A stretch of DNA of 64,000 bases from Lysobacterales bacterium (GTDB lineage: Bacteria; Pseudomonadota; Gammaproteobacteria; Xanthomonadales; SZUA-36), in contig JABDLD010000075.1 in NCBI GenBank assembly GCA_013001885.1, positions 62,001 through 126,000 on the forward strand. The letters run 5' to 3'. The translations under genes were made by a program, and so were the position numbers. The notes under the pieces were generated by a model. The model was not told the origin of the DNA. It saw only the letters and a list, made by a program, of their open reading frames with translations, and ran no database searches. Shown in pieces: positions 1 to 64,000 of the stretch (its first letter is position 1; each line of letters starts with the position of its first letter).

Positions 1-1958
1 TCGAAACCGACCAGGATTCAGATCTGGCGACCGTACTTGATTTCAAGGTGGCGCACGTGACCTGGCCGGACTCGAAAGATGCCCAGGAACAACAGTTTAC
101 GGCCATCGTCGAAGGCGCGATTCCGGAAGCCGGTTTCGAGATCACGATGGAGCGGCTCTCGGCCAGCCTCGAAAGCGCCGAAATCGAGCAGCAGAGCCTG
201 GAGCTGCTGAAGACGGACCCGCCCAAAATCCTGTTCAACCAGGCGCTGGCGGTGCTTTTGCTCTACGACGGCGAGCCGCGATTTTCACCCGTCGAGAATA
301 GTCCCTACGAGCGCGCACTGAACACACCCTTTGCGGTGGCGCGCAATACCAAAACCGGGAAGTCATACCTGACCAGTGGAAACTTCTGGTACGAAGCCGT
401 GGATCCGCTGGGCCCCTGGAGCGTGACCAGCAATCCACCGGCCGACCTCGTGCAAAACATGCCCCAGGCGGACAGCGAAGAGCGGGGACCCGCCTCACCC
501 CCGGTCATTGTCGTGGCGACCGAACCTACCGAGTTGATATCCACCCAGGGCAAACCCAGCTGGATGTCGCTGACAGGCGGTGAACTGCTGTATGTCGAGA
601 ATACCGAGACGCCGTGGCTGCGTGAGTTGAGCACCAACAATATGTACCTGCTGCTGTCCGGGCGCTGGTTCCGTTCCCAGTCGAAATCCGGGCCCTGGAC
701 ATTTGTTCGCGCCGATGAATTACCGGCCAGCTTCGCCAATATCCCCCCGGCTTCCGATATCGGCGGCTTACGTACCTCGGTTGCCGGCACGGAGGAGGCC
801 GAAGCCGCCATCCGCGACGCCGCTATTCCGCAAACTGCAGCGATCAGGCGTAGCGAAGCCAGCCTGGCGGTTGAATACGACGGTTCTCCCACGTTCGAGA
901 AAATCGAGGGCACCGAAGTTTCCTATGCAGTGAATACCGGCGCGCAGGTACTGGAAATCAACGGCAAATATTACGCCGTGGATGATGGCGTGTGGTTCGT
1001 TTCGGCTGCCGCCACCGGCCCGTGGGTGGTCGCGGACGAAATTCCGGACGAACAGATCCAGCAGATTCCGCCGTCAGCACCGGTTTACAACACGACCTAC
1101 GTGCAGATTTACCAGTCGACGCCTGATGTGGTGTATGTGGGCTACCGCCCCGGCTACCTGTGGTCGTTCCCTTATTACGGTGTGCCGGTCTACGGCACCG
1201 GCTGGTATTACCCACCCTATTGGGGCCGGTATTACTATCCGCGCCCGCCCACCTGGGGTTTTCACGTGGGTTATAACCCGTGGAGCGGATGGAACTTCGG
1301 CGTCAGCTGGAGCAACGGCTTTTTCAGCTTCGGCATGAGCTGGGGCGGCGGATGGGGCGGCGCCTACCGTCCCTGGGGTTGCTGCGGCGGCTGGTATGGC
1401 GGCGGTTACCGCCGCCCGGTCGTGATCAATACCGGCAACATCAACATCGGCAATAACGTGAACATCGGAAACCGCGAGAAGATCAGTAACCGCATCGGAA
1501 ACAATAATCGAACACAGGCCGGTACACTGCAGAACCGGAACCTTTACAACCGGCCGGAAAACCGGGCACGCAATGCCGACAGAGCAGCGGTCAATCGTGA
1601 TTTGAAAAAAGCACGACCGGCCGCCAACCGAGCCAACAACGTCTACGCCGACAGAAGCGGAAACGTTGCCCGGCGTGACGGTGACTCCTGGCAAACCCGC
1701 CAGAGCGGATCCTGGAAAGACGCCCCGGCTGTCGACCGCGCCAAGCCGGCCGCCCGCCCAGCGGCCCAGCCGTCCAGACCTGCTGCCAAACCATCGACGA
1801 GGCCATCGGCCATGCCGTCTTCGCGCCGGTCCAGCAGGCCGGCCAATTCTTCGATTAACCGCAACGACCTGAACCGGGCCCACCAGTCGCGCCAGGTTGG
1901 GCGGTCGCGTGAAATGGCAAGACCCGCCCCGCGCAGAAGCGGCGGCCGGCGAAACTGA
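1..1958 (+). CDS. Repeat-containing Gly/Trp/Tyr-rich protein, 5' truncated by window edge
   Basis: The reading frame is open from base 3, so the true start lies upstream; GTG at 48 is only the first start codon inside the window. Three related units of roughly 100 residues follow each other (about residues 65-130, 170-230 and 265-330 counted from the GTG). Each has a short hydrophobic strand, an aromatic W[FY] pair and a terminal GPW. A Tyr/Pro/Trp-rich stretch, a Gly/Trp-rich stretch and an Asn-Arg then Ala-Pro-Arg-rich basic tail come next. Similar proteins are sometimes annotated as carbohydrate-binding family V/XII, but no function is established. The composition suggests a surface or envelope protein. 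The product is unknown. Confidence 0.8.
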   Translation, partial: ETDQDSDLATVLDFKVAHVTWPDSKDAQEQQFTAIVEGAIPEAGFEITMERLSASLESAEIEQQSLELLKTDPPKILFNQALAVLLLYDGEPRFSPVENSPYERALNTPFAVARNTKTGKSYLTSGNFWYEAVDPLGPWSVTSNPPADLVQNMPQADSEERGPASPPVIVVATEPTELISTQGKPSWMSLTGGELLYVENTETPWLRELSTNNMYLLLSGRWFRSQSKSGPWTFVRADELPASFANIPPASDIGGLRTSVAGTEEAEAAIRDAAIPQTAAIRRSEASLAVEYDGSPTFEKIEGTEVSYAVNTGAQVLEINGKYYAVDDGVWFVSAAATGPWVVADEIPDEQIQQIPPSAPVYNTTYVQIYQSTPDVVYVGYRPGYLWSFPYYGVPVYGTGWYYPPYWGRYYYPRPPTWGFHVGYNPWSGWNFGVSWSNGFFSFGMSWGGGWGGAYRPWGCCGGWYGGGYRRPVVINTGNINIGNNVNIGNREKISNRIGNNNRTQAGTLQNRNLYNRPENRARNADRAAVNRDLKKARPAANRANNVYADRSGNVARRDGDSWQTRQSGSWKDAPAVDRAKPAARPAAQPSRPAAKPSTRPSAMPSSRRSSRPANSSINRNDLNRAHQSRQVGRSREMARPAPRRSGGRRN

Positions 1959-1976
1959 GACAGCGGATACGGATAA

Positions 1977-4955
1977 ATGATGGCACTATCTGAGCTAGAA
2001 AGAGCAGAGTACAACCCCGGCATTTTGCGGGAAAAATGGCTGAATTATCGGCGTAAACGGTTCTGGGTCGTGGTGTTCATCCTGCTGTATACCGTATTTG
2101 GCTTTTTTCTGGCCCCGGTGCTGGTTAACAAGCTGGTCGTCGACACCGTTCGGGAGAAACTCGGACGTGAAGCCTCGCTGGAAAGGGTCCAGATCAACCC
2201 GTATGTCCTGAGCTTGCGCGCCACCGGTTTCCACCTGCTCGATACGGATGAAGTCAAGCTGGCAGGGTTCGAGGAATTTTTTGTCAATTTCCAGCTCTCG
2301 AGCCTGTTTAACCGTGCCTGGACTTTTCGCACTATCCGCCTGGACGGAGCCAATCTGCATTTCGAACGTTTCGCACAGGATGATTCCCGGCTGAGCCGGC
2401 TTCTGGCCGACATGCAAGCCAATTCGGAATCAGACGAGCCATCAGCAGGCGGTGACGGCGACTTGCCGAGACTTCTGATTCATGATCTCAACCTGAGCGG
2501 GGGAATCCTGGATTTTCGCGACCATGTTCCGGAAACAACGGTCGCGATTAAATTCGGGCCCATCGATGTGTCCGTACAGGAACTGAACACCCTGCCGGAC
2601 CGCTCCGGACGGCAATCCGTTTTCATTCGCCTGCCCGATGAGGCGCACCTGAAATGGCAGGGAACCCTAAGCCTCGCGCCGCTGGATTCCAGCGGCGAGC
2701 TGACCATCGAGAACTCCAGCCTTGCCCAGACCATTGCTTACCTGGAAGCTACACTGCCGCTGGATTCCATAAAAGCCAGGATGTCTGTGAGCACCCGCTA
2801 TCACATCAATGCCCGGGAAGACGGCGGTATCGCAGTGGCGCTCGACGATCTCGCCGTGGACTTGTCAGACGTAGCGGTCTCCGGCCTGGATCCGGTTTCG
2901 GAGTTCTTCACACTTGCGGCCCTGGAGGTCAGCGGCGGTGCTTTCCGGTTCCCGGACAATACCCTGAAATTCACCCGCATCAAGTTAACCGAGCCCGGGA
3001 TTTCTGCGTCGCTGGACGAGAGCGGCAAGTTCAATTTGCTGGATCTCAAACCCGAAAGCAGCTCGCCGGCCGGTTCTGACAGCGACCGCTCAGCCGATGA
3101 AACTCCAGCATGGCAAGTCGACGTCGATGCGTTTTTGGTCGAAGGCGGGCAAGCCCAATTTGCCGATAACCGTATCGCGCCTCCCGGCGGCCTGACGCTG
3201 GAGGGACTGCAGCTTATGGCAACGAATCTCGGCAACGAGGCCAACCGCCGCATGCCCATCAAGCTGCAGGGCAGCCTGAACGGTGCCGGATCGTTTGGCT
3301 TTGACGGAGAAGTCGCTGCGCTTCCGGATTTTTCCTTGACGGGCCAGGCCAGCACCAACGCTGTCCAGCTGCAACTGGCTCAGCCCTATGTGCAACAGGC
3401 GCTTAACCTCCAGATCGAAAGCGGCAGCCTGAACTCGCAACTTGATGTGGAGATCGGGGCTGAGGCGGCGGAAATCTCAGGCACTGTGTCTATCGAGGGC
3501 CTGGATATTACCGACACGGCCCGGGACGAACAGCTGGTAGGCTGGAGTAGGCTTGACATTGACCGTTTCGAGGCGAACACCGCGGCCAGAAAACTGCGGG
3601 TTTCACGCGCGGAACTCGAACAGCCGTTTGGCCGAGTCACAATCTATCCGGACAGAACAACCAATCTTTCCGGTTTGCAGGTTCCCGGCGAATCCGCCAA
3701 GAGCGCTCCAGTAGAACCGGATGCAGCCCCCTGGTCATTCGTGATCGGCGCCGTCAGCCTCAACGATGCGGCGATGGACTTTTCCGACCTGTCGCTCCCG
3801 TTGCCCTTTGCCACGCATATCAGCTCCATGGACGGCGCATTTTCCACCATGGACAGCTCCAGCGCAGAGCCAGCCATCATCCGGCTGGAAGGACAGGTGG
3901 ATGAGTATGGGTTGGCGCGAATCGAAGGCGCCATGAATGTATTCGACCCACTATCGGACACGGACGTCACCGTCGAATTCCGCAACCTGCTGATGTCCAA
4001 CCTATCCCCTTATTCAGCCCAGTTCGCCGGACAGAAGATTGACGAGGGCAAGCTGAATCTCGATCTGGAGTACGTCATCAAGCAAGGACAGATGCAGGGC
4101 AGTAACGCGGTCGTCCTGAGTGACCTGGTGTTGGGAGACAAGGTAGACAGCCCGGATGCGGCAAGCCTGCCGCTGGGGCTGGCGGTGGCTTTGCTGACTG
4201 ACTCGAACGGAGTCATCGACATCGACCTGCCGGTGGAAGGCAATGTAAACGACCCAGAGTTCAGGATTGGCGGAGTGATCTTCAAAGCGCTTGCGGGTTT
4301 GATTACGAAGGTCGTATCCGCGCCTTTCCGCATGCTCGGCAGCCTGATCGGCATCGAGTCTGAAGACCTGGGGCAATTCCAGTTCCTGGCAGGACGGTCA
4401 GACCTGACCCCGCCGGAGCTTGAGAAAATCGGCCAACTACAGACGGCATTGCAGCAGCGGCCCGAACTCTCCGTTGAAATTACCGGGCCTTACGACACAG
4501 CGATTGACACACCCAAGTTGAAATTTTTCAGTTTGCGTGAGCAGGTGGTCGCCCTAATGGGTGGAAATGCAGCCCGGCCTGCCGATGAGGCCGCCATGCT
4601 GGATGAGGAAATTCGTTCGGTGTTTGAGTCCCTGTTCAGGGAGCGCTTTCCCGAACAGTCGCTGCAGGATCTGAAGGCGGTCCACACCCGGCCACCGGTG
4701 GAAGACCCGGAGGGCAAAGCCGTGCTCGATGAGCTCGCTTATTCCGCCGATCTGCGCGACCGCTTGCTGGAGTCAGAAGTCATTACGCCGCAGGACCTCG
4801 AACAGCTGGCCAGCGCGCGGGCGGAAGCGATCCGCACCGCTTTTGTTACGGACGGAAACTTCAGCGCTGAGCGCATTATCATAGCCGGTGCCGAGGAAAC
4901 CCCATCCGAAGATGGTGAATGGGTGCTCACCGAACTCGGCGTGGCCGCGGATTAA
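1977..4955 (+). CDS. DUF748 domain (AsmA-like) envelope protein
   Basis: A 992-residue protein with a short basic cytoplasmic N-terminus, one transmembrane segment at about residues 30-50 (FWVVVFILLYTVFGFFLAPV) and a very long periplasmic part of repeated beta-strand-rich segments. This is the architecture of DUF748 proteins, relatives of AsmA/YhdP-type bridge proteins linked to lipid transport or outer-membrane homeostasis. The C-terminal 150 residues are helical and charged. It begins 18 nt after the upstream gene on the same strand and may share its transcript. Two consecutive ATG codons at 1977 and 1980 are possible starts. The family is assigned confidently; the cellular role is inferred. 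Confidence 0.85.
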   Translation: MMALSELERAEYNPGILREKWLNYRRKRFWVVVFILLYTVFGFFLAPVLVNKLVVDTVREKLGREASLERVQINPYVLSLRATGFHLLDTDEVKLAGFEEFFVNFQLSSLFNRAWTFRTIRLDGANLHFERFAQDDSRLSRLLADMQANSESDEPSAGGDGDLPRLLIHDLNLSGGILDFRDHVPETTVAIKFGPIDVSVQELNTLPDRSGRQSVFIRLPDEAHLKWQGTLSLAPLDSSGELTIENSSLAQTIAYLEATLPLDSIKARMSVSTRYHINAREDGGIAVALDDLAVDLSDVAVSGLDPVSEFFTLAALEVSGGAFRFPDNTLKFTRIKLTEPGISASLDESGKFNLLDLKPESSSPAGSDSDRSADETPAWQVDVDAFLVEGGQAQFADNRIAPPGGLTLEGLQLMATNLGNEANRRMPIKLQGSLNGAGSFGFDGEVAALPDFSLTGQASTNAVQLQLAQPYVQQALNLQIESGSLNSQLDVEIGAEAAEISGTVSIEGLDITDTARDEQLVGWSRLDIDRFEANTAARKLRVSRAELEQPFGRVTIYPDRTTNLSGLQVPGESAKSAPVEPDAAPWSFVIGAVSLNDAAMDFSDLSLPLPFATHISSMDGAFSTMDSSSAEPAIIRLEGQVDEYGLARIEGAMNVFDPLSDTDVTVEFRNLLMSNLSPYSAQFAGQKIDEGKLNLDLEYVIKQGQMQGSNAVVLSDLVLGDKVDSPDAASLPLGLAVALLTDSNGVIDIDLPVEGNVNDPEFRIGGVIFKALAGLITKVVSAPFRMLGSLIGIESEDLGQFQFLAGRSDLTPPELEKIGQLQTALQQRPELSVEITGPYDTAIDTPKLKFFSLREQVVALMGGNAARPADEAAMLDEEIRSVFESLFRERFPEQSLQDLKAVHTRPPVEDPEGKAVLDELAYSADLRDRLLESEVITPQDLEQLASARAEAIRTAFVTDGNFSAERIIIAGAEETPSEDGEWVLTELGVAAD

Positions 4956-5100
4956 TCTGACCTCCCGGTTCCGATAAATCGCCGGCCCTGGTCGGGCAGG
5001 CGATTGCAGCGAACGGCGGCGGAGGCGTCGAGCATATCATTGCATGCCGTCGAGCGAAGCCGCCTTCCGGCGCAGCCGGGAGCAGGGAACCGAGACTCCT

Positions 5101-6585
5101 TTATTCGTTGATGCCGGCCAGCGTGATGTACTTGATTTCTATGTACTCGTCCATGCCGTACTTGGATCCTTCACGGCCGGTGCCGGATTCCTTGACCCCG
5201 CCAAATGGTGCGGTTTCGGTCGACAGGATGCCGTCGTTAATGCAGACCATACCGTACTCCAGACCCTCGGCGACGCGGAACACGCGGCCCAGGTCGCGGG
5301 CGTAGAAATAGGCTGCCAGGCCGAATTCTGTTGCGTTCGCGAGCGCGACGGCTTCGTCCTCGGTTGAAAATTTGAAGATCGGCGCGACGGGCCCGAAAAT
5401 TTCCTCGGTGGCGAATGCCATGTCCGCGGTCGCGCCGCTGACTATGGTTGGCTGGTAGAAAAGCCCCCCCAGCTCGTGACGGTCACCGCCCTCGACGACC
5501 TGGCCACCCTTGTCCCTGGCATCGGCGAGCAGCTGTTCCACCTTCTCGATAGCGTCGCTGGAGATCATCGGCCCGATGTTTACCCCGGATTCCTCGCCGC
5601 GCCCCACTTTGAGTTCACGAACCGCCCGCGTGAATTTCTCAACGAACTCGTCGTAAACCCCTTCCTGCACGTAAACGCGGTTGGCGCAGACACAGGTCTG
5701 TCCGGCGTTGCGGTACTTGGAGATCACGGCGCCCGTAACAGCCGCTTCGACATCAGCGTCATCGAACACGATGAACGGCGCATTGCCGCCCAGCTCCATA
5801 GAGACCTTCTTCACGGTCGACGCGCACTGCCGGATCAGGATTTTGCCCACTTCGGTAGAGCCGGTGAACGAAAATTTGCGCACCAGGGGGCTTTCGGTGA
5901 GTTCCTTACCGACGCCTCGGGAATCGGTTGTCGTCAGCACGTTGAACACACCTGCCGGCACCCCGGCCTGCTCGGCCAGCACCGCCAGCGCCAGCGCGGA
6001 CAGCGGCGTTTCCGAGGCCGGCTTGATCACGACGGGACAGCCGGCCGCCATGGCCGGACCCGCCTTACGGGTAATCATCGCGTTGGGGAAATTCCACGGG
6101 GTGACGGCTGCCACCACGCCAATGCCCTGCTTGATGGTCAGGATCCGGCGGTCGGGCAGATGCGTCGGAATCACGTCTCCGTAAACGCGTTTGGCCTCCT
6201 CAGCAAACCATTCGATGAATGACGCTCCGTACAGGACTTCTCCGGCCGATTCAGCCAGCGGTTTACCTTGCTCCGCCGTCATGATGGCCGCCAGGTCGTC
6301 CTTGTTCTCCAGCATCAGGTTGAACCAATGCCGCAGGATCGCTGAACGTTCCTTGGCGGTTTTTGAACGCCATGCGGGCCAGGCCGCATCGGCGCATTCA
6401 ATCGCGGTCCTGGCGTCTTCGACGCTCAACTGGGGAACTGTCGCTACCAGGGAGCCGTCGGCTGGATTGGTCACGTCGAAGGTCGCGCCGTCGGCAGCGG
6501 AAACCCATTCTCCGTTGATATAAGACTGTTCGCGTAAGAGCGCCGGATTGTTCAGTTCCAGCTTCGTTTTTACTGTATCAAGCAT
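5101..6585 (-). CDS. gabD: NAD(P)-dependent succinate-semialdehyde dehydrogenase
   Basis: The 494 residues span a full aldehyde dehydrogenase. The nucleotide-binding segment TPWNFPNAM lies near residue 162, the FTGSTEVGK loop near 240, the general base Glu264 in MELGGNAP and the nucleophile Cys298 in NAGQTCVCANR. FGGVKESGTGREG near the C-terminus is typical of GabD-type enzymes, which oxidise succinate semialdehyde to succinate in the cytosol. No GABA transaminase is adjacent, so another semialdehyde substrate cannot be excluded. The gene stands alone, with the divergent class-V aminotransferase gene starting 156 nt away. Confidence 0.87.
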   Translation of the reverse strand: MLDTVKTKLELNNPALLREQSYINGEWVSAADGATFDVTNPADGSLVATVPQLSVEDARTAIECADAAWPAWRSKTAKERSAILRHWFNLMLENKDDLAAIMTAEQGKPLAESAGEVLYGASFIEWFAEEAKRVYGDVIPTHLPDRRILTIKQGIGVVAAVTPWNFPNAMITRKAGPAMAAGCPVVIKPASETPLSALALAVLAEQAGVPAGVFNVLTTTDSRGVGKELTESPLVRKFSFTGSTEVGKILIRQCASTVKKVSMELGGNAPFIVFDDADVEAAVTGAVISKYRNAGQTCVCANRVYVQEGVYDEFVEKFTRAVRELKVGRGEESGVNIGPMISSDAIEKVEQLLADARDKGGQVVEGGDRHELGGLFYQPTIVSGATADMAFATEEIFGPVAPIFKFSTEDEAVALANATEFGLAAYFYARDLGRVFRVAEGLEYGMVCINDGILSTETAPFGGVKESGTGREGSKYGMDEYIEIKYITLAGINE

Positions 6586-6610
6586 GATGCGTATCCCATC
6601 GTATGGTCGA

Positions 6611-6624
6611 CCCTGAAATCAGGG
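6611..6624. promoter_or_regulatory. Perfect inverted repeat upstream of gabD
   Basis: CCCTGA-AA-TCAGGG lies 25 nt upstream of the gabD start in the 156-nt divergent spacer shared with the aminotransferase gene. Its position and symmetry fit an operator for a dimeric repressor. A short hairpin is the alternative; the two-base loop makes that less likely. No regulator gene is adjacent to support either reading. Confidence 0.3.
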
Positions 6625-6741
6625 GTTTATCCAACTAGACTGGCGCTTTTACGGTCATTATTCAATCCCCCTGGTCAAACGCTGCACGGCGATCTTCAAT
6701 AATGGGGCTACTGGATAGAAAACACGGTTAAAATATCTTCC

Positions 6742-8517
6742 ATGGACAACAACCGCACATTGAGTTTTGATTTCCTTCGGAGCCAGATTGTCGGCGCCGA
6801 CGCCACGGTGACCACCCCCTTCGGCGAGCGCCTGATGGTTTATGCCGACTACACGGCATCCGGCCGCTGCCTGACGATGATCGAGCAGTACATTCAAAAC
6901 CTGCAGCGCATCTACGCCAACACGCATACCGAAGACGACATTAGCGGCCGCTCAATGAGCCGCCTGGTGGAGCAGGCGGAACATGCGATCAAGCAATCAG
7001 TGAACGCAGGCCCCGACGGGCGCATCGTCTGTGTCGGCACGGGCGCAACCGGCGCCATCGACAAGCTGCAGCAGATCATCGGCGTTGCGCTGCCGCCGGC
7101 AACCCGGCAAAGCCTGACCCGCATGATGGAAATTGCGCTCGGTCCCGAGTCTCACGCCGCGTTCAGTGACTATCTGCTGGCGCATCAGCCCGTTGTTTTT
7201 GTCGGTCCTTACGAGCATCACTCCAATGAAATTTCGTGGCGCGAAAGCCTGGCGACCGTCGTCGAGGTCAGGCTGGATGCGGACGGATGTATCGACCTGG
7301 GTCATCTTGAAACGCTGTTGCAGGATCCCGCCTACCAGGGTCGCATGCGGATCGGCTCATTTTCCGCAGCCTCCAACGTGACGGGCATGCGTACCCCCGT
7401 GCACGAAATTGCCGTCATGCTGCACGACCATGGCGCAATGGCCTGCTTTGATTACGCTGCCAGCGCGCCCTATGTCAAAATCGACATGAACCCGCCCGCT
7501 GAAAAATATGCGGGAGATGCATCGCTGGACGCGGTGTTCATTTCCCCGCACAAATTCCTCGGCGGACCGGGTGCCAGCGGCGTGCTGGTCTTCAACCAGC
7601 GGATTTACCATGCCGAGTTACCGCCCAGCGTCAGCGCCGGCGGCACCGTGGATTACGTCGGCCCGACCAGCCAGGACTTCATCGTCGATATCGAGGAGCG
7701 TGAAAAGGCCGGCACGCCGGGTGTTCTGCAAATCCTGAAAGCCGGCCTGGCTTTCCAGGTCAAAGACGAAATTGGTGTCGAAGCCATTGAAAAACGCGAA
7801 TACGAACTGTTGCTGCGCACGTTCAGCCGGTGGGAAAACAATCCGAATATCGAGATCCTGGGTAACCCGGATGCTGCCCGTCGTATCAGTATCGTATCTT
7901 TCAACCTCAAAACTCATGGCGGCAAATACCTGCATCCGAAATTTGTCACGTCCCTACTGAACGACCTGTTCGGCATTCAGTCTAGAGCCGGCTGTTCCTG
8001 CGCGGGCCCGTATGGACATCGTCTGCTGGATATCGATTTCGAAACGTCGGAACAGTATCGCAAGTGGATCCAGAAAGGCTTTTGCGGAATCAAGCCCGGC
8101 TGGTGCCGGATCAGCCTGCACTACACCATGGACGACCTCGAAGCCGACTTCATCATGGATGCGATCGAGTTTGTCGCCGAACACGGCCATCACTTTCTGA
8201 CCCTTTATGATTTTGACATGCACACCGGCGCCTGGCTGCACAAATCCGACTGCGGCTGCATGGAGGGTTTTTCGCTGCAGCGGGCGCTGGAATGCCGAGG
8301 CTACCAGTCACGCACCTTGAGCCATGGTGAGCGTTCCATGCTTTACTCCGCGTTTCTGGACGCGGCCAGCGGCATGTCCCGCGAGCTGGCAGGCCAACAG
8401 CAACCGAAGCAGCATGTTGCCGAAGCCGAGCTGGAGAGCCTGAAGTTCTTCTCCGTGCCGCAAGCCAGCGTTACGGAGCTAAAAGAATGTCCCGAAACCG
8501 ATACTAACCCCTGTTGA
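6742..8517 (+). CDS. Class-V aminotransferase / cysteine-desulfurase-like PLP enzyme
   Basis: A 591-residue fold-type I PLP enzyme. The Schiff-base lysine is Lys271 in ISPHKFLGGPGASG, preceded by the PLP-phosphate and Asp elements (FDYAASAPYVKID). At residues 415-423 it carries RAGCSCAGP, which corresponds to the loop holding the persulfide-forming Cys in SufS-type desulfurases (R-x-G-x-x-C-A). Cys420 is therefore a candidate sulfur acceptor. About 130 residues extend beyond the usual fold, including a KSDCGCMEGF segment. Desulfurase activity is inferred, and a different lyase or transaminase reaction remains possible. Its 3' end overlaps convergent alkB by 14 nt. Confidence 0.75.
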   Translation: MDNNRTLSFDFLRSQIVGADATVTTPFGERLMVYADYTASGRCLTMIEQYIQNLQRIYANTHTEDDISGRSMSRLVEQAEHAIKQSVNAGPDGRIVCVGTGATGAIDKLQQIIGVALPPATRQSLTRMMEIALGPESHAAFSDYLLAHQPVVFVGPYEHHSNEISWRESLATVVEVRLDADGCIDLGHLETLLQDPAYQGRMRIGSFSAASNVTGMRTPVHEIAVMLHDHGAMACFDYAASAPYVKIDMNPPAEKYAGDASLDAVFISPHKFLGGPGASGVLVFNQRIYHAELPPSVSAGGTVDYVGPTSQDFIVDIEEREKAGTPGVLQILKAGLAFQVKDEIGVEAIEKREYELLLRTFSRWENNPNIEILGNPDAARRISIVSFNLKTHGGKYLHPKFVTSLLNDLFGIQSRAGCSCAGPYGHRLLDIDFETSEQYRKWIQKGFCGIKPGWCRISLHYTMDDLEADFIMDAIEFVAEHGHHFLTLYDFDMHTGAWLHKSDCGCMEGFSLQRALECRGYQSRTLSHGERSMLYSAFLDAASGMSRELAGQQQPKQHVAEAELESLKFFSVPQASVTELKECPETDTNPC

Positions 8518-9634
8518 CCCGGTTCAGGTCGCCGTCCACCAGGGCCAGCACTTTCGGGTCCATGACCCGCCGCCACAAAGGCGGCACGTAGGCAAGCAGA
8601 AACATGCCGAAATAACCGCTGGGCAGTTGCGGTACCTCGTCGTAGTGACGCAGCGACTGGTAACGTCTCGCGGCGAACGCATGATGGTCTGAATGCCGTT
8701 CCAGGTGAAACGTTATCAGGTTTGATGCCAGGTGATTTGCATTCCACGAGTGGTGCGGCTGGCAGCGCTCGTAGCGGCCGTTCGGTTTTTTCTCTCTGAG
8801 CAGGCCATAGTGCTCGATGTAATTGGCGCTGGTCAGCTGCCACCACGCGAACGCGGTCTGAATCAGCAAAAACGGCAGGATAACGCTGCCGAAAGCCAGC
8901 AGTAATCCACCGTAGAGAAGCACCGAGAGGGTATACGACTGCAGAATTTCGTTACGCCAGCTCCAGGTTTTCAAGCCGCGACGGCGCAAACGCTGAGCCT
9001 CCAGTTGCCAGGCCCTCAATATACCGCCCGGCGCCTCCCGCAGCACGAACCGGTAAATGCTCTCGCCAAAACGGGCGCTTGCGCTGTCCTCCGGCGTCGC
9101 CACTTGCGCGTGGTGGCCGGCATTGTGTTCGCTTGGAAAGTGGCCATAGAACGGAACGGCAAGGACCAGTTTGGCCGCCAGGCGGTCCGCCGGATCCTTC
9201 TTATGGCCCAGCTCGTGGCCCGTGTTGATGGCGAAGCCGCTGATGGCTCCCACGGTCAGGCTGAGCGCCAATAAGCCCGACCAGCCCAGATCATGGCTGG
9301 CTACAAACCCGGCGCCGATGATCAGGATCAGGAAATGCAGCGGGACCGTAAGATGGTTGAGAATCCGATAATAACTGTCACGTTCCAATTGCGGCACCAA
9401 CTGCTCCGGCGGGTTACTCCGGTCATTGGGAAACAGGTGATCCAGCAGCGGAATGAACGCATAGAGAAAAACGAGCGGAATCCAAAGCGTCCATTCCTTG
9501 CCGGTCCCGTTCATCAGCCCCATGCCAACCAATGGAATCAAAGGAAACAGCACGGACACCAGCCAGAGATAACGCTTTTTGTCCGTGTACTGAATCAGGC
9601 CCAGTCGCGGATCGTCAACGGTAAATGTTTTCAT
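8504..9634 (-). CDS. alkB: Alkane 1-monooxygenase, membrane di-iron hydroxylase
   Basis: The 376-residue protein has hydrophobic helices at about residues 22-40, 48-65, 97-135 and 233-262. All AlkB histidine boxes are present: HELGHK (140-145), EHNAGHH (169-175) and RHSDHH (313-318), plus NYIEHYGL near 271, which separates AlkB from fatty-acid desaturases. The enzyme hydroxylates terminal carbons of medium-chain n-alkanes at the inner membrane, using electrons from rubredoxin. No rubredoxin or rubredoxin reductase gene lies nearby. The ATG start at 9634 faces the divergent AraC-family gene 83 nt away, which probably regulates it. Confidence 0.92.
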   Translation of the reverse strand: MKTFTVDDPRLGLIQYTDKKRYLWLVSVLFPLIPLVGMGLMNGTGKEWTLWIPLVFLYAFIPLLDHLFPNDRSNPPEQLVPQLERDSYYRILNHLTVPLHFLILIIGAGFVASHDLGWSGLLALSLTVGAISGFAINTGHELGHKKDPADRLAAKLVLAVPFYGHFPSEHNAGHHAQVATPEDSASARFGESIYRFVLREAPGGILRAWQLEAQRLRRRGLKTWSWRNEILQSYTLSVLLYGGLLLAFGSVILPFLLIQTAFAWWQLTSANYIEHYGLLREKKPNGRYERCQPHHSWNANHLASNLITFHLERHSDHHAFAARRYQSLRHYDEVPQLPSGYFGMFLLAYVPPLWRRVMDPKVLALVDGDLNRVNRG

Positions 9635-9678
9635 GCCTCAATGATGCACTTGAATCAGGGCCAGCGACAGCGTACATG

Positions 9679-9706
9679 TTGACAATATGTGGTCATAAAG
9701 TGTCAA
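9679..9706. promoter_or_regulatory. Nested dyad in the alkB/araC-type divergent spacer
   Basis: TTGACA and TGTCAA are separated by 16 nt, and inside them TATG and CATA are separated by 4 nt, giving a two-layer dyad in the 83-nt spacer. It ends 12 nt before the AraC-family start codon and lies 45 nt upstream of alkB. The placement suits an operator controlling both genes. AraC proteins more often bind direct repeats, so binding by the adjacent regulator is only a guess. Confidence 0.4.
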
Positions 9707-9717
9707 AATAGGTCTTT

Positions 9718-10749
9718 ATGATCGCAAAAGACCAAAAAAATCAGTGGCACATGCCGGCGGCCTACCTGAAAGTATTTCTTCAGCATGCCGCGTCAGAGCA
9801 CCTGCCGGTCACGCCGTTACTGGCCGGAACGCGCCTGACCGTCGAAGAATTGAAGCAAAGCAGCAAAGTGGTCAGCTTCCTTGAGACGCGTCAGGTTCTG
9901 GCCAATGTAACGCGCAGTCTCGGACCCGGCTGGCACCTTTCCCTGGCCCAGCGGCTGACCATACCGTCCCACGGCCCGCTGGGTTTCGCGGTGGTCACAG
10001 CGCCCGACTTGCGCGCCTCAGTGGACGTGCTGCTTCGGTTCATCGGAATACGCGGACCCTATCTCTGGCTGGCCGGAACGGCCGAGGGCAACCGCTTCGT
10101 GATTCGCCTGTATGAAAGCGCGGAATTGGGAGAGGAGCGTCAGACGCTCGTGGAGCTGGCACTGTTGGCCATCCAAAGCATGCTCGAACGGCCGCTGGGA
10201 CGGGAGCTGTGGGGTGCGCACATTGAGCTGGCCTACCGCCCGCCCGCATATCATGAGCAGCTGGCATCCGCCTTTCACCCGGAACTGGAGTTTAACGCCC
10301 GGGGACATCAAATCAGCTTTCCTGCTGTTTGGCTGGATGAGACTTGCGTGCTGCATGACGAGGCCATGCATCGCTACCTGGTGATGCGCTGCGAGGAAGA
10401 CTTGCGGGCCGTTTCAGGCATTCTTCCGGCCGAAATCGCTGTCCGCCAGGCCCTGTTGGCCCGGCCGGGAAAACTGCCCGGCCTATCTGAAATTGCGAAA
10501 TCCCAGAACGTCTCTCCAAGAACGCTGATCCGGCGATTGAAGCGCGGGGAAACCTCTTACAACAGAATTCTCGAGGACGTGCGCAAGACCCTGGCGGCAG
10601 ACTACCTTTTACGTTCCAATCTGAACGTTACCGAAATAGGCTACCGCCTGGGTTACCAGGATCCTTCGAATTTCGGCCGCGCATTTCGCGGATGGTTCGG
10701 CATTTCTCCGGGCCATTTCCGCCGGCGGGCGGCGGTGAAAACCGCTTAA
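9718..10749 (+). CDS. AraC-family transcriptional regulator
   Basis: The 343 residues form an N-terminal effector-binding region of the arabinose-binding type found in AlkS/OruR-like AraC proteins (about 20-210). A C-terminal double helix-turn-helix follows, with the first HTH around LSEIAKSQNVSPRTLIRRLK and the second ending in the family signature GYQDPSNFGRAFRGWFGISP. It is transcribed divergently from alkB and is the obvious candidate for alkane-responsive control. Its 3' end overlaps the convergent lbpA gene by 4 nt. Confidence 0.87.
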   Translation: MIAKDQKNQWHMPAAYLKVFLQHAASEHLPVTPLLAGTRLTVEELKQSSKVVSFLETRQVLANVTRSLGPGWHLSLAQRLTIPSHGPLGFAVVTAPDLRASVDVLLRFIGIRGPYLWLAGTAEGNRFVIRLYESAELGEERQTLVELALLAIQSMLERPLGRELWGAHIELAYRPPAYHEQLASAFHPELEFNARGHQISFPAVWLDETCVLHDEAMHRYLVMRCEEDLRAVSGILPAEIAVRQALLARPGKLPGLSEIAKSQNVSPRTLIRRLKRGETSYNRILEDVRKTLAADYLLRSNLNVTEIGYRLGYQDPSNFGRAFRGWFGISPGHFRRRAAVKTA

Positions 10750-11183
10750 GCGCAGCCCTCGAAACCTTCTGAAGCCATCTTGGCCTCGTACGGTGCAGCT
10801 ACTTCACTGCCCGGGGTCAGGGCGGCCTTGACGCTGTCCCAGTCTTCCGGCCGCAGCTGCACCATCCAGGACGCGTATGGATCGGCGTTCGCCATGCTGG
10901 GGTTGGTGAGCAGATCTTCATTTACGCCCACGACTTCGCCGCCGGCTGCCGATTTGGCGGGGCCTACCCACTTGCCGGACTCCACCGTTGCACAGGACCG
11001 GCCCGCGCGCACTGAACGGCCAATCTTCTTCGGCGTGAACGCAACCAGCTGTCCAGCCATGGCCGTAGCGATGGCCGTCATTCCAATTCTGACCGTACCG
11101 TCGCCAACCTCGGTGAACCAGGTGTGGTTCTCCACGTCGTACAATAAATCATCCGGAAGGTTACATCCTCGTACCGTTGGCAT
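10746..11183 (-). CDS. lbpA: Lipoate-binding protein of the sHdr pathway (GcvH-like)
   Basis: A 145-residue GcvH-fold protein. The lipoylation site is Lys71 in VESGKWVG, whereas glycine-cleavage GcvH usually has ESVKA; the deviation is typical of LbpA proteins from sHdr loci. No gcvT or gcvP is present and the gene closes the shdr operon. LbpA accepts electrons or sulfur-derived intermediates from the sHdr complex through its lipoamide in the cytoplasm and is essential for sHdr-based sulfur oxidation in characterised organisms. The ATG at 11183 has an AGGAG 9 nt upstream. The C-terminus ends in a Cys (EGCA), as does position 7. Confidence 0.9.
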   Translation of the reverse strand: MPTVRGCNLPDDLLYDVENHTWFTEVGDGTVRIGMTAIATAMAGQLVAFTPKKIGRSVRAGRSCATVESGKWVGPAKSAAGGEVVGVNEDLLTNPSMANADPYASWMVQLRPEDWDSVKAALTPGSEVAAPYEAKMASEGFEGCA

Positions 11184-11216
11184 TGTCAGCGTCTCCTGAT
11201 AATAAGAATCTAATTT

Positions 11217-11651
11217 CTACTGGGCATTCGAATCCGCGTCAACTGTTTCCCGCAAAGGTTTTGACGCACAGCAGAAATCGCCCAGTTGTTCCGTTTCCAA
11301 TTTGCCGCTGATGAACAGAAAGAGGTGGTTGGCCACCCATCCCATCATGCGCGCTCGCTGGGCCGATTCCGGGTGATCCGGGTGCAGGGCCAGCAAGTTG
11401 TAATGGTAGGCCAGTTCACGGCAGGTTTCCCGGCAAGCGTTAAAACTGGGGTCTTTGTCGGCACCCTGGCGGTGCAATGCAAGCAGTCGAAAGCCTTCCC
11501 GCTGATCCTGCGTCGGTTCCCTGCCCTTTGCAACCACCCATTGCTCCAGCACTTGTTCGCCCAGGCCAAGCAGCTCTTCTGCATCAGATGGCGCCGGCGG
11601 CGCGGCGATCAACTGATCCAGTCGCTTGCCGATGTCGGTCAGGCGGGTCAA
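11217..11651 (-). CDS. Uncharacterised Cys-containing protein between shdrB2 and lbpA
   Basis: I do not recognise this 144-residue protein. It looks mostly helical and cytoplasmic, with no signal peptide or membrane segment. Four cysteines fall in two pairs: Cys73/Cys77 (ACRETCREL) and Cys127-Cys128 (DFCCAS). Such spacing could hold a metal or a thiol/persulfide pair. It starts at TTG, overlapping the shdrB2 stop in a TTGA, so translation is coupled to shdrB2, and lbpA follows 33 nt later. That placement suggests a role with the B2 subunit or with LbpA loading. The existence of the gene is well supported by context; its function is unknown. Confidence 0.75.
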   Translation of the reverse strand: MTRLTDIGKRLDQLIAAPPAPSDAEELLGLGEQVLEQWVVAKGREPTQDQREGFRLLALHRQGADKDPSFNACRETCRELAYHYNLLALHPDHPESAQRARMMGWVANHLFLFISGKLETEQLGDFCCASKPLRETVDADSNAQ

Positions 11652-12583
11652 GCCAACCCCTTTTCCTTCACGAAACTGAAGGAATCTGAGACATTCTCAT
11701 GCAACCCCACCTGCTTGGGTTTGAGGCCCAGCGCCATCCCCAGCAACTGCGTGAAATATATGATTTTTACGCTGGTCTTGATCCCCAGCGTTTTTTCCGC
11801 CCGGATCTGGTGCATTTCCAGGCCGCTATGGCAGGTGGGGCACTCGGTGGCGATGACTTCAGCGCCGGCGGCCTCAGCCGTCTGCAGAATGTTGGCGACC
11901 AGGCGGGTCGAGGTGTCGCTGTCGGACAGCGTATGGGCTCCACCGCAGCAGGCGGTCTTGAGGGGAAAGTCGACGTTTTCTGCGCCCGCGGCCTCCAGCA
12001 GGTCGTCCATGAAATGCGGCTTGGACGTGGACTCGCTGCCCGGGCCGGAATCCTTTTCCGGAAAAATATGCCGCGGCCGGGTATACATACAACCGTAATA
12101 ATTGGCGATCTTGATGCCTTGCATCGAGTTCTTGACCCGCTCTTTCAGGCCGTCCTCGCCGATGGTTTCCTTGACCCAGTCCAGCGCATGGATGGTTTCC
12201 ACCTGCCCGGCCTGATAGGTGTCATGACCCGCCTTTTTTGACAGGCGATCCACCACGTCTTTTGAGCCGTCGTCATTCTGCAGGTCATATTCCGCTTTCT
12301 TCAGATTGTGATAACAGCCGTTGCACGGAGCCATCACGACATCCATGTTCATCTTGTTCGCGGCGATCGACATTACCCGGGAGGACAGGTAGGTCTGTAT
12401 TTTTGGATCGATGTTTTTAACTTCCATCGCGCCGCAGCAATTCCAGTTATCGACTTCCTTCAGTTTCAGTCCAAGCTTCTTACCCAGCGCCTTGGTCGAG
12501 CGGTTATAGGCATGGCCGCTACCTTCAAGGGCGCACCCCGGATAATAGGCGACTTCCTGGTACTTGGTTTTCTTGTCAGACAT
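11648..12583 (-). CDS. shdrB2: sHdr subunit B2, CCG-domain protein
   Basis: The 311 residues contain two CCG domains. The first has YYPGCALEG, NWNCCGA and APCNGCY; the second has YYGCMYTRP, TACCGGAH and ATECPTCHSGL. In methanogen HdrB these cysteines hold two noncubane [4Fe-4S] clusters that act on disulfides, and both sets are complete here. This marks it as the catalytic-type B subunit of the sHdr complex that handles protein-bound sulfur in the cytoplasm. The ATG at 12583 has AGGA 8 nt upstream. It follows shdrC2 by 27 nt and overlaps the next gene by 4 nt. Confidence 0.92.
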   Translation of the reverse strand: MSDKKTKYQEVAYYPGCALEGSGHAYNRSTKALGKKLGLKLKEVDNWNCCGAMEVKNIDPKIQTYLSSRVMSIAANKMNMDVVMAPCNGCYHNLKKAEYDLQNDDGSKDVVDRLSKKAGHDTYQAGQVETIHALDWVKETIGEDGLKERVKNSMQGIKIANYYGCMYTRPRHIFPEKDSGPGSESTSKPHFMDDLLEAAGAENVDFPLKTACCGGAHTLSDSDTSTRLVANILQTAEAAGAEVIATECPTCHSGLEMHQIRAEKTLGIKTSVKIIYFTQLLGMALGLKPKQVGLHENVSDSFSFVKEKGLA

Positions 12584-12610
12584 AAGGTTATTCCTGCTTA
12601 CGGGCAGCGC

Positions 12611-13390
12611 TTACTTGGCTGCGCCGGTTTTGAGTTCGGTTTCGGCCATTTTCACCAGGTCATCCAGTCCGAGCGCTGCCCGGTGATGTGCTTCCTGCTC
12701 CGCCACGTATTCCTTGATTGCGTCACGCGCACCCGACCAGCCGCTGGTTTTAGGCTGGATGAAATTTGCCATTCCCATCCGGGTCAGCATACCGATGGGG
12801 AGGTTTCGCAGCATCCGCTTGACCATTTCTTCCAGCCAGGGTTGCCGCAACGCCTGGCCGGTTTGTTTGAAAAACCGCCTGATGGTCCGGCCGTCCTCGA
12901 TCTTGCCGGTTTCGATGACCTGCTCGCTGAAGATTTCATCAAATATGGTTGAGTGCGACTTTGGTGTATGGCCCTTGAGTTCCAGCCAGTGCGCCGTCGC
13001 TTTCATCACCCCTTCGGGAAACACGTCACGCGGACAGGCGTACGTGCATTTATTGCAGGACACGCACTGCCAGATGATGTCCTTGTCGCGCAGCAATTCC
13101 GACTCCATGCCCATGCGGATCAGGTAAATCCAGTAGCGTGGATTGAAGTCGGCGTTGATTGCGTGAACCGTGCAGGCATTCGTGCAGGACCCGCACTGCC
13201 AGCAACGATGAATGTTTTCTCCGCCCGGAAGCGCCGAAATCTCATCCTCGATGGCCTCGTTGTAGTCGCTGACTACCCGGCTTTCGATGAAGGTGCTCCA
13301 GTGGCCGGAAACATCCACGCCTTCGACTTCCAGGTTTTCATGGACCTGCAGGTTTTCGGGGCGGATCAGGGATTTCTCATGAATGGGCAT
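12611..13390 (-). CDS. shdrC2: sHdr subunit C2, 2x[4Fe-4S] ferredoxin-type protein
   Basis: The 259 residues carry two ferredoxin cluster motifs, CWQCGSCTNAC near residue 63 and CVSCNKCTYACP near 108, in a fold like the HdrC electron-transfer subunit. No membrane segment is seen. It would pass electrons between sHdrA and the B2 subunit. The final Cys-Thr of the first motif lacks the usual Pro. The gene starts 3 nt after the shdrH stop. Confidence 0.9.
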   Translation of the reverse strand: MPIHEKSLIRPENLQVHENLEVEGVDVSGHWSTFIESRVVSDYNEAIEDEISALPGGENIHRCWQCGSCTNACTVHAINADFNPRYWIYLIRMGMESELLRDKDIIWQCVSCNKCTYACPRDVFPEGVMKATAHWLELKGHTPKSHSTIFDEIFSEQVIETGKIEDGRTIRRFFKQTGQALRQPWLEEMVKRMLRNLPIGMLTRMGMANFIQPKTSGWSGARDAIKEYVAEQEAHHRAALGLDDLVKMAETELKTGAAK

Positions 13391-13393
13391 CGT

Positions 13394-14260
13394 TTAGTCC
13401 AGTAAATTGGTGTCGTCAATTACAAAAGCCTCGCCACTGATCGCTTTCAGGCGCGTACGGCCGTTTCCTGCCCGCACGCCATCCAGCCCGAGCAGTCTGC
13501 GGGTGTGTTCCATCGGGTCGCCGGGTGCGGAAAAGTCGGCCCGAAGGTAGACCCCGCCCTGGGCCGCGATATAGTCGGCATAAATCTTGGCGCACAACAG
13601 GTCCACGTACCAGATCACGTCGCGAAACACGCCATTGTCGGTCAGGAACTGGCTGAGCTCTTCACGCAGCATCAGGCAGGTGCCAAAACCGTCAGGGACA
13701 TTGATCGTAATGTTATCCACTTCGTCATCGAACCAGATTTCGCGGATAACTCCGGTGTTGGCCTTTCTGTCCCAGACCCATCGGCACATCAACGGATAGC
13801 GTTCGGGATCCACACCGTGCAGGATCTCTACGCCCAGATCACGAACCCAGCGGTGTTTCTTGTTCTGCGGAAAATGTGAGCAGAATGCCGCCAGTCGGGC
13901 GTCCGTGGTCGTCGTGTCCCTGGCACCTTCGAGCAGGTCCACGATAGCATCCACCATCGCTCCGTATGCGGGCTGTTCCAGGTAGGGCCCGATGCGCCGG
14001 CGCACACTCGCCATGAACGCACACAGCCCCTTGAACGTATCCAGCGGCAGGTCCCCCGCATGGCCCTGGCCCAGCGCCTGCTCAAACATCTGGCTTTTCA
14101 GTTTCAGCGCATCGGTCCAGAACTCTATTCCGCCCTGGGCTTCGGTACCCTGGATCAGGGTTTCCAGCGCCCGCGTCAGCAGCGGCCCGCTCAGATCGAG
14201 CCGTGGCCGTTCCGGCGCGGCCGGTTCAAGCTGTTGCTTTGTTCGGAACAGGGATACCAA
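13394..14260 (-). CDS. Conserved sHdr-locus protein (the 'Hyp' gene between shdrA and shdrC2)
   Basis: A 288-residue soluble protein at the exact place held by the conserved hypothetical gene of type I shdr clusters (C1-B1-A-Hyp-C2-B2). It has an Arg/Pro-rich N-terminus, a helical middle and a C-terminal segment rich in acidic and aromatic residues (REIWFDDEVDNITINVP). Cysteines are scattered with no cluster motif, so a structural or assembly role is more likely than electron transfer. The start is TTG at 14260, with AGGA 7 nt upstream; the frame has no better start. It lies 9 nt after shdrA. Confidence 0.85.
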   Translation of the reverse strand: MVSLFRTKQQLEPAAPERPRLDLSGPLLTRALETLIQGTEAQGGIEFWTDALKLKSQMFEQALGQGHAGDLPLDTFKGLCAFMASVRRRIGPYLEQPAYGAMVDAIVDLLEGARDTTTTDARLAAFCSHFPQNKKHRWVRDLGVEILHGVDPERYPLMCRWVWDRKANTGVIREIWFDDEVDNITINVPDGFGTCLMLREELSQFLTDNGVFRDVIWYVDLLCAKIYADYIAAQGGVYLRADFSAPGDPMEHTRRLLGLDGVRAGNGRTRLKAISGEAFVIDDTNLLD

Positions 14261-14269
14261 TCTGCTTTC

Positions 14270-15319
14270 CTAGCTGACCAGCCGGGCGGCCAGCTGACGC
14301 TGTTCCAACACGGCCATTGCAGCGGCTTTGCCCTGGGCAATGGAGTCATCGATCGTTTCCGGCCCGGTGGCGGCACCGGCCACGAAGACGCCGGACTTGT
14401 TGGTCAGGCCGGAAGCGCTGTAGCTGCTGGCCTTGTCGATGTATCCGTGCGGCTCCAGGTCGACACCAAAAATGGAGGAGAGGTCCGGATTGTCGACGTT
14501 CGGATCCATGCCGATCGCGTGGATGACCATATCGAACGGGATCGTGATCGGGCGTTTAACCAGGGTATCTTCGCCCTTGACGATCAGTTTTTCTCCATCA
14601 GAGGTAACTTCTGCGATTCGCGCCTTAATGTATTTGACCTTGAATTCTTCCTGGCTCTTCCAGTAATACTTGGTTTCGTACAGGCCAAACGTGCGGATAT
14701 CCATGTAGTAGATATAGACATGACAGTCGGGCAGTTCTTCGCGGATTTCCATCGCCATATTGGCTGAAACCGTGCAGCAGATCTTGGAGCACCACTCGCG
14801 GCCGATTTGCCGGTCCCTGGAGCCGACGCACAACAGAATGGCAACGCGTTTGGGTTTACGTCCATCCGACGGGCAGCGCACGCCCTGGCCGGATGAGACC
14901 ATCTGCTCAACCTGCGTGGTAGTAACGACATCGGGGTACGTGCCAAAGCCCCACTCGGGCTTGTTGGCCGAATCGAAATGGGTAAACCCGGTGCACAGGA
15001 TGGCGGCGGAAACATTGACCGGTTCTCCGTCGGACAGGCCCGCGGTGAAATCACCCGCTTCGCCACTGAATGAAGTGACCGACGTGCTGGTGCGAACATC
15101 CACCAGTTCGTGCCCGCTGGCGCGGTCGACCATTCCGCCGATAGCGTCTTTCGCCCACTCACCAGAGGGAACGAGTTTAGCGTAGCCCTCCAGGATGGGT
15201 GCGCCGCCCAGCCGGTCCTCTTTCTCCACCACGATGCAAGACTGCCCGAAGGTGGCCAGTGAATGTGCTGCGGCCAGACCCGCTGGTCCGCCTCCTACGA
15301 TCAGGATTGGTTTTGACAT
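14270..15319 (-). CDS. shdrA: sHdr subunit A, FAD and [4Fe-4S] protein
   Basis: The 349 residues begin with a dinucleotide-binding GGGPAG at residues 9-14. A second nucleotide element lies late (GVFVAGAATGPETIDDSIAQGKA split across 320-340). Cys164, Cys177, Cys181 and Cys182 (CVGSRD, CSKICC) match the unusual cluster-binding motif of HdrA. The protein is much shorter than methanogen HdrA because it lacks the extra ferredoxin domains, as is normal for sHdrA. It would be the flavin core of the cytoplasmic sHdr complex, linking both B/C pairs. The gene starts 5 nt after shdrB1. Confidence 0.93.
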   Translation of the reverse strand: MSKPILIVGGGPAGLAAAHSLATFGQSCIVVEKEDRLGGAPILEGYAKLVPSGEWAKDAIGGMVDRASGHELVDVRTSTSVTSFSGEAGDFTAGLSDGEPVNVSAAILCTGFTHFDSANKPEWGFGTYPDVVTTTQVEQMVSSGQGVRCPSDGRKPKRVAILLCVGSRDRQIGREWCSKICCTVSANMAMEIREELPDCHVYIYYMDIRTFGLYETKYYWKSQEEFKVKYIKARIAEVTSDGEKLIVKGEDTLVKRPITIPFDMVIHAIGMDPNVDNPDLSSIFGVDLEPHGYIDKASSYSASGLTNKSGVFVAGAATGPETIDDSIAQGKAAAMAVLEQRQLAARLVS

Positions 15320-15324
15320 GATGC

Positions 15325-16683
15325 TCAGCTCTGCTCTGTTTTCTCTAGTTGTTTAACCGGTTGAAACCCGGGCCCGGACGTAATCGCCAGGCGCGGGTCG
15401 TAAAGGCTGTCGTAATTTCCAGCCTCCACTTCTTTCAGGTAAGCCTCGAATTCGGCTTTCTTGGCTTGCCAGTCGATACCCATTTTTTCCATCAACGACT
15501 CGGTCGCGGATGCGTGCCAGTGGGACTGGACTATCTTGTAGGGATGTGCGCCACAGGCCAGCGCCGCGAACTGCACATCGGCTATGACCGGCAGGTTGTA
15601 GTCTTTACCGGCCGCCTTGCCGATCCACTGGTTTTTGTCCAGCGTGGTAATGCAACCGGTGTCGTGGCCGATCATCACGTCGGCTTGCGCCTCCTCCACC
15701 GCGACCTTGATCTTTCGGTCCAGTGCGAAGGAGCGGGTGAATTCCCGCTCGGAAATGATGTGGCGAAAACCGAATCCGCAACAGTCATACCAGGTGGAGT
15801 AATCGATCACCTGGGTACCGAGCGCTTCCATGATCCCGGTGGAGACGGCGACGCGGTTGCCGCCCAGGATGTTGTCGTCGTAAATCGCGTCCTGCGGCAC
15901 CATCTTGTAAACGTGACAGGCCGGGTGAATGGTTGCGCGGATGTTGCTGACGTCGATCGTCTGACGCTGGGCAATGTCGTCGCGCACCATGTGTACCCAT
16001 TCGGAGTAGTGGACGATCTCTTCCGGGATCAGCAGTTTGCCGTCGACCAGGCGCCCCAGCTTGGCGAGAATCTTCTTGACGCTCTCACGCAGCTTGGCGG
16101 AATGCAGCAGGTAAGCCCGCACTTCCTTATAGTTTCCGAATGAAGTGCCGCAATGAACCAGCGGATAATAGTAGCCGTCGGGCAGGCCCTGGGCGCGCGC
16201 CGAAACGTAGGCCTGGTGGAAGTTGCGCAGAAAAACCGCGGCCAGGCTCTCGATATTCCCGATGCCCGAGCCGTGATAGTTCCAGGCCGTACAGGAGGTC
16301 TGGTCGGTCTCGTCCAGGTACCTGATGTCCATCTCATTCATCAGCCACAGCAGCGAGGCCGGATAGCCCGGTATATTGCCGCACTGGCCGCAGGACTTGT
16401 GGTGCCACAGTTGGTTGGTGGGTACTTTTTTGTCCCAGCCGTAAATGGTCTTGGCGATCCGGGGCTGATGCTCGTCGTTGATGCGGTGAACAACGATCTC
16501 GCCGTCTTTCTCCAGCTCCCACATCGCATCGCGAACGTCTTCGACTCGATCCTTGTTCACTTCCATCGAGCGTTTGTTGATGACCTGCTCGACCCAAGAC
16601 GTGGCGGTTCGTGCCTCTTCAGGACTCAGGTTGGAGTCGCGCCACTCGGGACCGTGACCGGTAAAACGTTCGCCATTACTCAT
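15325..16683 (-). CDS. shdrB1: sHdr subunit B1, CCG-domain protein
   Basis: The protein has 452 residues from the second of two close ATG codons. I chose 16683 over 16692 because GGAGG lies 9 nt before it, whereas it abuts the first. Cysteine groups KSCGQCGN, TSCTAWNY, PACHVYK, YDCCGFGF and DTGCITT are spaced like the two CCG cluster modules, but the second module ends with one Cys rather than CxxC. B1 is longer than B2 and carries an N-terminal extension of about 70 residues. It overlaps the 3' end of shdrC1 by a few bases, indicating coupled translation. Confidence 0.91.
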   Translation of the reverse strand: MSNGERFTGHGPEWRDSNLSPEEARTATSWVEQVINKRSMEVNKDRVEDVRDAMWELEKDGEIVVHRINDEHQPRIAKTIYGWDKKVPTNQLWHHKSCGQCGNIPGYPASLLWLMNEMDIRYLDETDQTSCTAWNYHGSGIGNIESLAAVFLRNFHQAYVSARAQGLPDGYYYPLVHCGTSFGNYKEVRAYLLHSAKLRESVKKILAKLGRLVDGKLLIPEEIVHYSEWVHMVRDDIAQRQTIDVSNIRATIHPACHVYKMVPQDAIYDDNILGGNRVAVSTGIMEALGTQVIDYSTWYDCCGFGFRHIISEREFTRSFALDRKIKVAVEEAQADVMIGHDTGCITTLDKNQWIGKAAGKDYNLPVIADVQFAALACGAHPYKIVQSHWHASATESLMEKMGIDWQAKKAEFEAYLKEVEAGNYDSLYDPRLAITSGPGFQPVKQLEKTEQS

Positions 16684-17419
16684 TTTGCTCATCCTCCCAG
16701 TCTTCCAGGTCTTCGCGTTTCTCGTCCATGATGTCCAGAATTACGTCGTACAGGTTTTCATCGATGGTTTCCAACTGGTCCAGAACCCCGGTCTCTTCCC
16801 AGATGGTGTACAGCTCGACCGAGGTGGTCAGATTGACTTCCCAGGCCGTGGCCGTCGTGTTCAGCGTCGGCATCGGAATGGCTTTACGCAGCACTTCCAG
16901 CGGCGCCTCGACCTTGGAAATATGAGGGCCCCAGTCCGGGAACCCGTCGGCATTGATCATGTCCGGAGACAGCTGGTTACCGGTGGAAATCAACTTCAGC
17001 ATAACGCGGCTGAACGGCCGCAGCACGTTCTTCGCCGACTCCATGCCGTGCTTGATGGCCGCTTCGCGCATCAGCATGACCAGGCCGCCCGGAGAATTGT
17101 TGAAGGGACAGCGCGCCGCGCAGGTGTAGCACTGGGCGCAGGCCCAGATCTTTTCCTGCATGGCGTCATATATGCCTTCGAGATTCTCGGTCCACAGCAA
17201 CTGGACAATTTCGCGCGGACTGAAGTCGTAATAGTGGGCGGCGGGACAGGTTGCGGTGCAGATACCGCAGTTCAGACAGCCGTTGAGTTCGTGATCGTAA
17301 CGAATATCCGCCTGGATATCCTGGAAGATTTCTTCCATCTGCTCGCGGCCGATGGCCGGGCTGTCCGAAACCGGATCACCGATATATTCCTGTATTCTGG
17401 TCGAATGGGCGTGGGCCAT
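16676..17419 (-). CDS. shdrC1: sHdr subunit C1, 2x[4Fe-4S] ferredoxin-type protein
   Basis: The 247 residues start at ATG 17419, preferred because AGGAG lies just upstream; a GTG 33 nt further up has no ribosome site. Cluster motifs are CLNCGICTATCPA (Cys48, 51, 54, 58) and CAQCYTCAARCPF (Cys94, 97, 100, 104), both complete with the Cys-Pro end. It pairs with B1 for electron transfer to or from sHdrA in the cytoplasm. The C-terminus is strongly acidic (KREDLEDWEDEQNE). The gene lies about 45 nt downstream of dsrE. Confidence 0.92.
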   Translation of the reverse strand: MAHAHSTRIQEYIGDPVSDSPAIGREQMEEIFQDIQADIRYDHELNGCLNCGICTATCPAAHYYDFSPREIVQLLWTENLEGIYDAMQEKIWACAQCYTCAARCPFNNSPGGLVMLMREAAIKHGMESAKNVLRPFSRVMLKLISTGNQLSPDMINADGFPDWGPHISKVEAPLEVLRKAIPMPTLNTTATAWEVNLTTSVELYTIWEETGVLDQLETIDENLYDVILDIMDEKREDLEDWEDEQNE

Positions 17420-17464
17420 AATGCTCCTGTACCGGCGATTCGCAGGAATCACCCGGTCTGTTAA

Positions 17465-17842
17465 TTAATAGGTCAAAACCTTGCAGTCTTCTTCCATCAC
17501 CTCTTCGATCAGGTGCGCCCCGCCGACGATGCCTTCGCACTCGGGAATGAGATCGTCGGTCGTCATATCGAAAAGGTCAAGGTTGGGTGAACAACAGTAA
17601 AACTTCGCGCCGGCTTCGTGGGCGTCCTTGATGAAGTCATAAACCGACTTGGGAGATCCTTCTTTTACGAACAGCTTTTCGGCCACGCCTTTGCGCATCA
17701 GGCGGCCTGAGGTTGCGGTGCAGATCACGTCCACTTCGTATTCCATCGCTGCAGCGACCGTCGCCTGGAATATGGGCGCTCCGAGTTCTTCGCCATTACG
17801 GGGATCCGTGTTGGCCATCACGATAATCAGTTTTTCTGCCAT
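17465..17842 (-). CDS. dsrE3C: DsrE-family sulfurtransferase of the sHdr locus
   Basis: A 125-residue DsrE/DsrF-like protein. The vicinal Cys83-Cys84 in KFYCCSPNLD matches the sulfur-binding pair described for the DsrE3C proteins of sHdr organisms, which exchange persulfide sulfur with TusA. Cys102 and Cys119 are further cysteines. It is the first gene of the shdr core, with a 90-nt gap upstream that contains the shared regulatory element. The start ATG at 17842 has AAGGA about 10 nt upstream. The subtype is inferred from locus and motif. Confidence 0.86.
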   Translation of the reverse strand: MAEKLIIVMANTDPRNGEELGAPIFQATVAAAMEYEVDVICTATSGRLMRKGVAEKLFVKEGSPKSVYDFIKDAHEAGAKFYCCSPNLDLFDMTTDDLIPECEGIVGGAHLIEEVMEEDCKVLTY

Positions 17843-17873
17843 TGTTACGCGTTCCTTTTTTCGTGGGTCAGTA

Positions 17874-17903
17874 ATATTACGATAGTCTAATGTAATAATC
17901 CAA
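17874..17903 (-). promoter_or_regulatory. Candidate promoter and operator of dsrE-shdr
   Basis: On the minus strand TTGGAT (17898-17903) and TAATAT (17874-17879) are 18 nt apart, a plausible sigma-70 promoter about 35-60 nt before dsrE. The spacer holds AGTCTAATGTA (17884-17894, plus strand), identical over 11 nt to the element upstream of fadL. A dyad TATTAC-N11-GTAATA (17875-17880 and 17892-17897) covers the same bases. Binding by a SqrR/BigR-type repressor is inferred, not shown. Confidence 0.5.
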
Positions 17904-17932
17904 TGGTAGCACCTGATAAACTTTCCTGGTGC

Positions 17933-18658
17933 CTAACCCTTCAATTTTAGAGGGATACGGTGACGGGATTGCATCAAACCGGTTAGCTTGATGATCCCAG
18001 TCATGATCGGCACGAGTGAGTCTTCAATTTCTCTTACCATAACCTGCAGTCGCTGCAACTGCACGGCCGGGTGTTCGGGCGACTCCTCGAACTCCATGAT
18101 CAGATCTTCCGCCATCGCGGTTTTGAAGCCGGGATGACCGGTAAAGCCCAGGGCGTTCTCACCCACCTGGAAGACGGCAGGCCGTCCGGCTTCGTCTTCT
18201 GCCAAAACCTGTGCGCTGCCGGGCAGCACCGGCCGATCACGCATATAGACCGCGTTCGGAAACCGCTCCGGCATGAACCCGGCAAGCGCGTCCGGCTGCA
18301 CGCGCCGGGCATATCCGGTCTCGAATACCAGGGCGCCGGGTTGTGAACTCCCGCCGGCTGCGATAGCCAGGATCTGCGCGCCCAGGCCAATCCCAATGAC
18401 GGGTTTGCCCTGGTCCAGCATGTTTCGGGTCAGCTCTATCTCCTGCGCCAGCGTGGGCACGTCGCGCCCGCCCGCGCTGCCCCAGGGGCCGCCGCCAAGC
18501 AAAAACAGTCCGTCGCAAAAATCCCCCGGCTGCGGAATCAAACCCTGCTCCGTGAATGGCCGGAAATAACGGAAACGGATCCGCCGCCCCTCCAGGTGGT
18601 CCTCCATCAGGCCCAGGTAGTCGGCTGACGTGTGCTGAACAACGTTAAGAATGTTCAT
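17933..18658 (-). CDS. gat: Class I glutamine-amidotransferase-like protein lacking the nucleophile
   Basis: The 241 residues follow the GATase class I fold of GMP-synthase-like domains: LFLLGGGPWG near 52, the nucleophile-elbow region at 87-96 and a late FTGHPGF with the catalytic-His position. The elbow reads GIGLGAQ, where active enzymes read GICLGxQ, so Gly91 replaces the catalytic Cys; the His is followed by Pro-Gly instead of Pro-Glu. The protein is unlikely to hydrolyse glutamine. The start overlaps the lipoate-ligase stop by 4 nt. Amidotransferase-like genes accompany lipS1/lipS2 in other sHdr genomes, so the association is not accidental. Its role is unknown. Confidence 0.85.
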   Translation of the reverse strand: MNILNVVQHTSADYLGLMEDHLEGRRIRFRYFRPFTEQGLIPQPGDFCDGLFLLGGGPWGSAGGRDVPTLAQEIELTRNMLDQGKPVIGIGLGAQILAIAAGGSSQPGALVFETGYARRVQPDALAGFMPERFPNAVYMRDRPVLPGSAQVLAEDEAGRPAVFQVGENALGFTGHPGFKTAMAEDLIMEFEESPEHPAVQLQRLQVMVREIEDSLVPIMTGIIKLTGLMQSRHRIPLKLKG

Positions 18659-19722
18659 TTGTCTGCGAGCGCATCCATCAAAGATGCGATGAAATCATCC
18701 GGCGAGACAGACAGAACCTCCACCTCTGCTTCTTTGAAAAAGGCCTTGACCTCGGTTTCCAGGTCGTCGAGGTAAACGCCGCGCAACCGCGATTCCAGGT
18801 CGTACACCACTCGCGGCGGCGTAATGAAAAAATCACCGGTGATCAATGCACCGCGCACCCGGTTTTGCGCCGGACCCTCCAGCCGAAGGTAACTGGTGAT
18901 CGTGCCACCCGGACAATTCTGCCGACCGGCCAGGTCGCCCCGGGCTGCCGGCGGCTCCTCGATGCCGCCGACAAATTCGTCGGTGCCGATCTCATCCCGG
19001 TACAGCAAATCCGCCTCGGCCCGCTCTTCGTCAGAAAGTACACCGTGCTCCATTTTCAGGCCAAAGCGATCGGAGAACGCCTGGATCAAGGCTGCCTGAA
19101 TGTCTTTCAGCGCGGGGGTTTTATCGCCCATCAGTTCCCTAAGCGTAACCACACGCTGCGCGGCGGAATCAAGCCGCCGCTTTTCCAGCTTGGCCTGCGG
19201 AACGTGCAGGGCGGACACCATCACCTTCGGATCCATATCAACCAGCACGGTGCCCTGGTAGAACAGCGTGTCACCGTCGAAGAACCCGCCGGTGCCGCTG
19301 ACCTTGCGCCCGTCAATTTCGATGTCGTTGCGCGGACGGAACCGTGCGTCAACACCCAGGCGGCTGATACCGTCAGCCACCGCCTCGCAGATTTCCCGTG
19401 TGAGCTCAGGCAAGGACTTCACGCCCAGTGTTTTTCGGTGAAACGCCAGTTCCCAACCCAGCAATCCCGGTTCCATGAAAATGGCACCGCCCCCGGTGAT
19501 GCGCCGGGCGACTCCAATATCGTGTTCGCGGCAGTAGTCGAGGTTGATCTCCTGGGCCAGGGCCTGGTGGCGCCCCACCAGCGCCGTTGGCGGGAACCGC
19601 AGGAACCGGAGCGTGTCCGGTGTCTTTTGTTCACGGTGCGCCTCGACGATCGCCTGTCCCAGCGCGATGTTCAGGCGCCCCTCCATTACGCCGGTATCCA
19701 GGACCCTGAACGTCTTCTCCAC
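18655..19722 (-). CDS. slpl(AB): Lipoate-protein ligase of the sHdr pathway
   Basis: The frame runs open to 19980, but the upstream part lies inside lipS1 and is not lipoate-ligase-like. GTG at 19722, 17 nt after the lipS1 stop, keeps the conserved first strand (FRVLDTGVMEGRLNIALGQA) and gives 355 residues; ATG 19686 is the alternative. The ligase signature RRITGGGAIF and the lysine loop RKVSGTGGFF are present. A C-terminal accessory domain follows, as in two-domain Lpl(AB) enzymes. It would activate octanoate or lipoate with ATP and attach it to Lys71 of LbpA. The gene is coupled to gat downstream. Confidence 0.88.
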   Translation of the reverse strand: MEKTFRVLDTGVMEGRLNIALGQAIVEAHREQKTPDTLRFLRFPPTALVGRHQALAQEINLDYCREHDIGVARRITGGGAIFMEPGLLGWELAFHRKTLGVKSLPELTREICEAVADGISRLGVDARFRPRNDIEIDGRKVSGTGGFFDGDTLFYQGTVLVDMDPKVMVSALHVPQAKLEKRRLDSAAQRVVTLRELMGDKTPALKDIQAALIQAFSDRFGLKMEHGVLSDEERAEADLLYRDEIGTDEFVGGIEEPPAARGDLAGRQNCPGGTITSYLRLEGPAQNRVRGALITGDFFITPPRVVYDLESRLRGVYLDDLETEVKAFFKEAEVEVLSVSPDDFIASLMDALADK

Positions 19723-19738
19723 CTGGAACGGCCCGGCC

Positions 19739-20998
19739 TCAGACGAGGCGATGGGGAATATCCAGCTGCTTGCGAATCTTCTTGAGGTCTTTTTTGTCCG
19801 GCTGGAACGGGAAACTGGCAATATCGCTGGGGGGCGAGTCGCCGTAAGGCCGGTCACAGGCGGATATGTCGTCCTGGATTTTGCCGGGGCAGCCCGAGGT
19901 CCGGAAAGGCAGTCCCGCGTTGATGATGTCATCCAGCTCCCCGCCGGGCAGGCCAAAATCAGCCACCCGGCCCTGCCCATCGAATATCATCTGGTCAACC
20001 CGGGCATCGCAGTAATCGATCAGATACCGTCCCAGCTGGACCCGGCGCCACTGGTCCCGCGGTGTGGCGGGCAGGTGGTCCATCAGCGAACCCTCTTCCG
20101 GAAAAAAGCAAAACATGTGGTTGTGTCCGCCAAGGTCCACGATCTGTTGCACCAGGCTCAGGATGTCGTATTCAGTCTCTCCCATTCCGGCAATAATGTG
20201 CACGCCGAACTTCTGCGGTCCGAAAATATCCCGCGCGTCCAACAGGATTTCCCAGTATTTTTTCCACTTGTGCGGCGACTGCACGCCCTTTCCGCGCGTC
20301 CGGTCAAACAGCTCCGGGGTGGCCGCGTCGAGCGCCACGGTGAAAATGTCTGCGCCAAGGTCCTTCAGCTTCTGCACGTCAGCCCGGCCCATCGTGGTGG
20401 GGTTGGACAGAATGGATACCGGGATGGTTACCGGATCGATACGGTCGGTCCACTTCTTCAGCACCGCGACGGTATCGTTGTCGGAGCGTGGGTGCGTGAT
20501 CATCGAAATACACATCCGGTGAAACGGGCTGTTCTCGCCGTCACTCGCCACCTTGTCGATAATGACGTCCATCGGAACGGCGGGCCAATCAACGCGGATG
20601 AAGTTTCGGTCGGCGTAATCACGCTCTGCTTCGCGGTGCCGAGCCAGCCCGCAGTAGGCACAGTTGGCGCGGCAACCCTCAGGGTAAGTCAGCAACAGAT
20701 TGAGACATCGCGTGCACGAACAGCGGTACATCCGTCCCGTTGTGACGCCGAGGGTAATGGCTGCCGCGGTCGACATCTGCACGTACTCGGGGGAGCGCAT
20801 GTTGGGCGTCAGGATGTTGTAATCAGGGCGGTAAACCCCTGCCGGTTCGATATTTTGGGTCTTGACCTGGGCGCCGTTTTTCATGGCTTTCGGAGTTTTG
20901 CCCGGCAGTCGGGGCTCCATGATCTCGTAGGGGTTAAAGTCCAGGCCGTCCGGGCCCTGCTTAGCCGGTTGAGCGCCTTCGGTTTTCACACAACTCAT
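19739..20998 (-). CDS. lipS1: Radical SAM lipoyl synthase component LipS1
   Basis: The 419 residues contain the radical-SAM triad Cys109-x3-Cys113-x2-Cys116 (EGCRANCAYCGLAR). An upstream Cys93/Cys95/Cys98 group (CSCTRC) and a C-terminal SGCPG point to an auxiliary iron-sulfur cluster that could be the sulfur donor. LipS1 and LipS2 together replace LipA; each inserts one sulfur into a protein-bound octanoyl chain, as shown for archaeal and sHdr-linked homologs. The gene sits between lipS2 (24-nt gap) and the ligase. ATG 20998 is preceded by GGAGA. Confidence 0.9.
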   Translation of the reverse strand: MSCVKTEGAQPAKQGPDGLDFNPYEIMEPRLPGKTPKAMKNGAQVKTQNIEPAGVYRPDYNILTPNMRSPEYVQMSTAAAITLGVTTGRMYRCSCTRCLNLLLTYPEGCRANCAYCGLARHREAERDYADRNFIRVDWPAVPMDVIIDKVASDGENSPFHRMCISMITHPRSDNDTVAVLKKWTDRIDPVTIPVSILSNPTTMGRADVQKLKDLGADIFTVALDAATPELFDRTRGKGVQSPHKWKKYWEILLDARDIFGPQKFGVHIIAGMGETEYDILSLVQQIVDLGGHNHMFCFFPEEGSLMDHLPATPRDQWRRVQLGRYLIDYCDARVDQMIFDGQGRVADFGLPGGELDDIINAGLPFRTSGCPGKIQDDISACDRPYGDSPPSDIASFPFQPDKKDLKKIRKQLDIPHRLV

Positions 20999-21022
20999 CT
21001 GTATCTCTCCAAATATTCTCTG

Positions 21023-22081
21023 TCAGGCTGCGCAACTGGTGCTGGCCAAAGTGGCAATATTGCTCGTACCCGTTGTCTGGCCCAGCTTAATGGAACAACA
21101 GGCGTGCGCCTGGTGGAATGGACGTCCGGTCATATCGGCGACCGCAACCGCGCCGTCTGCGGGAAACGCGATTCCATCCAGCCCGGCCATGACCGCATAG
21201 GCGTCGGTTACCCGTTTATGCATGCCCGGCGGCCGGGCGCAGCCAAGCAGCACCTGCCGGTCCGGCAGCCGCCGGCGCGCTTCGAGAAAGATTCGCCCCA
21301 CGTCCGCGGTATCAGGCGTGGCAAAAGTACCCGGCTTGGCATAGAACGGCATGATCACTACCAGCACCAGCGCCTTGGTGTCGTGGCGGCTGAGTATATC
21401 CAGCGCATTTTCTTCGCCCAGAATGCGGCCGTAGTGTAGCCCAATCACGATATGCGGCGAGATTTGCATCGAGGTGGCACACAGTGCTTCGACCGTGGCC
21501 TCGAAATCATCGACCGGGCGGTCCAGGTGATACACCTCGCGAATGGTCTCTTCGGCCCCGATGATATCCAGCATCGCGACATCGACGCCCGCCGCTTCCA
21601 TTTCCCTGGCACCCGCCGGGTCCGTCAGCGCGGTGTGAATGGCGACGCGCAGGTGAGGAAAATCCCGTTTCAGTTTTTCGACCACCGGGTAGAAGCGCGA
21701 GTAATTTATTTCATTGCGCTTGTTGGATCCGCCCGACAGCAAAAAACCCTGCAGATCCTCTGTTTCGATCAAATGACGTACTTTGCTATCCAGCATTTCC
21801 GGCTTGATCGCCGGGATCATGGGTTCAAGGATTTTAGCCTCGCAGTGATCGCACATCAGGGCGCAGCCCGCGGCGGTGATCGAAAACGCCGGGAAGCTGT
21901 TCTTGCCGCAGCTTTGCAACTCGGAACTCTCGTACTCTTTGAACGTTGGTGTCGAAAACCGAACCATCCGTTGCTCATTCGACGCAGCGGATCGTTCCAT
22001 CTCGCCGACCAGCGACGCATCGAATTCCGCATCTTCCAGTTCTTCTATTGCCTGCAGGGAGTTAAGCCAATTCATATTCAT
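21023..22081 (-). CDS. lipS2: Radical SAM lipoyl synthase component LipS2
   Basis: The 352 residues include the radical-SAM triad Cys73-x3-Cys77-x2-Cys80 (AAGCALMCDHC) and a SAM-contact GG motif (FLLSGGSNKR). Additional cysteines at 58 (LQSCGK) and in the C-terminal HACCS and TSCAA segments could ligate a second cluster. It works with LipS1 to form lipoate on the octanoylated carrier. No lipA or lipB is present in the window. The gene begins 12 nt after the HDAC-like gene, so both are probably cotranscribed. Confidence 0.9.
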   Translation of the reverse strand: MNMNWLNSLQAIEELEDAEFDASLVGEMERSAASNEQRMVRFSTPTFKEYESSELQSCGKNSFPAFSITAAGCALMCDHCEAKILEPMIPAIKPEMLDSKVRHLIETEDLQGFLLSGGSNKRNEINYSRFYPVVEKLKRDFPHLRVAIHTALTDPAGAREMEAAGVDVAMLDIIGAEETIREVYHLDRPVDDFEATVEALCATSMQISPHIVIGLHYGRILGEENALDILSRHDTKALVLVVIMPFYAKPGTFATPDTADVGRIFLEARRRLPDRQVLLGCARPPGMHKRVTDAYAVMAGLDGIAFPADGAVAVADMTGRPFHQAHACCSIKLGQTTGTSNIATLASTSCAA

Positions 22082-22093
22082 TCCAGATTATAG

Positions 22094-23203
22094 TCAATGC
22101 AGCACCAGGCCGGGCAACTGCTCGACCTCAGGACGGACCGGGCCGGTATTCGGCGGATCGGTCAGAGTCGTCAGCCAGTGCTCCGGTATTTCATCTTCGT
22201 CGATCAAATCACACTCGAAACTTTGTAAAAACGAACGCGCCATCGACGGCAGCGCGGCCGGTAACTCACGCCCGCTCAAGCGGCCCCATAAGCCGCCCCA
22301 GCAGCGGACGACCGTCCATGGATTATAACCCCCCCCGCCCAAAACAACGGCGCGTGGATAATCGTGAACCAGCTTTTCAACGGCACGCCATAAACCCCCG
22401 TTGCTCAGGGCCAGTCGCGACAGCGGATCCCCGTCCAGGCCGTCCGCGCCGCAGGTGATGACCAGCGCCTGTGGTTTGAACTTCTGCGCCAACGGTATAA
22501 CCGCATTCTCAAGCAGATAGTCCAGTTCATCGTCATTGAATCCGCGCGGCACCGGCAGGTTGCGCGCGCCGCCCTGTGCGCGATCGGCCACCAGACCGGA
22601 GTGCGGCCAGCGCTTTTCTTCGTGGATTGAAACCGTGAGAACTCGGTCATCGCCGGCAAACGCGTCCTGAACGCCATCGCCGTGGTGTGCATCGAGATCG
22701 ACGTAAAGAACCCGTTCCACACCCTGTTCGAGAAACGTCAGACAAGCGAAAACCGGATCGTTGAAATAGCAAAAGCCACTGGCGCGGTCGGCCCGTCCAT
22801 GATGCGTGCCGCCCGACGGGTGAAAAACCACACGTCCATCCATTGCCAGTTCAGCCGCCAGAATGGAGCCGCCAACGGCGGTCGAAGCCCTTTTGAACAC
22901 GCCCGGGAACAAAGGGTTTTCCATGGTGCCAATCCGGTAACGCTCCCTGACGGCCTTGTCCACGGTGCCTTTTGCATCAGCGTCAATCAACGCCTCGATG
23001 TAATCGGACCGATGAAACTTCAACAACTGCTCGACGCTGGCCTGAGGACTGGTCCGGAATTGTTCGTGATCGAACCACCCCATCATTTCACACAGGTCAA
23101 CCACGCCCGCCACCCGGATGATAGACAAGGGGTGATGCTTGCCGAACGCCGACTCCCGGTAGATGTCGTGGCCCACGAAGAGCGCTTTGTCTTGCTGGTT
23201 CAC
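22094..23203 (-). CDS. Zinc-dependent histone-deacetylase-like deacylase
   Basis: The 369 residues form a full class I/II-type HDAC or AcuC/acetylpolyamine amidohydrolase fold. The active-site set is intact: His pair in GGTHHGRADRASGFCYFND, zinc ligands in DLDAHHGDG and CGADGLDGD, and the catalytic Tyr in GGGGYNP. The start is GTG 23203, with no strong ribosome site. It heads the lipS2-lipS1-ligase-gat transcript with a 12-nt gap, an unusual partner for lipoate genes. Known family substrates are acetyl-lysine, acetylpolyamines and acetoin-pathway acyl groups; removal of acyl or lipoyl groups from lysine is a hypothesis from context. Confidence 0.88.
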   Translation of the reverse strand: MNQQDKALFVGHDIYRESAFGKHHPLSIIRVAGVVDLCEMMGWFDHEQFRTSPQASVEQLLKFHRSDYIEALIDADAKGTVDKAVRERYRIGTMENPLFPGVFKRASTAVGGSILAAELAMDGRVVFHPSGGTHHGRADRASGFCYFNDPVFACLTFLEQGVERVLYVDLDAHHGDGVQDAFAGDDRVLTVSIHEEKRWPHSGLVADRAQGGARNLPVPRGFNDDELDYLLENAVIPLAQKFKPQALVITCGADGLDGDPLSRLALSNGGLWRAVEKLVHDYPRAVVLGGGGYNPWTVVRCWGGLWGRLSGRELPAALPSMARSFLQSFECDLIDEDEIPEHWLTTLTDPPNTGPVRPEVEQLPGLVLH

Positions 23204-23251
23204 GGCGGGTTTTGGCTCATTCGGATTGATGGGAAACCCATAGTATTCGAT

Positions 23252-23280
23252 TTTACTAATAAATGAAATCTGTATATAAT
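23252..23280 (+). promoter_or_regulatory. Sigma-70 promoter of dsrE2-tusA
   Basis: TTTACT (23252-23257) and a perfect TATAAT (23275-23280) are separated by 17 nt in the divergent gap between the HDAC-like gene and dsrE2. Transcription would begin near 23287, which rules out the upstream in-frame start at 23263 and supports ATG 23323. The promoter resembles the consensus more than most in this window. Confidence 0.65.
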
Positions 23281-23322
23281 TACCTGATCCAAAGCCCCAC
23301 CTTTTCCGGAGGTTCCAAGACC

Positions 23323-23832
23323 ATGTCAGAAGAAACCGGCGGTAACGCCATCGATCCCAACACCATGTCCATCATCGTTACCAAGGGTAGCCTCGACTGG
23401 GCTTATCCTCCCTTCATTCTCAGCACCACGGCTGCTGCGATGGGCCTGGACGTCACGATGTTTTTCACCTTTTACGGCCTGCCCCTTCTGCTCAAGAAAA
23501 TGGATCTGAAAGTCACACCGTTGGGGAATGCGGCGATGAAGATGCCCATGATGGGCGGTCACATGGTTATGCCCAATATCGTTGCGGCCATACCCGGCGT
23601 CGATGCGATGGCTTCGAAGATGATGAAGAACCTGATCAAGAAGAACGGCGTTGCCTCCATCGAGGAGCTCCGTGATCTTGCCGTCGAGGCCGATGTGCGC
23701 ATGATAGGATGCCAGATGACCATGGACCTGTTCGACTATCAAAAGGATGAAATGATCGATGGTATCGAGGTCGGCGGTGCGGCAACGTATATTGAAGTCG
23801 CCACCAAGTCGCACATAAACCTGTTTATCTGA
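23323..23832 (+). CDS. dsrE2: DsrE2-family sulfur carrier/transfer protein
   Basis: The 169 residues start at ATG 23323, with GGAGG 10 nt upstream. The DsrE2 family signature includes one cysteine, Cys130 in MIGCQMTMD, the likely persulfide-carrying residue. The hydrophobic FFTFYGLPLLL and Met-rich MKMPMMGGHMVMP stretch (about 46-84) resembles the DsrE2 subgroup proposed to be membrane-associated. It is paired with tusA, 35 nt downstream, a combination common in sulfur oxidisers, and diverges from the lipoate genes. Confidence 0.88.
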   Translation: MSEETGGNAIDPNTMSIIVTKGSLDWAYPPFILSTTAAAMGLDVTMFFTFYGLPLLLKKMDLKVTPLGNAAMKMPMMGGHMVMPNIVAAIPGVDAMASKMMKNLIKKNGVASIEELRDLAVEADVRMIGCQMTMDLFDYQKDEMIDGIEVGGAATYIEVATKSHINLFI

Positions 23833-23867
23833 TTCACAACCGATTATTCAACAACCAGGAAACCAAA

Positions 23868-24092
23868 ATGGCAGATAAAGTACTCGACGCAAAAGGGCTG
23901 AACTGCCCGCTTCCCATTCTGAAAGCCAAGAAGGCGCTGAAAGATGTGACCGAAGGCGGAACACTGGAAATTCTGGCTACTGACCCGGGAGCGGTCGCAG
24001 ATTTTCAGGCTTTTTGCCGCACTACCGGCAATGAACTGGTAGAGCACAGCGAAGAGGGCGGGGTTTACAAGTTCCTCATTCGCAAGACCTGA
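23868..24092 (+). CDS. tusA: TusA-family sulfur carrier protein
   Basis: The 74 residues carry the TusA signature Cys13-Pro-Leu-Pro (GLNCPLPILKAKKAL), where the Cys receives sulfane sulfur as a persulfide. A second Cys lies at 50. TusA acts in the cytoplasm as a sulfur shuttle for tRNA thiolation or, in oxidisers, for sulfur delivery to the sHdr machinery; the location next to dsrE2 and the shdr locus favours the second role. AGGAAACCAAA precedes the ATG. A strong terminator follows. Confidence 0.93.
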   Translation: MADKVLDAKGLNCPLPILKAKKALKDVTEGGTLEILATDPGAVADFQAFCRTTGNELVEHSEEGGVYKFLIRKT

Positions 24093-24110
24093 CCGGCGCC
24101 AGGTGAATAA

Positions 24111-24145
24111 AAAAACGGCCAGCTTTTGCTGGCCGTTTTCTTTTG
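24111..24145. terminator. Bidirectional rho-independent terminator of tusA and fadL
   Basis: A perfect 12-bp stem AAAACGGCCAGC / GCTGGCCGTTTT with a TTTT loop (24112-24139) is flanked by an A-run on the left and T-rich sequence on the right. It lies between the convergent tusA and fadL genes and can terminate both. Confidence 0.92.
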
Positions 24146-24157
24146 ACCTTCGGGTTT

Positions 24158-25534
24158 TTAGAATCTCAAGCTGTAACTGGCTTCAACTTCCCATTGATAC
24201 ATTTCGAAGATGACGTTCTGGGTCGGATCAAAGTTCTGTAATCCGGACACCTTCTTGTTCGGTGCATACATAAACGACATATTGAACTGCCGGCCTGGTG
24301 TCCTTTCCAGCGTAAACCCGGCCGTCAGGTGAGACTCGACGGTCGCTGGCGCCAGGATGTTGAAAGTCATCTGGTCATTCGGGATCGGCTGTTTGCCGTA
24401 ACTGTAGCCGAAGCGCCAGGTCCAGTCCTCGCCGGCCTTGTACTTGGCGCCAACCTTGAACACGGACACGTCATCCCAGCCAAAACCGCCGCCATTATCA
24501 CCGCCGAGGCAGCTGGACAGATCCATTCCACCGGCTCCGGCCGTCGGGCAGGCAAAGAGATTCTGGATCGGATTACCGACAGAATCGACCTTGCTGAACC
24601 AAACGTATTGGTAATCGAAATTCAGAGCCAGCTTTTCGCTGGCGTGGAAGGTGATGCCCACCTTGAAGTCGGCGGGAATATCAAAATCGCCCTGCTCTGC
24701 AAACAGGTCGGCATAATCGTCTAACTCGCTCATATAAATTTTGCTCTGATACGAGACACCTATACTGACCTGATCAGACACGGGGGCATGCAAACCCACC
24801 TTGACGCCGGCGCCATAGGACCAATCCGTGCCGTTATTGGACAGCGATCCGGGCATCACGGTGCCGCCGCTGGCTGCGAACGTTTCTGTAAAACCGGCAA
24901 ATGAGCCCACGCCGTTCGCTTTGAACATCTGGGCGACCAGAACGGCCGAAATGCCGAACGAAACGTTGTCGTTGATTTTCTTGGCCCAAGTCACATCGAG
25001 GAACGCCTGGTTCAGGTTGACTCCGGCCTTGCCGGCGCCGTAAGTTCCGTCGAAAGTCATCACGGGAGCCGGTCCCGGACCGTCCGGATCGAACGTCGCG
25101 GTGCCGCCCTTCCAGTCAGTGTTCATACCGCCACGGCCGTAAAAGGACAGCGCCCAGGCAGCGTCATTGGCCAGTTGCCAGCTCCTGGCAATATGCGGGA
25201 TCACGAAATAATTGCTGTCGCTCTTGATCTTGTTCGGGCCAATGGTGAATGCGCCAAAGTTGCCGTTAAGCTGGCTCGCGGTGGTTTCGTATTTGCGGAT
25301 CGGGCTGAACAGCGCCGCACCAAACACCAGCTGATCGCCGACAAATGGAGCGACGGCCGGGTTATTAGTCACATCAATGGCGTCTTCCGGCAGGGCGATA
25401 CCTGAACCGGCCATGGCTTTATTCTTGGTGCCGTTACCGTGGGTAAAGTACCCGTTAGTAGCGTATGCGCTGCTTGCCGCGCATAAGCCGGCCACAACGG
25501 CCAGGGTTGTGAGCCAGGTGGATTTCTTGTTCAT
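24158..25534 (-). CDS. OmpP1/FadL-family outer-membrane transporter
   Basis: The 458-residue protein has a signal peptide (MNKKSTWLTTLAVVAGLCAASSAYA) ending near residue 25, followed by the FadL N-terminal hatch NGYFTHGNGTKNKAMAGSG. Alternating amphipathic strands form a 14-strand barrel, and it ends with an outer-membrane C-terminal Phe (SYSLRF). FadL proteins carry long-chain fatty acids, alkanes or aromatics across the outer membrane. It has its own upstream promoter with the same 11-nt element as dsrE-shdr, so import of a hydrophobic sulfur compound or elemental-sulfur species is worth considering; the substrate is unknown. Confidence 0.88.
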   Translation of the reverse strand: MNKKSTWLTTLAVVAGLCAASSAYATNGYFTHGNGTKNKAMAGSGIALPEDAIDVTNNPAVAPFVGDQLVFGAALFSPIRKYETTASQLNGNFGAFTIGPNKIKSDSNYFVIPHIARSWQLANDAAWALSFYGRGGMNTDWKGGTATFDPDGPGPAPVMTFDGTYGAGKAGVNLNQAFLDVTWAKKINDNVSFGISAVLVAQMFKANGVGSFAGFTETFAASGGTVMPGSLSNNGTDWSYGAGVKVGLHAPVSDQVSIGVSYQSKIYMSELDDYADLFAEQGDFDIPADFKVGITFHASEKLALNFDYQYVWFSKVDSVGNPIQNLFACPTAGAGGMDLSSCLGGDNGGGFGWDDVSVFKVGAKYKAGEDWTWRFGYSYGKQPIPNDQMTFNILAPATVESHLTAGFTLERTPGRQFNMSFMYAPNKKVSGLQNFDPTQNVIFEMYQWEVEASYSLRF

Positions 25535-25565
25535 TTCGTGCCTCCGTCAACTGTGCGTAGCTGAA

Positions 25566-25594
25566 TTTATACTTTAAGGGAGTCTAATGTACAA
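25566..25594 (-). promoter_or_regulatory. Candidate fadL promoter with shared element
   Basis: On the minus strand TTGTAC (25589-25594) and TATAAA (25566-25571) are 17 nt apart, 32-60 nt upstream of the fadL start. AGTCTAATGTA (plus strand, 25581-25591) overlaps the -35 and spacer and is identical to the dsrE-shdr element at 17884-17894. A repressor bound here would block RNA polymerase. Confidence 0.5.
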
Positions 25595-25650
25595 ATAGTC
25601 AGATTCACAGGCATCAATGGGATTGGGTTTGATCCGTGTCAGTTGCGACG

Positions 25651-25971
25651 CTATTCGTGGTCGCTGCAATAAAGCTCGTGCATCAACTCGATGAAGCGGC
25701 CTGCATCGCCGCTGTCAAGCGAATAGTAAATGGTTTGCGCCTCCCTGCGGGTGGTCACAAGTGACTCCTTACGCATGCGCGCGAGGTGCTGAGACAGCGG
25801 TGACTGGGGGATGTCCAGCAGGCCCGCCAGCTCTCCAACCGACTTTTCTCCCGAGGCAAGATGACACAGGACCATCAGGCGGTCCTTGTGTCCCAGTGTT
25901 TTCATCAAATCACTGGCCTTTTGGGCCGCATTCGCCATTTTTCCGGGATCGATCTTTGTTTCTTTGGACAT
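25651..25971 (-). CDS. ArsR-family persulfide-sensing repressor (SqrR/BigR/sHdrR type)
   Basis: A 106-residue winged-helix ArsR/SmtB repressor with recognition helix IPQSPLSQHLARMRKE. It has only two cysteines, Cys36 (VLCHLASG) and Cys102 (ELYCSD), 66 residues apart. This is the pair that forms a polysulfide bridge in SqrR and BigR and is kept in sHdrR, the repressor of shdr genes in Hyphomicrobium. No metal-binding ArsR motif is present. A palindrome GATT-CT-AATC (25977-25986) just before the ATG could be an autoregulatory site. Its location near shdr and fadL fits an sHdrR-like role, though direct control is inferred. Confidence 0.88.
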   Translation of the reverse strand: MSKETKIDPGKMANAAQKASDLMKTLGHKDRLMVLCHLASGEKSVGELAGLLDIPQSPLSQHLARMRKESLVTTRREAQTIYYSLDSGDAGRFIELMHELYCSDHE

Positions 25972-26046
25972 TCTTGGATTCTAATCTCTTTGCAGGGTCA
26001 TCAACCTGCTCCAGCAAATTGTACTCCGAATCAACCGTGCTTGTGT

Positions 26047-26700
26047 TCAATTACGACTTTTTTCGAGACGGAAAAAACGGAAAAATTGTTCCCGCCCGGC
26101 AGGCGTAATGTGTTTCTCGTCTTGCTGTTCCAGCAAAACGAAGCCCGGCCCCAGCGCTTTGATCAGCCGGGACGAATCGTACTGGACGATCGGCAGACCG
26201 CTGCATTTCTCCGGACCACCGGGGGCGAAGGTCGCGATAATGGCCTGTCCGCCGGGCGCCAGCGCGGCTTGCAGCGCACCCACGTAACGCTGCCTGTCGC
26301 TTTCCGCCGTCAGGAAATGAAACGCCGCCCGGTCGTGCCAGATATTGAACCGGCGGCTGGTTGTGAATTGCGTCACGTCCGCCTCCAGCCAGTCAACCCG
26401 GACTGCGCGATGTTCCAGACGGCTTGCAGCCTGGGCCAGGGCGGCCCGCGATACATCCAGCACGGTCAAGTCCCGGTATCCGAGGTGCAACAGGTGATCA
26501 ACCAGCAGCGAAGCGCCACCGCCAATATCGATCAGGGAACTGTTGGGCCCAAAACCAGTATGTTCGATCATTAAGAGTGACACCGTTGGGTGTGCCTGGT
26601 ACCAGCTGGTTTCAACGGCCGGTTTATCTCGATAGACTTCTTCCCAGTGCTTCTTTCTATCCCATTCAACTGCGTTCAAGAGGGGCCTGCTCCTGTTCAA
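26047..26700 (-). CDS. Class I SAM-dependent methyltransferase
   Basis: The 217 residues contain motif I LIDIGGGASLL, motif II around VLDVSRAAL and DRAAFHFL as the post-motif segment, resembling thiopurine/thiol methyltransferase-like proteins with a W-x-HWEEVYRDK N-terminus. It has one Cys. The first start codon is TTG 26700; a second TTG at 26679 is preceded by AGGAG and may be the true start. It lies among sulfur genes, so methylation of a thiol or sulfide is possible, but the substrate cannot be told from sequence. Confidence 0.75.
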   Translation of the reverse strand: MNRSRPLLNAVEWDRKKHWEEVYRDKPAVETSWYQAHPTVSLLMIEHTGFGPNSSLIDIGGGASLLVDHLLHLGYRDLTVLDVSRAALAQAASRLEHRAVRVDWLEADVTQFTTSRRFNIWHDRAAFHFLTAESDRQRYVGALQAALAPGGQAIIATFAPGGPEKCSGLPIVQYDSSRLIKALGPGFVLLEQQDEKHITPAGREQFFRFFRLEKSRN

Positions 26701-26827
26701 TCAACGTTCCGGATTTGATCCAAATCATCAGGACGCTACATAGGTCATAAAATTCGAATCTATACAACCGCTTGTTTGAAATATTGGTCTAAGCTTGATT
26801 TTTTGCAAGCCAATTCGGGGAAACCAG

Positions 26828-27733
26828 ATGAATACCAGATCCTTTACATTACTTTTGCCATTACTTCTGTGGTGCGCACCCGTTGCGGCGGACACCAGCT
26901 ACCAGCCTTTTATCCTGGCCTCGGTCAACGACGCCGGACTGCAACAACAGACCGGTGCAACGGTTGACGCGCTGACCGCTGCCGGCTTCAGCGTGGCCGG
27001 CCAGTATTCGCCCATTGAAAACGCAAACGTTCTGGTCGCAACCAGCCCCGCTCTGCTGGAGCATGCGGCAGCATCCGCCAAGGGCGGTTATGGCGCCGGT
27101 GTCCGAATCGGCATAACCGAGCGGGATGGGAAAACAGAAGTTGCGTTCGTCAATCCACTGTACCTCCAGTACGCCTACCGGATGGATACTGATTTGCAGG
27201 GTGTTTACGATGCATTGGGCGAGGCCCTCGGCAACCGGGAAGCTTTTGGCGCCGAGAAGGAAATGACCGCTAAAAAGCTGGGCAAATATCACTATATGGC
27301 CATGATGCCGTACTTTGACGATTACCTGAAACTGGCCGGTTTCGACAGTCACGAAGAAGCCGTTGCAGCCGTCGAGAACGGTCTCGTCGTCGAGGGTGAC
27401 GCTCTCTCGCTGATCTACCGAATCGATATTCCGGGTAAAAACCAGACGGTATTTGGCGTTGGCATGAGAGCAATCAATGACTCCAAAGAAGAAGTCAATA
27501 TCGACGAAACTCGCCAGCTGTCTATTGTCGACTTTGAAGGCTACAGCAAGGTCGCCTATTTCCCTTATGAAATTCTGGTTGACGACAATAAGGTTGAAGC
27601 TCTGCACATGCGCTTCAGAATGGCCGTGCACTTTCCGGACCTGAGCATGGCGGGCAAGCACGGCTTCACCAAGCTGATGGCTTCGCCGGGCGCCGTGAAA
27701 GACGCTTTCGAGAAACTGGTCGAGCCCGAATGA
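26828..27733 (+). CDS. Secreted protein of unknown function in the sulfur region
   Basis: The ATG at 26828 gives 301 residues with a signal peptide (MNTRSFTLLLPLLLWCAPVAA) and predicted cleavage near ADT; an upstream in-frame start lacks one. I do not recognise the family. The mature part is acidic, has no Cys after the signal and alternates helices and strands, with a GYGAGVRIGITE segment near 85 and two halves that both contain aromatic pairs. It diverges from the methyltransferase gene and is followed by the periplasmic rhodanese 85 nt downstream, suggesting a periplasmic partner for sulfur handling. The function is unknown. Confidence 0.75.
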   Translation: MNTRSFTLLLPLLLWCAPVAADTSYQPFILASVNDAGLQQQTGATVDALTAAGFSVAGQYSPIENANVLVATSPALLEHAAASAKGGYGAGVRIGITERDGKTEVAFVNPLYLQYAYRMDTDLQGVYDALGEALGNREAFGAEKEMTAKKLGKYHYMAMMPYFDDYLKLAGFDSHEEAVAAVENGLVVEGDALSLIYRIDIPGKNQTVFGVGMRAINDSKEEVNIDETRQLSIVDFEGYSKVAYFPYEILVDDNKVEALHMRFRMAVHFPDLSMAGKHGFTKLMASPGAVKDAFEKLVEPE

Positions 27734-27818
27734 GTCTGCAGACACCGTCCTCACCTCCGGTGAATCATGTTAATTTAGGACGATGTTCTCGGAGGAATCA
27801 TTTTTTTGGAGGTTACGG

Positions 27819-28157
27819 ATGAAACGTTTTCTTTTCTCGACGGCCATGCTGCTGGCTTTCGTTTTCTTTTCATCGTGCCTGTGGGCGTCCGAGCCGCTTT
27901 GGATCGACGTGCGCACAGCCGACGAATACGTTTCCGGACACGTCGACGGGGCGGTAAACATTCCCTACACGGAAATCACCTCCCGGATCGGCGAAGTGGC
28001 TGAAGACAAGGAGGCCCCCATTTATGTTTACTGCCGAAGTGGGCGGCGTTCAGGCATTGCGCTGGAATCTCTGCAGCAGGCCGGCTTTACCAATGTAGTC
28101 AACGTGGGTGGTCTTGAGGACGCCCGGGCCAAAGCGGCTGATGCTGCGCCCGAATAA
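27819..28157 (+). CDS. Periplasmic single-domain rhodanese
   Basis: The 112 residues start at ATG 27819, which has GGAGG 6 nt upstream. The N-terminus is a signal sequence with Cys20 in FFSSCLWAS, possibly a lipobox, so the protein is periplasmic or a lipoprotein. The rhodanese fold shows IDVRTADEYVSGHVDGAVNIP and the active loop Cys72-Arg-Ser-Gly-Arg-Arg, complete for sulfane-sulfur transfer. It would move sulfur between thiosulfate, polysulfide or thiols outside the cytoplasm. Confidence 0.9.
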   Translation: MKRFLFSTAMLLAFVFFSSCLWASEPLWIDVRTADEYVSGHVDGAVNIPYTEITSRIGEVAEDKEAPIYVYCRSGRRSGIALESLQQAGFTNVVNVGGLEDARAKAADAAPE

Positions 28158-28212
28158 TAACCGGGCTCGGTTTGCCGTTTCGTCGGCCAGGCCGCCAAAA
28201 CGGCGATAGAGC

Positions 28213-29094
28213 TCATGGCTCTTCTTCTTTGATCAGTTCGGCTATGGTTCGGTTGAACGGCGTGCGCAGGTACGTCACACCGTTGGAATCCGGTTCCGGC
28301 GCCGCACCCGCCAGGATGTTCACCTGCAACGAGGGCAGGATCAGGCGCGGCAAACCCAGCTGGCTGTCACGCTCGTTCCGCATGGATACGAACCCGGTGC
28401 GCGTCGTGTCCTCTTGCAAATGAATGTTCCGTTCCCTTGACTCGGCCACGCTGACTTCTTTTGCCGGCGGCTGCCCCTCTGCTGGGTAATCGTGACACAG
28501 GAAAAGCCGCGTTTGTCCGGGCAGCCGGTACAGCTTCCGGATGGAGTCATAGAGTTGCCCCGCGTCACCCCCGGGGAAATCGCAGCGAGCCGTTCCATAA
28601 GCCGGTGCGAACAGCGTGTCGCCGATGAATGCGGCGTCACCGGCAAGGTAGGTAATACTGTCACTGGTATGGCCCGGTGTTTCAAGGATTTTGATTTCGA
28701 TTCGGCCCAGCTGAATCACGTCGCCCTCGACCAACAGCCGGTCAAACTGGCTGCCGTCTACAGGCGTTTGCTTCATGTTGAAAACCCGTGCGAAGTTTTT
28801 CTGCACTGCGCAGATCCCCCGGCCACAGGCCAGTCTGGCACCGGTTTGCTGCCGCACAAGCTCCGCCGCGGTCAGGTGGTCCGCGTGGGCGTGTGTCTCC
28901 AGTGCCCACTCGACGCGATAGCCTTCCTGGTCCGCGTGCGCCAGAACCCGGTCGATGAACGAACGGTCGGTCGAACCGCTGACCGGGTCGAACACCCAGA
29001 CCGGATCTATGATGGCTGCCGCTTTTTCCGCCGGATCGGCCAGCAAATGCGTCCAGGTGCCGGAGTCCGGCTCATAAAAAGAACGGATTTTCAT
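28213..29094 (-). CDS. Persulfide dioxygenase-like metallo-beta-lactamase protein (ETHE1/Blh type)
   Basis: A glyoxalase II-fold protein of 293 residues from ATG 29094, chosen because MKIRSFYEPDSGTWTHLLAD aligns with the usual family start; a GTG at 29112 is alternative. THAHADHLTAAE holds the metal-binding HxHxDH motif, and GHTSDS and LCHDYPAEG supply further ligands. ETHE1-like enzymes oxidise glutathione persulfide to sulfite with one mononuclear Fe(II). It is divergent from an ArsR repressor, the arrangement of bigR and its dioxygenase. Sulfite would be the product fed to later oxidation. Confidence 0.87.
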   Translation of the reverse strand: MKIRSFYEPDSGTWTHLLADPAEKAAAIIDPVWVFDPVSGSTDRSFIDRVLAHADQEGYRVEWALETHAHADHLTAAELVRQQTGARLACGRGICAVQKNFARVFNMKQTPVDGSQFDRLLVEGDVIQLGRIEIKILETPGHTSDSITYLAGDAAFIGDTLFAPAYGTARCDFPGGDAGQLYDSIRKLYRLPGQTRLFLCHDYPAEGQPPAKEVSVAESRERNIHLQEDTTRTGFVSMRNERDSQLGLPRLILPSLQVNILAGAAPEPDSNGVTYLRTPFNRTIAELIKEEEP

Positions 29095-29134
29095 GATAAA
29101 CAGGAAACCCACATTACATAAGGAGTTTCTTAAT

Positions 29135-29163
29135 AAGATATTTGTAATTTAGACAGTTTGCAA
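29135..29163 (-). promoter_or_regulatory. Candidate promoter of the persulfide dioxygenase, with variant element
   Basis: Minus-strand TTGCAA (29158-29163) and TATCTT (29135-29140) are 17 nt apart. The spacer contains TGTCTAAATTA (plus strand TAATTTAGACA, 29145-29155), related to the TCTAAT element of dsrE-shdr and fadL but inverted in orientation. ATTTG (29140-29144) and CAAAT (29161-29165) form a dyad with a 16-nt spacer. Both neighbouring genes could be controlled from here. Confidence 0.4.
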
Positions 29164-29176
29164 ATAAAATCAGGAA

Positions 29177-29509
29177 ATGACCGACGCCTCTGAACCCGAG
29201 GAACGCCCGCGGATGGACTTCGATGTGATGCAGCGCAACGCCAGCGACGCTGTGAACCTGCTAAAGGGTCTCGCCAACGAGAGCCGGCTCATGATCATGT
29301 GCGTGCTGTCAGAGGGCGAAGTCTCTGTTGGCCAATTGAATCAGCGCATCAAGCTGAGCCAGTCCGCGCTGTCGCAGCACCTTGCGGTGCTTCGCGAACA
29401 GGACCTGGTGCGGACCCGGCGAGAAAGCCAGACCATCTATTACCGTCTCGCAGATACCGCCGCAATGAACATTATCGAGCTGCTGCACGACGTCTACTGC
29501 GAAGCCTGA
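29177..29509 (+). CDS. ArsR-family persulfide-sensing repressor, second paralog (BigR type)
   Basis: The 110 residues form a winged-helix ArsR protein, HTH near KLSQSALSQHLAVLRE. It has two Cys, Cys42 (MIMCVLSEG) and Cys108 (VYCEA), again exactly 66 apart, matching SqrR/BigR and the paralog at 25651-25971. Divergent placement from a persulfide dioxygenase reproduces the bigR-blh layout, so it probably represses that gene and relieves on polysulfide oxidation. The stop codon abuts the convergent mnmE end. Confidence 0.86.
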   Translation: MTDASEPEERPRMDFDVMQRNASDAVNLLKGLANESRLMIMCVLSEGEVSVGQLNQRIKLSQSALSQHLAVLREQDLVRTRRESQTIYYRLADTAAMNIIELLHDVYCEA

Positions 29510-30865
29510 TCACTTGCCGATGCAGAAGCTGGAGAAAATTTCTCCCAGCAGGTCATCCGGCAACACTTCGCCGGTAATCTCCCCCAACGCCTTTTGCGCC
29601 TGACACAGATCCTCTGCCAGCAATTCTCCGGCCTGCTGGTTGTCCATAGCGGCGCGTCCGGCGGCCAGGTGTTGTGCTGTCCTTTTCAGCGCTTCAACGT
29701 GACGCTGTCGGGCGGAAAAACTGCCGTCCACCTGCTCTGCGGCCCCTACCGCCGTAAAAATCCTGGTCCGTAGCTCCTGCACCCCCTGCCCTGTCCTGGC
29801 GGATATCCACACCTGTTCGCTGCCGTCCTCTTCGACCAACGCCCGTAGGCGCTGCGGCGGCAGCCGATCGGACTTGTTTGCTACGAAAATGGTTTTCGTG
29901 CCGGCAGGAACCTCGGAACTGAGGGCCTCTTCGGGCTCAGGGTGTTCGCTCACGTCCCGGATCAGCAACACGATATCGGCCGATTCCAGCGCCAGTCGGG
30001 CGCGCCGAATGCCTTCCGCTTCGACCCGGTCGGTGGTTTCCCGGATACCTGCCGTGTCGGCAACATGTACCGGAATCCCCTCGATATCTATCTGTTCCCG
30101 CAGGACGTCTCGGGTCGTCCCCGGAATTTCGGTGACAATCGCGCTGTCCTCACCGGAAAGAGCATTTAGCAGGCTCGACTTTCCCGCGTTGGGGCGCCCA
30201 ATAATAGCCAGAACAATGCCGTCGCGCAGCAACCTGCCCTGACGCGCGCCTTCCAGCAGTTCGGCAACATGACGTTCGGCTTCCTGCACCCGTTCGCTGA
30301 TGTCGCTTTCAGCCAGAAAATCAATTTCCTCGTCCGGAAAATCGATCGCGGCCTCAACGAAAACCCGGAGCGCGGTTAGCGCTTCCTGCAGGGTATGTAC
30401 CTGTTGTGAAAACACGCCCTGGAGGCTTCGTTGCGCCGCCCTGGCGGCTGCGGCGGACCCGGAGTCAATCAGGTCCGCGATCGCTTCCGCCTGAACCAGG
30501 TCGATCTTGTCATTCAGAAAGGCTCGCTCGGAAAACTCGCCCGGCCGGGCGGCTCTGGCTCCCAGGTCGAGCACCCGTTGCACCAGCTGCTGCAACACGA
30601 AGGTTCCGCCGTGGCCCTGCAGCTCAAGCACGTGTTCACCCGTGAAAGAACGCGGGGCAGGAAAGTACAGCACAATTCCGCTGTCGATGATTTCGCCGGA
30701 CTGGTCCCTGAAATCGGCCAGTGCCGCGTGACGAGGCGCCGGTAGTGAACCGGTGACTGTTTGTGCAATCCTTGGAACGTCCGGTCCGGACACGCGGATT
30801 ATGCCCAACCCGCCCGTCCCGGCGGGGGTCGCTACCGCGCAGATCGTATCGGTGCTTTCCTTCAT
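29510..30865 (-). CDS. mnmE: tRNA uridine-5-carboxymethylaminomethyl GTPase MnmE
   Basis: The 451-residue protein has an N-terminal tetrahydrofolate-binding domain (TICAVATPAGTGGLGIIRVSG), a helical domain and an inserted Ras-like G domain: P-loop GRPNAGKSSLLN near 223, DTAG and NKSD. It ends in the invariant FCIGK. MnmE with MnmG modifies U34 of several tRNAs; mnmG is not in this window. It follows yidC by 21 nt on the minus strand, an arrangement common at gammaproteobacterial origins. Confidence 0.97.
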   Translation of the reverse strand: MKESTDTICAVATPAGTGGLGIIRVSGPDVPRIAQTVTGSLPAPRHAALADFRDQSGEIIDSGIVLYFPAPRSFTGEHVLELQGHGGTFVLQQLVQRVLDLGARAARPGEFSERAFLNDKIDLVQAEAIADLIDSGSAAAARAAQRSLQGVFSQQVHTLQEALTALRVFVEAAIDFPDEEIDFLAESDISERVQEAERHVAELLEGARQGRLLRDGIVLAIIGRPNAGKSSLLNALSGEDSAIVTEIPGTTRDVLREQIDIEGIPVHVADTAGIRETTDRVEAEGIRRARLALESADIVLLIRDVSEHPEPEEALSSEVPAGTKTIFVANKSDRLPPQRLRALVEEDGSEQVWISARTGQGVQELRTRIFTAVGAAEQVDGSFSARQRHVEALKRTAQHLAAGRAAMDNQQAGELLAEDLCQAQKALGEITGEVLPDDLLGEIFSSFCIGK

Positions 30866-30886
30866 CTGGCTCAGGCCTGAAAAGGG

Positions 30887-32578
30887 CTAGTCCGCCGCCG
30901 CGATCTTCCGCGTTATGTAGTATTGCTGCGCCAATGACAGGCCTGCATTGGTTGCCCAATACAGCACCAGCCCCGCCGGAAAGAACGCGAACATCACGGA
31001 GAACACCAGCGGCATCATCTGCATCATTTTCTGTTGCAGCGGATCCATTCCGACCATCGGGGTCAGTCGCTGGGTCGCGAACATGAACGCGGCGTTCAAC
31101 AACGGCAGGATGAAATACGGGTCACGAACAGACAGGTTGTCAATCCAAAGGATGAACGGCGCCTGGCGCAGCTCCACCGATTCCAGCAGCACCCAGTACA
31201 GTGCAATGAAAATGGGAATCTGAACCAGAATGGGTAAACAACCCCCAAGCGGATTCACCTTTTCTTTTTTATACAACTCCATCATGGCCTGGCTCATCCG
31301 CTGACGGTCGTCGCCATAACGTTCCTTGAGCTGTTCTATTCGCGGTTGCAGTTTTCGCATCCTGGCGGTGGAGCGATACTGGGCCTCGGTCAGCTTGAAA
31401 AACGCCGCCTTGATGAAGATGGTCAGGATAACGATGGCCCAGCCCCAGTTTCCGACCACGTCGTGAATTTTTTCCAGCAACCAAAACAGCGGTTTGGAAA
31501 AAACGGTGAAAATGCCGTAATTGACCGTGTACTCGAGACCGGGGGCTATATCCGGAAGTTCGTCCTGAATTTTTGGACCGAGGTAAAGGCGGCTGGAGAA
31601 CGAGGTCGCGCCGCCCGCCGGAACCGTGCGGGACGGAGATACCTCCCTGGCGATATATCGCGGCCAGCCCTGACCGGTAATCACCTGGGTGGAGTAAGCT
31701 GCTTCTTCCTCGGCCGGTGGAATCCACGCGGCGAAAAAATAGTGCTGAACCATGGCCAGCCAACCGCTGCCGCTGGTTTTCTTGAAGGGCTCATCCGCCA
31801 GGTCGTCAAAATCAATTTTTTCGAATTTGTCTTCCGGATTGTAAAAACCCACACCAAAGAAACTGTATCGGCCTGGATTGGTAAATCCTCCCGCATCCCG
31901 GTCCCCGGGTACGCTGCGTTGAAGCTGGTCGTAGCGGCTTCCCGACCAGGTTTGGCCGGCGCCGTTGCGCACGTCGTGCGAGACCGATATTTCATAACTT
32001 CCGGGGGTGAAAATAAAGGTCTTCGTTACTTCCAGACCGCTCTCTCCCGCCCAGGTCATCGGAACCCGCAGTTCCGACGCGCCTTCGGACAACTGGAAAG
32101 AGGTGCTGTCGAAGCGGTATGGGGTCGTATGGTTGGGCGCCTCCTGGTGGGACAGCAGACCCGATTGGGCGATGAACAATTCGTTGCCCTGGCTGGCCAG
32201 CAGATTGACTTTTTCCGCAGGCACATCGAGGTCAATCGGATAATCTATTAAAACGGCGGAGACGACGGTTCCCCCGGCCGGATCGATTTTTACTTCCAGT
32301 ACATCGGTCGTCACAGAAATGAGCTGTTTCGTACTCTGCGCAAGCTCCGGCTCAGGCAAGCCGGCCGCTGTTTCGCCCACGCCCGGGCTGTCGAGCGGCT
32401 GAGGAAGGTCGTTGGTTCCGGCCGATGTAGAAACAGGAACATCCGGCGTGTCTGACTGTGTGGCCGCTATCGGGGCCTGCGTTTGCGGCGCCGGCCCGTA
32501 GTCTTTTTGCCACTGGACCCAAATCATGTAGCCCAGGAACACCAGGCCGATTATCAGTACCGGTCTAAGATTTCCCAT
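30887..32578 (-). CDS. yidC: Membrane protein insertase YidC
   Basis: A 563-residue YidC with an N-terminal transmembrane anchor (VLIIGLVFLGYMIWV), a large periplasmic beta-supersandwich domain and the conserved C-terminal insertase core. The core contains FTVFSKPLFWLLEKIH, the positively charged cytoplasmic hairpin (KLTEAQYRSTARMRKLQ) and WPATNAGLSLAQQ-like final helices. The length matches gammaproteobacterial YidC. It starts 6 nt after rnpA, leaving no room for yidD, which normally lies between the two. Confidence 0.97.
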   Translation of the reverse strand: MGNLRPVLIIGLVFLGYMIWVQWQKDYGPAPQTQAPIAATQSDTPDVPVSTSAGTNDLPQPLDSPGVGETAAGLPEPELAQSTKQLISVTTDVLEVKIDPAGGTVVSAVLIDYPIDLDVPAEKVNLLASQGNELFIAQSGLLSHQEAPNHTTPYRFDSTSFQLSEGASELRVPMTWAGESGLEVTKTFIFTPGSYEISVSHDVRNGAGQTWSGSRYDQLQRSVPGDRDAGGFTNPGRYSFFGVGFYNPEDKFEKIDFDDLADEPFKKTSGSGWLAMVQHYFFAAWIPPAEEEAAYSTQVITGQGWPRYIAREVSPSRTVPAGGATSFSSRLYLGPKIQDELPDIAPGLEYTVNYGIFTVFSKPLFWLLEKIHDVVGNWGWAIVILTIFIKAAFFKLTEAQYRSTARMRKLQPRIEQLKERYGDDRQRMSQAMMELYKKEKVNPLGGCLPILVQIPIFIALYWVLLESVELRQAPFILWIDNLSVRDPYFILPLLNAAFMFATQRLTPMVGMDPLQQKMMQMMPLVFSVMFAFFPAGLVLYWATNAGLSLAQQYYITRKIAAAD

Positions 32579-32584
32579 CTGTCG

Positions 32585-32983
32585 TTATCCTTCAAACTGC
32601 TTGTCCAGCCGCAACCAATGGTTCTCTAGAGACTGGAACAGCTGCTCATTGCAAGTGGTGGCGGTTTCCCGCCGGGGCAAGACCACAATGTCGAGATTAG
32701 CGGGATGCCGGGTATAGTGGTGACGGAAACTTTCCCTGATCAATCGTTTAATCCTGTTTCTACCCACAGCATGTTTGTCCACCTGGCGCGAAACGGCCAT
32801 GCCCAGACGCGCGAAATCGCCGCCATTTCGCCGGGCCAGCACCCTGAAATTTTTGTCTGATGAAACAACAGGCTTCTTGAATACTGCTTTGAATTCAGCA
32901 GCTTTTCTGATTTTTTGGTTACTGCGGAACCGCTTCCGGAGGTTTCGTTCCGCTCCATCAAATCCTGGCGCAACACCGGTCAT
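32585..32983 (-). CDS. rnpA: Ribonuclease P protein component
   Basis: A 132-residue RnpA with the RNR core RLGMAVSRQVDKHAVGRNRIKR followed by an E-S-F-R helix that contacts the RNA subunit. It is split from rpmH by 27 nt. The N-terminus is about 15 residues longer than usual (from ATG 32983); a start nearer KIRKAAEF is possible. Confidence 0.95.
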   Translation of the reverse strand: MTGVAPGFDGAERNLRKRFRSNQKIRKAAEFKAVFKKPVVSSDKNFRVLARRNGGDFARLGMAVSRQVDKHAVGRNRIKRLIRESFRHHYTRHPANLDIVVLPRRETATTCNEQLFQSLENHWLRLDKQFEG

Positions 32984-33010
32984 TTTGTGACGCGCCCAGG
33001 CAGACCGGTA

Positions 33011-33145
33011 TCAGGCCGACAGCTTTTTCCTGCCCTTCGCGCGGCGGGCTTTAACGATTGCCCGTCCAGCGGGAGTAGACATCCGGGCGCGGAAACCGTG
33101 CCTGCGAGCGCGCTTGAGTAAGCTTGGCTGGAATGTACGCTTCAT
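33011..33145 (-). CDS. rpmH: 50S ribosomal protein L34
   Basis: The 44-residue basic protein starts [20 protein letters not shown] and ends in KGRKKLSA, fully typical of L34. The ATG at 33145 fits; the frame upstream is not L34. It is the first gene of the rpmH-rnpA-yidC-mnmE run and diverges from dnaA. Confidence 0.97.
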
Positions 33146-33246
33146 TTTAGTAGTCCTTGAAAATTGCCGACAAAAGAGAGGAATTGTAACTTTTTTACGC
33201 TCGCTGAACAAGGCTTGCCGATCGGGCCCTTAATCTGTTGTTCAAG

Positions 33247-33255
33247 TTATCCACA
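33247..33255 (+). promoter_or_regulatory. DnaA box upstream of dnaA
   Basis: TTATCCACA is a perfect R1-type DnaA box in the 131-nt rpmH/dnaA spacer, 22 nt before the dnaA start, consistent with DnaA autoregulation. Confidence 0.75.
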
Positions 33256-33276
33256 GCGGGTTAGACTTATGCGCTC

Positions 33277-34590
33277 ATGTCCTCTTCACACTGGCAAACC
33301 TGTTTGAAACACCTGGAGCGAGAGCTCCCGGCAGAGGACTTCAATACCTGGATCAGGCCGCTCCTGGTCAAGTCCGCGAAAGGCCGGACCGTCCTTGCCG
33401 CACCCAATGAATACGTGCGGGATTACATCGCATTGAATCACCTGGAGCGGATCCGTGATATTTTCGAGCACCTCGGCTCATCACGTGATTCGGTGACGGT
33501 CGAAGTAAACCGACACAACCGGGCCGCACGGGCGCCCGCTGTAAAATCTGCGCAGAAACCCACCCGTATCCCAACCCGCCTGGACCGGCGATATCTGTTC
33601 AAAAACTTCGTTCAGGGCAAGTCCAATGAACTGGCTTACGCTGCGGCGCAGCAAGTAGCGAAAAAGCCGGGTACCGCCTACAACCCGCTGGTGATCTACG
33701 GCAGCACCGGGTTGGGGAAGACGCACTTGTTGCATGCTGCCGGCAATTTGATCCACAAACGAAACCCGGAATCGAACGTAATTTACGTAGGCTCCGAGCA
33801 GTTCGTCAGTGAAATGATCAATGCTCTGCGAGGAGACCGCATCGAGACTTTCAAACAGCACTATCGCAGCGCAGACGCACTGCTGATTGACGACGTCCAG
33901 TTTTTTGCCGGAAAGGACCGAACCCAGGAAGAATTCTTTCATACATTCAATGCGTTATTGGACAGCCAGCAACAGATTATCCTCACCTGTGACCGCTATC
34001 CGAAAGAGGTGGACGGCATTGAAGCCCGCCTGAGGTCGCGTTTCGGGTGGGGCCTGACCGTGTCAATCGAGCCGCCTGATTTCGAAACCCGCGTTGCGAT
34101 TCTCATGAACAAAGCTCAGGAAAGGGATGTTTTACTCGAGGAGCCGGTGGCTTATCTGATTGCCCGCAGGGTTCGCTCCCATGTTCGGGACCTGGAAGGC
34201 GCGCTGAACACGCTTTTTGCCAACGCGCGATTCACCGGAAGGGACATAACCGAATCCTTTGCCCAGGAGGTTTTGCGGGAACTGTTCCATGTGCATGACC
34301 GCCTGATCACTACTGAGAACATACAAAAAGCCGTAGCTGAATATTACAAGTTGCGTGTTTCAGACCTGCTGTCCCGGCGGCGCCCCAGAACGATCGCCCG
34401 CCCAAGACAAATGGCGATGGCCTTGTGCAAGGAGTTAACTGAGCACAGTTTGCCGGAGATTGGCGAGGCCTTCGGGGGCAGGGACCATACCACCGTGTTG
34501 CATGCTTGTCGTAAAATTGAGGCGTTGTGTGAGACAGACGGGCGGCTTCGGGAGGACAGGGCTAAACTCGTGCGGCAGTTAACCGCTTGA
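33277..34590 (+). CDS. dnaA: Chromosomal replication initiator DnaA
   Basis: The 437 residues contain domain I (about 1-80), a short linker, the AAA+ domain with Walker A GSTGLGKTH and Walker B LIDDVQF, the sensor region and the C-terminal DnaA-box-binding helix-turn-helix with GGRDHTTVLHACRKI. The linker is shorter than in E. coli. It begins the dnaA-dnaN-recF-gyrB run. Confidence 0.98.
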   Translation: MSSSHWQTCLKHLERELPAEDFNTWIRPLLVKSAKGRTVLAAPNEYVRDYIALNHLERIRDIFEHLGSSRDSVTVEVNRHNRAARAPAVKSAQKPTRIPTRLDRRYLFKNFVQGKSNELAYAAAQQVAKKPGTAYNPLVIYGSTGLGKTHLLHAAGNLIHKRNPESNVIYVGSEQFVSEMINALRGDRIETFKQHYRSADALLIDDVQFFAGKDRTQEEFFHTFNALLDSQQQIILTCDRYPKEVDGIEARLRSRFGWGLTVSIEPPDFETRVAILMNKAQERDVLLEEPVAYLIARRVRSHVRDLEGALNTLFANARFTGRDITESFAQEVLRELFHVHDRLITTENIQKAVAEYYKLRVSDLLSRRRPRTIARPRQMAMALCKELTEHSLPEIGEAFGGRDHTTVLHACRKIEALCETDGRLREDRAKLVRQLTA

Positions 34591-34842
34591 GGCATCTCCA
34601 GCAGATTAACCTGTGTGTAAACCGGGGACCTGTTGTGGATAAGACCCGGATAACTTTTACCGATTGCGTTATCCACAGGGTGTAAACAGGCTTTAAGCCT
34701 TGCTATGCTAGGTTTCTAGCGAGATAAAACGCTGAATTCAATAATTAAAATCAGCTTATCCAGATATCCACCGGGCTTATTATTACTACTGTTTATATAT
34801 TTACTTTTAAAAACATAAATAATACTTAACAGGAAACAGGCT
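34591..34842. other. Origin of replication (oriC), dnaA-dnaN spacer
   Basis: This 252-nt gap contains two perfect DnaA boxes in opposite orientations, TGTGGATAA (34634-34642) and TTATCCACA (34669-34677). TTATCCAGA (34756-34764) and ATATCCACC (34764-34772) are weaker matches. An A/T-rich tract of about 50 nt (34779-34829) lies next to dnaN and could be the DNA unwinding element. Location, boxes and A/T tract together support an origin. Firing has not been tested. Confidence 0.8.
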
Positions 34843-35943
34843 ATGAAATTCAGTATTGAACAGGCAGCACTGCTACAACCCATAAGTCAGGTAATCGGTG
34901 TTGTCGAGCGTCGCCAGACCTTACCCGTTCTGGCTAACTTCCTGGTTTCAGCGCAGGGCGGCCAACTGTCCGTAACCGGCACCGACATGGAAGTGGAATT
35001 GATCGCTACGGTCAAAGCCGATATTCAGTCAGACGGGGAAATAACGGTACCTGCCAGAAAGCTGGTGGATATCGTCAGGAAACTGCCCGAGGGTTCGAAA
35101 ATCACATTCAACCTGGAAGGCGACAAGCTGATGGTTTCCTCGGGAAGGGGGCGCTACACGCTGGCAACGCTGCCGGCCACTGAATTTCCCGCGACAGATC
35201 AGGTAGAAACCCTAGAACTTATTAAAATTCAAGAAGTTGATCTAAAAAAACTGATTGAGAAAACGTCTTTTTCAATGGCCAACCAGGACGTTCGCTACTA
35301 TCTCAACGGGTTGCTGTTTGAATTTCATGACGGCAGCCTGACCACCGTGGCAACGGATGGACATCGCCTTGCTGTTTGTGATCTGGACAAGAACATTGAT
35401 GTTGCACAGGATCGGCAAATGATCGTGCCGAGAAAGGGTGTGCTGGAGCTGCTCAGGATGCTGTCCGACAATGATGACGCTGTAGAGATAGCGCTGGGTA
35501 AAAATCACATCCGCCTGGTCAAAGGCAGCATGATTTTCACGTCAAAACTGATCGACGGCCGCTTTCCAGACTACATGGCGGTGATTCCGAAGGGCACCGA
35601 CCGCCACATTAAGCTGCACCGGGAGAGCTTCATGCTCGCCCTGCAGCGGGCCTCAATTTTATCCAATGAGAAATACAAGGGAGTCCGTCTCGAAGCATCC
35701 GATGACTCGATAAAAATCGTGGCGCACAATCCACAGCACGAAGAAGCGGTGGAGGAACTCGAAGCCGAATTGAATTTTGATCAGGTTGCTATCGGCTTCA
35801 ATGTCACCTACCTGCTCGATGCTTTGAGCGCGATCGAGGGGGACACCGTGGTCATGGCGCTGAAAGACGCGAACAGCAGCTGCCTGATTTCCAGTGAGGC
35901 AGGGGGCCGGGACAAGCACGTTGTCATGCCGCTAAAGCTCTGA
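34843..35943 (+). CDS. dnaN: DNA polymerase III beta clamp
   Basis: A 366-residue sliding clamp with three similar domains, starting MKFSIEQAALLQPISQVIGV and ending with the hydrophobic C-terminal VVMPLKL that lies by the protein-binding pocket. AGGAAACAGGCT precedes the ATG. It would encircle DNA as a dimer and tether polymerases and repair proteins. Confidence 0.98.
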   Translation: MKFSIEQAALLQPISQVIGVVERRQTLPVLANFLVSAQGGQLSVTGTDMEVELIATVKADIQSDGEITVPARKLVDIVRKLPEGSKITFNLEGDKLMVSSGRGRYTLATLPATEFPATDQVETLELIKIQEVDLKKLIEKTSFSMANQDVRYYLNGLLFEFHDGSLTTVATDGHRLAVCDLDKNIDVAQDRQMIVPRKGVLELLRMLSDNDDAVEIALGKNHIRLVKGSMIFTSKLIDGRFPDYMAVIPKGTDRHIKLHRESFMLALQRASILSNEKYKGVRLEASDDSIKIVAHNPQHEEAVEELEAELNFDQVAIGFNVTYLLDALSAIEGDTVVMALKDANSSCLISSEAGGRDKHVVMPLKL

Positions 35944-36022
35944 ATAAACTGAACCGCGCTATACAGGCATCAACCACACCCATATCGGCCCTGAACCCGC
36001 GCTGTCGATAAGGGGCGACTCA

Positions 36023-37084
36023 TTGTTCATACGAAAGCTACAGATCGATAACCTGAGGAACCTGCAACAGGTGTCTATCGACCCTGACCCCGGGCTCAAC
36101 GTCTTTTATGGAGGAAACGGGGCGGGCAAGACAAGCATTTTAGAAGCCCTGGTCGTTCTGTCCCGGGGGCGTTCTTTCAGAACCAATCAAGCCAGCGAGT
36201 TGTTTGGTTCAGAAGGCAAAAACTTCACCGTCTTTGCTGAGACACAAAGCGAAGAGGGGAAAACACTCCGGCTCGGACTGGAGCGGTCCGGAAGGCACTG
36301 GCGTGCTCGCAAGGATGGCGCCGAGCTTAAGCAGCTGAGCCAGCTGACCCGCGTGATGCCCTTGGTTCTGATGGAACCCAACAGTTATTTGCTGGTCAGC
36401 GGGGCGCCCGAGGTACGCAGGAAATACCTGGACTGGGGCATGTTTCACGTGGAACAAGGGTTTCTTGGTATTTACCGGAAATATTCTCGCATACTGAAAC
36501 AACGAAACGCAGCTCTGCGTCTCAAAAAGCTGGATGTAATCGAAAGCATTGATGATGTGTTTTCGGGGCTCGGTGTTCAATTGACCGATGCGAGAAGGAC
36601 GCACGCGGCAGCACTGGCTGCACGCCTGGGTGGCTTGCTGGCACACTTGAGCCCCGGCCTGGGAGGGCTTGCGATCAGTTATGAGCAGGGCTGGGGCGGT
36701 GGAACGCTGAAAGAGTCCTTGCAGGCAGGGTTGGAAACGGATCTGAAGCATGGGGCAACCGGCTCGGGACCCCATCGGGCAGACATAGCCTTTGTGCTGG
36801 ACGGCGCCGCTGCGCGCGCTGTGGTATCACGGGGCGAGCAAAAGTTATTGGCCGCTGCGCTGATCCTGTCACAGGCGGAAATCCTGCAGGCTGGGGGATC
36901 AGATCCGATCATTCTGCTCGACGACCTGGCGTCAGAGTTCGACAAAAACCACTTCCAAAAAGTCATTGGTAGAACCCTCGAAATGGGTGGGCAAGTCTGG
37001 GTGACAGGAACCCAGACCTTCGAGCAGCCGGAAGCGGGAGCATTGTTTCACGTGGAACGTGGAAAAGTGCAGAAAATGGTATAA
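36023..37084 (+). CDS. recF: DNA replication and repair protein RecF
   Basis: The 353 residues have an SMC-like ATPase: Walker A GGNGAGKTSILEA near residue 30, signature region near VSRGEQKLLAAALILSQ and Walker B IILLDDLASEFD. RecF loads RecA at gaps. The start is TTG 36023 with AAGGGG upstream, as no ATG fits the conserved FIRKLQIDNLRNL start. Confidence 0.96.
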   Translation: MFIRKLQIDNLRNLQQVSIDPDPGLNVFYGGNGAGKTSILEALVVLSRGRSFRTNQASELFGSEGKNFTVFAETQSEEGKTLRLGLERSGRHWRARKDGAELKQLSQLTRVMPLVLMEPNSYLLVSGAPEVRRKYLDWGMFHVEQGFLGIYRKYSRILKQRNAALRLKKLDVIESIDDVFSGLGVQLTDARRTHAAALAARLGGLLAHLSPGLGGLAISYEQGWGGGTLKESLQAGLETDLKHGATGSGPHRADIAFVLDGAAARAVVSRGEQKLLAAALILSQAEILQAGGSDPIILLDDLASEFDKNHFQKVIGRTLEMGGQVWVTGTQTFEQPEAGALFHVERGKVQKMV

Positions 37085-37117
37085 TCCACGCAGTCCGAAC
37101 CATTCCGCAAACCATAG

Positions 37118-39610
<2,493 letters not shown>

Positions 39611-39634
39611 CCGCCCGCCCGTTGACAGACGGCA

Positions 39635-41728
39635 TCAATTAAGTACGGACAGATCCGCTATCCGGTCAAAAAGGCCTTTCAGGCCGGCGAGCAAGGCGAG
39701 GCGATTAGAGCGTAAACCTGCGTCTTCATCCATCACCATCACGGCCTCAAAGAAGGAGTCCACCGGGCCTCTCAAACCCGCCAGCAGTGTGAGGCTCCGG
39801 GCATAATCCCCGTTTTCGATCAATGGAGAAACCTGGCGGTCAAGAAGAGTAATTTCCTCGAAAAGAAGCCTTTCTTCCTCGAAAACAAATAGTTCAGCGT
39901 CGATCGTCTTCGAAAGCGATTCTTCGGACTTACGTAAAATGTTGCCAATACGCTTGTTTGCGGCCGCCAGGCTAACCGCTTCTTCCCGCCCCATGAACCC
40001 GGCAAGCGCCAGCAGGCGCCGGTTGAGGTCCGGCAGGGTATCCCAGTCTGAAGCGAGCACCGCGCTGATCAGTTCCGCGCCATGGTTCTGGTCACGGTAA
40101 TAGTTGCCCAGGCGATCAACCACGAAGTTCCGGACATCCCGTAACAACTCGGGCTCGATCACCTGCTGACCTGACAACTGTTCAGCCGCCAGGGCCAACA
40201 GCCAATTCAGGGACAAATCCATATCGGCTTCTATCAGGATTCTCACCAAACCGAGGGCAGACCGCCTCAGAGCAAAAGGGTCCTTGTTGCCGCTGGGCCG
40301 CTGTCCTGCCGCAAAAATGCCGACCAGCGTATCCAGCCGGTCAGAAATGCTGACGATCTTCCCGCACGGCGAGACCGGGATGCTGTCGCCGGCAAAACGG
40401 GGGGAATAGTGCTCGCCGATGGCGGCGGCGACGGTTTCATGTTCGCCGGAAGCCGCGGCGTAATGTTGCCCCATTTGGCCCTGTAATTCCGGAAACTCGC
40501 CCACCATCTGGGTCATTAAATCGCATTTTGCGAGTCGGGCTGCGCGGAGTGCGCGCTCCGAATCGATGTTTAATTCTTGCGCTATCCTCTTTGAAATGGC
40601 AGACATTCGTCGTGATTTGTCGCCTATTGTGCCTATCTTGTTCTGAAATACGACGCGATCGAGCAGCGGTAAATACTCCTCTAGCGGCTGCTTTTTATCT
40701 TGCTCAAGGAAAAACCGCGCATCGGCAAGACGCGGTCGGATGACCCGCTCGTAACCCTCTCTGACCGACGGCGGATGCGTACTTTCAATGTTGGAGATCG
40801 CGATGAACCGGTTGCAGACTTTTTCTGAGCCCGGGGCATCGAGTACCGGAAAAAATTTCTGGTGATCCTGCATGCTCGCAATGAGCGCCGTATGCGGAAC
40901 CTCGAGAAACTCCTCTTCAAAAGAGCAGCAGACGGGTACGGGCCATTCGACCAGGTTATTGACTTCACTCAGCAAATCGGGGTCGATGTGTACCAGCGGG
41001 TCAGATTGCTCGAGGATGTCTCGGATATACTTCTTCCGCTTGCGCTGATCGACCCGTACATGGGCCTCCAGCAAAACGGCTTCATAGGCGGAACTTGAAG
41101 GCAGAGAGTGCGGACCGGGCGCGTGAATGCGGTGACCGCGCGTTACATTGGAAGATTCCTGCCCCAACAGGCGGCCATCGATTACCTGATCACCGTGCAT
41201 GACAACCAGCCAGTGGACCGGTCGGACAAAACTGAAATCATGATCTGCCCAACGCATCGGTTTGGGAACGGGAAGTTGTCGAACCGCCTGCTCCAGGATT
41301 GGAAAAATGAGTTCCGTGAGCGGCTTGCCGGAGCTGTGTACCCGCGCAACCAGCCACTGTCCTTTGTCTGTTTCCACCGTCTCCAGTTCCGAAATCTCTT
41401 TACCTACCGAGCGAGCAAAACCAACTGCGGCCCCGGTTGGCTGGCCATCTTTATCAAAGGCGGCCTTGACCGCCGGCCCCCGGCGTTCCAGGTCCTGGTC
41501 GGGTTGAGCGGCCGCTACGCTGCTGAAATAGAGGGCCAGACGCCTGGGGCTGGAATATGAACAGCTATCCTCGGCGGCAAAGCCGATAGTGTTTTTTTCC
41601 AGGCCGGCGGACACGGCCTGGAAAAAAGCCTTCCTGATCGCGTCCAGAGCCTTCGGCGGCAATTCTTCGCAGCCGAGCTCAATCAACAAATCGGCTTTTT
41701 CCAGCGCTGATGTGGTTGAATCACTCAT
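39635..41728 (-). CDS. glyS: Glycyl-tRNA synthetase beta subunit
   Basis: The 697 residues start at ATG 41728 ([20 protein letters not shown]), with GAGG 8 nt upstream. The N-terminal [12 protein letters not shown] and the C-terminal anticodon-binding region ([19 protein letters not shown]) are typical of bacterial GlyS. It forms an alpha2beta2 enzyme with GlyQ. It overlaps the glyQ 3' end by 8 nt and converges with gyrB, 24 nt away. Confidence 0.97.
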
Positions 41729-42629
41729 CGGAAGATCCTCTCGGGGCGTTGCTGTCGAGTGCCGGGAAACCCAGTGCTTCACGGCTGGCGTAGTAACTTT
41801 CAGCTACTCTTCGGGCCAGGTCCCGAACCCGCAGAATGAAGCGCTGGCGTTCGGTAACGGAGATGGCGCGGCGCGCGTCCAGCAGGTTAAACGTGTGGGA
41901 AGCTTTCAGCACCTGTTCGTAAGCGGGTAACGAAAGACCGAGATCCACCAGTTTCCGTGCTTCAGCTTCACAGGTATCGAACCACCCGAACAAGGCATCG
42001 ACATTGGCGTGCTCGAAGTTGTAGCGGGATTGTTCTACCTCATTCTGATGAAACACCTCACCGTATCGAACCGTGCGTCCGCCCCCTTCGGTCCAGATCA
42101 GGTCATAAACACTGTCCACTTTTTGCAAATACATGGCCAGGCGCTCTGCGCCATATGTGATTTCGCCCATAACGGGCTTGCATTCCAGACCGCCGGCTTG
42201 CTGAAAATAGGTAAACTGGGTGACTTCCATTCCATTCAGCCAGACCTCCCAGCCCAGGCCCCAGGCACCCAGCGTGGGAGACTCCCAGTTGTCTTCAACA
42301 AAACGCACATCATGCACGTCCGGGTCGATTCCGACGGCTTTCAAAGAGCCTAGGTACAGCTCCTGGAAGTTCTCCGGTGAAGGTTTCATCACGACCTGGT
42401 ATTGGTAATAGTGCTGCAGCCGATTCGGGTTTTCCCCGTAGCGGCCGTCTGTTGGGCGCCGGCTCGGTTGCACGTAAGCGGCATTCCAGGGTTCCGGCCC
42501 AATTGAACGCAGGAAGGTCGCGGGGTGAAAAGTACCGGCGCCCACCTCCAGGTCAAGCGGTTGCACCAGAACACAACCCTGTTCAGACCAGTAAGCCTCA
42601 AGCGCTTGGATGAATTCCTGAAAAGTCAT
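41721..42629 (-). CDS. glyQ: Glycyl-tRNA synthetase alpha subunit
   Basis: The 302 residues start at ATG 42629 ([19 protein letters not shown]), chosen over an upstream in-frame start on homology. The catalytic core includes [33 protein letters not shown] and [17 protein letters not shown]. Bacterial class II GlyQ pairs with GlyS. Translation is probably coupled to glyS through the overlap. Confidence 0.97.
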
Positions 42630-42764
42630 TTTATGTAGCCGCCTGCGAGTCATTTACGCGGACACAAAAGGTGCCGCGGGAAACTGTTTATCCAAACCAA
42701 CTAGTATAATCGCTGGCCGCTCGCTACAGAAGGTTCGCGTGAACAGGAGGGTTCAGCAAGGGGG

Positions 42765-43016
42765 TTAATCCGACGACGGGGGATGGACTTCGCGGTACTT
42801 GCGCCACGCCAGGATGGCCACTACAGACAGAATGCCGAATAAAGCCAGCTGAGCCTGAATCGGGATCTGCGGAAAAACCAGCAGCAGGAAACCAACAGCG
42901 GCCGCCGAAAAACCCAGCCAGAGGAAGAAAAAAACCGGTGAGGTCAATTCGAGAATCAACAGCATGCCGGCCAGAATCCACCAGTGCCAGAAGACGATTT
43001 CTTTTAACCAGTCCAT
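42765..43016 (-). CDS. Short NfeD-like membrane protein, likely truncated
   Basis: The 83 residues have two or three transmembrane helices (WHWWILAGMLLILELTS, FFFLWLGFSAAAVGFLLLVF, AQLALFGILSVVAILAW) matching the membrane part of NfeD/YbbK proteins, but the soluble C-terminal OB-fold domain of about 70 residues is missing. The upstream neighbour is a degraded qmcA end 10 nt away, so the pair probably was a qmcA-ybbK operon. It may be a remnant or a naturally short member. Confidence 0.65.
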   Translation of the reverse strand: MDWLKEIVFWHWWILAGMLLILELTSPVFFFLWLGFSAAAVGFLLLVFPQIPIQAQLALFGILSVVAILAWRKYREVHPPSSD

Positions 43017-43026
43017 TACCGCCGCC

Positions 43027-43131
43027 TTAATCGTTGCTGTTTTTGTCCAAAGTTTCCCTGGCCATCTCGGTAATACCGGTCAGGCTGGAAAGGACCCCCG
43101 TCGCTTCCATCGGCAGCAGTGACTTCCCAAA
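43027..43131 (-). pseudogene. qmcA: Remnant of the qmcA (SPFH/band 7) C-terminus
   Basis: The minus-strand frame reads KSLLPMEATGVLSSL then TGITEMARETLDKNSND and a TAA stop. This matches the end of stomatin-like QmcA proteins (LP-E-x-SGV...GIAEL). A TGA sits just upstream in the same frame (43132-43134), so only about 34 codons remain. The preceding bases in all frames show no further SPFH sequence. It sits 10 nt upstream of the NfeD-like gene, the normal qmcA-nfeD order, so the rest of qmcA has been lost. Confidence 0.65.
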
Positions 43132-43316
43132 TCACTAACGTATCCAACATGATGGCCTTCCCCAAAACAAGAGTGGCGGTTCGCCTATCCCGCGTTGATA
43201 CAACATGATAAGAGACTTCCCCAGATTGACTTTAGCAAAAAGGGTTGGTTGACGTAATGCGCCAGAAGTCATGCCATGCGAAAATTCCGGTTACCAAAAG
43301 CACAGACGGCAAGCGA

Positions 43317-44060
43317 ATGAACCAGAAGGACCGGCTTTTTGATACAAACATCAGCAAAACGGGCGATTTTGTTTTCGACGACCGCGTAGTCAGCGTTTTT
43401 CCAGACATGATTAACCGTTCGGTGCCAGGCTATGGGCTGGTTGTTCCCATGATCGGGATGCTGGCCAGGCGATATGCGCAAAATGGGACCAATCTGTACG
43501 ATCTGGGGTGTTCCCTCGGCGCCGTTTCAATCGCCATGCAAACCGCGGTTCGCGCCGAAGACGCCCGGATTCTGGCCGTGGACAATTCTGCGGATATGAT
43601 CCGCCAGTTCCATGCTGTGCTGGAATCAGAGGGCAGCAGCAACGGGGCGAAAATCGAGCTGTTGCAGCAAGACGTGCTGGAAACACCGATTGAAAACGCC
43701 TCTGTCGTGGTGCTGAATTTTACCTTGCAGTTCGTCGAGCCCGACGACCGGAAGCGGTTGTTGGAAAGGATCGCCGGAGGCTTAAACCCCGGCGGTATCC
43801 TGGTTCTTTCGGAAAAAATCTGCTTTGAGGACACCGGTGAACAGGAACTGCAAACGAGTTGGCACCATGATTTCAAGCGTTCACAGGGTTATTCGGAACT
43901 GGAAATCGCCCGCAAACGAGATGCCCTGGAAAACGTGATGAAACCCGAAACCCTGGAGCGGCACAGGAAGCGCTTACGCGAGGCCGGATTCGAGCGGATC
44001 TGCCAGTGGTTTCAGGGTTTTAATTTTGTTTCGATGGTGGCATTCGGGCCGCCGGAATGA
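43317..44060 (+). CDS. cmoA: Carboxy-SAM synthase CmoA
   Basis: The 247 residues start at ATG 43317 (MNQKDRLFDTNISKTGDFVF), the usual CmoA start; an upstream start adds 24 unconserved residues. The SAM-fold motif LYDLGCSLGAVSIAM and the prephenate-site features (FTLQFV, SEKICFED) are present. CmoA makes carboxy-S-adenosyl-L-methionine from SAM and prephenate for CmoB. It overlaps cmoB by 4 nt (ATGA). Confidence 0.96.
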   Translation: MNQKDRLFDTNISKTGDFVFDDRVVSVFPDMINRSVPGYGLVVPMIGMLARRYAQNGTNLYDLGCSLGAVSIAMQTAVRAEDARILAVDNSADMIRQFHAVLESEGSSNGAKIELLQQDVLETPIENASVVVLNFTLQFVEPDDRKRLLERIAGGLNPGGILVLSEKICFEDTGEQELQTSWHHDFKRSQGYSELEIARKRDALENVMKPETLERHRKRLREAGFERICQWFQGFNFVSMVAFGPPE

Positions 44061-45010
44061 TTCCGGCGTTTCGGTCACTGATCTCGCGCCAGCCGAAAAA
44101 CCCGTGGCTGGGACAGGTTTGTGAGCTGGCCGACCGGCGATTCCAGGAACACCGCCACGGCGATCTGCCGCGGTGGCGCGAAGCGCTGGCGGGCCTGCCG
44201 GCAGTCCGGCCGAGCGCTGAATTAGACCGGCCGGCACCGATATTGGGCCGGCCGGTCGCTAACCCGAGTGCGCTCCGTGAATGCCTGATGGAACTGCACC
44301 CCTGGCGCAAGGGCCCGCTGCAGTTGGGCGGCCTGAAGATTGATACCGAGTGGCGGTCTGACTGGAAGTGGCAGAGGGTGTCGCCGCACATCGACCTGCA
44401 GGGACATCGGGTGCTAGATATCGGTTCCGGCAACGGCTATTTTGGATTACGGATGCTGGGTGCCGGAGCGAGGTTTGTCGTGGGAATCGATCCAACCCTC
44501 GTTTTTGTCATGCAATGGCTTGCATGCCGTCACTTCAGCGGCGATATAGCCAATTACGTGCTGCCTCTGGGCGTAGAGGATCTGCCGGAGTTGCCGGCAG
44601 AAATGGATACGGTTTTTTCCATGGGGGTTTTGTATCACCGAAAAGATCCGGTCCATCATCTGAAACGTATCTTTTCGCTGTTAAAAAGCGGCGGCACCCT
44701 GGTTCTTGAAACCCTGGTGCTGCCGCCCGGCAGGGAGGAGAGCCTGCTGGTTCCCGAAAAGCGTTACGCTCGAATGCCAAACGTTTGGGCGATTCCGGGA
44801 ATAAATCGATTATTGGATTGGGTCGCCCGGTCCGGTTTTGGACCAGCGCACGTGGCAGACATTACGGCCACCACGACACGGGAGCAGAGAAGCACAGACT
44901 GGATGAGGTTCGAATCACTCGAACAGGCGCTGGATCCGGCCGACCACTCCGCGACCATCGAAGGACTGCCAGCGCCTGTTCGAGCCATTGTCATCGCCAG
45001 AAAGCAATAA
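44057..45010 (+). CDS. cmoB: tRNA U34 carboxymethyltransferase CmoB
   Basis: The 317 residues include the CmoB-specific N-terminus (HPWRKGPLQLGGLKIDTEWRS), SAM motif VLDIGSGNGYFGLRMLGAGA and the downstream VFSMGVLYHRKDPVHHL. It transfers the carboxymethyl group of carboxy-SAM to hydroxyuridine 34 of tRNA. Its translation is coupled to cmoA. Confidence 0.97.
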   Translation: MIPAFRSLISRQPKNPWLGQVCELADRRFQEHRHGDLPRWREALAGLPAVRPSAELDRPAPILGRPVANPSALRECLMELHPWRKGPLQLGGLKIDTEWRSDWKWQRVSPHIDLQGHRVLDIGSGNGYFGLRMLGAGARFVVGIDPTLVFVMQWLACRHFSGDIANYVLPLGVEDLPELPAEMDTVFSMGVLYHRKDPVHHLKRIFSLLKSGGTLVLETLVLPPGREESLLVPEKRYARMPNVWAIPGINRLLDWVARSGFGPAHVADITATTTREQRSTDWMRFESLEQALDPADHSATIEGLPAPVRAIVIARKQ

Positions 45011-45024
45011 TTTTCAACCAACGA

Positions 45025-45462
45025 TCAGGAGTCGTCGCCAGCGAAATCGGCGCAGTCCAGATCGCCCGAGCGGGCTCTCCTACGGTCACGCTGACCGGCG
45101 CGCTCCCTGCGTTTTTCCTGAGATTCCTGGAACAGGGCAGCCTGCTCGTCATCGAGAATTGAAAGAATCGCTTCCTCGGACTCGGCTCTATGGGCACAAA
45201 TTTCAGGCCCCAGCAAGGCCATGGTCTGTTCATGCAGGGCGGCCTTTCTTTGTTCCTGTTCCTGCAGGATGGCCAGCATTTGAGCGGACTGTTCATCGCT
45301 GAGGTTCAGGGCTTCACTGATTCGCGCGAGCTTTTGTTCAACGCTTGGGGGGCCTTTGTGCCAGTTACGGTCACGCTGTTGATCCAGCGCAAAAACGGTA
45401 CCGGCCGAGAGCAGGCTGATCATCGCCAGTGCGGCGACGGCGGTTGAAAAACGGGTCTTCAT
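45025..45462 (-). CDS. Spy/CpxP-family periplasmic protein (LTxxQ-like)
   Basis: The 145 residues start with a signal peptide (MKTRFSTAVAALAMISLLSAGTVFA), followed by a helical, charged periplasmic part with an LNLSDEQSAQML segment comparable to the LTxxQ motif and a late second copy (LDDEQAALFQ). Spy proteins are periplasmic chaperones of the Cpx/Bae envelope-stress responses. It is divergent from a BaeS-like sensor gene 125 nt away, so that two-component system is the likely regulator. Confidence 0.8.
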   Translation of the reverse strand: MKTRFSTAVAALAMISLLSAGTVFALDQQRDRNWHKGPPSVEQKLARISEALNLSDEQSAQMLAILQEQEQRKAALHEQTMALLGPEICAHRAESEEAILSILDDEQAALFQESQEKRRERAGQRDRRRARSGDLDCADFAGDDS

Positions 45463-45587
45463 AGTATTCTCCTTGTTGGATTGCTTGCACGATCAGTCTG
45501 TGCGTCAAAATGCAGGGAAATGTGAAGAAAATAAGGAGTTTCAACCAATGTCTTGATCGCCGGAACACGGCGGTGCAGGATAAAATC

Positions 45588-47027
45588 ATGAAGACTCAAT
45601 TTTCGAAGATTCTGCTGGCGCAAGTCGTAGCTGTCTTGCTGGCGCTGGTTGTGTTGACAACCATAACCCGGGCCAGCCTGAATCAGGGGTTCAAAAGTTT
45701 TTTGAAAACCCAGGAAACCAGCGTGCTGCAGACGCTGGAGCCCGTGTTCGGTGAGTTCTATCAGTCCAGGGGAAGCTGGGATTTTCTGCGTGATCAGCCG
45801 CAGAACTGGATGCGTATCTGGCGTCTTTCCCAACCTCAGAGAGGCGAGCCGCGCATGCGCCGGGGCAGGCTGCCACAGGAATCTCCTCGGGCAGACGGGC
45901 CGCCGGTAGGCGCGCAGTTGTTGCGATGGATGCGCTCACCTGAGCGGGGCATGCTCAGGGACCGGCTTTACCTGTTGGACGAAAATCGTTCCTGGATCGC
46001 CGGGAGCAAAGTGACGGTAGATTCGATCGATGAGCTGGAAGCCATCACGGTAGAACAGCAGGTTGTAGGCTGGCTGGGGTTCGCACCCATGGGTAACGCG
46101 TTGCCGCCTGAGGCAGAGCGCTTTCTCAGGGGGCAGGTGAGAAGCACCGTTATCTCGTTTGCCATTGCCCTGGTGGTCGCAGCGGGGCTGGCCTACCTGC
46201 TGGCGCGCAATGTAAGCCGGCCGGTGCGCGAACTGGGGGATACGGTGGGAAAGCTAAGCCAGGGTAAATTTGCGGCGCGCGCCCGGATAAGATCGCGGGA
46301 TGATATCGGCGTGCTCGCGGAGCATGTCAATGACCTGGCGAAAACCCTGGAAAAAAACCGCACGGCACGGCAGCGGTGGATGGCCGATATTGCGCACGAA
46401 CTGCGCACGCCGGTCGCCATTCTCAAGGGGGAGGTCGAGGCTTTGGCCGATGGCGTCAGGCCGGCTGATGAGCGTCTTACCGTCTCCCTCAAGGAAGAAA
46501 TCGACCAGCTTTCTGCGCTGATCGACGACGTCCAAACGCTGGCGATGTCGGATGCCGGAGCCCTCGACTTACAGAAAGCCCGGCTCGACCTGGCCCACCT
46601 GGTTTCCCAGGCCATGGAGCCGTTTCAAAGCCGCTTTGCCGCGCGGGGAATAGCGGTAGAACTGCGGCTGGAACAACCCTTCGATCTGGTCGCAGATCAA
46701 ACCCGCTTGCGGCAGTTGCTGCACAATCTGCTGGAGAACAGCTACCGGTATGTCGAGCAAGGCGGCCATATCAGGCTTAGTCTTGCGCGAAGCAAGGGGC
46801 TGGCGCAACTGGTGCTGGAAGACTCCGGCCCCGGCTTGTCGCCAGACCAGATAGAACGGCTGTTTGATCGTTTCTACCGGGCCGAAAGCAGCCGGGCCAG
46901 GGCTACCGGCGGCGCCGGTCTCGGGCTGGCAATCTGTAAAAACATTGCAGAAGCCCACGGCGGCACGATCAGAGCGGAGCCCTCTGGCCTCGGCGGCCTC
47001 AAAATCTGTATTGACCTGCCGGCATGA
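45588..47027 (+). CDS. BaeS-like sensor histidine kinase
   Basis: The 479 residues from ATG 45588 include an N-terminal transmembrane helix (ILLAQVVAVLLALVVLTTI), a periplasmic sensing domain of about 140 residues, a second transmembrane helix (VISFAIALVVAAGLAYLLA), HAMP, the HisKA domain (DIAHELRTPVAILKGE) and HATPase motifs (NLLENSYRYV, DSGPGLSPDQ, GGAGLGLAI). It overlaps the response regulator by 4 nt. The gene pair plus Spy resembles baeSR or cpxAR, and the exact paralog name is not settled. Confidence 0.9.
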   Translation: MKTQFSKILLAQVVAVLLALVVLTTITRASLNQGFKSFLKTQETSVLQTLEPVFGEFYQSRGSWDFLRDQPQNWMRIWRLSQPQRGEPRMRRGRLPQESPRADGPPVGAQLLRWMRSPERGMLRDRLYLLDENRSWIAGSKVTVDSIDELEAITVEQQVVGWLGFAPMGNALPPEAERFLRGQVRSTVISFAIALVVAAGLAYLLARNVSRPVRELGDTVGKLSQGKFAARARIRSRDDIGVLAEHVNDLAKTLEKNRTARQRWMADIAHELRTPVAILKGEVEALADGVRPADERLTVSLKEEIDQLSALIDDVQTLAMSDAGALDLQKARLDLAHLVSQAMEPFQSRFAARGIAVELRLEQPFDLVADQTRLRQLLHNLLENSYRYVEQGGHIRLSLARSKGLAQLVLEDSGPGLSPDQIERLFDRFYRAESSRARATGGAGLGLAICKNIAEAHGGTIRAEPSGLGGLKICIDLPA

Positions 47028-47698
47028 GCAAAAGGATTCTGATCGTCGAGGACGAGCCCAAGATTGCCGCGTTGCTGGAAGATTATCTCCGCGACATCGG
47101 TGGATTCGCGACCCAAACCGTTGACCGTGGCGACCGGGTGCTGAACCAGATCAGGTCGCATCCGCCGGACCTGGTATTGCTGGACCTGATGCTGCCGGGC
47201 CTCGATGGCATCGAGGTGTGCAAGCAGCTTCGCGCCGAAAGCACGGTTCCCATCATCATGGTGACGGCCCGGGTGGATGAGATCGATCGGCTGCTGGGCC
47301 TCGAACTGGGCGCTGATGACTATATTTGCAAGCCGTTTTCTCCACGGGAAGTGGTCGCCCGGGTCAAAGCCGTTCTCAGGCGAAGTGAGAGCAGCGCGGA
47401 CAGCGACGAGTCTGGCGGAGTGGAAATAGACGAAGAAAAATTTTCAGCCCGATACGGCGGCAACGATTTGGGCCTCACGCCGGTTGAGTTTGCGCTGCTG
47501 AAAATGCTTTCCGCGAATCCGGGCCGCGTGTTTTCCCGGGACCAACTGATGAACGGAATGTACCCGGACTACCGGGTTGTCAGTGACCGTGCGGTTGACA
47601 CCCATGTCAAGAACCTGCGCCGGAAACTGCAGCACGCGGCCGGCGGCAAAGACATCATCCGGGCCGTCTATGGGCTGGGATATCGTTTCGAAGGCTGA
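47024..47698 (+). CDS. OmpR-family response regulator (BaeR-like)
   Basis: The 224 residues have a receiver domain with phosphoacceptor Asp in LVLLDLMLPGLDG, Thr in VTARVDE and Lys in CKPFSPREV, and a winged-helix C-terminal domain (SDRAVDTHVKNLRRKLQ). It begins inside the sensor stop, so both proteins are made together. Control of the divergent spy gene is expected. Confidence 0.92.
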   Translation: MSKRILIVEDEPKIAALLEDYLRDIGGFATQTVDRGDRVLNQIRSHPPDLVLLDLMLPGLDGIEVCKQLRAESTVPIIMVTARVDEIDRLLGLELGADDYICKPFSPREVVARVKAVLRRSESSADSDESGGVEIDEEKFSARYGGNDLGLTPVEFALLKMLSANPGRVFSRDQLMNGMYPDYRVVSDRAVDTHVKNLRRKLQHAAGGKDIIRAVYGLGYRFEG

Positions 47699-47763
47699 TT
47701 GCCTACATGCGCCCGGGAAAAATACCGCTGTGACAGTATTCTACGACGATCCAAAATGGACCG

Positions 47764-48072
47764 GTGCGTTGTTCCATCTATACATCCAGCCTGTTGCTCT
47801 GCCTGTGTTTATCATTGGCTGCTCCCGTGTTCGCGGACAGCTTCCGCTGCGGCAGAAAACTGGTTAGTTCAGGCGACTCGTCCGGCGACCTGATGCGTAA
47901 GTGCGGCGAGCCTCGCTACAAGGACCGCGGCCAGGCAATGGTTCGCGTAGACGGCGTCACCAGGAAGGTCGGGGTAGAGCGCTGGTATTACAAAAAAAGC
48001 AGCCGAAGTCTGCAACACGTCATCGTTCTGTACAGGGGGCGAGTCACAGCAGTAGAGGTGGGGGGCAGATAG
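47764..48072 (+). CDS. DUF2845 secreted protein
   Basis: The 102 residues start at GTG 47764 with a signal peptide (about SLLLCLCLSLAAPVFA) and a small mature part with two Cys in DSFRCGRKL and LMRKCGEPRY, the usual DUF2845 pair, likely a disulfide. The family's role is unknown. It lies 65 nt after the response-regulator gene and may share its transcript. Confidence 0.8.
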   Translation: MRCSIYTSSLLLCLCLSLAAPVFADSFRCGRKLVSSGDSSGDLMRKCGEPRYKDRGQAMVRVDGVTRKVGVERWYYKKSSRSLQHVIVLYRGRVTAVEVGGR

Positions 48073-48102
48073 TAATTAGTTTTAATTAGAACACCCCGCG
48101 CC

Positions 48103-48666
48103 TTACGGCAGAAATCTATTCAATCCGGTGCGGCTTAACAGGTCGTCCCATGGAAACAGCGGGCCCGGATCCCGTTTTCTGAAAACGGTGATGCCGGGAT
48201 CATCTGAAGCGGGAACGCGCTCGGTATCCAGCGCGTCATGACCAGCCACGTGCCGCAAGGCAGGAAGACGAACATGAAGAAAGTGCAGCAGCCGGTAAAG
48301 GCTGCGCAGCTGCGTGACCGGGTAAGGCTCCGTCATCGCCTGGCTCCGGGAATCCAGCCAGTCGGGGTAACGTCCCTGGTTGACCAGTTCGATTCCCACG
48401 CTCCGCCGATTGTAGCCGCGCACATGGTGGGCTATGCGCTCCTCTGGAACCCATCGCTCTATTTCTCCATTTCGTTCTATGTAGAAGTGACCAGAGTTCC
48501 CTGTTTCGCTTTCAGGATAGTGAGTGCGCTCGCCGTAAACCCGGGCAAGGGAAAGATCGGGCAGTTCGGTGCAGTGGATGACGGCGAGATTGACGCTTTC
48601 CAGCGGTCGGTGTTCAAGTTGCTCTGCATAAGGTAAAAGGTTTTGACGTATCGCTGGAGGCTGCAA
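48103..48666 (-). CDS. AmpD-type N-acetylmuramoyl-L-alanine amidase
   Basis: The 187 residues start at TTG 48666, with AGGAG 7 nt upstream; the frame extends further, but that part belongs to the lipoprotein gene upstream. The amidase_2 fold shows zinc ligands in VIHCTE and AGHDALD, with H-x-x-G around HHVRGYNRRSVGIELVN. It cleaves the amide bond of muramyl peptides. It lacks a signal peptide, as in cytosolic AmpD, which recycles 1,6-anhydro-muropeptides; the exact type is inferred. Confidence 0.82.
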   Translation of the reverse strand: MQPPAIRQNLLPYAEQLEHRPLESVNLAVIHCTELPDLSLARVYGERTHYPESETGNSGHFYIERNGEIERWVPEERIAHHVRGYNRRSVGIELVNQGRYPDWLDSRSQAMTEPYPVTQLRSLYRLLHFLHVRLPALRHVAGHDALDTERVPASDDPGITVFRKRDPGPLFPWDDLLSRTGLNRFLP

Positions 48667-48679
48667 TGAAGCGCTCCTG

Positions 48680-48874
48680 TTAGCTGTCGTCCCCGGCACA
48701 GGGTCCTGCCGAGTCGCCGTGATTGAGATGCACGAAACTGTCTGCGTTGGACACCGCCAGGGTCTTATGGCCGTCATGGCAAACCAGTTGCTGGCCGAAG
48801 CGCCGGTCCTGAATGGAATCCGTAGCACAGGCGGCTAGTGCGAGCAGCGAAAGGGTCAATAACAATCTGTGCAT
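48680..48874 (-). CDS. Small predicted lipoprotein upstream of ampD-like gene
   Basis: The 64-residue frame begins MHRLLLTLSLLALAACATDS, a lipoprotein signal with the lipobox LAAC. The mature part has two more Cys (QLVCHDG, GPCAGDD) and ends 13 nt before the AmpD TTG start. The spacing, the ribosome site of the next gene and the lipobox support a real gene, although the family is not recognised. Confidence 0.6.
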   Translation of the reverse strand: MHRLLLTLSLLALAACATDSIQDRRFGQQLVCHDGHKTLAVSNADSFVHLNHGDSAGPCAGDDS

Positions 48875-48882
48875 AGCCCGGG

Positions 48883-49884
48883 TTAGCCTTCCTGCAGCAA
48901 CTTTCTCAAGTCGATAATGGCCGCATTGGCACGAGCAATGTAATTGGCCATGACCAGCGAGTGATTTGCAAACAGCCCAAACTGGTTGCCGTTAAGCACC
49001 ATGGGGCTACGCAACGGCTCCTGGGTGGACTCGAGTTCCCGGATGATCTGTCGGAAGCTGACGGTAGCATTTTTCTTGCGCAGAACGTCTTCAAAGTCCA
49101 CTTCCATGGCGTGCAGGAAATGAACCAGCGCCCAGGCAGTGCCGCGGGCTTCATAGAAATTATCGTCGATCTTCGTCCACGGAGTTTTTACCATCAAAAT
49201 ATTGGGCGCGGCGGTGGATTGACGCGCTTCCGGATCTCCGGAAAGGTCGGTGTTCAGACGCGTCCGGCCAACGCTTGCGGAAAGCCTCTGAGACAGCGAG
49301 CCCAGGCGTTTTTCAACGATTGCCAGCCAGTCAACCAAGTTGTCCGCCCGGGCGTAAAATTGCGCTTCCGGATTGCTGGGCGAAGAAAGTCGGGTAAGGT
49401 ACTTTTCCAGCGCTTCGTTGGCCTTGCGATACCGCCCCTCCGTATCTGGCGGAAACCAGCGCTCACTGTCGTAGTGAAATAAAGGGTCGGCCACGGCCAG
49501 GTCAAGATCTTCCGTAGACTGGGTTTGCGAGCGGCTGAAGTCGTTGCGCATCGCGCGCGCCAGGTCCCGCACCTGGGTAAGGACGCCGAACTCCCAGTTG
49601 GGCACGTTATCCAGGAAAACCCACGGCGGCAGGATGTCGTTCGACAGGTAGCCGCCCCGCTTGGACAACATGACGTTGACCGTTTCAATCATCGTAGCGG
49701 TGGTGGTGTAGCCGGTAACAACCCGGTGGTGGTGCTCCTGTGCATGCATCGTGGCGGACGCGATGGGGTTGAAGGGCGGCGGCTCATGATTGAGGAAAAA
49801 CATCATGACCAGGCAGATCAGCACAAGCGCCGAGGGTATGCCTATCGACAGAGAACGACGTCTGAGGGAAAGTTGTTTGATCAT
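48883..49884 (-). CDS. DUF2333 membrane-anchored protein
   Basis: The 333 residues have one transmembrane segment near the N-terminus (SIGIPSALVLICLVMMFFLN) and a large soluble domain that contains MLSKRGGYLSNDI and WVFLDNVPNWEFG, both conserved in DUF2333. The soluble part is mostly helical and may face the periplasm. Its function is unknown. It precedes the small lipoprotein by 8 nt on the same strand. Confidence 0.85.
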   Translation of the reverse strand: MIKQLSLRRRSLSIGIPSALVLICLVMMFFLNHEPPPFNPIASATMHAQEHHHRVVTGYTTTATMIETVNVMLSKRGGYLSNDILPPWVFLDNVPNWEFGVLTQVRDLARAMRNDFSRSQTQSTEDLDLAVADPLFHYDSERWFPPDTEGRYRKANEALEKYLTRLSSPSNPEAQFYARADNLVDWLAIVEKRLGSLSQRLSASVGRTRLNTDLSGDPEARQSTAAPNILMVKTPWTKIDDNFYEARGTAWALVHFLHAMEVDFEDVLRKKNATVSFRQIIRELESTQEPLRSPMVLNGNQFGLFANHSLVMANYIARANAAIIDLRKLLQEG

Positions 49885-49928
49885 TCAGCAAACATACCAG
49901 AAGGCGGCCGGGTTCGCCTTGCCTTTGA

Positions 49929-50651
49929 TCAGGATTTGCCGGGTATCGGGACGATCGATTCCTGGATCATGTCGTGCAGACGCGTTACCAGCTGCCGGTC
50001 CGGAGCGATGATCGCGGCAGAGCCGCGCTGCAACCGCACCAGGACGACCTGAACGTCGTCAAAAGCGAGGGTTTCCTGGTCATTCACCACTGTATCCGGC
50101 ATGTAAATGACGGTTGCGGGGCCATTTTCGGTATTGAGGATCATATGCAGACCCCTACCGTCTGGTGTGGGACAGTTCTTGATTAACCCCACGATGCCTG
50201 CCAGCGCCGGCGCGGCCTGCACGTTCAATTCGGTAAGCAACGCCTGCACCTCGCCGGGATCATTCGGCCGGGACAGGTTCAGCACGCGATCACCGTCATG
50301 CCGGTAGTGATCCACGACGTATTCCGGAACCGAATCCCAACCGCGGTTCAGGTTCCAATTCAGCCCGGCTGCGCCGACAGCCAGCAGGACGCTGGCCGCC
50401 AGAGCCGCCGGCCACCAGCGCTGCCCCTGCCGGGATTTCGCCGGCTTCGCACTGAGCGCCTTGAGGTCAGCGACCAGGCCCACCGGCGGCGAAAACAACA
50501 GTGATTGTTGCAGGCGGTCCTCAAAAATGTCCGCCTCGGCAGCAGCGGCCTCAAATTCCCCGCCGGAACGACGGGCATCCAGGAACTCAGGGTCCCGGCT
50601 AAGGGGCTCTGCTCCCAATAAACGCTTGAACTCAGAAAAGTTCATGGACAT
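49929..50651 (-). CDS. DUF3379 membrane protein, predicted anti-sigma partner
   Basis: The 240 residues have an N-terminal cytosolic part, one transmembrane helix (WWPAALAASVLLAVGAAGL) near residue 90 and a C-terminal periplasmic part. It overlaps the ECF sigma gene by 20 nt, as is usual for sigma/anti-sigma pairs, and DUF3379 proteins are often found there. Anti-sigma action is inferred from location. Confidence 0.8.
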   Translation of the reverse strand: MSMNFSEFKRLLGAEPLSRDPEFLDARRSGGEFEAAAAEADIFEDRLQQSLLFSPPVGLVADLKALSAKPAKSRQGQRWWPAALAASVLLAVGAAGLNWNLNRGWDSVPEYVVDHYRHDGDRVLNLSRPNDPGEVQALLTELNVQAAPALAGIVGLIKNCPTPDGRGLHMILNTENGPATVIYMPDTVVNDQETLAFDDVQVVLVRLQRGSAAIIAPDRQLVTRLHDMIQESIVPIPGKS

Positions 50652-51159
50652 TTCCAGTCACTCCGTCTTTTTGCAGTCGCGCTTTAAGCTGTTCCCGTGC
50701 CCGGAACAACTGCGTCATCACGGCGCTCTTGCTGATCTCCAGCTCTGCAGCAATTTCCTCGCAACTGAAACCGAGTACGACCTGCATCAGCAGCGGTTCA
50801 CGGTACTTGGGGGGCAGTTTAAGAATCCCCTTGCGCAGCAGCCTCACTTCAGTCCGGTCTTCCGGCTCCAATTCCCGCTCTTCACGGACGATAACTTCAT
50901 CAACGTCGGCAAACTTGGGAACCTTGCGTTCAAAAGTTCGTGCAAATTCGCGCCGCAGAATAGTAATCATCCAGCTTTTGGCGGCCTTGATGTCATTTAA
51001 TTTATCCAGCGCCTTCCAGGCTCTCAGATAGGTTTCCTGAACCAGATCCTTGGCCAGCGCATCGTTGCCGCAAATCCACATGGCGTAGCGATATAAATCG
51101 GCGCCATAGGCTTCAGCCAACCCGTTAAACTTCGCGTGACGGCGGGCTTCAGTGTTCAT
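50632..51159 (-). CDS. ECF-type RNA polymerase sigma factor
   Basis: The 175 residues from ATG 51159 (MNTEARRHAKFNGLAEAYG) include region 2 (LYRYAMWICGNDALAKDLVQ, ETYLRAWKAL) and region 4 (LPPKYREPLLMQVV, SCEEIAAELEISKSAVM). An upstream extension exists but lacks conservation. It is translationally coupled to the DUF3379 gene. The target genes are unknown. Confidence 0.9.
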   Translation of the reverse strand: MNTEARRHAKFNGLAEAYGADLYRYAMWICGNDALAKDLVQETYLRAWKALDKLNDIKAAKSWMITILRREFARTFERKVPKFADVDEVIVREERELEPEDRTEVRLLRKGILKLPPKYREPLLMQVVLGFSCEEIAAELEISKSAVMTQLFRAREQLKARLQKDGVTGNVHELF

Positions 51160-51397
51160 GACCGGAATTGTGCGCAAGTTCTTGCAAAGTTTATCTCGTA
51201 GCGAACGGGTCTCCCCGGTGAGCAGCAGTGAACCATAACGCGGGCCCGCCAGGCAACGCAACTGCCGTGCTGTGACTAATGGCACTTAATTGTTGCGTCA
51301 TGAATCCGCACGCTTTCGCTTGAAGCATTGTCGTTGAAGGCTTACCCTTGGCTGTTTGCTGCAGAACGACAATAAGGCAGAAAGCCGGGAAACGAAT

Positions 51398-52051
51398 ATG
51401 AACTTTGATCAAGCGCGCTTCAACATGGTTGAGCAACAAATCCGCCCCTGGGAAGTGCTCGACAGCCGCGTGTTATCGCTGCTGGAAACCATTCACCGCG
51501 AGGACTTCGTTCCGGTGCGTTATCGCAAACTCGCGTTTGCCGATATCGCGGTTCCGCTGGAATGCGATCAGGTCATGATGCGGCCAAAGATTGAAGCCCG
51601 AATGCTTCAGGCCCTTGACCTCAAGGAAGACGAGACGGTGCTGGAAATTGGCACCGGAAGCGGATTTATCACAGCATGCCTGGCCGCGTTATCCAAGCGG
51701 GTCGTCAGCGTTGAGCTGTTCGACGCGCTTCATCGCGAGGCGGCGATGAAGTTGAAGGACAAAGAGATTGGAAACGCTGAATTGTTCGTTGGTGATGTCA
51801 TTAACGGATGGCAGCCTGAACAGGCGCACGACGTGGTTGTCGTGACCGGTTCGGTGCCCGCGGTTCCGGAACAATTCAAAGGCTGGGTAAACCCGGGCGG
51901 GCGCATGTTCGTCATAACAGGGGAGTCGCCGGCAATGGAGGCCCGATTGTTGACCCGGCTGGATGTTGCTCAATGGTCGGAAGAAAGCCTCTTTGAAACC
52001 GATCTTCCAAGGCTGGTCAACGCGGAACCGCCGCCGGCGTTTGAATTCTGA
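51398..52051 (+). CDS. Protein-L-isoaspartate O-methyltransferase-like protein
   Basis: The 217 residues from ATG 51398 (MNFDQARFNMVEQQIRPWEV) have the Pcm family motifs: VLEIGTGSGFITACLA and the RPxxF-like start. This copy belongs to the subtype placed just before tolC in many gammaproteobacteria and is usually annotated as isoaspartyl methyltransferase. Repair of isoaspartyl residues is the family role; the tolC link may mean another target. The tolC gene starts 20 nt later. Confidence 0.85.
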   Translation: MNFDQARFNMVEQQIRPWEVLDSRVLSLLETIHREDFVPVRYRKLAFADIAVPLECDQVMMRPKIEARMLQALDLKEDETVLEIGTGSGFITACLAALSKRVVSVELFDALHREAAMKLKDKEIGNAELFVGDVINGWQPEQAHDVVVVTGSVPAVPEQFKGWVNPGGRMFVITGESPAMEARLLTRLDVAQWSEESLFETDLPRLVNAEPPPAFEF

Positions 52052-52070
52052 ATTAATTCTGGAGTGATTT

Positions 52071-53420
52071 ATGTCGATTAATTTCAAGCTGCTTTGCCTC
52101 GTGAGTCTGGGTTTGCTGTTTACCTCCCCGGTCAGCGCGGTCGATCTGGTGGGGGTTCACGATCTTGCCGCCAAAAACGATCCGCGCTTAAGAGCGGCCG
52201 AGTCCCGCCGGGAGGCCACCAGCGAGAACCGTAATATTGCACGGGCAAACCTGTTTCCACAGATCGGTGGCGGCGCTTCCCTTACGCGGGGAAACAGCGA
52301 GACGACAGTGCCCGGACTCAACATTCCGGACTCGGATATCGATAACACCAACTACGGCCTGGATCTGCGGCAGAGCCTCTACCGCCAGGCCAACTACGAG
52401 TCGCTGGATATAGCCCGCGGCCAGATATCCCAGGCCGAAGCGCTCTACGCGCTCGCTTACCAGGATTTCCTGTTGCGGGTTTCAGAGCGCTACTTCCTGG
52501 TGCTGACACTCAGCGACGGCGTGATTTTCGCAGAAGCCGAGGAAAAGGCTTTTCAACGCCAGTTTGAGCAGGCAGAACAGCGTTTCGAGGTGGGATTGAC
52601 CGCCGTTACCGACGTGCACGAGGCACGAGCCAGTTACGACAACGCGCGGGCACGGGCTATTGTGGCTCGCAATGACCTCGCCGATGCCAAGGAAGCGCTG
52701 GTGGAACTGACCGGGGAATATTTCGAGGAATATGACGCGTTGCAGGAGGTTCTGCCATTGGTGGAACCCGATCCGATCAATGCCGATGAGTGGGTCGATC
52801 TGGCGATGCAAAGCAGCCCTGCTGTGCTGCAAAGCCGGGCGGCTGTCGATGTTGCAGACGCCAACATGAGGCTGGCCCGTTCCGGGCACTACCCCACGCT
52901 GGACCTGATCGCGACCTACGACCAGTTCAAGAACAACAAATACGTTTACCGGGACTTCATCAACGATCAGGAACTGACGACCAGCCTGAAAGTCAATGAT
53001 GCGCAGGTCCGGTTGGTACTGGACATCCCGATCTATGAAGGCGGCAGGGTAACGGCGCAAACGCGCCAGGCCCGGCATTTGCTGGATGCGACCGGACAGG
53101 ACCTGGATGAGGTCCAGCGCGGCGCTGTGCGTCAGACCCAGAACGCGTATCGCGCCGTCCTGGCCGGTATTGAGCAGGTTGAGGCTTTCCGCCAGGCGAG
53201 TATTTCAGCCGAAAGCGCACTGGAAGCGACCCAGGCGGGCTTCGAGGTCGGCACGCGCACCATCGTTGACGTTCTGATAGCCGAGCAAAGAAAATACCAG
53301 GCTCAACGGGATAATTCGGTTGCCCGGCACGCCTATATCATCAATCATCTGAGGCTGAAAGCTGTCGCGGGCCTGTTAAAAGCGGAAGATCTTCGGGTCG
53401 TTAATCAGTTGTTGGAGTAA
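52071..53420 (+). CDS. tolC: TolC-family outer-membrane efflux protein
   Basis: The 449 residues have a signal peptide (MSINFKLLCLVSLGLLFTSPVSA), two repeated halves of long coiled-coil helices and strands typical of TolC, such as YGLDLRQSLYRQANYESLDIA and the matching second half near VRLVLDIPIYEGGRVTAQT, and the final VVNQLLE. It forms the outer-membrane channel of type I secretion and RND pumps. The 3' end overlaps convergent waaA by 20 nt. Confidence 0.93.
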   Translation: MSINFKLLCLVSLGLLFTSPVSAVDLVGVHDLAAKNDPRLRAAESRREATSENRNIARANLFPQIGGGASLTRGNSETTVPGLNIPDSDIDNTNYGLDLRQSLYRQANYESLDIARGQISQAEALYALAYQDFLLRVSERYFLVLTLSDGVIFAEAEEKAFQRQFEQAEQRFEVGLTAVTDVHEARASYDNARARAIVARNDLADAKEALVELTGEYFEEYDALQEVLPLVEPDPINADEWVDLAMQSSPAVLQSRAAVDVADANMRLARSGHYPTLDLIATYDQFKNNKYVYRDFINDQELTTSLKVNDAQVRLVLDIPIYEGGRVTAQTRQARHLLDATGQDLDEVQRGAVRQTQNAYRAVLAGIEQVEAFRQASISAESALEATQAGFEVGTRTIVDVLIAEQRKYQAQRDNSVARHAYIINHLRLKAVAGLLKAEDLRVVNQLLE

Positions 53421-54675
53421 TTACCGCCTCGAGCAGCTCGAGCGTATGGTTCAGAGCGCCCTGGCCGCTGCGGACCAATTCCCGCCCGGATCGGCCCATT
53501 CGGTCACGTAGCTCAGGTTCGGTGAACAGGCGAGCCACCGCCTGCTCCAGCTCAGCGGCATCTTTGATCCGGACGGCGGCCTCGCTTTCGATCAACGCCT
53601 GAGTGATCTCCGCAAAGTTGAACGTATGAGGCCCCACCACGACCGGCCTGGACAGGGCGGCGGGCTCCAGCACGTTGTGCCCGCCGATTGGGTCGATGCT
53701 GCCCCCAACGAACGCAACATCACAGGCTGCGTAATAACGTAAAAGTTCACCCATGGTGTCGATAACAAAGCATTGTGTGCTGCGGGCACAACTTGCGCCG
53801 GTGCTGCGCAGCGAAACCCGCAACCCGGCGGATCGGGCCAGCTGCTCTGCGCGGCCGAACCGTTCCGGATGGCGCGGCACCAGCACCAGGAGGGCAGCGG
53901 GAAAGGTCTTCAGCAGACCGCTGAAAGCTTCCAGAACCACCCCTTCGTCAGCTTCATGTGTGCTGCCCGCCAACAACACCAGCCGGTCTGTGCCCCAGGC
54001 GGACCGAATGGAGTCTCCCTGCTCCAACAGGCTGGGCGGCAGCCTGACGTCGAATTTGAGATTTCCGCTGACGCTTAGCCGCGTTTCATTGGCGCCCAAC
54101 TCCGCCAGGCGGGCCGCGTCCTGCCTGCTCTGGGCCGCGATATGGGAAACCCTGCTCAGCGGGGCTGCGATCAGCTTTCGGAAACGGCGGTAATTTCCGA
54201 AGGAGTTGTCGGAGATGCGGGCATTGACGATCAGCAGCGGAATCTTACGGCGGTGAGCTTCATGATAGAGATTTGGCCAGATTTCGGTTTCCATGATGAT
54301 CACCAGGCGGGGGTCTGCGCGATCGAAAAACCGCCGCACCGCCCCGGGAAGATCAAGCGGTATGTAGACATGTGACACCGCGTCGCCAAACAAAGCCCGA
54401 ATCCGTGCAGAGCCGGTGGGCGTCAGGCAGGTCAGGCACAAGGGAATTCCGGGATAACGTTTCGTCAGTTTCGTGACCAGGGCGCTGGCTGCATTGACCT
54501 CTCCCATGGATACAGCGTGGATGACGATACTGCCGGCGGCAGAGGGAGTATGGATAAACCCGAACCGTTCCGGCCAGCGGCGCAAATAGGCACGGTCCCG
54601 CAATCCGCGAAACACCAGGTAGAGCAAGACCAGCGGGGTGATCAGATAGATAAAGAGGGAATATCGCTTGCGCAT
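53401..54675 (-). CDS. waaA: 3-deoxy-D-manno-octulosonic-acid transferase
   Basis: A 424-residue Kdo transferase with an N-terminal membrane anchor (LFIYLITPLVLLYLVFRGL), the N-domain with VIHAVSMGEVNAA and YIPLDLPGA, and GT-B C-domain elements LVPRHPERF, VGGSIDPIGGHNVLEPAAL. It adds Kdo to lipid A precursor at the inner membrane. It is convergent with tolC. Confidence 0.94.
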   Translation of the reverse strand: MRKRYSLFIYLITPLVLLYLVFRGLRDRAYLRRWPERFGFIHTPSAAGSIVIHAVSMGEVNAASALVTKLTKRYPGIPLCLTCLTPTGSARIRALFGDAVSHVYIPLDLPGAVRRFFDRADPRLVIIMETEIWPNLYHEAHRRKIPLLIVNARISDNSFGNYRRFRKLIAAPLSRVSHIAAQSRQDAARLAELGANETRLSVSGNLKFDVRLPPSLLEQGDSIRSAWGTDRLVLLAGSTHEADEGVVLEAFSGLLKTFPAALLVLVPRHPERFGRAEQLARSAGLRVSLRSTGASCARSTQCFVIDTMGELLRYYAACDVAFVGGSIDPIGGHNVLEPAALSRPVVVGPHTFNFAEITQALIESEAAVRIKDAAELEQAVARLFTEPELRDRMGRSGRELVRSGQGALNHTLELLEAVITPTTD

Positions 54676-54808
54676 CTGGAATTCGAGTATATCATCGGCT
54701 CGATGCCTTTAGATCGGGCGACAACCGGCAGACGCAATATGAAAAACATGATCCGGGTCTTCTTTCTCCTGACCGTAGCATTAATTACGGCAGCCATTCT
54801 GAGGTCGC

Positions 54809-56083
54809 TTATCTGAGCGCCTCCCGCTTCCTGGGGTCCATCTTCGGGCCGATCCGCAATGACGCGCTCCAGAGTCCGACCAGAAACCATATCAGCGACG
54901 AGGTATAGGTGCCGTATATCGCAAAATGCGAGTTGAGCGGGAACAGGATCAGACCAATGGCCAGAGCAAAAGGAAAAGCGTCCCGCCGTTCGGCCGGGGA
55001 GGTCCTCTGGAAATGCCACAGCAGAAAAACGATGGCTGCGAGTAGGCCGGCCAGGCCGATGGTCCCCGTGTCGGACATGATCTCCAGCAGCACGTTGTGG
55101 GCGTGGGTGGCGCCGGAGATTCCGCCCGACTTTCGGATGTGGACATCATCAGGCTCAGCGTAAAGCATGTATGCGGCAGGAAAAGCTCTGACCCCGACGC
55201 CGTTCACCGGGTGATCCCGATACATCTCTAGCGCCGCGGTAAAGATCGGTACGCGCTCCATGGAAGAAATATCGATCGAAATTTCCGAGCCGGTCGCGAA
55301 CGCGCGGGTAATGTTAATCCGCTCCTGGAAGAGGGGGGAGGAAAAGTAGCTGACGGCCAGAACGACGACCGCGAGCACGGGAATGGTGAATATCGTCCGC
55401 CGCAGCTCGCGGTTTTCTCGTTTCAGCATCAGCGCCATGTAGGTCGCGAGCACCAGCGCCATCGTCAGCCAGCCTGCGCGCATGCCGGCGATCATGACCG
55501 CGCCCAGGATCAGCGCAAAAGAGACAGCCCAGGCCCAGGGCCGCCAGTTTCGCCGGGCATGTTCAAGCACGAGCGGTGAGAGCATGGCAAGGGTCGGTCC
55601 GAAAAACTGATATTTCTTGATGAACAAGGCGTTCAGCCGATCCGGATGCATGGCGATACCGAACAGGTCGCGGCCGAAAAAAAGCTGAATGAAGGCGTCA
55701 AACGCCCAGAACAGCAGCAGGTAAGCCGTCCAGCGCAGCACCCGCTCGCGCGCCGAGGGCGTGCTGAGCAACAGGGACATGGCCAGGGCGGCGGCCAGGA
55801 AACGCAGCGCCACCAGGCTGTGCATCCAGCTCTTCGCAGGATTGATCGAGTCAAGACTCGACAGGAAAACCGGGACCCAGTAGCAAAGGAACAGGGGCAG
55901 CACAAAAGAAGCAGCAGACCGGATCAGCACACGGTTTTCCGCCGAGCGGGCGAGCACGGCAAGCGATATCGCAAAAACCGACAGTGGAATTTCAGAAAGG
56001 CGCCCAAAAGGCAGTAAAGCGATGAAGGCCACGGCGAGCCAACTCGCCCAGTCCGATTGCAGGCGTCGCAGAAAAAGCTTCAT
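54809..56083 (-). CDS. O-antigen ligase family protein
   Basis: The 424 residues have about ten transmembrane segments and a large periplasmic loop containing GVGVRAFPAAYMLY and the conserved ATHAHNVLLEIMSDTG of the Wzy_C/WaaL domain. The His residues in that segment are expected for ligase activity. It may link O-antigen to lipid A-core or polymerise another glycan. It overlaps the upstream glycosyltransferase by 4 nt. Confidence 0.85.
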   Translation of the reverse strand: MKLFLRRLQSDWASWLAVAFIALLPFGRLSEIPLSVFAISLAVLARSAENRVLIRSAASFVLPLFLCYWVPVFLSSLDSINPAKSWMHSLVALRFLAAALAMSLLLSTPSARERVLRWTAYLLLFWAFDAFIQLFFGRDLFGIAMHPDRLNALFIKKYQFFGPTLAMLSPLVLEHARRNWRPWAWAVSFALILGAVMIAGMRAGWLTMALVLATYMALMLKRENRELRRTIFTIPVLAVVVLAVSYFSSPLFQERINITRAFATGSEISIDISSMERVPIFTAALEMYRDHPVNGVGVRAFPAAYMLYAEPDDVHIRKSGGISGATHAHNVLLEIMSDTGTIGLAGLLAAIVFLLWHFQRTSPAERRDAFPFALAIGLILFPLNSHFAIYGTYTSSLIWFLVGLWSASLRIGPKMDPRKREALR

Positions 56084-57192
56084 GGTTTATTTTCCAGCTG
56101 TGCAGATTGATAAATGGAAAAAGTTTTCTCCATCGATTCGGTAAGCCCAAACGCCGTATTCTCACTCACCGCCGGCCGGTTCCGCAGAAAAGAACGGCTG
56201 AGCTCAAGCAATCGGGCCCGGTCACCGGGCGGAACCGCGCCCTGCGGGAACAGCACGGCCAGGGTTTCCGCAACACCGCCATGGTTCCAGCCAATAACCG
56301 GGACGCCCATGTGCAGGGCTTCGGGAACCGTTCGGCCAAAGGCTTCCGGCGGGTCGCTGCACAGGCTGTAAACAATCTCCGAGGCAGCCATCCAGTCGCG
56401 AATATCCTTGCGGGCGCCGGTAAAAGTGATTCGATCCAGTACACCATATCGTTCTGCCAGACCTTCCAGCTCATCGCGGTAACGCGAGCCCGGTTTGGCC
56501 GTTCCAACGATAACGCCGTGAATTTCCGGCACATCCGCTGCCAGGTTCGCTACCAGCTCGATGAAATCAGCGTGTCCTTTGTAGCGTGACAGGCGGCCCG
56601 GCAAGCACACCAGTCTTTTGCCCTGCAGTGCGGGAAACTCGCGGGCGGCCTGTTCGTGCCAGGACGGATCCGGTCGATAGGCGAACGGGAATGCCACGTG
56701 GCTAACCCCGCCATGCACAGTCACCACGCGTTCCGCATCGGTATCCGGATAATTATGCAGGGTGTATTCGCGAATATGGTCCGAGACGGCAATGACCCGG
56801 TCGCCGCCGGCCATCACGGCACTGTAACGGCTGACAGAGTAGTGACCGTGCATGCTGGTGATATAGGTGGGTCGCAGAGCCGGGTCCAGCCCGCGCAAAG
56901 CCAGCTCGCAAATCCAGGCGGGAAGCCGGGAATGCACGTGCAGCACATCGGGTTGGGCGCGGGCAAGCCAGCTTCGCAAGCGGGAGATATAGCGCAAAGT
57001 GCCGGGCCGCTTTTTGCCGATCGGCCAGTCCAGGTGGCTTGCTCCACAGGTCCGGATGCGGTCGCCGAGCGGTCCGTCAGCGGCCACGACGGTTACCTGG
57101 TGGCCCTGTGCAATCGCGTACTCGCTCAGCTCGACTGCCACCAGCTCTGATCCGCCGAGGTTGAGCGACACCAGGGCCTGGACGATATGCAC
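56080..57192 (-). CDS. Family 4 glycosyltransferase
   Basis: A 370-residue GT-B enzyme: N-terminal acceptor domain with VSLNLGGSELVAVEL and a C-terminal donor domain with VCLPGRLSRYKGHADFIELV and PEAFGRTVPEALHMGVPVIG, the E-x7-E signature of retaining GT4 enzymes. Context with waaA and O-antigen ligase suggests LPS core or O-antigen assembly; the sugar is unknown. Confidence 0.87.
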   Translation of the reverse strand: MHIVQALVSLNLGGSELVAVELSEYAIAQGHQVTVVAADGPLGDRIRTCGASHLDWPIGKKRPGTLRYISRLRSWLARAQPDVLHVHSRLPAWICELALRGLDPALRPTYITSMHGHYSVSRYSAVMAGGDRVIAVSDHIREYTLHNYPDTDAERVVTVHGGVSHVAFPFAYRPDPSWHEQAAREFPALQGKRLVCLPGRLSRYKGHADFIELVANLAADVPEIHGVIVGTAKPGSRYRDELEGLAERYGVLDRITFTGARKDIRDWMAASEIVYSLCSDPPEAFGRTVPEALHMGVPVIGWNHGGVAETLAVLFPQGAVPPGDRARLLELSRSFLRNRPAVSENTAFGLTESMEKTFSIYQSAQLENKP

Positions 57193-57207
57193 TGCGGCCG
57201 ATACGCT

Positions 57208-57417
57208 TCAGTCGACCAGGCGGTAGATGGCGCTGCAGTAGGGGCAGACGGCGGTTCCCGTCTCTTCAATCGGCAGATAAACCCTTGGATGAGAATTCCA
57301 GAGTTTTTGCTCCGGGGTGGGGCAGGACAGCGGCAGGTCCTGCCGGCTGACTTCATATTCATGCCTGGTGTTTGCGCTTTCCAGGTTGGAGTCGGTTGCG
57401 TCAGTGGGATGTGTCAC
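57208..57417 (-). CDS. Zinc-finger CHCC-type small protein
   Basis: The 69 residues contain Cys32, His43, Cys58 and Cys61 (LSCPTPEQKLW, NSHPRVYLPIE, VCPYC), the zf-CHCC ligand set also seen in the NDUFS6-like family. The gene lies 15 nt upstream of the glycosyltransferase start on the same strand. Zinc binding is expected; the cellular role is unknown. Confidence 0.8.
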   Translation of the reverse strand: MTHPTDATDSNLESANTRHEYEVSRQDLPLSCPTPEQKLWNSHPRVYLPIEETGTAVCPYCSAIYRLVD

Positions 57418-57468
57418 GATAAAAGCTCCCGGAGTTCAGAATGCAGCGAATGGGGTCATCCGCGTAGT

Positions 57469-60243
57469 TTACGGCAGAGCCGGCGAAGATTCTCCCATTT
57501 TGCGTACAAAAACCGCCCTTGCGTCGCCCGTTGCAATCGCTTGGGGGGTCTTTTGCCGCTCGAGGTATGTCATCATTCGTTGCTGTCGCAGTTGCCTCAC
57601 CGTGTTCAGCAGTGTTTGAGCCTCTGCTTCTGTCAGCCAGCCAATAGCCATTAGCTCCTGCAACTGGTGCAGCGTGCCGGTGGCCTGTATCACGCGCGGA
57701 AACAGGCGCGCCGAGCTTAAAACCCCCAGTTGAGCGATAAACTCGACATCGATCAGCCCGCCCGGCTGGTGCTTGGGTGATAAAATACCGTCATCGCTCA
57801 ATTTACCGGTGTGCTCCCGGGTCATTCTTTCTCTCATTTCCCCCAGCTCCAGCGCCAGGTTCCGCTCTTCGCGCTGCCGGCAAAGCACTTCCTGCCGGAT
57901 TCGGTTGAAAGCTGATTCCAGTGAGCGGCTACCGGTGATGAACCTGGCGCGTGTCAGCGCCTGCAGCTCCCAGGTCCATGCCTCGTGCAGCTGGTATTTC
58001 CTGAACGCCCCGATGTGGCTCACCAACGATCCTGCTCGGCCGTTCGGACGCAGGCGGGTATCGACTTCATATAGCCTCCCGGAGGGTGTCATCACGGTCA
58101 GGAAACTCAGCACCCGCTGCGCTAGCCGTGCAAAGTACCTCTCCGGCGGAAGCGGCCTGTCGCCGTTGGACTGCGGCAGATCGCAATCGAACAGGAAAAC
58201 GATATCGAGATCGGAGTCGTAACCCAGTTCAGCGGCGCCGAGTGAGCCGTACCCAACGATGGCCATACCGTCGGCAGAACCGCGGGTTCCCTCTGTGTCA
58301 CCAAAGCTGCCGTGGCGTGCAGCGATCTCTATTTTCGCTGTGTCCAGCACACCAGCCAGTAAGGCCGAGGCGAGCCTGGCAAGCGCTGCCTGGGCGGTAT
58401 CCCCATCGATTGCGCCTTTCAATTGACTGACAGCGATACGCAACTGAGTAGCGAGTTTCAGGTAATTCAGCCCCTGCAATATGGCCTCTGTCCCCTGAGC
58501 GGCCTCCAGGATTCGGCGAACACTTTGGGACAGGCGCTCCTGGTCCGGAATCTGCCGGCCCAGCGCCGGATCGATCAGTTCATCCAGCAGCGCAGGGAAG
58601 CGAATCACCTGGCTCGTGATCCATTCACTGCGCTGGAACAGATCCAGCATCCGGTCGAGCGCTTTCGGATTCTGTTCCAGCAATACCAGGTAAGCGCTTC
58701 GGCGGCAGATCGCCAGCACGAGGTCAAAAACCCGCGCCAGCGCTTCGCCCTCCAGCGATTGACGGTCAATGCGCTCGAGCAACTCCGGCATGAACCGGTC
58801 GAGACGGCTGTTCGCCCGCTGACTCAGGGCCACACGGGATAGCCGGCGGACAAACGTGTCCAGCGGTGTGTTGTCCCTGGTTTCATCCGGCACGGCGGGT
58901 TCCTGCCGGCGAACTTGATGCTGACGCCATAATTCAGACCACTTCTGACCTGCCGGGCGCTCGGTCCGGGCAGGAAAGATGCCCTGGAACCGGTTGCTGA
59001 CCCGCGCCCGGGTCCGGCGCAGGCTTTCTTCCAGTGACTTGACGTCCTTCTCGTACATCGCCCGCGCAATGCGCTCCCGATCTTCGCCCTCGGGAACCCG
59101 GTGAGTCTGTTGGTCCCGATAAGCCTGAATACGGTTTTCTAGAAACCGCAAGTAAGCGTAATCATTCCGAACTTCGTTGACAGCCCGGCGGCTCACCAGG
59201 CCCAGGCGGGCAATTTCACTCAAAGCCGTGTCCAGCGAAGGCGTCTGCAGCCGGGTTTCCCGCCCGCCCCGCAAGAGTTGAAAACACTGCGCCAGGAATT
59301 CAATTTCCCTGATTCCGCCTGGACCCCGCTTGATGTCATCCAGCCGGCCTTTGCGCCGCGCGTCATCACTCACGTTGGCGTGCATTTCCTGTAGGGCTTC
59401 GACGGCGCTGTAGTCGATGTAGCGCCGGTAGACGAACGGCCGCACTTCCTCCAGGAAACGTTCGCCGGCTTCCCGGTCGCCCGCGACCGGGCGGGCCTTG
59501 ATCAGCGCATAGCGCTCCCAGTCGCGTCCCTCACGCTGGTAGTACTGCTCTAGCGCGGCCAGGCTTGAAGTCAACGGGCCAGAGTCGCCAAAGGGGCGCA
59601 ACCGCGTGTCTACCCGAAAGCAGAATCCGTCTGCGGTCATCTCGGACAGGCTGGCGATAACAGCGCGCGCCTGGCGGGTAAAAAACTGATCGTTCGCCAT
59701 GCCGCGACGGCCGTCGCAGACACCCGTTTTCGGGTAGCAAAAAATAATATCGATGTCTGACGAGAGATTGAGCTCCCCGCCGCCGAATTTTCCCAGCCCG
59801 ATAACGAACATCTGCTGCGGGCTGCCGTCGTCACCTCGGGGTGTTCCGTGTTTTTCAACCAGGCGGCGGTAATGCTCATCGATTGCGTACCCCAAACAGA
59901 TTTCCGCCAGCGAGGTCAGGCGGTTGAAGGTCTCCTTCAGCGGCGCGAGTCCACAAAGATCACGCCAGACGATCCGCAACATCTCGCGGTTTCTGAATCG
60001 GCGCAGACCCGGATCCAGGCCGTGCTCCCGAACCGCTGCGGCCAAGTGCAGAACGTCCGGCGGGCAAGCCTCGTCCAGACCCTCTTCCCAGGCGGGGAAA
60101 CGCCCCAGCAGACCGGCTGCAAATTCGCTGCAAAAACGGACATGATCCAGGCGTTCTGCGACGGGAACGGTGACCGGAGGCAGGATGTTCCAGCCGGATT
60201 TTTTTCGGGATGAGGGCATGCCTTCATTATAGGGAATTTTCAT
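57469..60243 (-). CDS. glnE: Bifunctional glutamine synthetase adenylyltransferase/deadenylase
   Basis: The 924 residues have two nucleotidyltransferase domains: GLGKFGGGELNLSSDIDIIF near residue 150 (deadenylylase) and GYGSLGAAELGYDSDLDIVF near 680 (adenylylase), separated by the regulatory helical region. Both metal-binding DxD sets are intact. It modifies glutamine synthetase in response to PII. The start is ATG 60243; ATG 60219 is possible. A further open stretch into mscS is not used. Confidence 0.95.
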   Translation of the reverse strand: MKIPYNEGMPSSRKKSGWNILPPVTVPVAERLDHVRFCSEFAAGLLGRFPAWEEGLDEACPPDVLHLAAAVREHGLDPGLRRFRNREMLRIVWRDLCGLAPLKETFNRLTSLAEICLGYAIDEHYRRLVEKHGTPRGDDGSPQQMFVIGLGKFGGGELNLSSDIDIIFCYPKTGVCDGRRGMANDQFFTRQARAVIASLSEMTADGFCFRVDTRLRPFGDSGPLTSSLAALEQYYQREGRDWERYALIKARPVAGDREAGERFLEEVRPFVYRRYIDYSAVEALQEMHANVSDDARRKGRLDDIKRGPGGIREIEFLAQCFQLLRGGRETRLQTPSLDTALSEIARLGLVSRRAVNEVRNDYAYLRFLENRIQAYRDQQTHRVPEGEDRERIARAMYEKDVKSLEESLRRTRARVSNRFQGIFPARTERPAGQKWSELWRQHQVRRQEPAVPDETRDNTPLDTFVRRLSRVALSQRANSRLDRFMPELLERIDRQSLEGEALARVFDLVLAICRRSAYLVLLEQNPKALDRMLDLFQRSEWITSQVIRFPALLDELIDPALGRQIPDQERLSQSVRRILEAAQGTEAILQGLNYLKLATQLRIAVSQLKGAIDGDTAQAALARLASALLAGVLDTAKIEIAARHGSFGDTEGTRGSADGMAIVGYGSLGAAELGYDSDLDIVFLFDCDLPQSNGDRPLPPERYFARLAQRVLSFLTVMTPSGRLYEVDTRLRPNGRAGSLVSHIGAFRKYQLHEAWTWELQALTRARFITGSRSLESAFNRIRQEVLCRQREERNLALELGEMRERMTREHTGKLSDDGILSPKHQPGGLIDVEFIAQLGVLSSARLFPRVIQATGTLHQLQELMAIGWLTEAEAQTLLNTVRQLRQQRMMTYLERQKTPQAIATGDARAVFVRKMGESSPALP

Positions 60244-60277
60244 TCCCGGCCCACGCGGGAGCAGCGACCGGAGGCTT

Positions 60278-61495
60278 TTATTCGGGGGCCGGGTGTGACC
60301 CGGGCGGCAAATCCCGGACATGCAAATCCTGCTGCGGAAAAGGAATCTCGATACCCTCTTCCCGGAAACGCTTGATCAGCTGGTAATTGAGTTCGTGCAG
60401 GACCAGCCCGCGCTCCGCCGGCCGCCTGATCCAGCAAAGAAGTTCAAGGTTGATCGCGCTGTCGCCGAAACCTCGAATTCGGATACGAGGCGGCGGCTCA
60501 TTGACCACTTTTTCGTTTTCAGCTGCCAGCGCTTCCAGAGTTTCGATGACGTTGTCGATGTCGCTGTCATAAGCAACACCGATGGGTATTCGAATGCGAT
60601 GGCGAACGTAGGGCCCCCCGCTTTCATTGACAATTTTCGCCGTTCCGATCACGGCGTTGGGAATGGATACTTCCACATCGTCCCGCGTAATCAAGCGCGT
60701 GGACCTGATCCCCAGGTTGGAAACGACGCCCCGCTCGCCGGTATCGAGCACGATGTAGTCGCCGATCTTGTAGGGCGCATCGGCCACGATCGATACGCCT
60801 GAAATCAGGTTTGCGAGCGTATCCCGCGAGGCGAAACCGATGGCGATTCCAATGATGCCGGCCGAGGCAACCCAGGCGGTGGCGTCAATGCCCCATACCA
60901 GGAAAAACAGGTAGATGAACAAGCCGGTCAGCAACAGCTTGATACCCATTTCGTACAACGGAATCGTGCGCGGCTGGAACAACTTGAAGCGGTCCCGATC
61001 GGCCTCCAGCGCCTGCAGGATGACTTTGGTGGCGCGGAACCAGGCGCGTCCCCAGAAAATCAAAAGAGCCGTGATGCACAGCTTGATCAGCAGGTGTTCA
61101 ATGGCACCCGGAAAATCCAGGGTGGCCAGTGCCAGTACCAGCGAAAAAGTGACGGTCGTCTGCAGCACCGGAGACGTCAGGTAATGGGCGATCTGGTAAT
61201 CGATTTCGGATTTTGTGCTTTTTCTGAAGCGGTCCAGCAGCCAATGAATCCACGATTTGAGAAGCCGTCCCAGGCCGTACCCCATCGTAATCAACACGAT
61301 GGCGAACAATATGGGGTAGTCCTGCAGAAAGTGCCATATCTCCCTGAGGGGCTCACTCAGATAGGGTGAAACGTCAAAACCGACGATCAGGTCTGCCAGC
61401 GACGAGGTCACGCCTTCTTCGTTTTCCGCCACCGTGTTTTCGCCGGAGTTGATGTTTCCGTCATTCGAAAGAAACTGCTTGGCAGGCGTGCTCAT
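60278..61495 (-). CDS. MscS-family mechanosensitive ion channel
   Basis: The 405 residues have about five transmembrane segments; the last, WVASAGIIGIAIGFASRDTLANLI, is the pore-lining TM3. It is followed by the beta domain (YKIGDYIVLDTGERGVVSNLG, IRSTRLITRDDVEVSIPNAV) and C-terminal domain of MscS. It would open under hypo-osmotic stress. It overlaps the CDF gene by 4 nt. Confidence 0.92.
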   Translation of the reverse strand: MSTPAKQFLSNDGNINSGENTVAENEEGVTSSLADLIVGFDVSPYLSEPLREIWHFLQDYPILFAIVLITMGYGLGRLLKSWIHWLLDRFRKSTKSEIDYQIAHYLTSPVLQTTVTFSLVLALATLDFPGAIEHLLIKLCITALLIFWGRAWFRATKVILQALEADRDRFKLFQPRTIPLYEMGIKLLLTGLFIYLFFLVWGIDATAWVASAGIIGIAIGFASRDTLANLISGVSIVADAPYKIGDYIVLDTGERGVVSNLGIRSTRLITRDDVEVSIPNAVIGTAKIVNESGGPYVRHRIRIPIGVAYDSDIDNVIETLEALAAENEKVVNEPPPRIRIRGFGDSAINLELLCWIRRPAERGLVLHELNYQLIKRFREEGIEIPFPQQDLHVRDLPPGSHPAPE

Positions 61496-62421
61496 CGGGT
61501 CCTGGCCGGGCGCTTTCTGAGCAGCGTCTCGGCTTCGATATAGATTCGGTTGACCCTCGGTACCGCGGTCTTGATCCGGGCTTCGATGCGGTCGATGCTC
61601 TGCTCAATTTCATCACTGGTCAAACCATCGATGAAATGGACATCGAGATTGACCAGCACTTCGTTGGGGCCGAAGTAAAGGCTCAGGGGTCTGCGGTGGG
61701 ATGAGACCACCGGGTCCTGCTCCAGTATCATCTGGATTTTTTCCACGTTCGCCGCCCCCAGGCCTTCGCCGACCAGCAGCGCCTTGCACTCCACGGCAAA
61801 GAAAAACGAGACACCGACCAACAGCACGCCGATCAGCACCGACCCGAGGCCGTCAAAGTATACCCAGCCGGTGACCTGCCCCAGGAAGACGGAAAGCAAA
61901 GCGATTATCAGGCCCGCCAGGGCCGCGCTGTCTTCCACCACAACGGCGATCGTGGCCGAGTCCTTGCTTTCCTTCAGGGCCTGGAAAAAGGGCCGGTTCC
62001 GGCGCGTGGTTTCGAACGCCTTCAATGCCACCCGCAAGGCCGAGGCTTCAAAAATCATAGCCAGGATCAGCACCACGTAATTCCACTGCACATTTGCCAG
62101 TTCCCGCGGGTGCAGCAGGTGTTGAATGCCCTCGTAAATGGCGATTCCGCCACCCAGCGCGAAAATCAGGATGGCCACCACGAAACTCCAGAAAAAAATC
62201 TCGTTTCCGTAACCGAAAGGGTGGCTCTCGTCGGGCGGCTTTTTACTCAGGCCGATGCCAAAAAGAAGCAGGACGCCATTGCCCGTATCAACCAGCGAGT
62301 GAATGCCTTCTGACAGCATGGCGGAAGAGCCGGTGAAAAAAGCGGCGACAAACTTGCAGACCGCAATGGCCGAATTGGCTGCAATAGCGCCATAGATTGC
62401 AATTTTTGAAGATCCCGCCAT
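61492..62421 (-). CDS. Cation diffusion facilitator transporter
   Basis: The 309 residues have six transmembrane helices and the metal-site sequence HSLVDTGNGVLLLFG near residue 41 and EDSAALAGLI near 160, plus a C-terminal cytosolic metal-binding domain. CDF proteins export divalent cations by proton exchange. The Asp/His pair in the first motif is close to the Zn/Mn/Fe pattern, but the metal cannot be fixed. It is cotranslated with the mscS gene. Confidence 0.9.
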   Translation of the reverse strand: MAGSSKIAIYGAIAANSAIAVCKFVAAFFTGSSAMLSEGIHSLVDTGNGVLLLFGIGLSKKPPDESHPFGYGNEIFFWSFVVAILIFALGGGIAIYEGIQHLLHPRELANVQWNYVVLILAMIFEASALRVALKAFETTRRNRPFFQALKESKDSATIAVVVEDSAALAGLIIALLSVFLGQVTGWVYFDGLGSVLIGVLLVGVSFFFAVECKALLVGEGLGAANVEKIQMILEQDPVVSSHRRPLSLYFGPNEVLVNLDVHFIDGLTSDEIEQSIDRIEARIKTAVPRVNRIYIEAETLLRKRPARTR

Positions 62422-62500
62422 GACTCCTGCCCAAGGGTGAAGTAGAAGAGACGGATGGTACCAGAACAGGGACTCACATTGACGTCAAAGAACTTTTAAA

Positions 62501-63955
62501 ATGTCGTGCATGCCGAATCAATCCCGCTCCATCAGCAACAAGGTTTCCTATCGCGACAGCCGCCGCGCTTCCGCCCGTATCCTCACGCCGGGGAAAAGGC
62601 ATGCTTTGCGGCGTTTCGTTTCATTCGTGCTGGTTTCAGCCGTGACGCTCTATGTCTGGGTTACGCTGACCAGTTCGTTTCCACCCGAACAGCGCGCTGT
62701 ATTGTTCCTTTTTTTGCTGGCGGTGGGCCTGTGGATTACCGAGGCGGTGCCCGCTTTCGCCGTGGGGCTGCTGATCATGGGTTACCTGGTTTTTGTTCTG
62801 GGAACACCCATGCTGTTGAAGGAACCCGGGGACGTCAGTCCCTATCTGAACACCTGGTCGAGCCCGGTGATCTGGCTGATGCTGGGCGGGTTTTTCATGG
62901 CGGAAGGCCTTTCCCGCACCGGCCTGGACCGAAAACTTTTCGCGCTGGCGATCAAGCCGGCAGGCAGCCGCCCCAGCCGTGTCCTGCTGGCGGTCATGTT
63001 GACCAGCGCCGTTGCTTCCATGTTCATCTCCAATACATCAACCACGGTGTTGATGATCGGAGCGGTATTGCCGCTGGTTCGCCAGGTTGGAAGAAAAGAA
63101 CCCTTTGCCAAAGCGCTGATGGTCGCCATTCCCCTGTCGGCCTCGGTCGGAGGCATGGGCACGATCATCGGCAGCGCGCCCAACGCGATCGCGGCGGGAG
63201 TGGCGTCCGGGTTCGGGCAAGGTATCGATTTTGTTGAGTGGATGATGCTCGGAGTGCCGGTTGCGCTGGTGTTGGTGTTCGCCGCCTGGTTCCTGCTGCT
63301 GCGCCTGTTTCCGCCCGGCATGGAAGAATTCAGCCTGGAACTTGGCCTGGCGGAGGAACCCGAGATGCCGGGGCTGCGGGAACGCTTGATGGTCGGGGCA
63401 ATTTCACTGCTCACCGTGGGCTTGTGGATGACTACGCCCCTGCACGGAATTCACGTTGCGGCCATTTCCCTGATCCCGATCGTCGGCCTCACCATGACCC
63501 AGGTGCTGGGTGCGGCGGATGTCAGGGGTTTACCCTGGGATACGTTGATGCTGGTGGCTGGCGGCCTTTCGCTGGGCGCTGCTGTAGTCGACACTGGCCT
63601 CGCAGCGCGGCTGGCCCTATCGCTGGAGTTCCTGACCATGCTGAATCTGGATGTGCTGGTGTTTGCGGCTCTGGCCCTGGTGACCGTTACCCTGTCGAAC
63701 TTCATGAGTAACACGGCGACCGTCTCGCTGATACTGCCGGTAGCCGTGGCCCTGGTTCCGGGCCGGGAACTGGAAATGTGCCTGATCCTGGGGCTCAGCG
63801 CCTCTTGTGCGTTGCTGCTGCCGGTATCGACCCCGCCGAACGCGGTCGCGTTCAGCACAGGAGAAATTCAGACGCGGGACTTGCGCCCCGGTGCCGTCCT
63901 GATCGGTCTGCTGGGCCCTGTTGTCGTGATTGCCTGGGTTTTGCTCGTGACCTAG
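62501..63955 (+). CDS. SLC13/DASS-family anion:sodium symporter
   Basis: The 484 residues have about eleven transmembrane segments after a basic 35-residue N-terminus. SNTSTTVLMIGAVLPL and SNFMSNTATVSLILPVA are the two family SNT motifs that bind substrate and sodium. These carriers import di/tricarboxylates, sulfate or phosphate. The presence of sulfur genes elsewhere makes sulfate or thiosulfate possible, but the substrate is not clear from sequence. The start is uncertain between ATG 62501 and ATG 62510. Confidence 0.9.
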   Translation: MSCMPNQSRSISNKVSYRDSRRASARILTPGKRHALRRFVSFVLVSAVTLYVWVTLTSSFPPEQRAVLFLFLLAVGLWITEAVPAFAVGLLIMGYLVFVLGTPMLLKEPGDVSPYLNTWSSPVIWLMLGGFFMAEGLSRTGLDRKLFALAIKPAGSRPSRVLLAVMLTSAVASMFISNTSTTVLMIGAVLPLVRQVGRKEPFAKALMVAIPLSASVGGMGTIIGSAPNAIAAGVASGFGQGIDFVEWMMLGVPVALVLVFAAWFLLLRLFPPGMEEFSLELGLAEEPEMPGLRERLMVGAISLLTVGLWMTTPLHGIHVAAISLIPIVGLTMTQVLGAADVRGLPWDTLMLVAGGLSLGAAVVDTGLAARLALSLEFLTMLNLDVLVFAALALVTVTLSNFMSNTATVSLILPVAVALVPGRELEMCLILGLSASCALLLPVSTPPNAVAFSTGEIQTRDLRPGAVLIGLLGPVVVIAWVLLVT

Positions 63956-64000
63956 CCGTAACGGCCTTCGATATAGTCGGACGTTTCCTTGTGTTGCGGG
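63952..64000 (-). CDS. Possible 3' end of a gene cut by the window edge
   Basis: The minus strand has a frame open from the edge, ending in HKETSDYIEGRYG and TAG at 63952-63954, overlapping the SLC13 stop. Sixteen codons are too few to identify a family. Confidence 0.3.
   Translation of the reverse strand, partial: PQHKETSDYIEGRYG

Follow-up and report, generated by a model that had tools for sequence, protein, structure and literature searches.

LipX, a GATase-Fold Protein without a Catalytic Triad, Is Probably an Overlooked Noncatalytic Helper of the sHdr Machinery and Not a Lipoate-Making Enzyme

LipX, a protein with the predicted fold of class-I glutamine amidotransferases (GATases), is probably an overlooked noncatalytic helper of the sulfur-oxidizing sHdr machinery and not an enzyme that makes lipoate. 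Here, we report an analysis of lipX in a 64,000-nucleotide stretch of a Lysobacterales bacterium genome (contig JABDLD010000075.1, positions 62,001 to 126,000; referred to below as the window) and of its relatives in public genomes of Pseudomonadota.

The original prediction, made from the letters of the window, put the gene forward as a candidate for an undescribed function, but the gene is already known: the available text of Tanabe et al. 2023 (PMC10332631) names it lipX and calls its product a "putative glutamine amidotransferase." GATase1 is listed in an earlier figure legend on hdr-like clusters (in the available part of PMC6067878), and a later legend counts lipX with the genes for cofactor-assembling enzymes (in the available part of PMC11582611). 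The name lipX is used in the available portions of PMC10332631, PMC10451225, and PMC11582611, in which we found no remark on the missing Cys, and the same portion of PMC10332631 held no mention that we could find of an unlinked second clade or of a LipS1-independent tie to sHdr. What is new here is the distribution of LipX. To our knowledge, the mechanism by which sHdr converts LbpA-bound sulfur to sulfite is unsolved.

Gene and locus

The original prediction gave no strand; lipX lies on the minus strand, and in that reading frame the elbow GIGLGAQ, HPG in place of HPE, and the 4-nt overlap with the lipoate ligase gene, all of which it had described, were recovered. The overlap is an ATGA at 18655-18658, which joins the ligase stop to the lipX start, and the complete His region reads GHPG (residues 174-177). 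The features used here are as follows.

17933 to 18658, minus strand: lipX (P0001, 241 aa), a class-I GATase fold lacking the catalytic triad; ORF 18658..17933, start ATG
18374 to 18394, minus strand: nucleophile elbow GIGLGAQ, residues 89-95, with Gly91 (GGC, 18386-18388) at the Cys site of GATases
18128 to 18136, minus strand: His175-Pro176-Gly177, former His-x-Glu of the triad with Glu replaced by Gly (sequence and alignment columns)
18089 to 18124, minus strand: LipX signature helix, K179 to F190 (KTAMAEDLIMEF), from column conservation in 95 LipX
18560 to 18604, minus strand: residues 19-33, with conserved E19, Y31, and R33 (alignment of 95 LipX and 24 GATases)
18655 to 19980, minus strand: sLpl(AB) lipoate-protein ligase ORF, its stop overlapping the lipX start in ATGA
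19739 to 20998, minus strand: lipS2, radical SAM subunit of lipoyl synthase (NF053743 at 178.6 bits, under its cut-off of 270)
21023 to 22081, minus strand: lipS1, radical SAM subunit of lipoyl synthase (NF053742 at 181.5 bits, under its cut-off of 230)
17465 to 17842, minus strand: DsrE-like sulfurtransferase, between lipX and shdrC1 (family search)
16676 to 17452, minus strand: sHdrC1 (HdrC-type ferredoxin domains)
15325 to 16692, minus strand: sHdrB1, HdrB type with CCG domain, used as the probe for sHdr presence
14270 to 15319, minus strand: sHdrA, pyridine nucleotide-disulfide oxidoreductase type (family search)
13394 to 14260, minus strand: sHdrH-like protein, function unknown (no Pfam match)
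12611 to 13390, minus strand: sHdrC2 (name by position)
11648 to 12583, minus strand: sHdrB2 (name by position)
11217 to 11651, minus strand: sHdrI-like protein (no Pfam match)
10746 to 11183, minus strand: LbpA lipoate-binding protein, GcvH family (PF01597, 100.2 bits)

By gene position, we take the subunits to be sHdrC1, sHdrB1, sHdrA, sHdrH, sHdrC2, sHdrB2, and sHdrI. The 5' part of the ligase ORF, where it overlaps lipS2, is probably noncoding. The window gene matches the known layout of lipX, which is directly behind slpl(AB) with the ATGA overlap and before dsrE and the shdr genes. In Hyphomicrobium denitrificans, according to the available parts of the sources, lipX (Hden_0687) occupies the same place behind slpl(AB) with the same ATGA overlap (PMC10332631) and precedes dsrE3C, the gene in the DsrE position (PMC10451225). 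By position, the window gene is an orthologue of H. denitrificans lipX. The available part of PMC11582611 notes sHdrH and sHdrI as being of unknown function.

Other genes flank the cluster. A histone-deacetylase-family hydrolase (PF00850, 232.7 bits; 22094-23203, minus strand) lies directly before lipS1, as such a gene does, on the same strand, in 17/33 loci with lipS1 and sufficient upstream sequence; it is a candidate deacylase acting on LbpA. A FadL/OmpP1-type outer membrane protein (PF03349; 24158-25534, minus strand) is possibly the LipY of the literature, a putative fatty acid transporter, and a small ArsR-type regulator near the cluster (PF01022; 25651-25971, minus strand) is possibly of the sHdrR/SoxR kind. 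The gap between lipS1 and lipS2 in the window (20998-21023) is too small for lipT; this gap exceeds 800 bases in 23 of the 32 loci counted.

Loss of the catalytic triad

A scan of public genomes yielded 74 loci, of which 72 encode LipX and 2 other proteins with short matches. The first 76 rows read, which include the window (L001) and a paralogue from its own genome, had Gly at the nucleophile site in 67, Glu in 5, and Cys in 3, none of the last being LipX, plus one truncated LipX (L073, without the elbow; L002, L075, and L076 are other proteins). The genome of the window has a single LipX and one distant paralogue, and it is the paralogue that carries Cys. In a joint alignment of 95 LipX and 24 Cys GATases, which omits the short rows L056, L062, and L073 and three sequences of the class draw described below (G446, G562, and G764), the site is Gly in 88 LipX, Glu in 7, and Cys in none, versus Cys in 24/24 of the related GATases. 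Read afterwards, the three class-draw sequences all had Gly, Arg, and Glu at the triad sites.

The rest of the triad has decayed differently in the two clades into which the family falls. In clade 1 (76 sequences), the His site is His in 72 and Asn in 4, and the Glu site is Gly in 76/76; in clade 2 (19 sequences), the His site is Arg in 18 and His in 1, and the Glu site is Glu in 18 and Gln in 1. As nucleophile-His-Glu combinations, these are 66 GHG, 6 EHG, and 4 GNG in clade 1 and 18 GRE and 1 EHQ in clade 2. The clades are thus broken complementarily, with His kept and Glu lost in clade 1 and the reverse in clade 2, and no LipX (0/95) has both, whereas C and H are present in 24/24 and E in 23/24 of the Cys GATases. 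Neither the Cys in a GxCxG elbow nor the joint His and Glu that mark a class-I GATase (PF00117) enzyme was found in LipX, which has no canonical triad.

The elbow codons of 82 sequences were GGC (31), GGT (23), GGG (20), GGA (4), and GAA (4). Chance or sequencing error is excluded, since no LipX read has Cys and Gly is written with each of its four codons. The original prediction had proposed aligning homologs to learn whether the Cys is always missing and had allowed that homologs might keep it, leaving this copy a lone mutation. The Cys is missing from every LipX read (95 aligned and 3 more), with Gly or Glu in each elbow, and the lone mutation is ruled out. Nor do the data leave room for a decaying relic of an ordinary GATase, a reading that they refute: the catalytic residues are indeed gone, but the loss is common to all members read, lipX persists alongside sHdr even where the two are unlinked, and dN/dS was 0.03-0.15 in 18/19 pairs (the remaining pair was saturated, and dS exceeded 1.5 in four pairs). 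Purifying selection on LipX is strong. Since the triad is lost in every member read and selection is this strong, LipX has likely retained a function that does not involve canonical glutaminase chemistry.

Fold, phylogeny, and conserved residues

The relationship of LipX to GATases is weak by sequence, yet over the cut-off, and strong by predicted fold. The window LipX matches PF00117 over a short stretch (26.1 bits against a cut-off of 22.8) and a PRK07053-type amidotransferase family of NCBIfam at 67.4 bits, far under its cut-off of 250; its median identity to the GATases is 23%. Its AlphaFold2 model (65 sequences) has a mean pLDDT of 90.4, and the best solved match is DnfC (8khs; Z 25.8, rmsd 2.4, 220 residues). 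A clade 2 model (pLDDT 91.4) also matches DnfC best (Z 26.7, rmsd 2.5, 225 aligned). The predicted models of both clades have the class-I GATase-like alpha/beta fold over their whole length, in agreement with the original expectation of a preserved fold, and both align over that length with the free-standing class-I GATases DnfC (8khs), TM1158 (1o1y), SMU.1228c (3l7n), 3m3p, and MsGATase (7d54) at Z 23.7-26.7. LipX differs from these in lacking the Cys and one further triad member; among the solved relatives, aligned sequences showed the Cys for 9xfs, 3m3p, and 1o1y only. A precedent for keeping a GATase domain after loss of the nucleophile is human carbamoyl phosphate synthetase 1, whose glutaminase-like domain is inactive with Cys replaced by Ser (available part of PMC4655335) and whose structure (6uel) is among the fold matches of LipX (Z 17.7, rmsd 2.5, 178 aligned). 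That domain sits within a large enzyme, whereas LipX is a protein on its own, carries Gly or Glu at the site, and has lost a second triad residue too.

A 74-row tree separates all LipX from the GATases at a branch with 100/100 support, so the simplest history is that the Cys was lost once, ahead of the divergence of the two clades. One isolated member, L090 (G008), has a long branch and an uncertain placement. Identity between the clades has a median of 29% (23-38%, G008 excluded). Across this distance, K179, E184, D185, and M188 are invariant in 95/95 LipX and E189 is present in 94/95; E184 is also found in 8/24 GATases. E19, Y31, and R33 are likewise invariant in 95/95 LipX and are not conserved across the 24 GATases. 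Conservation in both clades (thresholds of 95% and 90%) but not in GATases holds for E19, E23, Y31, R33, P176, K179, D185, M188, E189, and M229. In the model, the first helix carries E19 and E23, the second strand has Y31 and R33 at its end, and the segment from K179 to E189 falls at and on the helix immediately behind the old His-Glu site.

LipX might instead be an enzyme that uses such residues, for example K179, E184, D185, E19, Y31, and R33, for another chemistry in the former pocket. We regard this as unlikely. It would suit such an enzyme that a number of charged or polar residues do not vary across clades this divergent and that the elbow is only ever Gly or Glu, but the two clades differ at the elbow and at the His and Glu sites, so the old center is not under a single constraint; moreover, LipX has no conserved functional Cys, and we know of no GATase relative that catalyzes without its Cys. 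A role as a sulfur carrier via a conserved Cys was considered and rejected: a single alignment column has Cys in at least 20% of rows (23/95), and it is Met in the window.

Distribution of LipX and sHdrB1

A LipX profile was built on 65 sequences (64 of the 72 LipX loci plus the window; eight truncated or start-shifted rows were omitted) and searched against even draws of Pseudomonadota (phylum draw, E 1e-10) and Gammaproteobacteria (class draw, E 1e-20), each including the genome of the window. Within this scope, sHdr presence was probed with sHdrB1 only (E 1e-30).

Co-occurrence with sHdrB1 was near perfect. Among 398 Pseudomonadota, LipX was found in 7/7 genomes with sHdrB1 and 0/391 without, six of the seven scoring 335-390 bits and G008 111; the next profile matches (87 bits or less) were GATases, and the 24 read carry Cys. 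Among 369 Gammaproteobacteria, LipX was found in 22/22 genomes with sHdrB1 and 1/347 without (Fisher p 1.6e-34, which ignores relatedness). The exception, G744, is 75% complete and congeneric with an sHdrB1-positive genome. Five alphaproteobacterial lipX genes have no sHdr genes in the surrounding stretch, all of them in sHdrB1-positive genomes: those of L041 and L046 are behind what we presume to be a topA-like gene, and those of L032, L035, and L043 are divergent to lipS1. On plasmids, no LipX match was found at E 1e-10. A mirror-tree analysis of 12 genomes was a weak test of the partner: the partial correlation of LipX was highest among pathway proteins for sHdrB1 (0.54, uncorrected p 0.003), but LipS1 was close (0.43), and the unrelated control neighbor PerM reached 0.57.

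The gammaproteobacterial copies of the class draw, G000 and G579 excepted, number 21, score 98-141 bits, and make up a divergent clade; none was found inside the sHdr-lip clusters that were fetched. In the one-contig genome G523, the clade 2 lipX is about 770 kb from sHdrB1; in many drafts it is on another contig than the cluster, and in G446, G537, G584, G647, and G688 LipS1 or sHdrB1 is as near as about 16-25 kb. A gene that we take to encode a LysR-type regulator is directly upstream in 20/20 clade 2 loci, and lipX adjoins a presumably PerM-like gene in many loci and a presumably PhoH-like gene in some. The one clade 2 LipX scanned had no Pfam match at E 0.001. With that result and the position of the gene outside the cluster, divergent gammaproteobacterial LipX may have escaped earlier surveys. 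The G008 lipX adjoins what is presumably a hemL-like gene, and a LysR-type gene near the G008 sHdr cluster is 52% identical to the clade 2 one (L121:8870-9577 and L122:2699-3670).

The LysR neighbors in clade 2, together with this relative near an sHdr cluster, would fit a LipX that binds a ligand and, as a sensor, regulates sHdr. We hold this to be highly improbable: no LysR gene is directly beside clade 1 lipX (one of 34-36% identity is 1-3 kb upstream in L061, L063, L068, and L071), and a Pfam search of the window protein found no DNA-binding domain.

Lipoate assembly or sHdr

In clade 1, the gene order gives a mixed picture. A start is visible in 63 loci and not in 9 others; among the 63, the ligase gene is adjacent on the same strand in 45, and 29 of these 45 overlap lipX in ATGA or GTGA; a DsrE gene is downstream on the same strand within 4 kb of lipX in 53/63. 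Where the lip genes are inverted, lipX usually heads the dsrE-shdr unit, and in L032, L035, and L043 it is beside lipS1. No ligase-LipX fusion was seen among the loci inspected; an apparent one (L087, a 610-codon frame) was rejected, its upstream part being arginine-rich and not ligase, and tblastn gave the ligase as a separate match.

LipS1 was found in 26/369 Gammaproteobacteria; none of the 369 had a match over the curated cut-off, and the matches were accepted because those inspected sit in lip clusters. Within LipS1-positive genomes, LipX was present in 20/20 with sHdrB1 and in 0/6 without. These six genomes (G455, G465, G590, G598, G677, and G719), four of them at least 96% complete, carry LbpA, LipS1, ligase, and DsrE-family genes in 6/6 loci and LipS2 in 4/6, the contigs of the other two ending there; G677 is congeneric with G570, which has both sHdrB1 and LipX. 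An LbpA-LipS1-ligase module with DsrE-family genes (L200-L205) occurs in Gammaproteobacteria in which sHdrB1 had no match. The opposite pattern is seen in G523 (one contig) and G603 (410 contigs), where sHdrB1 and LipX are present and LipS1 had no match. LipS1 was also without a match in 10/28 LipX genomes of another set, composed mostly of drafts and picked mainly for having no lipS1 near lipX; sHdr genes are beside lipX there. As no LipX match was found in the six LipS1-positive genomes without sHdrB1 and LipX is present in two without a LipS1 match, its distribution follows sHdr and not lipoate assembly. On the LipS1 tree, the joint LipX/sHdr state changes four times (best tree), but just one independent pair is on well-supported branches, so the raw counts overstate how independent the association is. 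LipX is dissociated from the genes of LbpA lipoylation; the direction is clear and the number modest.

The phylogenetic profile therefore speaks against a LipX that serves lipoate assembly on LbpA as a noncatalytic accessory binding sLpl(AB) or LipS1/S2, a reading that we consider rather doubtful. In its favor are the ligase-gene overlap in the window and in 29/63 clade 1 loci, the lipX genes divergent to lipS1 with no sHdr genes close by (L032, L035, and L043), and the placement of lipX among genes for cofactor-assembly enzymes (available part of PMC11582611). Against it, besides the six genomes that carry LipS1, ligase, and LbpA yet gave no LipX match and those where LipX occurs and LipS1 was not found, are the position of gammaproteobacterial lipX outside the lip cluster and the modification of LbpA in Escherichia coli with a helper plasmid without lipX (available part of PMC10332631). 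The original prediction of an inactive GATase with a noncatalytic job therefore holds in part: the triad is gone in all members read under strong purifying selection, while service to the ligase or the LipS proteins, which it had suggested as binding partners, is not borne out.

Proposed function

We lean somewhat toward LipX being a pseudo-glutaminase that lost its Cys, most simply once, and was selected in Pseudomonadota as a dedicated partner of sHdr, binding and not hydrolyzing. A class-I GATase fold would have lost its catalytic Cys before the two clades split, and the protein, no longer a hydrolase, would have kept and reshaped a binding face. From secondary structure and conservation, E19, Y31, and R33, together with the helix from K179 to E189, are candidates for a docking face, which may meet an sHdr component or holo-LbpA at sHdr, perhaps in much the way that the glutaminase subunit of a synthase complex docks on its partner. 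Several points weigh against an sHdr partner: the adjacency and overlap with the ligase gene in clade 1 fit a ligase partner; sHdr is itself tied to LbpA, and the probe is sHdrB1 alone; and a new active site would account equally well for the many charged residues that never vary. The further claim, that LipX is an overlooked core component of sHdr in proteobacterial sHdr users at large, whether linked or unlinked, and that sHdr, rather than lipoylation, needs it to work or mature, seems to us evenly poised between right and wrong; if it is true, the gene name lipX points at the wrong process.

The family is probably a case of a GATase fold turned noncatalytic throughout, its triad having decayed in two complementary ways. 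Found with sHdrB1 in every sampled sHdrB1 genome and not with the lipoate genes alone, LipX may be a missing part of sHdr.
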